Shown here: piece by piece, positions 1-32,389 of the stretch | Position numbering within the stretch: the first letter of the stretch is position 1 | How the letters are laid out: the number at the start of each line of letters is the position of its first letter | IMG/VR virus record: IMGVR_UViG_3300032087_003461 | Location: 1 to 32,389 of that record | Reading direction: 5' to 3' (one strand) | DNA: 32,389 nucleotides | Source: a virus | Translations under genes and position numbers: made by a program | Notes under the pieces: generated by a model | What the model was told of the DNA's origin: nothing | Seen by the model: the letters and a program-made list of their open reading frames with translations, nothing else | Database searches by the model: none

Positions 1-1
1 A

Positions 2-28
2 TGGGCAGTAGGCCGTATTTTGAACTAG
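2..28 (+). CDS. Possible C-terminal end of an upstream gene (partial)
   Basis: The frame beginning at base 2 reads WAVGRILN and stops at TAG (26-28), directly before a strong terminator hairpin. That is where the last codons of an upstream gene would be expected. Only eight residues are visible, so no function can be assigned and the reading is tentative. Confidence 0.3.
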   Translation, partial: WAVGRILN

Positions 29-55
29 GCACTCATTCGAGTGCCTTTTCTTTTT
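27..55 (+). terminator. Intrinsic terminator
   Basis: A perfect 7-bp stem GGCACTC / GAGTGCC (28-34 with 39-45), extended by an A-T pair, closes an ATTC loop and is followed by TTTTCTTTTT. It would end transcription arriving from the left and insulate the promoter at 78-106. Confidence 0.85.
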
Positions 56-66
56 CTAAACTCGAC

Positions 67-106
67 AAAAATAGTTCTTGACTGACATCAAAAATTTGAG
101 TATAAT
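67..106 (+). promoter_or_regulatory. Sigma70-type promoter with conserved upstream element (copy 1)
   Basis: The upstream element AAAAATAGTTC runs into a -35 TTGACT (78-83), then a 17-bp spacer and a perfect -10 TATAAT (101-106). The predicted start of transcription is about 113-114, at the ATG of the first gene. This is the first of ten sites in the window with the same architecture. Confidence 0.9.
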
Positions 107-113
107 ATATAGT

Positions 114-533
114 ATGAAAAATGAAAATTTAACACAAATGGATTTGCATGAAGCTATTCGTATGCTGGAGAAGCACTACGACTGCATTATCTATGGCGTG
201 CTAGATATGGAATCGCTAGAACATGATCTTAGCTACTTCAAAGTATTTGATAGACAAGTACTAAAGCTAAGTGATATTTCGAAGGTAACTCTGCATCACG
301 CTATGCATTATGCTTACGATAGTGTTGATACAGATAGCGATAACTATGATTATATCTTGGAGCTATGCTACAAGTACATAGTCGATACGCTAACAAAGAA
401 GTGCAAGGACTGTGAGTGGGGCGACTTACAAATGCCGCTCTATGGCACAGTTGAGTGTAAAACCTGTAAAGGCACAACACGAGTACCAAAACGAGCTAAT
501 CCATTAAATACATTAGGAGGATATAGTGGCTAG
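114..533 (+). CDS. Hypothetical protein with a C-terminal zinc-binding four-cysteine motif
   Basis: This 139-residue protein is not one I recognise. The C-terminal third has two CxxC pairs (CKDC and CKTC) about 18 residues apart, which suggests a small zinc ribbon; the rest is predicted helical and acidic. The start is ATG 114. A longer reading from TTG 78 would begin inside the -35 box and so cannot be on the transcript. ATG 114 lies 7 nt after the -10 hexamer with no Shine-Dalgarno sequence, so the message is predicted to be leaderless. It is the first gene of an operon of small early genes that runs to the terminator at 2971. Its end overlaps the next start by 8 nt. Confidence 0.75.
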   Translation: MKNENLTQMDLHEAIRMLEKHYDCIIYGVLDMESLEHDLSYFKVFDRQVLKLSDISKVTLHHAMHYAYDSVDTDSDNYDYILELCYKYIVDTLTKKCKDCEWGDLQMPLYGTVECKTCKGTTRVPKRANPLNTLGGYSG

Positions 534-804
534 ACGACATGTGAAAACATACGGGCCAGGCTTCGAGTGGAATGGTCGTAAGATTGTAGACCTGTATTAC
601 GCTGATGGTAGTAGACCAACAACAGTAGCAGGATTCAACGAAGAAGGCGAGCCATGTGGTATTCCATATGGTAAAAACGAAAGACTGCGTATTCTTTGGT
701 CTGACGGAAGCGAGACTGATAGTAGTGTAATTCCGACAGATATGAACAGAGAGCGAATACTCGCAGGTAAGAAACCTATCGTAAATTACGAGGAGGGTTG
801 GTAG
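526..804 (+). CDS. Hypothetical early protein, 92 aa
   Basis: It starts at GTG 526 with an AGGAGG ribosome-binding site 5 nt upstream, inside the tail of the preceding gene. The sequence is polar, rich in aromatic residues and glycine, and has no membrane segment or cysteine cluster (one cysteine only). I cannot assign a family. It overlaps the next gene by one base (TAGTG), a pattern that recurs in this operon and implies translational coupling. Confidence 0.7.
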   Translation: MARRHVKTYGPGFEWNGRKIVDLYYADGSRPTTVAGFNEEGEPCGIPYGKNERLRILWSDGSETDSSVIPTDMNRERILAGKKPIVNYEEGW

Positions 805-995
805 TGGCTTGTAGAAAGTGTGGAAACGAAGTAAGCCCAGCTAGGGTTAAATTAGTAGGCAAACTATGCTTGGAGTGTGGAGACAAAGTAGCAAATCTAC
901 TGAGTGAACAACGCAAGCAGCAGTGCGCTCCTATCTTTAACAAAGGTGGCTACCAGTATATAACTGAAATGGATTTGAAAGATTTAGGGAGATAA
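804..995 (+). CDS. Small zinc-ribbon protein
   Basis: This 63-residue protein has CRKC at residues 3-6 and CLEC at 23-26, a four-cysteine zinc ribbon of the kind common in small phage proteins; a C-terminal helical tail follows. The start is GTG 804, which overlaps the previous stop and lies 6 nt after AGGAGGG (791-797). The TTG at 798 abuts that site and is too close to use. Zinc ribbons of this size usually contact nucleic acid or protein partners; the role here is unknown. Confidence 0.75.
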   Translation: MACRKCGNEVSPARVKLVGKLCLECGDKVANLLSEQRKQQCAPIFNKGGYQYITEMDLKDLGR

Positions 996-996
996 A

Positions 997-1605
997 ATGG
1001 CAAATCATGTATATTTTACAATAACGCCTCAAATGAATGAAGAGGCAACAAAAGCATTATCTGATGCTATGCTTACAGAAACACATGAGCGTAAGCTTTG
1101 GCACTCAGAAGAAATGCAAAAAGTCGAAGAATTAGTAGACTTAGACCACTTACCCTTCTTACAGCTCGGACAAGAGTATGATGAAGACGGCCATCTAAAA
1201 GATAGTTGGAATTGGTATGTGGATAATATCGGCGCTAAGTGGTGTCATGTGGAAGAATGGGAAGATGGCTATATAAGTGGTTATTCTGCTTGGTCAGCTC
1301 CAGTAGCTTTCTGTGAACACTTGCTTAGATACTTAATCAGTTTCGATAAAGACGCTAGTATTCAAATGACCTATGAAGATGAGTTCAGAAACTTCTTTGG
1401 AGTGATGGATTTCTTCAATGATGGTGAAGGTGATGTAGATAGCGACTACAGTGAAATTGAAGGAGACGAGCTTGCTGATGCAGTCAATTCAAAGTTCAAA
1501 CTAGAATCTGGCGCAGAGTGGGAAGACGAGCATGTTGAGTACGCTGATGAATTAGTATATGGTTTCTTTGATAGCAATGGCAGGTGGAATTATGATTATG
1601 ACTGA
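997..1605 (+). CDS. Api92/YubB ferredoxin-like domain protein
   Basis: This 202-residue acidic protein begins MANHVYF. A central block (about residues 68-105) has a Trp-rich WNWYVDNIGAKW segment, then a YISGYSAWSAP segment and a hydrophobic helix. That layout resembles the Api92-like/YubB ferredoxin-fold family of phages and plasmids, in which a GTKW motif precedes a strand and a TAWSPP motif. The C-terminal 60 residues are strongly acidic. The function of the family is unknown. A GGGAG site precedes the ATG. The family call rests on motif resemblance only. Confidence 0.65.
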   Translation: MANHVYFTITPQMNEEATKALSDAMLTETHERKLWHSEEMQKVEELVDLDHLPFLQLGQEYDEDGHLKDSWNWYVDNIGAKWCHVEEWEDGYISGYSAWSAPVAFCEHLLRYLISFDKDASIQMTYEDEFRNFFGVMDFFNDGEGDVDSDYSEIEGDELADAVNSKFKLESGAEWEDEHVEYADELVYGFFDSNGRWNYDYD

Positions 1606-1783
1606 TAGTTGGAAACCTATCAAGTGCTATCCGAGAGATTTTAGTAGTAAGAAAGAGGAGTTTGAGTATTACATACCCGTACAGACTACTGTACATTTAG
1701 AAAGACTACTCGTCCTCTTTCCTGCTCACCGAAGTAGAAAAGCGATAGAGAAAGAATTAGAAAGGAGAAAAAGTGGCAATTAA
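1592..1783 (+). CDS. Hypothetical early protein, about 63 aa
   Basis: The start is placed at ATG 1592, 4 nt after AGGTGG (1582-1587); ATG 1598 is also possible. Earlier in-frame starts lie well inside the preceding gene. The C-terminus is basic (KAIEKELERRKSGN) and the middle is hydrophobic and aromatic, without a clear membrane span. No family is recognised. Confidence 0.6.
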   Translation: MIMTDSWKPIKCYPRDFSSKKEEFEYYIPVQTTVHLERLLVLFPAHRSRKAIEKELERRKSGN

Positions 1784-1979
1784 ATTTAAGAAAGATGAAA
1801 AAAGAGTGATTAGAGGTACTAAACAAGTACAAGTACTAAAGCACTATATTAAGCAGACTCCGTTAGACGAGCTGATGAAGTATATTAACAACCCAAACGG
1901 CAAACCAAAAGTAAAGCAAAAGTGCAGAAACGAAGTGGTAAGACGAGGATATAGAATTGAAAAAACGATACAACTTTAA
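1773..1979 (+). CDS. Small basic hypothetical protein, 68 aa
   Basis: It starts at GTG 1773, 5 nt after AAAGGAG. The protein is very rich in Lys and Arg throughout and has no acidic tail, which fits nucleic-acid or ribosome binding, though nothing identifies a family. It overlaps the genes on both sides. Confidence 0.65.
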   Translation: MAIKFKKDEKRVIRGTKQVQVLKHYIKQTPLDELMKYINNPNGKPKVKQKCRNEVVRRGYRIEKTIQL

Positions 1980-2067
1980 AGACAACGACTATCCTATTGA
2001 ATTAGTCCTAGGTTGGATTATATTAGTAGTATGGATAGCATTAACAGTAGGATATTATTATGGCTAA
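1957..2067 (+). CDS. Small single-span membrane protein, 36 aa
   Basis: An open frame from TTG 1957 to TAA 2067 encodes MKKRYNFKDNDYPIEL followed by a hydrophobic stretch (residues 17-32) and a short YYYG tail. A GAGGA site sits 7 nt before the TTG. It fills the gap between two genes, overlapping both, as expected in this compact operon. One inner-membrane helix with a basic cytoplasmic N-terminus is predicted. Function unknown. Confidence 0.6.
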   Translation: MKKRYNFKDNDYPIELVLGWIILVVWIALTVGYYYG

Positions 2068-2257
2068 AATAAACACATTAGAGAAAGTTACATTAACACA
2101 GAACGAGTACCAAGATATGCTACTTTCAGTAGCAAAACTAAAGAAAGTAGGTGTAGCACTAGACTACACAGTAAGTAAACCAAACCACAAGCGAGTAGGG
2201 GTTAAATTCAATCAAGAGTATGACCTTGAAAAACTTGCTAAACTAATAGGAGAATAG
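2060..2257 (+). CDS. Hypothetical early protein, 65 aa
   Basis: A Lys-rich protein of 65 residues, mostly helix-forming, without cysteine or membrane segments. Its ATG lies within the end of the 36-aa membrane protein gene. Probably co-translated with its neighbours. No family recognised. Confidence 0.65.
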   Translation: MAKINTLEKVTLTQNEYQDMLLSVAKLKKVGVALDYTVSKPNHKRVGVKFNQEYDLEKLAKLIGE

Positions 2258-2258
2258 C

Positions 2259-2447
2259 ATGAATTTAAAATTTATTAAATACACAGACGCTCAACTAGCA
2301 AAGTTAAAAGACGACCAAACACCTGATGGCAGACTTGCTAGAAAAGAGATAAGAAGACGAGAAATGGTCGGCTACTGTGATGGCACAGCAATAAATAGAG
2401 GAACAGACGCTTTAGGTAATCCGAAGCCTAACCCATTTGCAAGATGA
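2259..2447 (+). CDS. Hypothetical early protein, 62 aa
   Basis: A basic protein beginning MNLKFIKYTDAQLAKL, with a central RLARKEIRRRE helix. AGGAG lies 6 nt upstream of the ATG. It overlaps the next gene by ATGA. No function can be inferred. Confidence 0.65.
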   Translation: MNLKFIKYTDAQLAKLKDDQTPDGRLARKEIRRREMVGYCDGTAINRGTDALGNPKPNPFAR

Positions 2448-2665
2448 CACAGTACAAGAACGAAGTAGAAAAACAACGAAAACTGCTAGAGTATGAAGAA
2501 TGGGCAGAGCAATGGAATCACATCTATATAGCAGATGGAGAAATGACCATATATTATAACTCTGGCAGAGTCGTGAAGGAAGGAGTAGAAATAGAACCAG
2601 CTAGAAACTGGGAAGATAACTACCGAAGAATGGAGCAAGAAAAAGATGAATTACACAGAAGATGA
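2444..2665 (+). CDS. Hypothetical early protein, 73 aa
   Basis: A highly charged protein with a long helical N-terminal part (KNEVEKQRKLLEYEEWAEQW), a short beta-like segment and a charged C-terminal helix. The ATG overlaps the upstream stop (ATGA). No family recognised. Confidence 0.65.
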   Translation: MTQYKNEVEKQRKLLEYEEWAEQWNHIYIADGEMTIYYNSGRVVKEGVEIEPARNWEDNYRRMEQEKDELHRR

Positions 2666-2948
2666 CACAGCTAACATAGTTCAGCAGTATATGGAAAATC
2701 CAACAAGAGCGACAGTAGATAGACTAGCTGAAGTATATAATAAGAGTGCAAGGTCGATTATAGGAAAACTAGCAAAGGAAGGAGTTTATAGACGAGTAGA
2801 ATATCGAACAAAAACTGGAGAAATCCCAGTAACAAAACTAGAGATAGTTGAGGATATCCAATCCCAGCTGGGTTGCGAAGCCCTAACTGGGTTAGAGAAA
2901 GCTCCAAAGGAAACTCTAAAGATATTACTAGAAAGTATAGAACGATAG
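2646..2948 (+). CDS. Helix-turn-helix protein of the Myb/SANT-like phage family
   Basis: This 100-residue protein has an N-terminal domain (residues 4-52) with the pattern D-D-T-A-N-I-V-Q-Q-Y, then TVDRLAEVYNKSARSIIGKL. It matches the layout of the proteins at 8448-8801, 12700-13413 and 3658-3807: acidic or aromatic start, a helix, then a trihelical unit ending S-x-R-S-I-x-x-K-L-x-K-x-G-V-Y. This is a DNA-binding fold; targets are unknown. The C-terminal 45 residues may be an interaction domain. It is the last gene of its operon, before a terminator. A 17-nt sequence inside it (2857-2873) recurs exactly at 24282-24298. Confidence 0.75.
   Translation: MNYTEDDTANIVQQYMENPTRATVDRLAEVYNKSARSIIGKLAKEGVYRRVEYRTKTGEIPVTKLEIVEDIQSQLGCEALTGLEKAPKETLKILLESIER
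2857..2873. repeat. 17-nt repeat with palindromic core, copy 1
   Basis: TCCAATCCCAGCTGGGT occurs here and again at 24282-24298, with no mismatch. Its core CCCAGCTGGG is a perfect 10-bp palindrome, and it is unusually GC-rich for this DNA. In both genes it is read in the same frame as QSQLG, although the proteins are unrelated. Confidence 0.75.
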
Positions 2949-2970
2949 GCAGAGAAATTTGCGTAAAGAG

Positions 2971-2995
2971 AAGGGAGAATTTACTCCCTTTTTTT
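2971..2995 (+). terminator. Intrinsic terminator of the first early operon
   Basis: AAGGGAG (2971-2977) pairs with CTCCCTT (2984-2990) around a 6-nt AATTTA loop, followed by a run of T to 2995. It closes the 114-2948 operon. Confidence 0.85.
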
Positions 2996-3000
2996 ATGTC

Positions 3001-3024
3001 TTAAAAATTTTCGGTTCGGCGAAA
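3001..3024 (-). terminator. Possible minus-strand terminator
   Basis: Read on the minus strand, TTTCG and CGAAA form a 5-bp stem (3020-3024 with 3009-3013), followed by ATTTTT. It is weak, but it sits where transcripts from the minus-strand RNA or the bS21 operon would meet the convergent plus-strand operon. Confidence 0.4.
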
Positions 3025-3129
3025 GTTGCTCTTTTTTAAGACGAATTTTTAGTAATGTGTAAGATTTGTTTAGTTTTTAAAGATAAGTCTGTTTTTATAC
3101 AGCTTAAGTGATTAACACAATCAAAGACT

Positions 3130-3268
3130 GTGTTTTTTCCCAGAAAGGGATAAGACCAAACACCCCAGTCCCTCATCTTAGGATTCGTGACTGTGGATTG
3201 TTACCCAATCCTGTTTAGGGAAAACCAGTCTGGTTGGTGGTTTGGTTTGGTCATCTTATAAATTAGAT
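3130..3268 (-). ncRNA. Candidate structured non-coding RNA
   Basis: No open frame of note exists here, but the stretch holds several nested inverted repeats. An outer 8-bp stem GACCAAAC/GTTTGGTC (3154-3161 with 3245-3252) encloses TCCCT/AGGGA (3169-3173 with 3217-3221), a GGATTG/CAATCC hairpin (3195-3200 with 3206-3211) and an AACCA/TGGTT hairpin (3223-3227 with 3231-3235). A promoter-like sequence at 3275-3303 points into it on the minus strand, so that strand is proposed. The 3' end is not clear. It matches no RNA class that I recognise. The stems are visible in the sequence; the RNA itself is inferred. Confidence 0.45.
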
Positions 3269-3274
3269 ATAATT

Positions 3275-3303
3275 ATTATACCACAAAATTCGGCATAAGT
3301 AAA
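3275..3303 (-). promoter_or_regulatory. Minus-strand promoter before the structured region
   Basis: On the minus strand, TTTACT (3303-3298), a 17-bp spacer and a perfect TATAAT (3280-3275) form a sigma70-type promoter with predicted start near 3268. It lacks the AAAAATANTTC upstream element of the main promoter family. Confidence 0.55.
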
Positions 3304-3385
3304 GATTTATTTTTTGAAGGTCATTGAATACCGAGTAAAAACGAGTTACCTTAATGTAAAAATAAATTATTTTTCTGAAATGAAG

Positions 3386-3661
3386 TTATAAATCTTCGTG
3401 CTTTTCTTCGGTAGGTAATGCGTCAGACACTCTTAGCTTTTTTAGTTTACGGTCTTGCGCTTTCCAGTTTTGTAAAAGTTCCTTTTCGGCTTGATTTTTT
3501 CGGCGATTTCGACGAATCGCTGCTTGTCGAGTAGCATTTCTTTTAATGCTTGGTTTTTTATATTCTTTGCGTTCTAGCAATTCTTGTTTGAGTTCCTTGC
3601 CATAAGCTCGAAATTTTCTTAATGCTCTGTCTAGTTTCATATGCTTTGTATTAATTTTCAA
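3386..3661 (-). CDS. rpsU-like: Phage-encoded ribosomal protein bS21 homologue
   Basis: This strongly basic protein has 91 residues from TTG 3661, or 94 from GTG 3670. Residues 10-55 follow the bS21 pattern: LDRALRKFRAY, then ELLERKEYKKPSIKR, then an Ala/Arg/Lys-rich helix. In the E. coli protein the equivalents are DVALRRFKRSC, VRRREFYEKPTTERKR and the basic C-terminal helix. It is about 20 residues longer than cellular bS21, with a charged tail. bS21 sits on the 30S platform near the 3' end of 16S rRNA, where mRNA is selected; phage bS21 genes are known from marine phages. TTG 3661 overlaps the upstream stop (TTGA) with AAGGTGG in front, so it is preferred. It is the second gene of a minus-strand operon after a helix-turn-helix gene. 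Confidence 0.75.
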   Translation of the reverse strand: MKINTKHMKLDRALRKFRAYGKELKQELLERKEYKKPSIKRNATRQAAIRRNRRKNQAEKELLQNWKAQDRKLKKLRVSDALPTEEKHEDL

Positions 3662-3807
3662 AATGTCCACCTTCTCTTTCTTAAGTACTGAACTTGCTTT
3701 CTTATGCTATTTTCAGTTCTACCTAAATGCTCAGACATTACTCGCACAGGTAAGTTTGAGTAATTATCTTTGAGGTATTGTCTTTCTTTGTGTGTCCATT
3801 CTTTCAT
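3658..3807 (-). CDS. Mini helix-turn-helix protein, 49 aa (Myb/SANT-like)
   Basis: The frame from ATG 3807 to TGA 3658 encodes a single trihelical domain: it begins MKEWTHKERQYLKDNY, with LPVRVMSEHLGRTENSIRKQ as the second and third helices, and ends in a basic tail. It is the same fold as the larger helix-turn-helix proteins elsewhere in the window. The minus-strand promoter at 3814-3842 places its transcription start on the ATG, so the message is predicted to be leaderless. It is divergent from the plus-strand promoter at 3860 and coupled to the bS21-like gene. A role as regulator of this divergent switch is plausible but inferred. Confidence 0.7.
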   Translation of the reverse strand: MKEWTHKERQYLKDNYSNLPVRVMSEHLGRTENSIRKQVQYLRKRRWTF

Positions 3808-3813
3808 TCCTCT

Positions 3814-3842
3814 ATTATACTTCAAGTTAGGCAAAAAGTCAA
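3814..3842 (-). promoter_or_regulatory. Minus-strand sigma70-type promoter of the family
   Basis: On the minus strand, TTGACT (3842-3837), a 17-bp spacer and TATAAT (3819-3814) are preceded by an AT-rich AATTC upstream element like that of the other copies. The predicted start is at about 3807, the first base of the 49-aa gene. Its -35 box is only 17 bp from that of the divergent plus-strand promoter. Confidence 0.85.
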
Positions 3843-3859
3843 GAATTAAATTTTTTTAC

Positions 3860-3888
3860 TTGACTTCGCACTGAAATGTTGCTATAAT
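3860..3888 (+). promoter_or_regulatory. Sigma70-type promoter of the family, divergent
   Basis: TTGACT (3860-3865), a 17-bp spacer and TATAAT (3883-3888) lie behind a T-rich upstream stretch. The ATG of the 45-aa gene begins at 3896, where transcription is predicted to start. Confidence 0.85.
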
Positions 3889-3895
3889 ATAACTT

Positions 3896-4033
3896 ATGAA
3901 TATTGATACAGCATACCTAATAATTTTAATAAGTAGCAATGTTATAACCTACTTTATTACAAAAAGATTAATAATTGAGCACACAATAGATGTGCTAGAA
4001 CGAGAAGGACACATCAATTTCGATGACGAGTGA
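3896..4033 (+). CDS. Small membrane protein, 45 aa
   Basis: The sequence starts MNIDTAYLIILISSNVITYF, a single hydrophobic span (about residues 5-21), followed by a charged cytoplasmic tail ending NFDDE. The ATG is 7 nt after the -10 box, with no Shine-Dalgarno sequence, so translation should be leaderless. It is the only gene between two promoters. Its position just before the Hsp20/lysis unit might mean a lysis or superinfection role, but nothing in the sequence proves that. Confidence 0.65.
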   Translation: MNIDTAYLIILISSNVITYFITKRLIIEHTIDVLEREGHINFDDE

Positions 4034-4044
4034 AAAAATAGTTC

Positions 4045-4073
4045 TTGACTTAAAGTTCAATTTGTTATATAAT
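4045..4073 (+). promoter_or_regulatory. Sigma70-type promoter of the family, upstream of hsp20
   Basis: AAAAAATAGTTC leads into TTGACT (4045-4050), a 17-bp spacer and TATAAT (4068-4073). An ATG starts at 4078, 4 nt after the -10 box. The hsp20 start is about 60 nt further on, so this unit has a real leader. Confidence 0.9.
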
Positions 4074-4077
4074 AAGT

Positions 4078-4125
4078 ATGAAAACAATGGAGTTTTCAGT
4101 GCTATACCGAAAGGGTAGCTCATAA
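4078..4125 (+). CDS. Possible 15-codon leader peptide upstream of hsp20
   Basis: ATG 4078 opens a frame reading MKTMEFSVLYRKGSS and ending TAA at 4123-4125. It sits where leaderless starts are found at the other promoters, although here the -10 to ATG distance is short (4 nt), so ATG 4087 may be the better start. The frame covers a hairpin with a GAAA loop (CCGAAAGG, 4107-4114). It could be a regulatory leader peptide, a relic of the leaderless layout, or chance. Confidence 0.35.
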   Translation: MKTMEFSVLYRKGSS

Positions 4126-4140
4126 TATAGGAGAATAATT

Positions 4141-4527
4141 ATGACAAATACAATGTTAAGACATTTTCTCGGATTTGATCCAGCGATGTTTGAAACAGTC
4201 GATACCAACTATCCACGATATAATGTGGTAAGAACAGATGATGAATCTGTGAGTGTGGAGATTGCAGTGCCAGGCTTTCATCGAAAAGATGTAAGTGTGG
4301 AACAAGATGGAAATAAGTTGCTTATCAAAGCAAAAGCGACTGACTGGTTGCAAGAAGGCGAAAGCTATTTGCATAAAGGTTTCAGTTCAAAAGGTTTTGA
4401 TAGACAGTTTATTCTCGGCGAGTTTATGGAAGTAGATTCCGTTAGACTTAAAGATGGTATTCTTACAGTAAATGTAGTAAAGAATATTCCAGATGAAAAG
4501 AAACCAAAAACATTCGACATAGAATGA
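4141..4527 (+). CDS. hsp20: Small heat-shock protein Hsp20 (alpha-crystallin domain)
   Basis: This 128-residue protein has a short N-terminal arm (about residues 1-27) and an alpha-crystallin domain with the patterns VEIAVPGFHRKDVSVE, LLIKA and LKDGILTVNV. Hsp20 proteins hold unfolding proteins in a refoldable state; copies are widespread in marine T4-like phages, where capsid or tail assembly is the suspected client. AGGAG lies 7 nt before the ATG. It is the first main gene of the unit that carries the lysis genes, and its stop overlaps a possible 48-codon frame. Confidence 0.93.
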   Translation: MTNTMLRHFLGFDPAMFETVDTNYPRYNVVRTDDESVSVEIAVPGFHRKDVSVEQDGNKLLIKAKATDWLQEGESYLHKGFSSKGFDRQFILGEFMEVDSVRLKDGILTVNVVKNIPDEKKPKTFDIE

Positions 4528-4670
4528 TGGTTTATTGCAAGACTCCGTCCTCAAGGCGGAGTCGCCTTTCTAGAAAAAAGGAAAGAGAAAGAAGAAAACA
4601 AAGCGACGCCGAAACACTTGCCTTAGTGGATAAAGAAATACAGAAGTGGGAAAGAAGATTATGCAAATAA
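4524..4670 (+). CDS. Possible 48-aa basic protein
   Basis: An open frame from ATG 4524 (ATGA overlap with hsp20) to TAA 4670 runs into the endolysin start. The C-terminal half looks protein-like (ETLALVDKEIQKWERRL); the N-terminal half is very Arg/Ser-rich and uses GC-rich codons because it spans the hairpin at 4541-4563. The overlaps at both ends fit the local gene style, but the hairpin argues that the region may be non-coding. Confidence 0.35.
   Translation: MMVYCKTPSSRRSRLSRKKERERRKQSDAETLALVDKEIQKWERRLCK
4541..4563 (+). terminator. Stem-loop after hsp20, weak terminator or processing site
   Basis: GACTCCG (4541-4547) and CGGAGTC (4557-4563) form a perfect 7-bp GC-rich stem with a 9-nt loop. 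Only GCCTTTC follows, so termination would be partial, allowing lower expression of the lysis genes than of hsp20, or the hairpin may protect the hsp20 message 3' end. Confidence 0.5.
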
Positions 4671-5104
4671 GTAAAGAAGGGTTAGCCCTAATTAAGAAGT
4701 TCGAAGGCTTTGAGTCTCGAGCATATTTGTGTCCAGCAGGAGTCTGGACTATCGGTTACGGACACACAAAAGATGTGAAAGAAGGCGATGAATGGAGTCA
4801 AACACACGCAGAACATATGTTAGAAGTTGAATTAGAAGAGTTCTGCGAGTATGTAAACAATATGGTAAAAGTACCATTAGAACAGTATCAGTTTGATGCT
4901 TTAGTGGCTTGGGTATATAACCTAGGCGCAGGAAATTTTAAAGAATCAACTCTATTAAGAGTGTTAAATCAGGGCGACTATGACGATGTTCCACATCAAA
5001 TTAAAAGATGGAATAAGGCTGGAGGACGGGTTCTCCAAGGACTTGTTCGCAGACGAGAGGCGGAAGCGCTATTATTCCAGAATAAAGAGTGGGAGCATGT
5101 ATAA
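4661..5104 (+). CDS. Endolysin, GH24 lysozyme (T4/P22 type)
   Basis: This 147-residue glycoside hydrolase family 24 muramidase cuts the peptidoglycan glycan backbone. The catalytic signature is clear: E15 in KKFEGF, C24 in the place of the usual Asp (a known variant) and T30 in VWTIGYGH, at the family spacing of E-x8-C/D-x5-T. The length is typical. No signal peptide or SAR helix is present, so release needs a holin. ATG 4661 is preferred because GGGAAAGAAG lies just upstream; GTG 4646 would add five residues. It ends overlapping the i-spanin start by 8 nt. Confidence 0.93.
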   Translation: MQISKEGLALIKKFEGFESRAYLCPAGVWTIGYGHTKDVKEGDEWSQTHAEHMLEVELEEFCEYVNNMVKVPLEQYQFDALVAWVYNLGAGNFKESTLLRVLNQGDYDDVPHQIKRWNKAGGRVLQGLVRRREAEALLFQNKEWEHV

Positions 5105-5507
5105 AGTATTTCTAACTACTACTCTCGTTGCAAGTGGTCTTTGTTACTACTTGTATCAAGAAAACCAGAAACTTATAGGTAATGTAAAAAGCTTAGAAGT
5201 TGCTGTCCAAACACAGGAACAGACTATAGAATCGCTACAGAGTGACTTTGCCCTACAAGGGCAGAGTCTACTCGACTTACAAAGTAAAAATCAAGAGATT
5301 CAGTTAGAAATGAATCGTTATCTTGATATATTCAAAAGGCATAACCTAACTAAACTAGCCGCTGCAAAGCCAGGGCTAATTGAAACTAGAGTAAACAATG
5401 CAACAAAGGAAGTATTTGATGGAATTGAAGAAGACAGTAGGGATATTGACAGTGCTGATGATGGCCTCATCTTGCAGCCTCCTACCTCAACGGACATTAG
5501 AGGTTAG
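5097..5507 (+). CDS. Rz-like: i-spanin (Rz-like inner-membrane subunit)
   Basis: This 136-residue protein has an N-terminal membrane helix (residues 4-20), then a long Gln/Glu-rich coiled coil (about 21-80) and a periplasmic tail, the layout of Rz-type i-spanins. With the o-spanin it bridges the periplasm and disrupts the outer membrane in the last step of lysis. ATG 5097 lies at the end of the endolysin gene behind GGGAG. The o-spanin gene begins inside its 3' end in the +1 frame, the classical overlapping Rz/Rz1 arrangement. The call rests on topology and context rather than sequence identity. Confidence 0.8.
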   Translation: MYKVFLTTTLVASGLCYYLYQENQKLIGNVKSLEVAVQTQEQTIESLQSDFALQGQSLLDLQSKNQEIQLEMNRYLDIFKRHNLTKLAAAKPGLIETRVNNATKEVFDGIEEDSRDIDSADDGLILQPPTSTDIRG

Positions 5508-5787
5508 TGCAAAACCAATAGAAAGGCAGATTATTCAGCCTGTATTACCTCGTGAACTAGATTTAAAAGAACCATATTGGTATGTAGTCAGTGAGAAAAA
5601 CATTGATGAGTTTTTAGCTGATTTTGAGAAACGAGAAGGACAAGTAGTTTTTCTTGCAATGTCAGTGCCAGACTACGAATTAATGGCATACAATATGCAA
5701 GAGTTAAAGCGATATATTCGTGAACTCAAAGAGGTAGTAGTTTACTACCGAAAGGTAACAACCGATGGAAGCGGAGAACAGGAATGA
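5419..5787 (+). CDS. Rz1-like: o-spanin (Rz1-like outer-membrane lipoprotein)
   Basis: This 122-residue protein has a lipoprotein signal peptide: basic MELKK, a hydrophobic core and a lipobox MASSC with the acylated Cys at 19. The mature part is short and starts SLLPQ. The start ATG 5419 is 6 nt after AAGGAAG; earlier ATGs lack such a site. The first 89 nt lie inside the i-spanin gene in another frame. It is larger than lambda Rz1, more like T1-type separate o-spanins, and is rich in Tyr and Glu. A lipoprotein implies a host with an outer membrane. Confidence 0.8.
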   Translation: MELKKTVGILTVLMMASSCSLLPQRTLEVSAKPIERQIIQPVLPRELDLKEPYWYVVSEKNIDEFLADFEKREGQVVFLAMSVPDYELMAYNMQELKRYIRELKEVVVYYRKVTTDGSGEQE

Positions 5788-6130
5788 GGTTAATATTGAC
5801 CTCGATAAGTATATGTCCTTAGTGGACAAACTAGACGAAGCAGAAGATACGATCACAGCTTTGAAAGCAGAAGCTGAAGCAGCTAAGAAACAATTAGCAC
5901 CCCCAAAGAGAAAGTTTATAGACTTATTCTTAGACGACAATGATGTAAATGAAAAAGCAATCATTGGTTTTGTTTCTTTCTTTATTATGGTCGTATTCGC
6001 AGTATGCGATTTAGTAACAGCGTTTATGGGACAAGAGTTAATAATTGACGACACAATATATACATCGCTAGTAGTGGTAACACTTGGCGCATTTGGTATA
6101 TCCGAGGCAGGCCGTGCTTTTGGTAAGTAG
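5765..6130 (+). CDS. Putative holin with two membrane helices
   Basis: This 121-residue protein has an N-terminal acidic coiled-coil segment (about 12-44), a basic linker (PPKRK), then two hydrophobic spans (about 65-88 and 98-115) and a short C-terminus. Next to endolysin and spanins this fits a class II holin that opens the inner membrane on schedule. No holin family is recognised from sequence, so the call rests on topology and neighbourhood. The ATG overlaps the o-spanin gene by 23 nt. Confidence 0.65.
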   Translation: MEAENRNEVNIDLDKYMSLVDKLDEAEDTITALKAEAEAAKKQLAPPKRKFIDLFLDDNDVNEKAIIGFVSFFIMVVFAVCDLVTAFMGQELIIDDTIYTSLVVVTLGAFGISEAGRAFGK

Positions 6131-6153
6131 TCTACTCTTGCTCTCTATCATAT

Positions 6154-6180
6154 CCTTGGCATACATCAAGTATGTCAAGG
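6154..6180 (+). terminator. Stem-loop at the end of the lysis unit
   Basis: CCTTGGCATAC (6154-6164) pairs with GTATGTCAAGG (6170-6180), an 11-bp stem with one G-T pair and an ATCAA loop. The following ACAATTTCG is a poor T-run, so it may be a weak terminator, a processing hairpin or an operator for the promoter 20 bp downstream. Confidence 0.5.
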
Positions 6181-6199
6181 ACAATTTCGAAAATAATTC

Positions 6200-6228
6200 T
6201 TGACAAACATCTTAAATTCACATATAAT
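6200..6228 (+). promoter_or_regulatory. Sigma70-type promoter of the family
   Basis: AAAATAATTC precedes TTGACA (6200-6205), a 17-bp spacer and TATAAT (6223-6228). The ATG of the next gene begins at 6235, at the predicted transcription start. Confidence 0.9.
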
Positions 6229-6234
6229 ATATCT

Positions 6235-6834
6235 ATGAATTTGTTTTATTTAGACGAAGATTTAGACAAGTGCGCAGAATACCATGTGGACAAACACATT
6301 GTTAAAATGCCACTCGAAGCTGCACAGCTTCTTTGTACAGCAGTATGGATTGATGAAGTTCTAGGCTTTGTGCCTCGTGCTTTGAATCGAGAGGAGTCTG
6401 CTGTTCTAAATGCTGAGAAAGCTAAGATAAAACATTTACCAATGGAGGAAAGACCTTTGACTCCGTATCTGCCGATGATGTACAATCACCCTTGCACGAT
6501 ATGGACTAGGTCTAGCCTCGACAATTTTGAGTGGGTGCATTGCTATGCTAATGCGTTGAATGACGAATATCATTATCGTTATGGTAAGGAGCATAAGTCA
6601 GTGGTTGAAGTAATTAATAAATTACCAGAACCTAAAAATATGCCTAGAGATGGACTCACTCCTTTCGGTATGGCTATGCCAGATGAACTGAAAGACCCAA
6701 GCGATGTCGTAGGTTCGTATCGCTTGTATTATCACACAGACAAGGCAACCTTTGCAAAGTGGTCGCACAGACCACAACCCGATTGGTGGGACGACGGGTT
6801 GGCTTGGTATGACCAAAGGATAACAAGTAAATAA
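6235..6834 (+). CDS. Conserved phage protein of unknown function, 199 aa
   Basis: The protein opens MNLFYLDEDLDKCAEYHVDK and continues HIVKMPLEAAQLLCT; it ends with an SYRLYYHTDKATFAKW motif followed by PDWW. These His/Lys-rich and aromatic motifs are ones I associate with a family found in many phages and some bacteria; its biochemical role is not established. The start ATG 6235 is set by the promoter: the longer frame from 6172 would precede the transcript. It is predicted to be translated from a leaderless message. Confidence 0.75.
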   Translation: MNLFYLDEDLDKCAEYHVDKHIVKMPLEAAQLLCTAVWIDEVLGFVPRALNREESAVLNAEKAKIKHLPMEERPLTPYLPMMYNHPCTIWTRSSLDNFEWVHCYANALNDEYHYRYGKEHKSVVEVINKLPEPKNMPRDGLTPFGMAMPDELKDPSDVVGSYRLYYHTDKATFAKWSHRPQPDWWDDGLAWYDQRITSK

Positions 6835-6987
6835 ATGGAAAAATTTTTTTACAGAGGAATAAATATATTTATTCCCGAAGGTCTATCTGAACTAGAAAAA
6901 GATAACTTCATACGAAGTGCAAAATCTTCAGTAAGCAGATGGAGACCTCATAATCGAAAACCTAAGAGGAAAAGAAGAAATGTATAA
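6835..6987 (+). CDS. Small basic hypothetical protein, 50 aa
   Basis: ATG 6835 follows the previous stop codon directly. The product has an aromatic N-terminus (MEKFFYRGINIFIPEGLSEL) and a very basic C-terminus (RKPKRKRRNV), suggesting nucleic-acid contact. It overlaps the next ATG by 8 nt. No family recognised. Confidence 0.55.
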   Translation: MEKFFYRGINIFIPEGLSELEKDNFIRSAKSSVSRWRPHNRKPKRKRRNV

Positions 6988-7261
6988 ATTCAACGAAGAC
7001 AAAGTGCTGATGGAAGTTAAAGAATGGATAGATAGCACTTATGGTAAACATTACAGTATGAATAAAATACAGTCTACCGAGTTCATAAATGACGCAGGTC
7101 ATGGAGAAGGTTTCTGTTTAGGGAACATAATTAAATATGCTCAGCGCTATGGCAAGAAAGATGGTTATAGGCGAGAAGATGTATTGAAGATAATTCATTA
7201 TGCAATTATATTATTGAACATAGAAAGTGATAAAGAAAAAAGATTACGAGAATTTAACTAA
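6980..7261 (+). CDS. DUF3310-like protein
   Basis: This 93-residue protein has the pattern FCLGNIIKYAQRYGKKDG followed by DVLKIIHYAIILL. That matches DUF3310 phage proteins, whose conserved core is F-x-x-G-N-x-x-K-Y-x-x-R followed by a D-L-x-K-A-x-x-Y helix. The family is widespread in phages, sometimes labelled nucleotide kinase-like, without a settled function. It overlaps the genes on both sides. Confidence 0.75.
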   Translation: MYKFNEDKVLMEVKEWIDSTYGKHYSMNKIQSTEFINDAGHGEGFCLGNIIKYAQRYGKKDGYRREDVLKIIHYAIILLNIESDKEKRLREFN

Positions 7262-7874
7262 GTCAAACATACAACGAGTAATAGACTTACTCGAAAGTGA
7301 GAAGCCAATCACAAAGAAAGAAGCATGTCAGATGCTTAAAATAACATACAATACAACAAGATTGGCAAGAATAATACAAGACCATAAAGATCAGGAGGCT
7401 TTTGTTGCACTTAGAAAGTCCCAAAACAAAGGGAAACTAGCAACAAAAGAAGAGATACGAGGCGTTTGTGAAATGTATATCGAAGGATATAACTTATCAG
7501 AAATTGCAACAAGTCTATATCGCTCTCCAGCTTTTGTAAAAAGTATTATTGAAAGAGTCGGAGTACCTTTCAAACACCCTACTGATGGTTATAACTGGAA
7601 AGAAGTTATGTTACCAGACCAGTGTGTATCTGAAAGATTTGACATAGGAGAAAAAGTTTGGTGTGTAATTAATAATACACCAGCTATTATTCAGAGTGAG
7701 TGGAACAATCCAGACGGACAGTATGGATATACTGTTTATACGATTGAACCACCTTTTGATTTTAGTGATACTTTCTTTCCGTATGTAAAACATGGGGGTA
7801 GATATAGAAATTGCCTTGCATGCAATCTAGGAAGTCTTCGACACCTAGAAGAATATGGAGTTAAATTATATTGA
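7227..7874 (+). CDS. Two-domain helix-turn-helix protein with a C-terminal beta domain
   Basis: The protein is up to 215 residues. It has a first helix-turn-helix (about 12-55, containing PITKKEACQMLKI), a second (about 70-115, containing NLSEIATSLYRSPAFVKSII) and a C-terminal beta-rich region (about 135-215) with an EKVWCVINNTPAIIQSEW stretch that resembles an SH3/KOW-like barrel. DNA binding is likely; targets are unknown. The start is uncertain: GTG 7227 gives a 35-nt overlap with the preceding gene and has no clear ribosome-binding site, so a later start is possible. Confidence 0.6.
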   Translation: MIKKKDYENLTKSNIQRVIDLLESEKPITKKEACQMLKITYNTTRLARIIQDHKDQEAFVALRKSQNKGKLATKEEIRGVCEMYIEGYNLSEIATSLYRSPAFVKSIIERVGVPFKHPTDGYNWKEVMLPDQCVSERFDIGEKVWCVINNTPAIIQSEWNNPDGQYGYTVYTIEPPFDFSDTFFPYVKHGGRYRNCLACNLGSLRHLEEYGVKLY

Positions 7875-8112
7875 TTTATTTATTGCGTTTTGGTTTGCAA
7901 CAGTAATGATGGCAGTTGTTCGCCTTTGGTGGCCTGCCATAACAATATTAAAATTGGTAAGACCTGACGCAGTAATAGTAAAATGGTGGTTTGTAAGTGG
8001 CATCTTATTTGTATTGATGTCATGTATAGTTGCGCCACTACTTTTACCAGCTGTGCTACATGAGAAATATAGATTCCGTTTTGTAGCATCATATATAGAG
8101 GCAGTAAGATGA
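7855..8112 (+). CDS. Small membrane protein with two spans, 85 aa
   Basis: Two hydrophobic segments (about 5-23 and 44-67) are separated by a basic loop. Function unknown. The ATG lies in the end of the previous gene, and the stop overlaps the next start (ATGA). Confidence 0.65.
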   Translation: MELNYIDLFIAFWFATVMMAVVRLWWPAITILKLVRPDAVIVKWWFVSGILFVLMSCIVAPLLLPAVLHEKYRFRFVASYIEAVR

Positions 8113-8306
8113 ACTTTTTATTAAAAGCATTATTAAAGAAACTAGAAGGGCAAGTAGAAGTTGCAAAAGCAAATGTTCTTGCCTACATTAGAAACCCTGT
8201 GGGAATTGGCGAACACTCAGAAATTGTTGAAGCAATCGAAATCGAAATCGGCAAAATGGCAGAAGCAGAAGATAGAATTGAAACAATCAAAAAGCATTTT
8301 TCATAG
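8109..8306 (+). CDS. Small helical hypothetical protein, 65 aa
   Basis: A short charged protein with a C-terminal helix IEIEIGKMAEAEDRIETIKK that looks coiled-coil. It resembles small uncharacterised phage proteins, with no assigned function. It ends just before the promoter at 8324. Confidence 0.65.
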   Translation: MNFLLKALLKKLEGQVEVAKANVLAYIRNPVGIGEHSEIVEAIEIEIGKMAEAEDRIETIKKHFS

Positions 8307-8323
8307 CAAGTATAAAATAGTTC

Positions 8324-8352
8324 TTGACATTATTCCTATTTATAGTTATAAT
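8324..8352 (+). promoter_or_regulatory. Sigma70-type promoter of the family
   Basis: AAAATAGTTC precedes TTGACA (8324-8329), a 17-bp spacer and TATAAT (8347-8352). The predicted start is near 8359; an in-frame ATG begins at 8361, but the ATG with a ribosome-binding site is at 8448. Confidence 0.9.
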
Positions 8353-8388
8353 ATATATAAATGAGTGATAGATTTTATTTTCAGATGA

Positions 8389-8419
8389 GGCAAGCGACAG
8401 GGTGGGCGCCCGGGTTGCC
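8389..8419 (+). promoter_or_regulatory. GC-rich stem-loop in the leader of the helix-turn-helix gene
   Basis: GGCAA (8389-8393) pairs with TTGCC (8415-8419), and inside it a GGG/CCC pairing surrounds GGGCGCCC, a perfect 8-bp palindrome (8404-8411). This is the most GC-rich stretch near here, inside the about 90-nt leader before ATG 8448. It could regulate translation of the downstream gene; no known riboswitch class is recognised. Confidence 0.4.
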
Positions 8420-8447
8420 AGAATCTTACAAAAAAAGGAGAAGCAGA

Positions 8448-8801
8448 ATGTCAAATTGGACAGACGAACTAAAAGCACAAGTAGTCGAAGACTATCAAAG
8501 TGCCGACCCAACTCCAGAAACAAGTATGGAGATTGTATCTGATATTGCAGAAAATATCGGACAAACACCAAATGGTGTTAGAATGATTCTAACTAAAGCT
8601 GGTGTTTATGTAAAGAAAACCCCTGCTGTTGGCAAGGCATCAGGTGGTGGTGGAACTAGAGTATCAAAAGAAGGCGCACAACAAGAGTTGAGTTCAGCTC
8701 TAAGCGACGCAGGAATTGATATTGATGATTCTATCATTAGTAAACTTACTGGTAAAGCAGCTAAGTACTTTGCCGAAGCTATTAATAAACTTAATAGTTA
8801 A
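8448..8801 (+). CDS. Helix-turn-helix protein of the Myb/SANT-like phage family
   Basis: The 117-residue protein has an N-terminal domain (about 3-52) starting MSNWTDELKAQVVEDY and ending NIGQTPNGVRMILTKAGVYV, the same trihelical pattern as the proteins at 2646 and 12700. A Gly-rich linker (GGGG) and a C-terminal helical segment (about 75-117) follow. The start at 8448 has AAGGAG 6 nt upstream. A second, leaderless start at 8361 would add 29 basic residues in the same frame, so two forms are possible. It has its own promoter and a strong terminator, suggesting high or independent expression. Confidence 0.75.
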   Translation: MSNWTDELKAQVVEDYQSADPTPETSMEIVSDIAENIGQTPNGVRMILTKAGVYVKKTPAVGKASGGGGTRVSKEGAQQELSSALSDAGIDIDDSIISKLTGKAAKYFAEAINKLNS

Positions 8802-8808
8802 TTTTTAA

Positions 8809-8840
8809 TCCTCGGTTTTTCACGAAGCCGAGGACTTTTT
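8809..8840 (+). terminator. Intrinsic terminator
   Basis: TCCTCGG (8809-8815) pairs with CCGAGGA (8828-8834), and T-rich/GAAG pairing extends the stem; CTTTTT follows (8835-8840). It closes the single-gene unit at 8448-8801. Genes at 8917 and 9173 lie downstream without an obvious promoter of their own. Confidence 0.85.
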
Positions 8841-8916
8841 GCATCTAGTTTTTTCAGTTGTTTTTTAGACTAGCGATTGGACGGTGAAAGATTACATCAA
8901 CCAACGCAGGAGAAAA

Positions 8917-9180
8917 ATGAAAAAAGAAAAATTTATAGAGGAGATGGACAAGCACGGCGATGCTGTAATAACATATCGTAGTGCTAAAAGTCGTAAACTA
9001 AAGTATAATGTTTGCACAATGGAGTTTGACAATAAATATATTCAGTCAAAAAGAAATCGTGCAAAACCAAACGAACATCAGGTATTATGCTGGTGCTGGG
9101 ATACTGACTCTTACAGATTGTTACTTCCCGAAAATGTAGTTTCGATAGTTCCTCTCTCAAAAATATTGAAAAATGATTGA
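8917..9180 (+). CDS. Hypothetical protein, 87 aa
   Basis: A basic protein starting MKKEKFIEEMDKHGDAVITY; the middle looks like a small beta barrel, with an unusual CWCWD sequence (CWC about residues 60-62). The start is ATG 8917 with AGGAG 5 nt upstream; a GTG at 8884 has no such site. It overlaps the PC4-like gene by 8 nt. Its function is unknown. The SH3-like impression and the partner gene suggest nucleic-acid binding, as inference only. Confidence 0.65.
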   Translation: MKKEKFIEEMDKHGDAVITYRSAKSRKLKYNVCTMEFDNKYIQSKRNRAKPNEHQVLCWCWDTDSYRLLLPENVVSIVPLSKILKND

Positions 9181-9478
9181 ATTACATAATGCACCTTCGA
9201 TGTATGAAAGAGAGATTCATTACAACGAAGAGAAAAGCGAAAAAATATATTTAATGGTAAATACTTTCAAAGGCAAAGAATATTTGCACATCAGAAAATA
9301 TTATCAAGACTTTAGTGAAGAATGGAAGCCTTCGAAAGAAGGTATTTCTATGGTATTAGATTTTGATAACTCAAGGGAGTTGTTCTCAGCATTAGTTGAG
9401 ATTCTTTCCCTCGCAGAAAGTAAAAAAGTTATCGAAGAAAACTTTAAAGATTTACTTGACAATATTTATCAGAATTAA
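9173..9478 (+). CDS. PC4-like single-stranded DNA-binding/transcription cofactor domain protein
   Basis: Residues about 23-77 follow the PC4/Sub1 pattern: short beta strands (EKIYLMVNTFKGKEYLHIRK), the hallmark YYQDFSEEWKPSKEGISMVL, then a helix. In PC4 proteins the corresponding segment is R-E-Y-Y-x-D-x-x-G-x-x-K-P-x-K-K-G-I-S-L. Such domains dimerise and bind single-stranded or melted DNA. PC4-like proteins are known in phages, where roles in transcription or replication are proposed. The 25-residue C-terminal helix is extra. It lies just before the ligase promoter. Confidence 0.75.
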   Translation: MIELHNAPSMYEREIHYNEEKSEKIYLMVNTFKGKEYLHIRKYYQDFSEEWKPSKEGISMVLDFDNSRELFSALVEILSLAESKKVIEENFKDLLDNIYQN

Positions 9479-9488
9479 AAAATAGTTC

Positions 9489-9517
9489 TTGACAAAAACC
9501 TCAAACTCAGATATAAT
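9489..9517 (+). promoter_or_regulatory. Sigma70-type promoter of the family, upstream of the ligase gene
   Basis: AAAAAATAGTTC precedes TTGACA (9489-9494), a 17-bp spacer and TATAAT (9512-9517). The ATG of the ligase N-terminal gene begins at 9524, at the predicted transcription start. Confidence 0.92.
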
Positions 9518-9523
9518 ATAGTC

Positions 9524-10468
9524 ATGAGTTTGGAAAATTATCTAAAGCAATGTGACTTGGCTTACTTTAATGGTAAACCATTGATATCTGATGATGTCTA
9601 TGATAGACTGAAACAGGTAGATGAAGTAGTCGGTTACGAAGACGATAGAGAGGAGCGTGTTCCTCACACCTTTCCTATGTGGTCTTTACAGAAAGTATTT
9701 GCTGGAGAGACCAATCCGCCTTCATGGGCAGATGACGAAGCAGTAGTAATTACACCTAAACTAGACGGAAGTGCAGTAAGTATTCTATATGTAGAAGGCA
9801 AACTTACTTTAGCACTTACTCGTGGTGATGGTAAGAAAGGTGTTCCAATTACAGACAAAATAAAATATCTTGTTCCTAGAGAAATACTTACTGAGGAAAA
9901 GATAATTCAAATCACAGGAGAAGTAGTTGCTCCTGTTCAAATACCAAATGCACGAAACTATGCGGCAGGTTCCTTAAACCTTAAAGACATTGAAGAATTT
10001 AAGGAGAGGTCCCTTGACTTAGTTTTTGTTGCTTACAATGCAGAGCCAGTTAAAACTGAAAAATGGACAGAAAGACTTTTACAGATAGCAGACCTTGGGT
10101 TTGCTACTGTTCTTACTGTCGATCAGTATTACTATCCTACAGACGGCACAGTGTGGAGATTGGATAATGTAGAGGCATTTTATGACCTTGGATTTACATC
10201 ACACCACCCACGAGGGTCGTTTGCTCACAAGGTAAGAGAACAAGGAGTAGTTACTACTCTACTTGATGTAGAATGGAATGTAGGCAAGTCTGGAGCAGTA
10301 ACTCCAGTAGCAATACTAGATACAGTAGTAATTGAAGATGCCAATATATCAAGAGCAACTTTACACAATGCAGGGTTTATTGAAGCTCTTGATTTAGAAA
10401 TTGGTTGTAAAGTAGAAGTTATACGAAGTGGTAAAATTATACCAAAGATAGTAAGGAGAGTAGAATAA
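9524..10468 (+). CDS. ligA (N-terminal subunit): NAD-dependent DNA ligase, N-terminal half (adenylation and OB domains)
   Basis: The 314-residue product carries the LigA Ia-like start (AYFNGKPLISDDVYDRLK), the adenylated lysine K79 in PKLDGSA, the TRGDG motif (99-103), TGEV and an OB fold ending VEVIRSGKIIPKIV. It transfers AMP from NAD+ to itself and then to nicked DNA. It stops where LigA enzymes would continue into the zinc finger, helix-hairpin-helix and BRCT domains. Those domains are encoded 1.5 kb downstream (11934-12698), so the enzyme is split, as in phage T5. ATG 9524 starts at the predicted transcription start, with no ribosome-binding site, so it is predicted to be leaderless. Confidence 0.92.
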   Translation: MSLENYLKQCDLAYFNGKPLISDDVYDRLKQVDEVVGYEDDREERVPHTFPMWSLQKVFAGETNPPSWADDEAVVITPKLDGSAVSILYVEGKLTLALTRGDGKKGVPITDKIKYLVPREILTEEKIIQITGEVVAPVQIPNARNYAAGSLNLKDIEEFKERSLDLVFVAYNAEPVKTEKWTERLLQIADLGFATVLTVDQYYYPTDGTVWRLDNVEAFYDLGFTSHHPRGSFAHKVREQGVVTTLLDVEWNVGKSGAVTPVAILDTVVIEDANISRATLHNAGFIEALDLEIGCKVEVIRSGKIIPKIVRRVE

Positions 10469-10578
10469 TGGAACAATTTATTGCCTTTTTACTTTCTCTG
10501 CTAGTTTTAGTGCCTATGGCATGGCTTCTATGGGAATCTACTGTGATAGTTTCTAATAAAAAGAGGAGAAGAAAATGA
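10468..10578 (+). CDS. Small membrane protein, 36 aa
   Basis: ATG 10468 overlaps the ligase stop (TAATG), with AAGGAGAG upstream. The protein is a single hydrophobic span (residues 4-21, rich in Leu) followed by a basic tail (NKKRRRK), so it is likely an inner-membrane protein with its C-terminus in the cytoplasm. Its stop overlaps the next ATG. Confidence 0.6.
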   Translation: MEQFIAFLLSLLVLVPMAWLLWESTVIVSNKKRRRK

Positions 10579-10748
10579 TTTGGTATCCTGAAAGCATGAT
10601 AGAACAAGAGCATAGACTTTGGTGTCATGAACAAAGACGAATTGAAAGAAGAACAGGAATTAAGTTTCGACATAAAGGACTTGATTATTTTAGACGACAA
10701 ATATTTGAACCAGCATTAGAGGAGATATATAAAGATGGCGGTGAATAG
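10575..10748 (+). CDS. Small basic hypothetical protein, 57 aa
   Basis: The start is ATG 10575, overlapping the previous stop, with AGAGGAG upstream. The sequence is rich in Arg, Glu and aromatic residues (MIWYPESMIEQEHRLW). No family is recognised. It overlaps the next gene by 14 nt. Confidence 0.55.
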   Translation: MIWYPESMIEQEHRLWCHEQRRIERRTGIKFRHKGLDYFRRQIFEPALEEIYKDGGE

Positions 10749-10938
10749 AGAAGATGACGACCTTTGTCATATTTATAGAGGAGATGAAAGAATAGCAAAA
10801 GTTTATAACACACCAAAAGGCTTTGAAGTAGATTTGTATGAAAATGATGTACTACTAAAAAGTATAATTGTGCATGAACATTCAGAAAGTTATGCAGAAG
10901 ATTGTGCAGAAAACTGGGTAGACGGGCTTATAGAATGA
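10735..10938 (+). CDS. Hypothetical acidic protein, 67 aa
   Basis: A short acidic protein that looks like an antiparallel beta sheet (HIYRGDERIAKVYNTPKG, VDLYENDVLLKSIIV) with a C-terminal helix. GAGGAG lies 10 nt before the ATG. It overlaps the next gene by ATGA. Function unknown. Confidence 0.6.
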   Translation: MAVNREDDDLCHIYRGDERIAKVYNTPKGFEVDLYENDVLLKSIIVHEHSESYAEDCAENWVDGLIE

Positions 10939-11186
10939 AGTATTTATGGACAGTATGGGCAAACGCTCTCGGAGTAAAAGCAAAAAACGGAGATAATGTA
11001 TTTAGTGATGATGTCGCTATTACAAGAACAGTTATATTACTTCTGTTATTTCTTAGTGGTTGTGCTACAACAGGACACATAGAACTAGGAGAAGTGGCAG
11101 AAGGAGAAGTCACAACAACAACAAGTGGAACTGCTTCCCCTACAACAAGCAGTACAACATCAAATAGCACAACAGGAAATGGATAA
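10935..11186 (+). CDS. Putative membrane lipoprotein with Thr/Ser-rich tail, 83 aa
   Basis: Residues 1-31 (MKYLWTVWANALGVKAKNGD and on to SDDVAITR) resemble the start of small phage membrane proteins that carry an ALGVKA and DDVAxxRT pattern. A hydrophobic run (33-40) then ends in a lipobox, LSGC, with Cys at 43. The remainder (about 50-83) is low-complexity, rich in Thr and Ser. If the Cys is acylated, the long N-terminal stretch before the hydrophobic core would be unusual for a signal peptide. The ATG at 10935 overlaps the previous stop. Confidence 0.55.
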   Translation: MKYLWTVWANALGVKAKNGDNVFSDDVAITRTVILLLLFLSGCATTGHIELGEVAEGEVTTTTSGTASPTTSSTTSNSTTGNG

Positions 11187-11406
11187 AAGAACAAAAAGAA
11201 TACATAAGGAAACAACATTTAGTGTGGCAAGTGCTTTACTTACGCAGTTCCCACTAAATTATCTAATACTCTATTTATGTATAGAGTGGTGGGGTATAAC
11301 AAGCCCTGGCATGCTTACTATCATATCTACAGCATTTATGACAGTAAGTGCATATATTAGAGTATTCTACACAAGATTATACTTCTCAAAGAGGTATAAA
11401 GATTGA
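11179..11406 (+). CDS. Small membrane protein, DUF7220-like, 75 aa
   Basis: The N-terminus KRIHKETTFSVASALLTQF, two hydrophobic spans (about 15-33 and 37-55) and the basic end RVFYTRLYFSKRYKD resemble the DUF7220 group of phage membrane proteins, whose function is unknown. ATG 11179 is inside the end of the previous gene; an earlier start at 11125 would overlap it far more. Confidence 0.55.
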   Translation: MDKRTKRIHKETTFSVASALLTQFPLNYLILYLCIEWWGITSPGMLTIISTAFMTVSAYIRVFYTRLYFSKRYKD

Positions 11407-11495
11407 TTTATAATAGAGTAAAGTCAGCATCATTTGGAGAAGGTTTCAAATGGTTTGTCTTTGCGCACAGAAATAGGCTATGGTTATTTAGATGA
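11403..11495 (+). CDS. Possible 30-aa mini-protein
   Basis: TTG 11403 overlaps the previous stop (TTGA), with AGAGG 8-9 nt upstream, and the frame ends in an ATGA overlap with the nuclease gene. The peptide is aromatic and basic (FGEGFKWFVFAHRNRLWLFR). It exactly fills the gap between two genes, which is its main support. Confidence 0.45.
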   Translation: MIYNRVKSASFGEGFKWFVFAHRNRLWLFR

Positions 11496-11872
11496 AAGGT
11501 ATCATCTATGGAATCAAGTTTATAAATCCAGACACGCAAGAAAAGTTCCTCAAAGTAGGAATTGCAAAGTATCGTGCTGGAAAAGTGGGAGTAGGAGTAC
11601 TACAACGAGGTTCTAGCAAGGACTTCTATACTCCAGACTATCAACAGTTTATTCAAAGAACATGGACAGGAGAGTATGACCACTGTAGAAAAATGGAGTG
11701 GATATTACATGAAATGTTCAAAGATGATAAGTACCTACCAAAAATAAAATTCGGAGGATATACTGAGTGTTTTAGTATAAACTCAAAAATTTTAAGATGG
11801 TTTCCAAAGAAGCGCGAAACAGCTGAAGATTGGATAAACAGGCATCAAAATTTAAACCTTAATGAATCCTAG
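11492..11872 (+). CDS. GIY-YIG-like nuclease domain protein (T5orf172 type)
   Basis: The 126-residue protein begins MKGIIYGIKFINPDT, then has LKVGIAKYRAG (the YIG-like strand), an Arg in LQRGS, an aromatic-rich middle and MEWILHEMFKDDKY, where a Glu and an LHxxF helix match the T5orf172/Mug113 branch of the GIY-YIG superfamily. Such domains cut DNA and occur as free-standing phage nucleases. The assignment rests on the spacing of these motifs; the canonical first Tyr motif is altered, so activity is not certain. It lies between the two ligase halves. Confidence 0.6.
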   Translation: MKGIIYGIKFINPDTQEKFLKVGIAKYRAGKVGVGVLQRGSSKDFYTPDYQQFIQRTWTGEYDHCRKMEWILHEMFKDDKYLPKIKFGGYTECFSINSKILRWFPKKRETAEDWINRHQNLNLNES

Positions 11873-11889
11873 AAATTCAAAAATATTTC

Positions 11890-11918
11890 TTGACAAAAAG
11901 GTTAGTTTTATATATAAT
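11890..11918 (+). promoter_or_regulatory. Sigma70-type promoter of the family, upstream of the ligase C-terminal gene
   Basis: AAAAATATTTC precedes TTGACA (11890-11895), a 17-bp spacer and TATAAT (11913-11918). The predicted start is near 11925, giving a leader of only about 9 nt before ATG 11934. Confidence 0.88.
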
Positions 11919-11933
11919 AATAAAATAGAAAAT

Positions 11934-12698
11934 ATGAAAAAGATAGACATTCCAACAAATTGCCCATCGTGTGATTCAGTTCTTGAGTTAGTAAATGAGC
12001 AATTATTTTGTAGGAACGACTATTGTGAAGCAAAGAATGATAAGAAGTTAGAAAACTTTGTTTCTAAATTAAAAATAAAAGGTCTTGGACCAGCAACTTT
12101 GAAGAAGTTAAAAGTCGAAGACATAGTGCAACTCTATCAACTAGAAAGACATGAGATAATCATGAGATTAGATTCAGAAAAGATTGGTAGCAAGGTCTAT
12201 GAAGAACTTGAGAAGTCGAAATCAGTAGACCTTCAGACTTTATTACCTGCCTTTTCTATTCCGTTGATTGGGCGATCCGTTTCAGAAAAATTATGTGAAA
12301 CAGTCTCAAACATTCGAGATATCAATGAACTTACTTGTAGTGAATCAGGTATCGGCCCAAAAGCAACGGAAAATCTATTACTTTGGTTAGGGGAAACCTT
12401 TTACCCAAATCATTATTTAGATTTGTTGCCTTTTGACTTTACAAGTTCATATAAAGCAGTAGAAGTAAAGGAAGTCAAAGGAACAGTCTGTATAACTGGT
12501 AAATTAAAAAGTTATCCCACTAAAGCTCATGCACAAAAAGTTCTTGAGAACTATGGTTTCATAGTAAAATCAAGTCTGACAAAAGACTGCACTCATCTAA
12601 TTAATGAGGGTGGAGTCGAGTCAAGTAAAACCCAGACTGCTCGAGAAAGAGGAGTCGAGATTATAAATAATATAAAAGTATTAATAGGAGAAATTTAA
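11934..12698 (+). CDS. ligA (C-terminal subunit): NAD-dependent DNA ligase, C-terminal half (zinc finger, HhH, BRCT)
   Basis: The 254-residue product starts with a four-Cys zinc finger (C10, C13, C26, C31). Helix-hairpin-helix repeats follow (GLGPATLKKL, then IPLIGRSVSEKL and GIGPKATENLL), then a BRCT domain (about 182-254) with VKGTVCITGKL. These are the LigA domains missing from the product of 9524-10468, in the same order. It should bind nicked DNA and join with the N-terminal subunit. The start is ATG 11934, the first in frame after the predicted transcription start; a longer frame from 11862 precedes it. Confidence 0.92.
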   Translation: MKKIDIPTNCPSCDSVLELVNEQLFCRNDYCEAKNDKKLENFVSKLKIKGLGPATLKKLKVEDIVQLYQLERHEIIMRLDSEKIGSKVYEELEKSKSVDLQTLLPAFSIPLIGRSVSEKLCETVSNIRDINELTCSESGIGPKATENLLLWLGETFYPNHYLDLLPFDFTSSYKAVEVKEVKGTVCITGKLKSYPTKAHAQKVLENYGFIVKSSLTKDCTHLINEGGVESSKTQTARERGVEIINNIKVLIGEI

Positions 12699-12699
12699 A

Positions 12700-13413
12700 A
12701 TGGCAGTACCTAAGTGGACAGACGAAAGAACCCAACAGTTAGTAAACTTTGTTGGCGAAGGCCCAGTTTCCCAAGCTACAGTTGCAGACGCAGCTGACGA
12801 ACTAGAAACATCTTCAAGAAGTGTTTCTTCAAAGCTAAGAAAAATGGGTTATGAAGTTGAATTAGCATCAGCTTCACAAAGCAAGTCTTTTTCAGAGGAT
12901 CAAGAGTCTACTCTTGCAAACTTTGTTCAAGATAACAGTGGTCAGTATACATATGCTGAGATTGCTGAGAACTTTGAAGGCGGAGCATTTTCTGCTAAGT
13001 CAATTCAAGGTAAAATCCTTTCCATGCAGTTAACATCTCATGTTAAACCTGCACCAAAGGTAGAATCTGTAAAAACTTACAGCGATGATGAAGAAACACA
13101 ATTTATTGATTTAGTAAATGGTGGTTCATTCGTTGAAGAAATTGCAGAAGCTCTAGGAAGAAGTGTAAACTCAATCAGAGGTAAAGCTTTATCATTACTT
13201 AGAGCAGGTGAGATCAATGCTATACCAAAGCAGAAAGAAGTTAAAGGCAATGGTAAAGCAGACGTTCTTGCTGGACTAGATATTTCTGGAATGTCAGTCG
13301 AAGAAATTGCAGACGAAGTCGGTAAGACTGTTAGAGGTGTTAAAACCATGCTAACAAGAAGAGGCTTAACTTGCTCAGACTATGACGGCAGCGCTAGAAA
13401 AAATATTGGCTAG
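12700..13413 (+). CDS. Tandem helix-turn-helix protein with four Myb/SANT-like repeats
   Basis: The 237-residue protein is built from four related trihelical units at about residues 5-52, 64-112, 127-172 and 186-226. Repeats 1-3 open with an aromatic-acidic motif (KWTDERTQQL, SFSEDQESTL, TYSDDEETQF), and all end with a recognition-helix pattern such as SSRSVSSKLRKMG, SAKSIQGKILSM, SVNSIRGKALSL and TVRGVKTMLTRRG. A four-finger array could recognise long or repeated DNA sites, or coat DNA. Related single-domain proteins are at 2646, 3658 (minus) and 8448. AGGAG lies about 9 nt before the ATG. A terminator follows directly. Confidence 0.8.
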   Translation: MAVPKWTDERTQQLVNFVGEGPVSQATVADAADELETSSRSVSSKLRKMGYEVELASASQSKSFSEDQESTLANFVQDNSGQYTYAEIAENFEGGAFSAKSIQGKILSMQLTSHVKPAPKVESVKTYSDDEETQFIDLVNGGSFVEEIAEALGRSVNSIRGKALSLLRAGEINAIPKQKEVKGNGKADVLAGLDISGMSVEEIADEVGKTVRGVKTMLTRRGLTCSDYDGSARKNIG

Positions 13414-13442
13414 TTTAACTTAGAGTGTAGGGGTCTAACTCA

Positions 13443-13468
13443 CGAGTGATGCCCCTCACTCGCTTTTT
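13443..13468 (+). terminator. Intrinsic terminator
   Basis: CGAGTGA (13443-13449) pairs with TCACTCG (13456-13462) around TGCCCC, followed by CTTTTT. It ends the unit from 11934; the helicase gene begins only 15 nt further on. Confidence 0.88.
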
Positions 13469-13482
13469 ATTTGGGAGAATAA

Positions 13483-14841
13483 TTGACATTAGCATCAGCA
13501 TTAATTAAACAAATTATATCACAAGGCGATTTTGTAACTTGGAATCGTTTGAAATCCCATTATCTACCATCTACAACCTACCAAAAAATACATGGTATAA
13601 TTGACAAGCATGTATTAAAATATCACAAGTTACCTACCTTTGAAGACCTAAAATCAAGTATCAGGTCTAGAGAATTACAAGAACAAGTCTATGCAATAGA
13701 ATCGGTAGATACCGAGGTAGACGCATATCTACTACTAGATTATTTAAAGAATGAATTTGCACAAGGAGAAATCCTTACTCGCATAGACGATTATATAGAG
13801 AACACAATAACACTAGCAGACGCACAAGAAAATATAGACAGTCTGCAAGAATTAGTAGTCCAAGTTCAAGATAGAGTCGATACAAAAGACGAAGATGAAT
13901 CTATGGACACAGTAGAACTTTTCGATTCGACAGAAGATTTAGAGAATCGATTAGCGCTAGGATTGAATCAAGATTATGATTTATCCTACAAATTTTCTCC
14001 CAAAGATTTGGTCGTTGTTGGCGCACAACGAGGTGGAGGAAAATCATTTACACTTTGTAATATTGCGAGAGCAGTACAGGAAACTGGTAAGTCTGCTCTC
14101 TACTTTACAATCGAAATGGATACTCGTCAGATTCTGCAAAGAATTGTAAGTATGAGTACGAATGTTCCACTTGGTAGACTTATAGAGAGAAATCTTTATG
14201 ATGATGAATGGAACAAGATTGCAAAGTGGTGGGCAAGTCGTTTTGATAAAGGACAGGAACATTATGAAAGTTATCTCAAAGAGAAAGACTTTGATAGGTT
14301 CCACAGATTACTTACAAGAGAACAGTTCAATAGAACTAATCAAATTGATGTAGTCTACGATCCTGCACTTACTGTAGCAAAGATTATTAGTACAGTGCGG
14401 CAGAAACGAGCAGAGTATGATGATCTTGGTATCATCGTAGTTGATTATCTAAACCAAGTTAAGCGTCACAACGCTCCAAGTCGTTCAGGTCAGTATGACT
14501 GGACAGAGCAAATAGAAATCTCAAAAGCACTTAAGTATCTAGCACAAGATGAAAATGTGTTAGTGGCAACTGCTGTTCAAACAAATGAGAACAATCAAGT
14601 ACGATTCTCAAAAGGTATATTTGATGCAGTTGATGCTGCTTATCAAATATCTCATTGGGGAGATTCAGAAAACGCAATCAAACTTACTTGTGAAAAAATG
14701 AGAAGTGGTAAGATGGCAGGTTTTGTGAGTGAGATTAATTGGGAGACATTAAAGATTGGACCACACACCGTGATGGACCCAGATGAAAAACAGGAACTAA
14801 AAGAAACATTTGAAACAAATGAAGGAGTACATGATTTATGA
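13483..14841 (+). CDS. dnaB-like: Replicative DNA helicase, DnaB/gp41-like
   Basis: The 452-residue protein has a helical N-terminal part (1-130) and a RecA-like helicase core. Walker A is GAQRGGGKS (180-188), an EMD-type segment follows (FTIEMDTRQIL), and Walker B is LGIIVVDYLNQ (about 316-326); an ATAVQTN sensor comes after. It unwinds the parental strands at the fork and works with the primase encoded downstream. The start is TTG 13483, with GGGAG 5 nt upstream. No family promoter precedes it; a strong terminator does, so its expression depends on read-through or an unrecognised promoter. Confidence 0.92.
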   Translation: MTLASALIKQIISQGDFVTWNRLKSHYLPSTTYQKIHGIIDKHVLKYHKLPTFEDLKSSIRSRELQEQVYAIESVDTEVDAYLLLDYLKNEFAQGEILTRIDDYIENTITLADAQENIDSLQELVVQVQDRVDTKDEDESMDTVELFDSTEDLENRLALGLNQDYDLSYKFSPKDLVVVGAQRGGGKSFTLCNIARAVQETGKSALYFTIEMDTRQILQRIVSMSTNVPLGRLIERNLYDDEWNKIAKWWASRFDKGQEHYESYLKEKDFDRFHRLLTREQFNRTNQIDVVYDPALTVAKIISTVRQKRAEYDDLGIIVVDYLNQVKRHNAPSRSGQYDWTEQIEISKALKYLAQDENVLVATAVQTNENNQVRFSKGIFDAVDAAYQISHWGDSENAIKLTCEKMRSGKMAGFVSEINWETLKIGPHTVMDPDEKQELKETFETNEGVHDL

Positions 14842-15128
14842 TAGATGTTATAAATAAAGTTGTAGAATGGCATGAGGATAGAAACCTTATTGATGGTGCT
14901 ACAGATAAAGACCAAGTTCTAAAACTAATACAAGAAGTAGGAGAATTATCTGATAGTGTATGTAAGCAGCAAGATGTGAAAGATGATATTGGAGATTGTC
15001 TTGTCATACTTATCAATATTGCAGCGAGAAATAACACCAACTTACAAGAGTGTTTAGAGGTCGCCTACAACGATATAAAAGATAGAAAAGGAAAAATGAT
15101 CGATGGTATCTTTGTCAAGGATTGCTAA
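14838..15128 (+). CDS. mazG-like: MazG-like nucleotide pyrophosphohydrolase
   Basis: The 96-residue, all-helical protein has QEVGELSD (E33, E36) and DDIGDCLVILINIA (D50, D53), the metal-binding ExxE...ExxD-type motifs of the MazG/dUTPase-like fold (here D in place of the third E). Such enzymes hydrolyse NTPs or dNTPs to monophosphates, and phage copies are common, with roles in nucleotide pools or alarmone signalling. The ATG overlaps the helicase stop. Confidence 0.78.
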   Translation: MIDVINKVVEWHEDRNLIDGATDKDQVLKLIQEVGELSDSVCKQQDVKDDIGDCLVILINIAARNNTNLQECLEVAYNDIKDRKGKMIDGIFVKDC

Positions 15129-15137
15129 AAATAGTAC

Positions 15138-15166
15138 TTGACAAAATTGTAAAAATCGAGTATAAT
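15138..15166 (+). promoter_or_regulatory. Sigma70-type promoter of the family, upstream of primase and polymerase
   Basis: AAAAATAGTAC precedes TTGACA (15138-15143), a 17-bp spacer and TATAAT (15161-15166). The primase ATG begins at 15175, within a base or two of the predicted transcription start. Confidence 0.92.
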
Positions 15167-15174
15167 ATATACAT

Positions 15175-16023
15175 ATGATTGCAATAGACTTACTTACAGA
15201 AAAAGGAATTGACTATAAAGTCCAAGGTAAGGACGCAGTTATTTCATGCCTAAACCCAGAGCATGACGATACTAACCCTTCTATGAGGGTAGATAAAATT
15301 ACAGGAATCTTTCATTGTTTTTCCTGTGGTTTTAAGGGTAATGTATTTACACACTTCGGAGCACCAGCTTCTAGTTTAGAAATTAAAATACATAACATAA
15401 AAGAAAAGATAGAACAAAAAAGAGCGGAAACAGTTGGTATTCAACTCCCAGACGATAGAATAATGTGGGACGCTCCGTTTCGTAATATAGGAAAAGAAAC
15501 ACTAAAGATTTGGCAGGCATTTACTTGGAATGTTCCTAAATTTGAAGGTAGAATAATTTTCCCAATTCGTGATATAACTGGTAAAACAGTTGGGTTAATC
15601 GGAAGATTGACAAATAATACAATGATAGGAGAGAGTAGACCTAAGTACTATATCTATCCTGTAGGAGTGCAGTTGCCTTTCTGTCCAGCAAAGCCAAAGC
15701 TGATACAGAATCGTGCTATACTTGTAGAAGGCATGTTTGATGCCTTGAATCTTTGGGACAAAGGTCTCAAGAATACTGTGTGCTGTTTCGGCACTAAACA
15801 GATGAATTGGGTAAAATTATCTCTACTAAAAATGCAAGGAGCAACAGGTATAGATATTATGTTTGACGGTGATGATGCAGGACGTCAAGCAGCACAGGAG
15901 ATAAAGGGTCTTGCAGAGAAAATGGATATGGCAGTAAAGATTGTAAAACTGAGAGATAATCAAGACCCAGGCAATTTAACAGAACAACAAATTAAGGAAA
16001 TAAAGAGAGTATTATATGGCTAA
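15175..16023 (+). CDS. dnaG-like: DNA primase, zinc-binding and TOPRIM domains
   Basis: The 282-residue primase has an N-terminal CHC2-type zinc finger (C25, H30, C48, C51, including FHCFSCGFKGN) and a TOPRIM domain with the catalytic Glu in ILVEGMFDA (E185) and DGD (231-233) in IMFDGDDAG. It makes RNA primers for the lagging strand with the helicase encoded just upstream. It is short compared with bacterial DnaG and lacks the helicase-binding tail. It is predicted to be translated from a leaderless message; no Shine-Dalgarno sequence precedes ATG 15175. Confidence 0.93.
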   Translation: MIAIDLLTEKGIDYKVQGKDAVISCLNPEHDDTNPSMRVDKITGIFHCFSCGFKGNVFTHFGAPASSLEIKIHNIKEKIEQKRAETVGIQLPDDRIMWDAPFRNIGKETLKIWQAFTWNVPKFEGRIIFPIRDITGKTVGLIGRLTNNTMIGESRPKYYIYPVGVQLPFCPAKPKLIQNRAILVEGMFDALNLWDKGLKNTVCCFGTKQMNWVKLSLLKMQGATGIDIMFDGDDAGRQAAQEIKGLAEKMDMAVKIVKLRDNQDPGNLTEQQIKEIKRVLYG

Positions 16024-18280
16024 AATAGCACTAATAGAAACAACCCCAAGTTCAACTGACTATCATCGTTGGTTTGACTTCGACTTTGATAGGTATTCCC
16101 TATCAACAGCAAAAAAGAAAAAGATACTTAAATCTGATGTTGATATTGAAATCAATGAAGATGAGTATGATTTCTTGATACTTGTAGGATCAGAGCCTTT
16201 CAAGTATTTCACAAAGAAAACTTCAATCACAGCAGAGAATGGTAGGCTTATCAATGATAAGTTTTTACCTATCATCAATCCTGCTATGATTACTTTTCGA
16301 CCAGAGGCAAAGAAAGCATTTGAAGAAGCAGTACAAAATATAAAAGATTATATATCTGGAGACTTACATGTATTGGAAATACCTGAAGAATTTAAAATAG
16401 GAATAGAAGATACTGAAGAAGCATATAAATTTCTTACAAGTGCTTTAGTATCTGATGGAGAATATATTTCACTTGACTGTGAGACTAGTGCATTGTATCC
16501 TCGTGATGGATATATGATAGGATTCTCTATATCATACGAACACAAAGGAAAACAACAAGGAGCATATATCAGTACTGATTGTATTGATAGTCAGTGTGAA
16601 ACTTATATGTCGCAGTTGTTTGAGAAAAAGATAGTAGTCTTTCACAATGCAAAGTTTGACTTGGCATGGTTTGAGTATCATTTCAATTTTAGTTTTCCTA
16701 GATTTGAAGATACAATGTTACAACATTACTTGTTGAATGAGCAACCTGGTACACACGGGTTGAAACAACTAGCAATGAAACATACAGACTTTGGAGAGTA
16801 TGAACAACAACTTTATGAGTGGATAGACAACTATCGTAAACAAAATGGAATACTGAAAGATGACTTCAGTTGGGATTTAGTTCCTTTCGAAGTAATGAAA
16901 GACTATGCTGCAATGGACGCAGTTGTAACTCTAATACTATTCCATAAGTTCAAAAACGCACTCGATACAAATGATAGACTTACTTGGGTTTATAGAAACA
17001 TACTCTTACCTGGCACTCGTTTTCTATGTGATATAGAATCAAACGGTGTTCCATTTGATAGAGACAGATTAAGTAGAAGTTCTGGATTGATGGCAAATCA
17101 AATTGATGAAGCAGTTGAAAAACTAAATTCTTATCCAGAAGTTCAACAATTTATAAAAGACAGAGGAGAGTTCAATCCGAATTCAACAGTACAACTTCGT
17201 AGTTTACTGTTTGATTATCTTGGACTAGAGCCTACAGGCAAAAAGACAGGGACTGGTGCTGATAGTACCGATGCAGAAGTCCTTGGACAATTAGGAGAAC
17301 AGCATGAGATACCAAAACTTATTCTTGAAGTTCGTCAGAATGTAAAGATAAAGAATACTTATCTCGATAAGATTTTACCCGCTCTTGACAAAGATGATCG
17401 TTTACGAACAGGATTCAACTTACATGGTACAACTTCGGGTCGACTCTCTTCCTCTGGTAAACTAAATATGCAACAGATTCCTAGAGATAATCCTATAGTG
17501 AAGGGTTGCATTAAAGCAAAACCAGGACATCAAATCGTTGCAATGGACTTAACTACAGCAGAAGTATATTGTGCTGCAGTTCTTGCAAAAGATGAAAACT
17601 TGATGGACGTATTTAGACAGGGCGGTAACTTCCACTCTACAATTGCAAAGCAAGTATTTAAGTTGCCTTGTGAAGTAGAAGAAGTTGCTGAACTGTATGG
17701 AGATAAAAGACAACAGGCAAAGGCAGTTACATTTGGTATAATGTACGGAGCAGGACCTCAAAAGATCAGTTGGCAAGTTACAAAAGATAGTGGCAAAGAG
17801 TTCTCAGTTGGGGAAGCTCAAAGAGTTATTGCACAATACTTTGAAATGTTTAGTAATCTAAAGAAGTGGCTCACAGTAAATCAACAGTTTATTCGTGACA
17901 ATGCTTTTATTTATTCTTTCTTTGGTAGAAAGAGAAGATTACCAAATGCACAGTCGAAAGACCAAGGTATTGCTTCACACGAAGTGAGAAGTGGAATTAA
18001 CTTTCTAGTGCAGTCAGTTGCTTCTGATGTAAACTTGCTTGCTGCTATTGAGATGAATGAGTGGATAAAGAAAGTAAATATGCCAGCAAGAATATTTGCT
18101 TTAGTTCATGACTCTATTCTTGCAGAAGTACCAGACGAACATATAGAAGAATATTGTGCAAAACTTCAAGAGTGTGTACAAAGAGAAAGAGGAGTAAATA
18201 TTCCTAATGCTCCAATCGGTTGCGACTTTGAAGTCGGAGAAGATTACAGCATGGGTAAGTTTGCAGCTAAGTATGATTAA
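16016..18280 (+). CDS. polA-like: DNA polymerase, family A, with 3'-5' exonuclease
   Basis: The 754-residue replicative polymerase has a unique N-terminal 145 residues, then a proofreading domain with SLDCETSAL (D154, E156), FHNAKFDL (D215) and DYAAMDAV (Y297, D301). The polymerase domain has motif A around D511 (MDLTTAEVYCAAV, an unusual form of DYSQIELR), motif B with R565, K569, F573 and YG 577-578, and motif C with VHD (H698, D699). F573 corresponds to E. coli F762. In marine phage surveys, Phe or Tyr there is mostly seen in lytic phages and Leu in temperate ones. It overlaps the primase by 8 nt. Confidence 0.96.
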   Translation: MAKIALIETTPSSTDYHRWFDFDFDRYSLSTAKKKKILKSDVDIEINEDEYDFLILVGSEPFKYFTKKTSITAENGRLINDKFLPIINPAMITFRPEAKKAFEEAVQNIKDYISGDLHVLEIPEEFKIGIEDTEEAYKFLTSALVSDGEYISLDCETSALYPRDGYMIGFSISYEHKGKQQGAYISTDCIDSQCETYMSQLFEKKIVVFHNAKFDLAWFEYHFNFSFPRFEDTMLQHYLLNEQPGTHGLKQLAMKHTDFGEYEQQLYEWIDNYRKQNGILKDDFSWDLVPFEVMKDYAAMDAVVTLILFHKFKNALDTNDRLTWVYRNILLPGTRFLCDIESNGVPFDRDRLSRSSGLMANQIDEAVEKLNSYPEVQQFIKDRGEFNPNSTVQLRSLLFDYLGLEPTGKKTGTGADSTDAEVLGQLGEQHEIPKLILEVRQNVKIKNTYLDKILPALDKDDRLRTGFNLHGTTSGRLSSSGKLNMQQIPRDNPIVKGCIKAKPGHQIVAMDLTTAEVYCAAVLAKDENLMDVFRQGGNFHSTIAKQVFKLPCEVEEVAELYGDKRQQAKAVTFGIMYGAGPQKISWQVTKDSGKEFSVGEAQRVIAQYFEMFSNLKKWLTVNQQFIRDNAFIYSFFGRKRRLPNAQSKDQGIASHEVRSGINFLVQSVASDVNLLAAIEMNEWIKKVNMPARIFALVHDSILAEVPDEHIEEYCAKLQECVQRERGVNIPNAPIGCDFEVGEDYSMGKFAAKYD

Positions 18281-18440
18281 CATAATAATAATTTTTGCAA
18301 TACTTATTCCAGCGACTATAGCACTCTTTTTATTTTATATAGAGAAGTCAGGAACAAAAGGTCTAGTAAAACAACATTATAAAACAAAAGACGGAAAAAC
18401 ACATACTGCAAGAAAAGAAAGAAAAGATTATATAATATGA
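18273..18440 (+). CDS. Small single-span membrane protein, 55 aa
   Basis: The start is ATG 18273, inside the polymerase stop region. MINIIIIFAILIPATIALFL is a single membrane helix, followed by a basic cytoplasmic tail (KTKDGKTHTARKERKD). Function unknown. It overlaps the next gene by ATGA. Confidence 0.6.
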   Translation: MINIIIIFAILIPATIALFLFYIEKSGTKGLVKQHYKTKDGKTHTARKERKDYII

Positions 18441-18907
18441 AATACAAGTTTCCAGTCTACGTTGTTCATACAGACAATGTAGAACTGATAGACGGAATAC
18501 TTTGGGTAGAAGATCAAGTATTAGATGATAAAAATATGAGTGGAGAAACTCTTGGAAAGAGAAGATTACAGACTCCAATGAAAAGTTTATATCCACTCAG
18601 ATATATGATAACAGACACCGTTGAGTTAATAAAACATAGAGGCAACTTTTATATTGATTCAACAGGCAAGTTCTTTAGATATTTCAAACAGAAGAACTTA
18701 CCATTAAAGTATCACAAGATACGAAAAGTAGAAAGGAAAAGAGGACGCAGTGTAGTCTGGATTAAAGGTATAAATCATGCCTTTGACTTTGCTAGACCAC
18801 CTGCTTCCGAAGAAACATGGGCAGGTATAATATATCGAAGTGGAATACCTTGGTTATTGTATGAAGTCTGTGAAAAAAGGAAAAAAGACACATGGCGAAA
18901 AGTTTAG
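18437..18907 (+). CDS. Hypothetical protein, 156 aa
   Basis: The protein begins MKYKFPVYVVHTDNVELIDG. It is a beta-rich, strongly basic protein with an RKVERKRGRS stretch (about 95-104) and an aromatic C-terminal half. No family is recognised. Its place between the polymerase and the SF2 helicase suggests a DNA-related role, but nothing in the sequence shows one. Confidence 0.65.
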   Translation: MKYKFPVYVVHTDNVELIDGILWVEDQVLDDKNMSGETLGKRRLQTPMKSLYPLRYMITDTVELIKHRGNFYIDSTGKFFRYFKQKNLPLKYHKIRKVERKRGRSVVWIKGINHAFDFARPPASEETWAGIIYRSGIPWLLYEVCEKRKKDTWRKV

Positions 18908-19119
18908 AAGAAGCACTAGAAAAAGGAATAGTAAGTATTAAGTTTCGTAGTTTACGAAGTGGTAATGTTTATGAAAGAGAATACACTCTTTGTGACAAAT
19001 ATGTAAATACTAAAATTGCAAATCAGTCTGGAGATAAGTTGATTTGTTATGATATTGACTTTGAAAAGTGGGAAGATATAGAAAGAGAAACAATAATTAA
19101 GTGGAGAAAAGTAGTATGA
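18892..19119 (+). CDS. Hypothetical protein, 75 aa
   Basis: A small, probably beta-rich protein (ISIKFRSLRSG-like segment near the start and YEREYTLCDKYV). GGAAAA lies upstream of the ATG. It overlaps the preceding gene by 16 nt and the next by ATGA. No family recognised. Confidence 0.6.
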   Translation: MAKSLEEALEKGIVSIKFRSLRSGNVYEREYTLCDKYVNTKIANQSGDKLICYDIDFEKWEDIERETIIKWRKVV

Positions 19120-19682
19120 AGTCAGTAATGCAACACCCAATAGTCTTTCTTGATAGTTATATAGAGTCAGATTTATGCGACTTTATAGTAGAACAGGGAA
19201 AGAAATTAAATATAGAAGAGGGAGCAGTTTACAGTAAAGAAAGTGAAAAGCTAGAGGATAACAAAGTTCGAAAAGCACAAACAGCATTTTTTGAAAAAGG
19301 ACATTGGATAGAAAGTATTGTAAGTTCTGTTCTTCATGCAGTAAATCAAACAACTTGGAACGCAAGACTTGCAAACTCTGAGCAAGTACAGTTTGGAATC
19401 TATGGACAAGGAGAGTTTTATGGTAAGCATCGTGATGTTGATTTAGGCACTCCAATCAATAGAAAAGTATCAATTACAATACAATTGACTGATCCTAATT
19501 ATTACAGAGGTGGAGATTTTGTAATATGGGGAATGTCTGGTAAAGAACTAAGAGATGAAAAGTGGAGAAATAAAGGATCAGTTTTGGTCTTTCCATCATT
19601 TCTTCACCACGAAGTAGAAAAAGTAACTAAAGGAAAACGTGCATCACTCGTACAGTGGTACAGTGGGCCAGAGTGGACTTAA
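19116..19682 (+). CDS. 2-oxoglutarate/Fe(II)-dependent oxygenase (prolyl-4-hydroxylase/PKHD type)
   Basis: The 188-residue protein has the double-stranded beta-helix motifs of 2OG-Fe(II) oxygenases: HRD (H105, D107) in YGKHRDVD, the distal His H165 in FPSFLHHEVEKV and R175 in KGKRASLVQW, which would bind 2-oxoglutarate. The GGDF and FPS segments match PKHD-type hydroxylases. The substrate is unknown; marine phages often carry such genes and protein or nucleic-acid hydroxylation is suspected. ATG 19116 overlaps the previous stop; a GTG at 19101 would overlap more. Confidence 0.88.
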   Translation: MKSVMQHPIVFLDSYIESDLCDFIVEQGKKLNIEEGAVYSKESEKLEDNKVRKAQTAFFEKGHWIESIVSSVLHAVNQTTWNARLANSEQVQFGIYGQGEFYGKHRDVDLGTPINRKVSITIQLTDPNYYRGGDFVIWGMSGKELRDEKWRNKGSVLVFPSFLHHEVEKVTKGKRASLVQWYSGPEWT

Positions 19683-20962
19683 TGAAGGCAATACTAAATC
19701 ACAGAATATATTTAGATACCACACCCGAGCTGGAACAGAAGCTCGAAAGGGAGCTTACATATACTCTACCACCCCGTATGCCTATGGATCCACCTATCGT
19801 TATAAAAACTTATAGACGAATTAGACCAGGATTAGTTACCATACCTGGCGGAAGATTGGACTTGATACCATCGGATTATGAAATAATCGATAAAAGAGTA
19901 AAGTCACCAGTGAAACTACCTGAGTTTAAGTTCACTTTACGACCATCACAGAATATGGTTTATGCTGAGGTTAATGATAATGCTATAATAAACGCTTGGG
20001 TTAGTTGGGGAAAGACTTTTACAGGTTTAGCAATCGCAGGAAAACTAAAACAGAAAACACTAGTAGTTACTCACACAACTCCATTAAGAACACAGTGGGA
20101 AAAAGAAGTAGAAAAAGTCTATGGATTTACGCCAGGCAGAATAGGTAGCGGAGTCTTTAACACCGAACCACCTATCGTTATTGGGAATATTCAAAGTTTA
20201 TACCGTAGAATTAAGGAAATAAAACATCTATTTGGAACTATTATTCTTGATGAAATGCATCACGTTAGTAGTCCAACATTTACTAGAATTATAGATGAAA
20301 TGCCCGCAAGATATAAGATAGGACTTACAGGAACACTCGAAAGAAAAGATGGGCGTCATGTGGTTTTCAGAGATTACTTTGGTAGTCATGTTCTCAAACC
20401 ACCAAAGGAAAACTTCATGACACCTACCATTGATATAGTTCCATCAGAAGTAAGATTTTTAGATGGAAAAAGTATGCCGTGGGCAAGTAAAGTAAATCAT
20501 CTTTGCTACAATCAAGATTATGTTCGTAGTGTAAGTATGATAGCGGCAGCCTACGCTGCGCAAGGACACAAGGTACTAGTAGTATCAAACAGAGTATATT
20601 TTCTCAAAGTTTGTGCACAGCTAGTCGGAGACAATGCAGTTCATATCACAGGTGATATGGATTTTGCAGAAAGAGAAGAAACAATTAAACTATTAAAGAA
20701 AGACAAGAATGTTTTATTCGGAACACAGTCAATTTTCTCAGAGGGTATTTCTATCAATGAGTTAAGTTGCCTTGTGTTAGCCACTCCTATCAATAATGAG
20801 CCTTTACTTACTCAGTTGATAGGAAGAATACTAAGAAAACAAGAGGGAAAAATTCAACCAAAAGTCGTAGATATTCATCTCAAAGGTAAAACAGCATCGA
20901 GACAAAACCAGGCTCGTCTCGGGTATTATATGAAACAGGGATATGAGGTAACTCAACTATGA
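19682..20962 (+). CDS. uvsW-like: SF2 DNA helicase, UvsW/T5 D10-like
   Basis: The 426-residue helicase has an RPSQ segment (87-90), motif I AWVSWGKT (105-112, fitting A-x4-G-K-T with unusual Trp residues), motif II DEMH (190-193), motif III TGT (216-218) and motif VI QLIGRILRKQ (about 382-391). Enzymes of this type remodel forks and branched DNA, unwinding R-loops and Holliday junctions in recombination-dependent replication. ATG 19682 overlaps the previous stop by one base. The N-terminal 85 residues probably bind DNA. Confidence 0.93.
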   Translation: MKAILNHRIYLDTTPELEQKLERELTYTLPPRMPMDPPIVIKTYRRIRPGLVTIPGGRLDLIPSDYEIIDKRVKSPVKLPEFKFTLRPSQNMVYAEVNDNAIINAWVSWGKTFTGLAIAGKLKQKTLVVTHTTPLRTQWEKEVEKVYGFTPGRIGSGVFNTEPPIVIGNIQSLYRRIKEIKHLFGTIILDEMHHVSSPTFTRIIDEMPARYKIGLTGTLERKDGRHVVFRDYFGSHVLKPPKENFMTPTIDIVPSEVRFLDGKSMPWASKVNHLCYNQDYVRSVSMIAAAYAAQGHKVLVVSNRVYFLKVCAQLVGDNAVHITGDMDFAEREETIKLLKKDKNVLFGTQSIFSEGISINELSCLVLATPINNEPLLTQLIGRILRKQEGKIQPKVVDIHLKGKTASRQNQARLGYYMKQGYEVTQL

Positions 20963-20979
20963 CCTCGGAAAAATTTTTC

Positions 20980-21008
20980 TTGACAACAATTGACTTTCGT
21001 GTTATAAT
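20980..21008 (+). promoter_or_regulatory. Sigma70-type promoter of the family, upstream of the recombination/nrd unit
   Basis: AAAAATTTTTC precedes TTGACA (20980-20985), a 17-bp spacer and TATAAT (21003-21008). The predicted start is near 21015, so the ATG at 21011 is too close to be on the transcript and translation should begin further down, at 21038. Confidence 0.88.
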
Positions 21009-21037
21009 ATATGTTACTATTTGACTGGGATAAAGTA

Positions 21038-21415
21038 ATGAAAATCAGCAATGGCAATATTAGTCACATCATTGCCATACTTCGTATGATAACTTATAAA
21101 AAGTTACCAACAAATTACTACGATCCAACATATAAATTTCAGAGATATAAGTTTGGGGGTAGTAGTTTCCTTATAAATCCCATCGACTTATTAGAACAAG
21201 GCAGACAGTTTAGTGATAGAGAAGTAGTAGAATATGCAGGTGTCGCATCGTTTCGCTCCTATCACTATTATAATGAAACGAAAGACACCACATTAGACCT
21301 GTTGCACTGCCAAGTGTCACAGGGTATTATTAACAGCAACAGACTGCTCGATATTAAGGCGAATCGTATTCACTTTATGTTCGAGGAGACACAGGAGAAT
21401 AAAAATGGCAATTAA
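21038..21415 (+). CDS. Hypothetical protein, 125 aa, upstream of the SSB gene
   Basis: The start is set at ATG 21038 because ATG 21011 precedes the predicted transcription start at about 21015. The protein begins MKISNGNISHIIAILRMITY and is basic and aromatic, with several helices. It overlaps the SSB gene by 11 nt. In T4-like phages helicase loaders and late-transcription factors are encoded beside gp32, but no such family can be recognised here. Function unknown. Confidence 0.65.
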   Translation: MKISNGNISHIIAILRMITYKKLPTNYYDPTYKFQRYKFGGSSFLINPIDLLEQGRQFSDREVVEYAGVASFRSYHYYNETKDTTLDLLHCQVSQGIINSNRLLDIKANRIHFMFEETQENKNGN

Positions 21416-22043
21416 ATTTAATCAGAGCAAAGGTTCAGCTCAAAAAGAAAAAATAGAATCATATGTCTATACAGGCAAAGAAAATCATCATGTAAGATTA
21501 GTTGGTGATTTACTACCTAGATATTTATACTGGGTAAAAGGTGAAAATAATAAGAATCTACCTCTTGAGTGTTTAGCTTTCGATAGAAACACAGAAACAT
21601 TCAACAACAAAGAAGTAGACCATGTGCCTTCTTACTATCCAGATCAAAAATGTGCTTGGTCTTATGCTATTCAGTGTATTGACTACAGTGGAAGCGAACC
21701 AAGTATCAAAATCTTTAATCTAAAGAGAAAGTTGTTTGACCAAATAATGACTGCTTCTGAAGATTTAGGAGACCCAACTGATACGGAAACAGGGTGGGAC
21801 GTTTATTTCAAAAGAATTAAAACAGGCCCTCAAGTATTTAATGTGGAGTACCAGTTACAAGCATTGAAATGTAAACCAAGAGCACTCGATGAGAGTGAGC
21901 AGGAGCTTATTGCAAATCTAAAGTCAATGGACGATGTTCTTCCAAGACCTACAGCTGATGCGCAGTTAGAGCTTCTAAAAAGAATAACTGAAGAAGGAGG
22001 CTCAGTTGATGAAAGTATTTCATCAGAGTTTGATGTAGAATAA
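21405..22043 (+). CDS. gp32-like: Single-stranded DNA-binding protein, gp32-like
   Basis: The 212-residue protein carries the gp32-type core: VRLVGDLLPRYLYW, then LPLECLAFDRNTETF, a Cys-containing zinc-like stretch (DQKCAWSYAIQCIDY), and a long acidic C-terminus (SVDESISSEFDVE) that in SSBs recruits partners. It coats single strands in replication and recombination. AGGAG lies before the ATG. It is followed by peroxiredoxin and then the gp47/gp46 genes. Confidence 0.82.
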   Translation: MAIKFNQSKGSAQKEKIESYVYTGKENHHVRLVGDLLPRYLYWVKGENNKNLPLECLAFDRNTETFNNKEVDHVPSYYPDQKCAWSYAIQCIDYSGSEPSIKIFNLKRKLFDQIMTASEDLGDPTDTETGWDVYFKRIKTGPQVFNVEYQLQALKCKPRALDESEQELIANLKSMDDVLPRPTADAQLELLKRITEEGGSVDESISSEFDVE

Positions 22044-22564
22044 TGATTGGAGTAGGAGAAAAGTTTCCGCCTTTTAGATTAAAAGGTGTGAATGAAAATA
22101 ATGAAATCGTAGAAGTTTCTGTTACAGAAAACTATGAACCATTGAAGCATGACTACACCGTAGTTTATTTCTATCCAAAAGATTTTACTTTTATCTGTCC
22201 TACAGAAATTGCAGGTATGGATTTATTAGTAAATAGAGCCAATGTAATCGGTATTAGTGGCGATAATGAGTTTTGTAAGTTAGCTTGGAAAAAAGATAAC
22301 GAACTTATTTCAAATATAAAACACCCTCTTGCTTGTGATGGCATGTTAAAATTGTCTTCACAACTAGGAATAGTAAATGAGTTTGAAGGTGTTTGCTACA
22401 GAGCAACATACATTATAGATAAAGAGTCCGTTATACAACATGTAAGTATAAATGCACTTGACACAGGCAGAAATGCAAATGAAGTTTATCGAACTTTACG
22501 AGCAATTCAAGCAGGTGGACTAACAGGTTGTGAATGGCAACCAGGAGATGACTTCGTAGCATGA
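22043..22564 (+). CDS. ahpC-like: 2-Cys peroxiredoxin (AhpC type)
   Basis: The 173-residue protein has the thioredoxin fold with YFYPKDFTFICPTE, in which C52 is the peroxidatic Cys, and the resolving Cys C163 in LTGCEWQPG, typical of AhpC/Prx1 enzymes. It reduces hydrogen peroxide and organic peroxides, using thiols as reductant. A phage copy is an auxiliary metabolic gene that could protect phage DNA synthesis or ribonucleotide reductase from oxidative stress. It sits between SSB and the recombination nuclease, with overlaps at both ends (TAATG, ATGA). Confidence 0.93.
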   Translation: MIGVGEKFPPFRLKGVNENNEIVEVSVTENYEPLKHDYTVVYFYPKDFTFICPTEIAGMDLLVNRANVIGISGDNEFCKLAWKKDNELISNIKHPLACDGMLKLSSQLGIVNEFEGVCYRATYIIDKESVIQHVSINALDTGRNANEVYRTLRAIQAGGLTGCEWQPGDDFVA

Positions 22565-23511
22565 TACTGTTTACCGCAGATTGGCACATTAAATTAGGCC
22601 AAAAGAATGTTCCTCTACCGTGGGCTTGCTCACGGTATGAACTCTTCTTTCAGCAGTTGAAAGAGTTAGAGCCTAAGATAGATTTGCATATTATTGGTGG
22701 TGATCTTTTTGATCGTATGCCTTCAATGGACGAACTTACTCTATACTTTGATTTTGTAAAAGGTGTAGGAGTAAAAACAATCATATTTGATGGTAACCAT
22801 GAAGCTACTCGAAAAAATAAAACATTCTTTGATAATCTTATCAGAGTAACGAATGAATTAAATCCTTTAGTAGAAGTAATAACTGAAACATATTACGGAA
22901 CTACTGGAACAATGGAATGGGCAATTCTTCCCTATGCAGATTTGCATAAAAAGAATAGTATAGAAAAAATAGATGCAGAACATTTATTTACTCATGTTCG
23001 TGGTGAGATACCACCTCATGTAGTACCTGAAGTCGATTTAACTCGATTTGATAAATTCAGAACAGTTTTTGCAGGAGATTTACATGCTCACGAGAATACT
23101 CAACGAAACATTGTATATCCTGGCAGTCCAATGACTACAAGTTTTCATCGTAATGAAGTAAAAACAGGTTACTTACTTATTGATGATAATTTCAATTGGA
23201 CATGGCATGAATTTAACTTACCTCAGTTAATTCGTAAAACAGTAGATGATCCAGATGAAATGGTGCAGACAGAATGGCATCATACAATCTATGAAATAGA
23301 AGGAGATGTTCAAGATTTAGCAAAAGTAAAAAACTCAGAGTTGCTAGATAAAAAAGTTGTAAAACGAGAAACAGAAGCAACACTTGATCTTGAAAATCTT
23401 ACAATGGAAGAAGAATTAGTAAAGTATCTAACAGAGATACTAAAAATAGAGAAAACAGATAATATAGTGAGAGTATTTAATGATTATTCTAAAAACTTTA
23501 GCATGGAGTAA
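22561..23511 (+). CDS. gp47/sbcD-like: Recombination endonuclease subunit, gp47/SbcD/Mre11-like
   Basis: The 316-residue metallophosphoesterase has the five motifs of Mre11: DWH (D7, H9), GGDLFDR (D48), GNHE (N79, H80) and AGDLHAHEN (about 173-181). It cuts DNA ends and hairpins with the ATPase encoded next. In T4 and T5 the equivalents (gp46/47, D12/D13) process ends for recombination and degrade host DNA. It overlaps the next gene by 32 nt. Confidence 0.94.
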   Translation: MILFTADWHIKLGQKNVPLPWACSRYELFFQQLKELEPKIDLHIIGGDLFDRMPSMDELTLYFDFVKGVGVKTIIFDGNHEATRKNKTFFDNLIRVTNELNPLVEVITETYYGTTGTMEWAILPYADLHKKNSIEKIDAEHLFTHVRGEIPPHVVPEVDLTRFDKFRTVFAGDLHAHENTQRNIVYPGSPMTTSFHRNEVKTGYLLIDDNFNWTWHEFNLPQLIRKTVDDPDEMVQTEWHHTIYEIEGDVQDLAKVKNSELLDKKVVKRETEATLDLENLTMEEELVKYLTEILKIEKTDNIVRVFNDYSKNFSME

Positions 23512-25255
23512 TTGCTTCTCGTATGGAGAGGGAAATGAAATTGACTTGTCCAAAGCCACCCTCACACAGCTTGTGGGAACGAATGGTGTTGGTAAAAGTT
23601 CTATTCCTCTTATACTCGAAGAAGTATTATTCAACAAAAATAGTAAAAATATTAAGAAAGCAGATATCGCCAATCGATATGTTAATAAGGGTTATGATAT
23701 TAGTTTGGATTTTTCTATCGATAGCGATAATTATGTTATTGCAGTTAGTCGTAGGACAAATCTAAAATGTAAATTAACAAAAAACGGAGAAGATATTTCT
23801 TCTCATACTGCTACAAATACTTATAAAACATTGGGAGAAGTTTTAGGTATTGACTTCAAAACGTTTACACAGCTAGTATATCAAAACACAAACGCAAGTT
23901 TACAGTTTTTGACTGCAACTGACACTAATCGTAAGAAGTTCTTAATTGACTTACTCAAGCTAGATGATTATGTAAAATACTTTGAAATATTTAAAGAAGC
24001 AGTAAGACAAGATTCTTTAAGTGTTTCACGACTAGAATCAAAAATTGACACTATTGAAAAATGGTTAAATGATAATAAATTGGAAGATACATCTCTATTA
24101 TCAAAGTTGGATTTACCATTTCACTCGGAAGAAGACGAGAAGACTTTACGTTCTTTACAAATAGAATTTGAAAATATCAGTGATAAAAACAAAAAAATTT
24201 CAAGAAATAATTATTTGAAAGAACAACTGAAATCCATAAAAGTTGAGAAGATTGATGGGCAGATAGAAGATTATGATGATCTCCAATCCCAGCTGGGTCA
24301 GTGGCGTGCAGAAGCAAACAAGAGAGTATTCTCTGGTACAGACGAAGAAGTATGCCCTACATGTTTACAGAAAGTGGACACAAAGTTAATAGAAGATATA
24401 CAAACTAAACAAGAGAAGGAGAAGCAAAATGCTTCAGAGAAAGTTCGAGAACTACTTGAACAAATCGAAAACATTAAGAGTAATAATTCGAAGATTTACG
24501 CAGCACAGGAAACTCAGAGAAATTTTGAAGAAGTCTATAGAAATATTGACCAAGAACTTCCAACTGAGTTACTTTCAGAAAAGGACTTATCGGAGAAAAT
24601 ATCCGCCCTTAAAACGACAATCGCTGAGTCAAGAGAGAAACTTGAAGAAATAATCGAAGAAAATAATCGTAGAGAAAGACACAATACACGAATAGGTATT
24701 ATACAAGAACAGACAGATGAATTTGCAAAAGAACTAGAAGAAGTTTCAGGGCAACTTTTTGAGAAAGAAGATAATCTACAGATACTTGAACTACTCAAGA
24801 AGGCATTTAGTACCAATGGTTTACTTGCCTACAAGATTGAGAATATGGTGAAGAATCTGGAAGAAATGACAAATCACTATCTTGCAGAGTTTAGTGATGG
24901 TCGATTTGCTCTGAACTTCGTCATACAGAGCGATAAGTTGAATGTTGAAGTATCTGACAATGGAAACATTATTGATATTACAGCACTCTCATCTGGTGAG
25001 TTGGCAAGAGTAAATATTGCAACACTAGTCGCAATACGACGACTTATGAGTAGTATATCATCATCAAGAATTAATGTACTCTTTCTTGATGAAGTTAATC
25101 AGGCGTTAGATGAACAAGGAAAAGAAAAAGTAGTAGAAGTTTTACTAAAAGAAGATGATCTAAATACATACCTTGTATCACACGGTTGGACACACCCTCT
25201 ACTCGAGAAGATAGAGATAATTAAGGAGAATAATATATCATGTTTAAGTTCATAA
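23480..25255 (+). CDS. gp46/sbcC-like: Recombination endonuclease subunit, gp46/SbcC/Rad50-like ATPase
   Basis: The 591-residue SMC-like ATPase has Walker A GTNGVGKS (33-40), two coiled-coil arms (about 165-455) joined by a zinc hook CPTC (C292, C295), the ABC signature LSSGE (503-507), Walker B VLFLDE (533-538) and an H-loop in SHGW. It dimerises with its hook and drives the gp47-like nuclease. Cysteine placement implies an intact hook. It contains copy 2 of a 17-nt repeat. ATG 23480 lies within the gp47-like gene. Confidence 0.95.
   Translation: MIILKTLAWSNCFSYGEGNEIDLSKATLTQLVGTNGVGKSSIPLILEEVLFNKNSKNIKKADIANRYVNKGYDISLDFSIDSDNYVIAVSRRTNLKCKLTKNGEDISSHTATNTYKTLGEVLGIDFKTFTQLVYQNTNASLQFLTATDTNRKKFLIDLLKLDDYVKYFEIFKEAVRQDSLSVSRLESKIDTIEKWLNDNKLEDTSLLSKLDLPFHSEEDEKTLRSLQIEFENISDKNKKISRNNYLKEQLKSIKVEKIDGQIEDYDDLQSQLGQWRAEANKRVFSGTDEEVCPTCLQKVDTKLIEDIQTKQEKEKQNASEKVRELLEQIENIKSNNSKIYAAQETQRNFEEVYRNIDQELPTELLSEKDLSEKISALKTTIAESREKLEEIIEENNRRERHNTRIGIIQEQTDEFAKELEEVSGQLFEKEDNLQILELLKKAFSTNGLLAYKIENMVKNLEEMTNHYLAEFSDGRFALNFVIQSDKLNVEVSDNGNIIDITALSSGELARVNIATLVAIRRLMSSISSSRINVLFLDEVNQALDEQGKEKVVEVLLKEDDLNTYLVSHGWTHPLLEKIEIIKENNISCLSS
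24282..24298. repeat. 17-nt repeat with palindromic core, copy 2
   Basis: TCCAATCCCAGCTGGGT, identical to 2857-2873, read in the same frame as QSQLG in the coiled-coil arm before the zinc hook. Confidence 0.75.
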
Positions 25256-25359
25256 CAAAGTGGTGGAATATCATCACAGGAAAAGATAAAAACAGAGACG
25301 GTCAAGTTGATATAAAAGATCACATGATCGAAGCAAAACAAAAAAGCAAAAGAAGATGA
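25240..25359 (+). CDS. 39-aa mini-protein with an EF-hand-like loop
   Basis: An open frame from ATG 25240 (AAGGAG 12 nt upstream) to TGA 25359 encodes MFKFITKWWNIITG, then DKNRDGQVDIKD (residues 16-27), then a basic helix. The 12-residue stretch fits an EF-hand calcium loop: D1, N3, D5, G6, V8 and an acidic residue at 12 (Asp rather than Glu). The N-terminus is amphipathic and aromatic. Calcium binding is suggested, not shown. The stop overlaps the glutaredoxin ATG. Confidence 0.65.
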   Translation: MFKFITKWWNIITGKDKNRDGQVDIKDHMIEAKQKSKRR

Positions 25360-25577
25360 ATATAGAAATTTACAGCATACCTAACTGTCCATTTTGTACA
25401 AAAGCAAAAGCACTTGCAGAAATGAAAGGTGCAAATGTAGATTACAAAATGATGAACGAAGATTATACTTTTGATGATGTGAGAAAGCTATTTCCACACG
25501 CAAGAACCTTTCCTCAGATTATAGTTGATGGAGAGTACGTAGGAGGCTACACAGAGTTAGAAGCAAAAATAGGGTGA
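25356..25577 (+). CDS. grx-like: Glutaredoxin
   Basis: The 73-residue protein has the dithiol active site CPFC (C11, C14), a cis-Pro motif TFPQI and GGYTEL, in the short glutaredoxin/NrdH-like layout. It donates electrons to ribonucleotide reductase, encoded 1.5 kb downstream, and perhaps to the peroxiredoxin. It overlaps the genes on both sides by ATGA and GTGA. Confidence 0.93.
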   Translation: MNIEIYSIPNCPFCTKAKALAEMKGANVDYKMMNEDYTFDDVRKLFPHARTFPQIIVDGEYVGGYTELEAKIG

Positions 25578-25762
25578 GGCAGTTAGAATTTAATTTTAAA
25601 CCAAGAGATGCCACTCCCGAAGAACACAGGAAGTGGATTGAAGAAGAATTAATACCATTAGGTGAGAAACAATTACCTTTTATAGCATTTATGGCAGTAT
25701 TGCAAGTAGCTACAGTCGGTTTTATGTTACTCGGCTTTTGGATAATCGGAAAAAATATATGA
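25574..25762 (+). CDS. Small membrane protein, 62 aa
   Basis: GTG 25574 overlaps the glutaredoxin stop. A charged N-terminal half (residues 1-33) precedes one hydrophobic span (about 36-58). Function unknown; the stop overlaps the next start. Confidence 0.6.
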   Translation: MRQLEFNFKPRDATPEEHRKWIEEELIPLGEKQLPFIAFMAVLQVATVGFMLLGFWIIGKNI

Positions 25763-26247
25763 GTTCAAGAAGTAAAGGCAGATATGCCGAATTAAAAGTA
25801 GCAAAAATATTAAGTGATTTTACAGGACACAAGTTTATACAAACACCTGGGTCTGGTAGTGGTAAAATAAAAGGCGACTTGTATTTAGAGGATCAAGAGA
25901 ATGTATTCACTATTGAAGTCAAGTTTTATAAAGATATGGCACTGAATCACAAAATGTTTACACAGAAAAATAACAACATAGTCCAATGGTGGACTAAATT
26001 ATGCCGACAATCTAGTGAGATGGAACAAGAACCTCTTTTAATATTTAAAGAGAATCATTCAAAACAGTATGTCGGAACAGAACGAAAGCCGCAAAATACA
26101 GATCAGTATATGTATGTAGCATGGTTAAACCTTTACATATTACTACTCGATCATTGGCTAGAAAAAGAACAGACGGGATTTACAAATGGCGATACAATTT
26201 ACAGACCATGGGAAGCCGATACCGAACGGCAATCTATTAGTAGTTGA
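25759..26247 (+). CDS. PD-(D/E)XK nuclease, Holliday-junction-resolvase-like
   Basis: The 162-residue protein begins SRSKGRYAELKVAKIL, then PGSGSGKIKGDL and FTIEVKFYKD. E11, D40, E53 and K55 fit the archaeal Hjc-like PD-(D/E)XK core, with a Gly/Ser loop before the first Asp. A role in junction resolution or DNA-end processing suits its place among recombination genes. ATG 25759 overlaps the previous stop (ATGA); a TTG at 25738 is less likely. The 60-residue C-terminal part is not recognised. Confidence 0.75.
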   Translation: MSSRSKGRYAELKVAKILSDFTGHKFIQTPGSGSGKIKGDLYLEDQENVFTIEVKFYKDMALNHKMFTQKNNNIVQWWTKLCRQSSEMEQEPLLIFKENHSKQYVGTERKPQNTDQYMYVAWLNLYILLLDHWLEKEQTGFTNGDTIYRPWEADTERQSISS

Positions 26248-27049
26248 TGGACTCAACATTGCTTTTAGATGGAAGCACGCAGGTAATTTAGCTTTCTGTG
26301 AAGAATACATACGAACAATAAAATCACTCGCAAAGTCTTATGACTGTGGTGAGATAGTTGTGCTTGGCGATGGAGGAAGTGATTATAGAAAAGAACTTTA
26401 TCCAGAGTACAAGGCAAATCGTAAAGAAAGATTTGCAGAGCAAACAAAAGAGGAAGAAGAACTCTTTTTAGAGTTCATAACTGAACTCGAGCATACAATG
26501 AAAACTTTACGAGAAAGAGAAAATATACTTACTCTCAAGTATAAAGGAGTAGAGGCAGATGATATTGCTGCTTTTATTTGTGAAAATAGAGAGAATATGG
26601 GACTGAACCATATTTGGTTGATTTCTTCAGATAAAGATTGGGATTTACTGATAGATGAGAATATATCACGATTCTCAACAGTAACGAGAAAAGAAACAAC
26701 CCTTGATAACTGGGACGAGCATTATGACTTTGATCCAGAGCAGTACATTACTTTTAAGTGTCTGACTGGAGATAAAGGAGATAACGTTCCTGGTGTCAAT
26801 GGAGTTGGACCAAAGAGAGCAGTAACATTAATGCAGAACATGGGAGACATATTTGATATAGCAAATGCCTTACCTATTCATGGAAAATATAAATATATTG
26901 AAAGCCTGAATGAGTTTGGAAGTGATCAGTTATTATTGAATGTGGAACTTATGGATTTAAAATTAGACCCTGTTGCACATATCGGACAAGAGAATGCACG
27001 AGAAATATTAGAAAAGGTGGAAAATTATGTCAGTGAAGATAGATTATAG
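26186..27049 (+). CDS. 5'-3' exonuclease/flap endonuclease (T5 D15, T4 RNase H type)
   Basis: The 287-residue protein carries the FEN family acidic clusters: LLVVDGLNIAF (D21), YPEYKANRKERF, GVEADDIAAF, SSDKDWDLL and TGDKGDNVPGVNGVGPKRA, the last being the helix-3-turn-helix DNA-binding motif. It removes RNA primers and 5' flaps during lagging-strand synthesis. The start gives a 62-nt overlap with the previous gene, larger than usual, so a later start cannot be excluded, but the motifs are unaffected. Confidence 0.92.
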   Translation: MAIQFTDHGKPIPNGNLLVVDGLNIAFRWKHAGNLAFCEEYIRTIKSLAKSYDCGEIVVLGDGGSDYRKELYPEYKANRKERFAEQTKEEEELFLEFITELEHTMKTLRERENILTLKYKGVEADDIAAFICENRENMGLNHIWLISSDKDWDLLIDENISRFSTVTRKETTLDNWDEHYDFDPEQYITFKCLTGDKGDNVPGVNGVGPKRAVTLMQNMGDIFDIANALPIHGKYKYIESLNEFGSDQLLLNVELMDLKLDPVAHIGQENAREILEKVENYVSEDRL

Positions 27050-28793
27050 TAGAGATAGCTTACTAACAGACTTTAGTATGAAAACTCTGCAAGACAGATA
27101 TATGGTGGGCGATGAAAAGAGTCCACAAGAAGCGTTTGCTCGTGCAGCTGAGGCATTTGCCGATGATGACGACCATGCTCAAAGAATTTATGATTACGCA
27201 AGTAATCTTTGGTTTATGTTTGCCACCCCCGTTTTATCAAATGGTGGCACATCTAGAGGATTACCTATAAGTTGTTTTTTGAACTATGTAGAAGATAGTC
27301 GAGAAGGAATAACAGGACATTATACAGAAAATGCATTTTTATCATCATTTGGTGGTGGTATAGGCGGTAGCTGGAGTGATGTTCGTTCTTCTGGAACTCG
27401 TACTTCTAAAGGCTCAGAAAGCACAGGAGTAATTCCTTTTGTAAAAGTTGTAGACGCAGAAATGTTAGCTTTCTCACAGGGAGTCACAAGACGAGGAAGT
27501 TATGCTGCATATCTACATATAACTCACCCTGAAATAGAGGAGTTTTTAGATGGAAGAAAACCAACTGGTGGGGATAGTAATCGTCGCTTCCTTAATCTAC
27601 ATCATGGAATTGTTATTTCAGACAGATTTATGGAAACAATCCACAGAGCAACAAAAGAGGAAGGATACGACGACTCATGGGAACTAGTTGATCCCCATAC
27701 AAAAGAAGTTAAAAAAGTAGTAAGTGCAAGAGCACTTTGGGTAAAGATACTACAAAATCGTATGGAAACGGGAGAACCATACATAATGTTTGAAGACGCA
27801 GTAAACAATGATTTACCAAGTTTTCAACAAAAGAAAGGATTATATGTAAATCATAGTAATCTTTGTTCAGAAATTACTTTACCGACCAACGAAGAAAGAA
27901 CAGCAGTATGTTGTCTAAGTAGTGTAAATCTGGAGTATTTTGATGAGTGGAAAAATCATGCTTCATTTATTCCAGATTTAGTGCGCTTTCTAGACAATGT
28001 GTTGCAATATTTTATCGATAACGCACCTTCACAACTAGAAAAAGCAAAATATAGTGCATATCGTGAAAGAAGTATAGGATTGGGTGCTATGGGCTTCCAT
28101 GCGTACTTGCAGAAGAACAACATTCCTTTTGAAGGCCCTGTTGCTGCGAGTGCAAATTATATGATATTTAAGCATATCAAAGATGAAGCTATGGAAGAAA
28201 CCTTACAACTAGCAGTAGAAAGAGGAGCTTGCCCTGATGACGATAGTTGTCGAGTAAGAAATGCTCATCTACTTGCTATTGCACCTAATGCTTCTTCTAG
28301 TATTATTTGTGGTAACACTTCTCCAAGTATAGAACCTTTTAGAGCTAATGCATACACTCAGAAAACAAAGAGTGGATCATATCTTCAAAAGAATAAATTC
28401 TTAGAAGAACTTTTAGAAAAGTATGGAAAGAATGATGACAAAACATGGAGAGATATAGTTACAAATAAAGGTAGCGTTCAACACTTAGAGTTTCTAAGTG
28501 AAGCAGAAAAAGAAGTGTTCAAAACAGCAGTTGAGATAAATCAAGCTTGGGTTATTGAACACGCAGCTGAGAGACAGCAATTTATTTGTCAATCTCAGAG
28601 TTTAAACTTGTTCTTTCCACCAGACGTAAACAAAGGTGAACTGCACAATATTCACATGGTGGCATGGGCAAAAAATTTAAAAACACTTTACTATCTAAGA
28701 AGTGAGGCAATTAGTCGTGCAGATAATGTCTCTAATGAAGTAAAGAGGGAGATAATCTTTGAACAACAAGATTGTCTAAGTTGTGAGGGCTAA
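27027..28793 (+). CDS. nrdA: Class I ribonucleotide reductase, large subunit
   Basis: The 588-residue enzyme reduces ribonucleotides to deoxyribonucleotides. The catalytic residues are present: C83 in PISCFLN, N278, C280 and E282 in NLCSE, C295/C296 in VCCLSS, and the C-terminal shuttle pair C583/C586 in CLSCEG. It is shorter than E. coli NrdA, and I see no ATP-cone at the N-terminus, so inhibition by dATP at the activity site may be lost, an arrangement seen in other phages. AAGGTGG lies before ATG 27027. It is next to NrdB with no gap. Confidence 0.95.
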   Translation: MSVKIDYSRDSLLTDFSMKTLQDRYMVGDEKSPQEAFARAAEAFADDDDHAQRIYDYASNLWFMFATPVLSNGGTSRGLPISCFLNYVEDSREGITGHYTENAFLSSFGGGIGGSWSDVRSSGTRTSKGSESTGVIPFVKVVDAEMLAFSQGVTRRGSYAAYLHITHPEIEEFLDGRKPTGGDSNRRFLNLHHGIVISDRFMETIHRATKEEGYDDSWELVDPHTKEVKKVVSARALWVKILQNRMETGEPYIMFEDAVNNDLPSFQQKKGLYVNHSNLCSEITLPTNEERTAVCCLSSVNLEYFDEWKNHASFIPDLVRFLDNVLQYFIDNAPSQLEKAKYSAYRERSIGLGAMGFHAYLQKNNIPFEGPVAASANYMIFKHIKDEAMEETLQLAVERGACPDDDSCRVRNAHLLAIAPNASSSIICGNTSPSIEPFRANAYTQKTKSGSYLQKNKFLEELLEKYGKNDDKTWRDIVTNKGSVQHLEFLSEAEKEVFKTAVEINQAWVIEHAAERQQFICQSQSLNLFFPPDVNKGELHNIHMVAWAKNLKTLYYLRSEAISRADNVSNEVKREIIFEQQDCLSCEG

Positions 28794-29753
28794 ATGAGTT
28801 TACTAAAAGAAAGAAATTATTATAAACCTTTTACTTATCCTTGGGCATTTGAGAACTACAAAAAGCAACAACAGATGCACTGGTTGCCAGACGAAGTTCC
28901 TCTTGCTGATGATATAAAAGATTATAATGAAAAATTAACACATGATGAAAGACAGTTACTAGATAATATATTTAGATTTTTTACACAAGCCGATGTAGAT
29001 GTTTGTGGTGGATATGCACATCATTATCTACCAACATTTAAACAACCAGAAGTAAGAATGATGTTAGTAAGTTATGCTGCGATGGAAGCAGTACACCAAG
29101 AAGCATATTCTTTATTACTGGAGACTTTAGGTAAATCAGAAGATATGTATAAAGAATTTATGGATATACATGAGATGGTAGAAAAACATGAGTATCTAAG
29201 TAATTTTAATATGGAAACACCACATGAAATGGCAAAGACTATGGCAGTTTATAGTGGATTTACAGAAGGAGTGCAACTCTTTAGTAGTTTTGCGATTCTT
29301 CTCAACTATCCACGACATAATCTTATGAAAGGTATGGGACAAATTGTTACATGGTCTATTCGTGACGAAAGTCTTCATGTGGAGGGATTGTGTAAGCTAT
29401 TTAGAACTTTTATAGCTGAGAATCCAGAACTATGGACAGATAGACTTAAGTATGAAATCTACTGCGCAGCCGAAAGGACTGTTGAACTCGAAGATAAGTT
29501 TATCGATGTATGTTTTGATAAGGCAAATGTACCTGATCTAACAGCAAAAGAAGTAAAAGAGTATATTCGTTATATTGCGGATAGAAGACTACTTCAGTTA
29601 GGTATGAAAAAGATTTTTCATAGTACAGAGAATCCGTTGCCTTGGATAGACATGCAAGTTAATGCAGTTGAGCATACCAACTTTTTTGAGAATAGAGCTA
29701 CCGAGTATGCTAAGAGTAGCACCCAAGGAAATTGGGAAGATATATTTAAATAA
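28794..29753 (+). CDS. nrdB: Class I ribonucleotide reductase, small subunit
   Basis: The 319-residue protein carries the metal site: D67 (31 residues before E98), E98 and H101 in EAVHQEAY, E158 in GFTEGVQLF, and E192/H195 in RDESLHVEG. Tyr 105 lies 7 residues after E98, the position of the radical Tyr 122 in E. coli, so a tyrosyl-radical (class Ia/Ib-like) mechanism is likely. It follows nrdA directly (28793/28794) and provides dNTPs together with it; glutaredoxin is the probable reductant. Confidence 0.95.
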   Translation: MSLLKERNYYKPFTYPWAFENYKKQQQMHWLPDEVPLADDIKDYNEKLTHDERQLLDNIFRFFTQADVDVCGGYAHHYLPTFKQPEVRMMLVSYAAMEAVHQEAYSLLLETLGKSEDMYKEFMDIHEMVEKHEYLSNFNMETPHEMAKTMAVYSGFTEGVQLFSSFAILLNYPRHNLMKGMGQIVTWSIRDESLHVEGLCKLFRTFIAENPELWTDRLKYEIYCAAERTVELEDKFIDVCFDKANVPDLTAKEVKEYIRYIADRRLLQLGMKKIFHSTENPLPWIDMQVNAVEHTNFFENRATEYAKSSTQGNWEDIFK

Positions 29754-29762
29754 GGAGAATAT

Positions 29763-30020
29763 ATGAGTACTCAAGTAACTAACGATGAGCCAGTATTGGT
29801 TCTCGATGACCAAAAATATCTTATTGAAAATCTTTCTGATGACGCTAAATACGTAGTAGGTGTTTTACAGGATTTGAATATTCAACTTCAATCCGCTCAA
29901 ATGAGAATGACACAACTTCAAGCAAGTCAAAATGCTTTAACTGCTCAATTAAAAGAGCTAGTTGAAGAATCAGATGATGGAGAAGATATTTCCGAAGCTA
30001 TACCTGAAGAGGTAGAGTAA
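29763..30020 (+). CDS. Small phage protein, DUF6447-like, 85 aa
   Basis: The sequence DDQKYLIENLSDDAKYVVGVLQDLN, a coiled-coil middle and an acidic C-terminus match the DUF6447-like small proteins of marine phages, whose role is unknown. AAGGAG lies before the ATG. It is the last plus-strand gene before the terminator. Confidence 0.7.
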   Translation: MSTQVTNDEPVLVLDDQKYLIENLSDDAKYVVGVLQDLNIQLQSAQMRMTQLQASQNALTAQLKELVEESDDGEDISEAIPEEVE

Positions 30021-30025
30021 AAGAA

Positions 30026-30049
30026 AAAGGGGCTTACGCCCCTTTTTTT
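30026..30049. terminator. Bidirectional intrinsic terminator between convergent units
   Basis: AAAGGGGC (30026-30033) pairs with GCCCCTTT (30038-30045) around TTAC; T residues follow on the plus strand and the flanking A-run (30024-30028) gives a T-run on the minus strand. It ends both the nrd unit and the tail-fibre unit. Confidence 0.9.
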
Positions 30050-30317
30050 ATGATGCCCAAATCGCACCGCAAACTGTCTGAACTAATGCATCTTCTGATG
30101 AATAGTCAGTAGCTGCCCCGCCATCTGAAACATATTTATATAAGTGTTTAACTCTTGTAGCTGTAACAGGTAAATCTGCATCACCACTATCATCAAGAGT
30201 GTCCTCATATACAACCATTACAGACTCATGCTTCAAGTTAGATGAACTAGACGCTGATGAATCCGCTAATGGATATACTTCTATACGTTGCACTTTTGTA
30301 GTTTTAGTTATTGCCAT
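30048..30317 (-). CDS. Hypothetical protein of the tail-fibre unit, 89 aa
   Basis: The protein starts MAITKTTKVQRIEVYP and looks beta-rich and compact, with a Ser-rich patch and DDSGDADLP. I associate similar small proteins with structural regions of marine phages. The minus-strand start at 30317 has GGAGG 6 nt upstream and overlaps the fibre stop by 14 nt, so both are translated from one message. Likely virion-related; this rests on context and resemblance only. Confidence 0.65.
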   Translation of the reverse strand: MAITKTTKVQRIEVYPLADSSASSSSNLKHESVMVVYEDTLDDSGDADLPVTATRVKHLYKYVSDGGAATDYSSEDALVQTVCGAIWAS

Positions 30318-32389
30318 TGTTTTCCTCCAATTTTTTTATCCTGGCCATCAATTCATGATAGCCTTCAAACTCACACATATCCTTGGCAGGGTGCGAGTGT
30401 TCTTTTAATCTTTCTATTTCTTTTCGTTGCTCTTTTATTGCTTCAACAAGTATTGGTATGATAGAAACATAATCTAAAGATTTGAATGTTTCATCTTCTT
30501 CACCTAGTAAATCTGCTTCTTGTACTAATTGTGGTAAAATTTCTTCTACTTCTTGTGCAATAAAACCTATTGCTTCTTTTCCAGACTTTTTCCATTCAAA
30601 GTGAACACCTCTAAGTTTTTCAACTGTGTCAAGTGCACTTTCAACAGGTCGAATATTTTTCTTTAGTTTTATATCTGATCCAATAGACCCAGAGTTTTGA
30701 GTAAGAGTACTATCTAAATGCATAGTACCATCACTTGCTATTCTTGCTTCCCAACTACTATTTCCTGTTCCAAAGAATCCGACATATTCACTGTTTCCAT
30801 CAATAAATACGTTTGCTATTCCAGCCATAGTTGTTAGATTTAATTGTTCTACTGCATCTTCTTCTGAAGCATCTCCTACTGTTAGATTATTACTAGAATA
30901 GTTAAATAAATCATTATTACTACTATTTCTAATCATACTTGCTGAAGTTATTTTTACTGTGCCGCCTGTATAACTTGCGATATTGATTAAGTTTCTTGCT
31001 GTGGTTATGAATTCAGTACCACTTATTCCAATATTGCCTGCAACATCTAATGTTTGAGTTGCATTTTGTTGCTTAACAGCAAGTTTTCCATTATGGAAAA
31101 CCAGCACATCATTGTAATCAACACCTGCATTTTTTTGTCCAAGCGACCATCTTACGACACCAGAGGTAACTCTTTGGTGCATATTGAAAGCATAGCTATT
31201 AGAATTACCATACCTAAATGAGAAGTTTTGAACATCATCTGAAGAACTTACAGCGTAAAAAGTTGGCATACCATAATGAATTAAAGGTGTAGTTACACCT
31301 GAAGAACCAAACTGAACATTAGAGCCTGTCCCTGCGACATGTAGTAATTGAGCAGGAGCAGATACAGCACTAGAGCCAATCCCCACACGACCAGAGCTAT
31401 CAATCCTCATGCGTTCTGAGCCATTACCAACAAACTGTGTGCTATTATCGGAATGGTCATAGATTAATCTACCCGGAGCTTGAGCTGCAGCATCGGCAAA
31501 ATCTATTGATGAGGTACCAGTATTACTTGACCTAAGAACAATAGACATAGCAGCATTTCTTTCAAAAACAGCTACTGCTCTGCCTGTTAAACTATATCCC
31601 GGTGTAACAGAAGATTCTTCAAGATGGAACTGAGCATCAGGACTTGATGTACCGATACCGACATTGCCACCATCCAAGATAGTAAATACTTCAGTTGTGT
31701 TATCAAAGACATTTAATAAATCTGCTGTTCCTGTACCTTTGATAAGTGCTACAGGGTTTGTATTATTGTCAGATACTATTTCTAAATCTGCTGCTGCACC
31801 TGTAAGTGACTGAAATCTAGTTGCAGAAGTATAAGCTTGTAATTTACCTGCAGGAGTTGGTGTGCCGATACCCAACAAACCATCACCAGTCAGTCTTATT
31901 TTTTCTGTGCCTGCACCTTGAAAAATATGGTCTCTGTTGACTGATGAAGTATTGTAGTAAATATTACCACTCGCATTTTTTATAGTAGCTGCTGTGCCTG
32001 AATCGTCTAATGTTATTGTTGGGTCATTTGCGTATAGATGTAGCAAGGTAGAAGGACTTGCTGTGCCGATACCAATATCACCATCTGTTTGAATGACTAA
32101 ATGGCTAGTGCTGTTATTAGCACCAAACCTGAGTGAACCATTATCTTTGTTGTACAAATAACCAACAGTCCCAGATTTAGCCAATAACAAAGCATCACCA
32201 GAACCTGTGCCATTATCAGCATCAGATACAAATATTTCTCCTGCTGCTCCTGATGGGCCAACAACATGTAATCTGCCTACTGGTGCTGTTGTACCGATAC
32301 CAATATTGCCTGCTGAAGTGATTCTCATGCGTTCTGTATTTGAACCACCTGCTGAAGCTGTAGAGAACTCAAGCGACATAGCTCCAGTT
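30304..32389 (-). CDS. Tail-fibre/spike protein with C-terminal S74 intramolecular chaperone (5' end outside the window)
   Basis: At least 694 codons are open; the frame continues past the window edge, so Met at 32379 is internal. The visible part has repeats of the form GNIGIGT followed by a short LHV-type strand (for example DGDIGIGTASPSTLLHL, GGNVGIGTSSPDAQFHL), the triangular-fibre repeat of phage and adhesin proteins. The C-terminal 110 residues carry the S74 pattern: SDIKLKKNIRPVE, GFIAQEVEEILP and YVSIIPILVEAIKE. S74 domains drive trimerisation and then cut themselves off. This is a receptor-binding protein, transcribed opposite to replication genes. Confidence 0.9.
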   Translation of the reverse strand, partial: TGAMSLEFSTASAGGSNTERMRITSAGNIGIGTTAPVGRLHVVGPSGAAGEIFVSDADNGTGSGDALLLAKSGTVGYLYNKDNGSLRFGANNSTSHLVIQTDGDIGIGTASPSTLLHLYANDPTITLDDSGTAATIKNASGNIYYNTSSVNRDHIFQGAGTEKIRLTGDGLLGIGTPTPAGKLQAYTSATRFQSLTGAAADLEIVSDNNTNPVALIKGTGTADLLNVFDNTTEVFTILDGGNVGIGTSSPDAQFHLEESSVTPGYSLTGRAVAVFERNAAMSIVLRSSNTGTSSIDFADAAAQAPGRLIYDHSDNSTQFVGNGSERMRIDSSGRVGIGSSAVSAPAQLLHVAGTGSNVQFGSSGVTTPLIHYGMPTFYAVSSSDDVQNFSFRYGNSNSYAFNMHQRVTSGVVRWSLGQKNAGVDYNDVLVFHNGKLAVKQQNATQTLDVAGNIGISGTEFITTARNLINIASYTGGTVKITSASMIRNSSNNDLFNYSSNNLTVGDASEEDAVEQLNLTTMAGIANVFIDGNSEYVGFFGTGNSSWEARIASDGTMHLDSTLTQNSGSIGSDIKLKKNIRPVESALDTVEKLRGVHFEWKKSGKEAIGFIAQEVEEILPQLVQEADLLGEEDETFKSLDYVSIIPILVEAIKEQRKEIERLKEHSHPAKDMCEFEGYHELMARIKKLEENNGNN

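Follow-up and report, generated by a model that had tools for sequence, protein, structure and literature searches.

The window analyzed here, a linear IMG/VR virus record of 32,389 bases, very probably contains an independent phage gene for a noncoding RNA, which belongs to an undescribed family and has a sigma70-type promoter and a conserved P3/P2 hairpin. The same promoter and RNA occur in twelve close and about 60 distant relatives (uncultivated IMG/VR phages), beside the same flanking gene; the upstream gene for a phage ribosomal protein bS21 is also present in the relatives whose sequence covers that side. The conserved promoter and core, the strong compensatory change and the lack of an Rfam match bear out a preliminary description of the locus as a candidate new structured RNA. 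The family is undescribed as far as Rfam 15 and the open-access literature extend, an earlier description elsewhere being possible. Few structured RNAs are as well conserved as this one, which is kept in 31 or more diverged lineages of phages, and its place just downstream of phage bS21 hints at a possible role in the takeover of the host ribosome.

The Locus and Its Relatives

The RNA lies in an interval that had been described as lacking protein genes and as flanked by convergent ones. Indeed, the open reading frames of the window leave no protein gene from 2949 to 3385, and the neighbors are located at 2646-2948 on the plus strand and at 3386-3834 on the minus strand. The plus-strand gene encodes a protein of a 100-aa HTH-like family, used as bait for distant relatives. 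It is followed by the terminator of the plus-strand operon (2971-2995, plus strand, GGGAG..CTCCC T7), whose predicted fold has an energy of -17.3 kcal/mol (z = -5.5). On the minus strand, a 94-aa gene for a probable divergent phage bS21 (3386-3670) is situated directly upstream of the RNA promoter, and a 58-aa HTH-like gene, similar to PHROG 323, a D5-like transcriptional regulator (2e-9), is found upstream of bS21 at 3658-3834. After bS21, an AT-only perfect inverted repeat, AAAAATAATTTATTTTT, is observed at 3358-3374; it is kept in the close relatives seen, and it is a possible terminator of the bS21 transcript.

The matches of the 3386-3670 protein to TIGR00030 (E 5e-4, 19.9 of 28.95 bits) and PF01165 (E 0.018, 15.2 of 27 bits) are below the curated cut-offs, so default annotation easily misses the gene. 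Its positional homologues in the other types score over the cut-offs (4.5e-8 to 2.5e-16) and share residues with it when aligned; judged by these similarities, the protein is probably a divergent phage bS21.

A search with the 3386-3670 gene (minus strand) yielded twelve IMG/VR contigs with 74-97% protein identity, in which the downstream spacer, where present, is 73-93% identical to that of the window. The family of the 2646-2948 gene (plus strand) has 452 relatives in IMG/VR, from which 32 and then 80 loci were taken. Given the size of this marker family, marine phages may commonly carry the RNA. No annotated phage carries a protein of this family, and the window, its RNA and types C and D have no DNA similarity to cultured phages beyond chance AT-rich matches; the match to HTVC111P was rejected as a 32-nt AT-rich stretch within a coding gene. 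In host genomes the pattern CTGGGGTGTTTGGTNTTAT has six matches, approximately the chance number, and these are not accompanied by other elements of the RNA. The DNA polymerase shares 43% identity with the enzymes of Vibrio phages, which we take to be T5-like. The window also encodes a phage-borne AhpC/TSA-family peroxiredoxin (22043-22564, plus strand; PF00578, 2e-22).

Promoter and Ends of the RNA Gene

A minus-strand promoter of the form TTTACT-17-TATAAT, reported earlier to be aimed into the interval, is present at 3303-3275 with an added TG extension. It comprises the -35 box TTTACT (3303-3298), a distance of 17 nt, and TG with the -10 box TATAAT (3283-3275), and it is kept in all close relatives of the window. 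Among 45 loci, drawn from those where the RNA had already been recognized, the strict promoter pattern was found downstream of the plus-strand neighbor gene and antisense to it in 44, compared to four cases in the sense orientation and no antisense case upstream of the gene; in Markov shuffles, the rate is about 1%. Overall, 58 of the 68 loci have the strict promoter. The other ten are four loci in which a type D RNA comes after a TACAAT variant, L137 with a -35 variant, and a distant clade of five (L075-L078 and L081). The stretch after the L140 promoter may be a candidate RNA or a coding leader; L053 looks coding. Extended -10 boxes TGNTATAAT are over-represented in the window as a whole (8 vs. 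2.7 expected), with positions 3275, 3880, 10436, 13513, 13593, 17734, 19981, and 21000.

The whole RNA gene probably spans about 266 nt (3003-3268, minus strand). Both ends were deduced from the conserved block, which extends from approximately 7 nt past the -10 box to a U-tract, and the covariance model match covers 3268-3093. The probable transcript end is a conserved 3' box, ACTAAAAATTCG...CGAAAATTTTT (3003-3050, minus strand). This AAAAT5+ box is present in 24 of 50 loci, with 3% expected, mostly at +247 to +310 (median about 267) and once at +420. In the close relatives, a box ending in AAAATTTTT is kept about 266 nt after the start; the promoter and the sequence behind it are conserved, and the plus-strand terminator beyond the AAAATTTTT box varies freely. 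The RNA had been assigned to 3130-3303, and it is indeed there, but the bounds have to be shifted. We propose that host RNA polymerase transcribes the minus strand from about 3268 to the U-tract near 3003 and terminates at that tract, 3269-3303 being the promoter; furthermore, a conserved pairing partner of the core, at 3141-3115, is partly outside the earlier interval.

The inverted repeats of the region could belong to DNA rather than RNA, as parts of an origin, a packaging site or a spacer between convergent terminators. We consider this very improbable: the position is intergenic and the flanks are AT-rich, as for such an element, but there is a conserved promoter specific to one strand, unequal internal loops and G-U pairs give the repeats an RNA-like character, and the terminator role is already filled by 2971-2995.

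Conserved Core and Covariation

As deduced from the alignments, the pairs that covary make up a long irregular hairpin, the core of the RNA, with P3 closing P2. From 5' to 3', the P0 hairpin is followed by a short single-stranded stretch that is conserved, and then by the P3/P2 hairpin and a tail that varies; the conserved 3' box, consisting of an A-tract and a U-tract, comes last. All coordinates of the helices refer to the minus strand. P0 (AUCU..AGAU, 3253-3268) has the form AUCUAA/UUAGAU in L007; in type D it is 92% paired, with one two-sided change. The outer part of the P3 5' strand (CAC...AGACUG, 3226-3239, aligned to the covariance model R1) pairs over a long range with the P3 3' strand (CAGUCU...GUG, 3115-3130): AGACUG/CAGUCU in the window corresponds to AGUUAGUCU/AGACUAACU in L007 and GUCUAUUC/GAAUAGAC in L010. 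Two-sided changes were observed in 12 of the 13 outer P3 pairs (26 sequences) and in all four of four pairs of P3b, formed by UUUUCCC (3218-3224) and GGGAAAA (3135-3141). The P2 hairpin (AUCC-A-CAGUC ... GACUG-GGGU, 3162-3198) has two-sided changes family-wide, e.g., CAGUC/GACUG in the window vs. CAGCU/AGCUG in L003. The sequences of the helices are fully turned over between lineages, while the pairing is kept. A further stem closing the 5' and 3' ends, UUGAUA/UAUCAA, was rejected as weak, with 71% of cells paired vs. 67% in shuffles.

For types A-C (15 sequences, alignment A5, made without structure), 95.3% of the P3 and P2 cells are paired, compared to 76.9% in shuffles. Two-sided changes affect 13 of 21 pairs and 59 cells vs. 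8.4 and 18.5, respectively, in shuffles, with none of 500 shuffles as high. When the partner strand was slid by 1-3 columns, pairing fell to 27-45%, the scored structures having been read from the same alignments, which favors them over the slid versions. In type D (12 sequences, aligned separately), 18 of 39 pairs have compensatory changes, and there are 48 two-sided cells vs. 17.6 (0/500 shuffles). As the shuffles ignore the relatedness of sequences, weight is carried by the sliding of the partner strand and by type D, which was analyzed separately.

The model R1 was built from the distant types A-C alone, with no sequence of the window's clade. Still, it finds the window RNA at 3268-3093 with 49.8 bits (E 6e-8 over 76 loci), the next match in the window having just 16.6 bits, and it also finds the rest of the window's clade. 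The window locus has the features of the R1 family: the promoter, the P3/P2 core, and the place, with the 100-aa HTH gene at one end and the bS21 side at the other. With the window's clade included (26 sequences, the alignment fitted to the model), 21 of 24 pairs have two-sided changes. The mean energy of the P3 duplex in 31 lineages, defined by less than 30% of 8-mers in common and thus not fully independent, is -17.9 kcal/mol for the cognate strands, -10.7 for non-cognate and -11.7 for shuffled ones; the cognate pairing is stronger in 31/31.

The 8-bp Stem

The structure originally drawn for this region was organized around an outer 8-bp stem, here called P1. This perfect stem does exist in the sequence (3154-3161 with 3245-3252), as do the internal repeats, GGATTG/CAATCC and shorter ones; however, most of the drawing is not the conserved structure. 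Its density of stems had been considered to be above chance, a claim that is not borne out by the window alone: for the minus-strand fold, z = -1.4, with 16 of 200 shuffles folding equally well. The plus-strand fold of the interval has z = -2.3, and with these values the single-sequence structure is weak evidence. Across 45 RNAs, the mean z of the minimum free energy is -2.3.

Compensatory changes in the 8-bp stem had been named as the key test, and none of its changes is two-sided. The P1 5' strand, GACCAAAC (3245-3252, minus strand), is complementary to 3154-3161 and conserved in the window's clade only, and the sole change in the 3' strand, GUUUGGUC (3154-3161, minus strand), converts a G-C pair to G-U. 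The stem is otherwise invariant and intact in close relatives, but missing from the wider family, and so is not its key helix. The covariation that had been sought is clearly there, but in P3 and P2. The partner of GACCAAAC is carried by an insertion after P2 in the window's clade; therefore, P1 and P3 together would form a pseudoknot. P1 is best described as a local elaboration of this clade, backed by conservation and complementarity without covariation, that could thread the core into such a pseudoknot there. An HDV-like topology of the pseudoknot form, with P1/P3 and an inner hairpin, was rejected for its overlong junctions and the absence of a match in Rfam.

Comparison With Known RNA Classes

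In the window, Rfam 15 gives no match and ARAGORN no tRNA or tmRNA, and the RNAs of relatives tested against Rfam have no match either. This agrees with the initial impression that the RNA resembles neither tRNA, tmRNA nor 6S RNA. The same impression regarding riboswitches proved right: the gene downstream is convergent, a U-tract box closes the block, and the lack of a same-strand gene directly downstream argues against any cis-acting riboswitch or leader. Type III toxin-antitoxin RNAs are not matched either, as the RNA is single-copy, has no tandem pseudoknot repeats, and is followed by a gene in the opposite orientation. Like tmRNA, it is a phage RNA gene, and in two relatives, L105 and L150, tmRNA is found in the same neighborhood; there, a permuted tmRNA of the alphaproteobacterial kind exists as a gene of its own besides the new RNA. 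GOLLD and ROOL are structured noncoding RNA genes associated with phages, of unknown function; they are much larger than the new RNA, which has no Rfam match.

It is very improbable that the transcript is a short mRNA encoding a small protein of the phage. A 52-codon ORF starts from an ATG near +15 in L063 only (RNA positions 15-173), and certain members of type B reach about 30 codons. At the same time, no ORF is common to the types, L008-L014 have lost the ATG, the indels have lengths not divisible by three, and the mean longest ORF is 28 aa vs. 22 (sd 11) in shuffles.

With no gene downstream and no conserved ORF, the RNA would act in trans, through its structure. As the shape rather than the sequence is kept, it would be recognized as a structure, most likely by a protein. 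A rival reading is a 6S-like decoy, whose long hairpin would mimic an open promoter and bind host RNA polymerase. The single long irregular hairpin with internal loops, the similar size class and the strong promoter of its own are in line with this, but the Rfam 6S match is absent and the alignments contain no constant central bubble of the 6S size, making the decoy unlikely.

Linkage to Phage bS21

A bS21 gene was found in the flanking sequence of 40 out of 68 loci; in each of these it is upstream of the RNA and on its strand. In 29 loci it is 77-156 bp before the RNA promoter; in others, including some type D phages, it is 1-3 kb or several kb away, and the RNA keeps its place. Of 35 contigs with the RNA, 30 also have bS21, and the other five are fragments of at most 33 kb; of eight contigs without the RNA, none has it (two of the eight exceed 90 kb, and two of the eight, L083 and L085, are doubtful relatives). 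This linkage can be explained by shared ancestry, as the phages with the RNA belong to a single clade, in which synteny would be enough to produce it. In annotated phages, bS21 yielded 11 weak matches, mainly to records without annotation, and none is informative on the RNA. The known loci of phage-encoded bS21 (HTVC008M; Bacteroidetes phages) also come from aquatic phages, but no neighboring RNA was found in two papers describing them.

In many loci the RNA directly follows bS21 on the same strand, and it ends in a U-tract, as would a part of the bS21 operon that serves as 3' UTR, processing site or terminator and does not act in trans. This seems improbable, given the RNA's own conserved promoter 77-156 bp past bS21 and its staying in place where bS21 is 1-3 kb off.

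We tentatively suggest that the partner of the RNA might be the translation apparatus, reached via the phage's own bS21, whose gene is upstream on the same strand. The analogy is with OLE, a structured RNA of Bacillota bound by bS21 (PMC12054373). Both are structured noncoding RNAs linked to bS21, here by gene linkage alone; OLE is cellular, about 600 nt long and has a Shine-Dalgarno/anti-Shine-Dalgarno mimic, whereas the new RNA is phage-borne, about 265 nt long, and has neither a constant mimic nor Rfam similarity to OLE. The mimic helix was rejected as a family feature, as in 45 RNAs both CCUCC (0.04 vs. 0.06 expected) and GGAGG (0.04 vs. 0.07) are at or below chance; AGGAG has 0.38 vs. 0.13.

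Phage bS21 is incorporated into ribosomes and reduces translation in vitro; with the pelagiphage protein, ribosomes make only ∼5% of the normal protein, which the authors explain by further virus or host factors perhaps being needed, or by this bS21 being not fully compatible with E. coli ribosomes (PMC6375957). An RNA adjacent to bS21 bears on why ribosomes with viral bS21 alone are nearly inactive in vitro, and offers a direct test of why phages carry bS21. Conceivably, though we would not call it likely, the RNA is a structured partner of phage bS21 in a ribonucleoprotein that loads, stores, steers or limits the viral protein during ribosome takeover. The proximity and co-occurrence of the two genes, the OLE precedent and the behavior of phage bS21 in ribosomes speak for such a partnership; the sufficiency of shared ancestry, the non-conserved mimic and the distance of several kb in some type D phages speak against it. 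It is rather doubtful that this ribonucleoprotein would go as far as altering 30S subunits to favor phage messages, as a viral counterpart of OLE-bS21.

Other RNAs in the Relatives

In L075, L076, and L077, which belong to the clade without the RNA and without bS21, the intergenic stretch downstream of the HTH gene has GC-rich inverted repeats (e.g., GGCGG...CCGCC in L076) and may be another structured RNA. The permuted tmRNAs, of the alphaproteobacterial two-piece type, are located at L105:3736-3992 and L150:880-1136 (both plus strand; 108 and 95 bits to RF04321). They are a hint that the hosts are alphaproteobacterial. Finally, L114:1919-1950 (plus strand), next to tRNAs, matches the abiF RNA (RF03085, 45 bits).

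Follow-up and report, generated by a model that had tools for sequence, protein, structure and literature searches.

Organization of the bS21 locus

The window (the whole stretch of DNA analyzed here) is a virus record of 32,389 bases and covers part of the genome of an uncultivated T5-like phage. At 3386-3661, its minus strand encodes a 91 aa homologue of ribosomal protein bS21 with the C-terminus ...EEKHEDL. The gene starts with a TTG codon, which lines up with the ATG start (MPS...) of its relatives, and is preceded by the Shine-Dalgarno (SD)-like sequence AAGGTGG, the SDs of relatives being of AGGAG types. Of the two minus-strand genes here it comes second, behind a gene for a 49 aa HTH (D5-like) protein (3658-3807; phrog_323, E-value: 3.3e-9) whose stop codon overlaps the bS21 start by 4 nt (TTGA). 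An earlier, sequence-only reading of this DNA had ended the region at 3807, correctly, as this takes in the HTH gene. A consensus promoter, TTGACT-N17-TATAAT (minus strand, 3814-3842), is located 6 nt before the HTH ATG, a leaderless architecture that is kept in relatives.

Divergent from this operon, a motif scan located a second consensus promoter (plus strand, 3860-3898) with an ATG 7 nt after TATAAT, which is kept in L021 and L027. The gene at 3896-4033 (plus strand), apparently leaderless, encodes a 45 aa hydrophobic protein that is probably a membrane protein; a similar leaderless ORF of the 45 aa type occurs in the distant relatives G006 and G007. The divergent neighbour of bS21 encodes Hsp20 (4141-4527, plus strand; PF00011, E-value: 2.3e-16), which was found in 17 of 20 bS21/HTH records. 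Hsp20 is likewise a neighbour of bS21 in HTVC008M, Mosig EXVC030M and Pseudomonas phage Paride, none of which is T5-like.

Source phage

Comparison with PHROG and Pfam profiles identified a T5-like gene set in the window: a split NAD ligase, a D5-like regulator, primase, family A polymerase and helicase, together with single-strand binding protein, flap-type exonuclease and ribonucleotide reductase. The gene order is that of annotated T5-like phages, and the split NAD ligase and D5-D15 gene order place this 32 kb fragment among the T5-like phages (Demerecviridae). Escherichia phage T5, of the Demerecviridae, shares the early order split NAD ligase, D5, helicase, primase, polymerase, SbcCD-like pair and flap endonuclease, but has no bS21 by tblastn and no leaderless promoter within the 49 kb checked. 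Four weak matches to MAG contigs (Alphaproteobacteria, "Proteobacteria", Bacteroidetes and Halieaceae) were rejected as host evidence. A Bacteroidetes host is unlikely because the window has TTGACA/TATAAT promoters and SD sequences.

Identity and distribution of bS21

Searched alone, the window protein scored below the cut-offs of both NCBIfam TIGR00030 (20.0 bits, E-value: 4.6e-4; cut-off 28.95) and Pfam PF01165 (15.3 bits; cut-off 27). A phmmer search of the PDB gave 14 weak matches, 12 of them, including the top four, to bS21. These low scores mark a limit of sensitivity for one divergent bS21 member, because distant relatives from the same operon match PF01165 with E-values down to 7.4e-17. 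The profile search became decisive once relatives were included. In an alignment of 12 phage members and zero cellular sequences (A12), all 12 match PF01165 (best E-value: 7.4e-17), and at E ≤ 0.01 the resulting profile matched 38 distinct PDB sequences, each of which is bS21 or bS21m (best E-value: 6.5e-14). The bS21 identity first proposed from motif matching is thereby borne out. An AF2 model (pLDDT 79.5, pTM 0.35) has helices at residues 6-30 and 39-80 joined by a KPS turn at the Y-x-K-P motif (KEYKKPS in the window). This is the two-helix layout of bS21, but Foldseek comparison of the model with the PDB returned zero matches; therefore, structure contributes little to the identification. 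The longer charged tail described in the sequence-only reading is real but specific to a subgroup. The gene is under purifying selection, with dN/dS among close relatives mostly 0.07-0.21 (0.31 for one pair). By sequence comparison, we identify the ORF at 3386-3661 as a divergent but genuine bS21, predicted to be a phage paralogue.

Thirteen IMG/VR loci of this bS21 family were found directly, and more distant loci were reached via long contigs from this group of phages and via the HTH partner. Among 80 HTH loci in IMG/VR, bS21 is downstream in 74, and the HTH ATG falls 6 or 7 nt past the TATAAT of a consensus promoter in 71. Screening of 24 contigs gave nine clear bS21 matches and a tenth that is a fragment at a contig end. 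Most bS21-less contigs are too short to span the locus and were discounted as counter-examples; only G034, a T5-like contig of 100 kb, is truly without the gene. All seven contigs whose sequence upstream of ligA is 12.4 kb or longer (computed from contig ranges) carry bS21, which is therefore a core gene of the clade. Cultured phages, T5-like phages included, had no tblastn match to the window bS21 family. In L163, a T5-like MAG contig of the Halieaceae, a leaderless HTH gene is followed by an extra gene, a canonical bS21 and then a MazG-like gene, and there is no rod-shaped RNA of the kind described below.

Leaderless-type promoters

Leaderless promoters, which the sequence-only reading had claimed for this phage, are present and are conserved in relatives: TTGACW-N17-TATAAT-N5..8-ATG occurs seven times in the window, against 0.01 expected by shuffling. 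Besides those at the bS21 locus, the motif scan placed plus-strand promoters with their ATG at 78-116, 6200-6237, 8324-8363 (ATG 8 nt after TATAAT), 9489-9526 and 15138-15177 (primase gene, ATG likewise 8 nt after TATAAT). The promoter at 9489-9526 precedes ligA (NAD ligase subunit A, 9524-10468), where 77 of 80 relatives keep a spacing of exactly 6 nt but differ in the six bases themselves. In the window and at the HTH and ligA loci, the start codon coincides with the +1 predicted from a consensus promoter, and this position is conserved. By this architecture, both the HTH gene and ligA are predicted to be leaderless. Most leaderless promoters are preceded by a conserved AAAATAGTTCTTGAC block, located around the -35 box (for example at 9475-9490), and this suggests an extended early-promoter motif.

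In counts that ignore contig relatedness, leaderless promoters make up 87 of 197 strict promoters in 15 bS21-carrying core contigs and 1 of 15 in seven bS21-less T5-like records. A promoter scan of six cultured T5-like phages without bS21 found no leaderless promoter. Outside the core, the share is 5/21 in three bS21-carrying contigs (among them G033 and G035, 1/6 each), and in the bS21-carrying phage HTVC008M it is 0/5 over the 50 kb checked. Judged by architecture, the leaderless promoters appear to be real and to travel with bS21 within the clade, while bS21 predicts nothing of the kind elsewhere. As few as one or two evolutionary events may underlie the association.

The sequence-only reading had gone further and proposed that the phage protein may bias ribosomes specifically towards the leaderless messages of the phage. 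The co-occurrence within the clade agrees with such an effect, as does the impaired translation of a GFP reporter by E. coli ribosomes carrying the HTVC008M bS21. The 61S particles, which are without bS1, uS2 and bS21, do favour leaderless mRNA, but through the joint loss of these and other proteins and not through a replacement bS21 (PMC4929434). Three observations make this proposal unlikely. First, the leaderless HTH gene precedes bS21 in the operon and would be read before phage bS21 exists; therefore, host ribosomes should already read leaderless messages unaided. Second, bS21 itself is SD-led, as are about half (~48%) of early-strand ORFs. Third, G033, G035 and HTVC008M have few or no leaderless promoters despite carrying bS21. 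Of the broader idea of a ribosome swap that favours phage messages, the bS21 gene, its phage origin, the leaderless promoters and their clade-level co-occurrence with bS21 stand; the preference for leaderless messages is not supported.

A structured RNA downstream of bS21

Directly downstream of bS21, the minus strand is predicted to encode a rod-shaped structured RNA (3106-3259, or about 3106-3268), present in one copy per contig. Its promoter, TTTACT-N17-TATAAT with a TGG-extended -10 (minus strand, 3275-3303), is found as the same element after bS21 in relatives. A G+C hairpin between T-runs (2973-2988), recognized by reading the sequence, separates the RNA from the convergent gene at 2646-2948 and is a probable bidirectional terminator. 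A role as a leader or riboswitch is unlikely because no minus-strand gene follows the RNA in the window, the next gene being convergent.

A covariance model (R1) built from distant relatives alone finds the window RNA with 41.2 bits (E-value: 1.7e-5) and elsewhere matches once per contig, adjoining bS21. Double compensatory changes number 26 cells against 8.3 shuffled in A5, 48 against 14.2 in A4 and 29 against 8.3 in A11. None of 500 shuffles, a control that does not remove relatedness, reached this covariation, and the pairing was lost when partners were slid, a control that keeps relatedness. The minimum-energy fold of the window RNA on its own is multibranch and not a rod; the rod rests on the alignment. 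A promoter search detected the RNA after bS21 in 48 of 70 assessable loci and missed at least 12 further loci of the window type that have it. Most of the wider set of HTH loci likewise have this promoter and a related rod behind bS21. About ten bS21/HTH loci, including L163 of the Halieaceae bin, are without the RNA, as are phages in which bS21 is followed by a MazG-like gene (L163 again being an example). No Rfam 15 family matched the window at E ≤ 1; the single chance match was to the opposite strand of L122. With no known family in Rfam to assign it to, the rod RNA is possibly a new phage RNA family, a candidate noncoding RNA to assay alongside bS21.

This arrangement raises the question of whether bS21 acts mainly with the rod RNA, in an RNA-protein complex or in RNA-based control, rather than as a ribosome subunit. 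bS21 can act outside ribosomes, as with the OLE RNA that it binds in Halalkalibacterium (PMC12054373), and the occurrence of the phage RNA at so many bS21 loci and its strong covariation agree with a partnership of this kind. The OLE complex resembles the phage locus in combining bS21 with a structured noncoding RNA, but OLE RNA is bacterial, about 600 nt long and has a CCUCCU mimic, whereas the phage RNA is a putative bS21 partner. A search for a CCUCC anti-SD mimic within the rod RNA found none. The RNA also has its own promoter, and bS21 and HTH occur without it at the ten or so loci mentioned above. We regard an action mainly through the RNA as distinctly unlikely.

Use of SD sequences

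The SD of bS21 is stronger than that of typical phage genes (median pairing energy of -7.3 kcal/mol, vs -4.9 kcal/mol for early-strand ORFs). A similar feature is known from the autoregulated rpsU gene of F. johnsoniae, where the SD of the bS21 gene is also stronger than those of other genes (PMC9976891); that system differs in being cellular, with no phage, leaderless gene or adjoining structured RNA. In five mutually related clade contigs, an SD motif is present in 139 of 288 early-strand ORFs (48%) and 15 of 96 late-strand ORFs (16%), and, when pairing energies are compared, early and late ORFs differ significantly only in G008 and G009 of the five. No early-to-late fall in the SD motif was seen in Luma or PM135. 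Late-strand genes of G006-G010 have few SD motifs and frequent ATGGCA starts. This weak late-strand drop would fit a switch away from SD-led translation, and would fit a specific leaderless preference less well.

The opposite effect can also be considered, in which the host reads leaderless messages readily, early phage genes suit this host, and the phage bS21 improves SD-dependent initiation of downstream and later SD-led genes. The position of bS21 behind a leaderless gene and the SDs on many phage genes are in line with it, and species with mostly leaderless mRNAs are said, in a statement cited in PMC12054373, to tend to be without bS21. Late-strand genes are poorer in SDs, however, and not richer, and we think this direction improbable.

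Proposed role of the phage bS21

The clade-wide association of genes and promoters suggests that the phage alters the choice of messages by host ribosomes. Our preferred explanation, to which we give a probability of about 0.5, is that the phage bS21 takes the place of the host protein and changes which messages are selected, in either direction. It builds on computed results: the identity of bS21, purifying selection, the operon, the promoter geometry and clade-wide conservation. According to this explanation, bS21 would be made early from the HTH-bS21 operon. The leaderless HTH gene would be read by unmodified host ribosomes, and bS21 would be translated through SD pairing and stop-start coupling at the TTGA overlap. 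The phage bS21 would then enter the 30S platform, displacing the exchangeable host bS21, and the use of the 16S anti-SD end would be altered so that initiation shifts towards phage messages. The adjoining RNA probably belongs to the same module, as a partner or regulator of bS21, and this is the least certain step.

A simpler role, in which bS21 is an ordinary auxiliary gene that supplements a host subunit held loosely by the ribosome and has no selectivity, is consistent with two properties of bS21: it can be exchanged, and phages carry it more often than any other ribosomal protein (PMC6375957). Against this role, although not decisively, the window protein has diverged from its cellular counterparts, occurs throughout the clade wherever this could be assessed and is linked to a regulator gene; we consider the auxiliary role rather unlikely. 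We entertain as a tentative, rather unlikely extension that the rod RNA belongs with HTH and bS21 in a single translation-control module, in which bS21 would go to ribosomes and/or be held by the RNA, translation would pass from SD-led early to SD-poor late genes, and the RNA would be a new class with bS21 as its partner.

Phage-encoded bS21 and the idea of a ribosome swap have been published (Mizuno 2019, PMC6375957; Chen 2022, PMC9723584). Incorporation of a phage bS21 into ribosomes has been shown by others, only for the HTVC008M protein in E. coli, the in vitro yield of a reporter protein from such ribosomes being about 5% (PMC6375957). The bS21 of this Pelagibacter phage has the bS21 fold and motif and lies near an hsp20 gene, as in the window, but HTVC008M is T4-like and its bS21 is 21% identical to that of the window (MAFFT alignment); it has no annotated HTH partner, no leaderless promoter in 50 kb and no rod RNA that could be found. 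In Bacteroidetes jumbo phages, for which a ribosome swap was also proposed, bS21 is likewise on the opposite strand to its surroundings (PMC9723584). Their bS21, however, is beside late structural genes and expressed late, while that of the window is beside early genes, and the sigma70-type promoters and SDs of the window are ill-suited to a Bacteroidetes host. The Bacteroidetes-type bS21 that blocks the anti-SD has an aromatic residue at the Tyr54 position (PMC9723584).

A search of the available literature for a phage bS21 linked to leaderless genes or an adjoining RNA found none, which is not proof of absence. New here are the clade-wide HTH-bS21 operon, the conserved leaderless promoter of this operon and the rod RNA. 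To our knowledge, what bS21, the commonest phage-carried ribosomal protein, does for phages has been shown by nobody. The clade described here keeps bS21 as a core gene, coupled to a single regulator gene and at most loci also to a single structured RNA, and its genomes mix leaderless, SD-led and SD-poor genes, which makes them a concrete system for measuring message selection by a phage-altered ribosome.

Elsewhere in the window, the gene at 22043-22564 (plus strand) is peroxiredoxin-like by eye and weakly matches a PHROG of unknown function. It is flanked by the genes for the single-strand binding protein and an SbcD-like protein, which is unusual for a T5-like early region.
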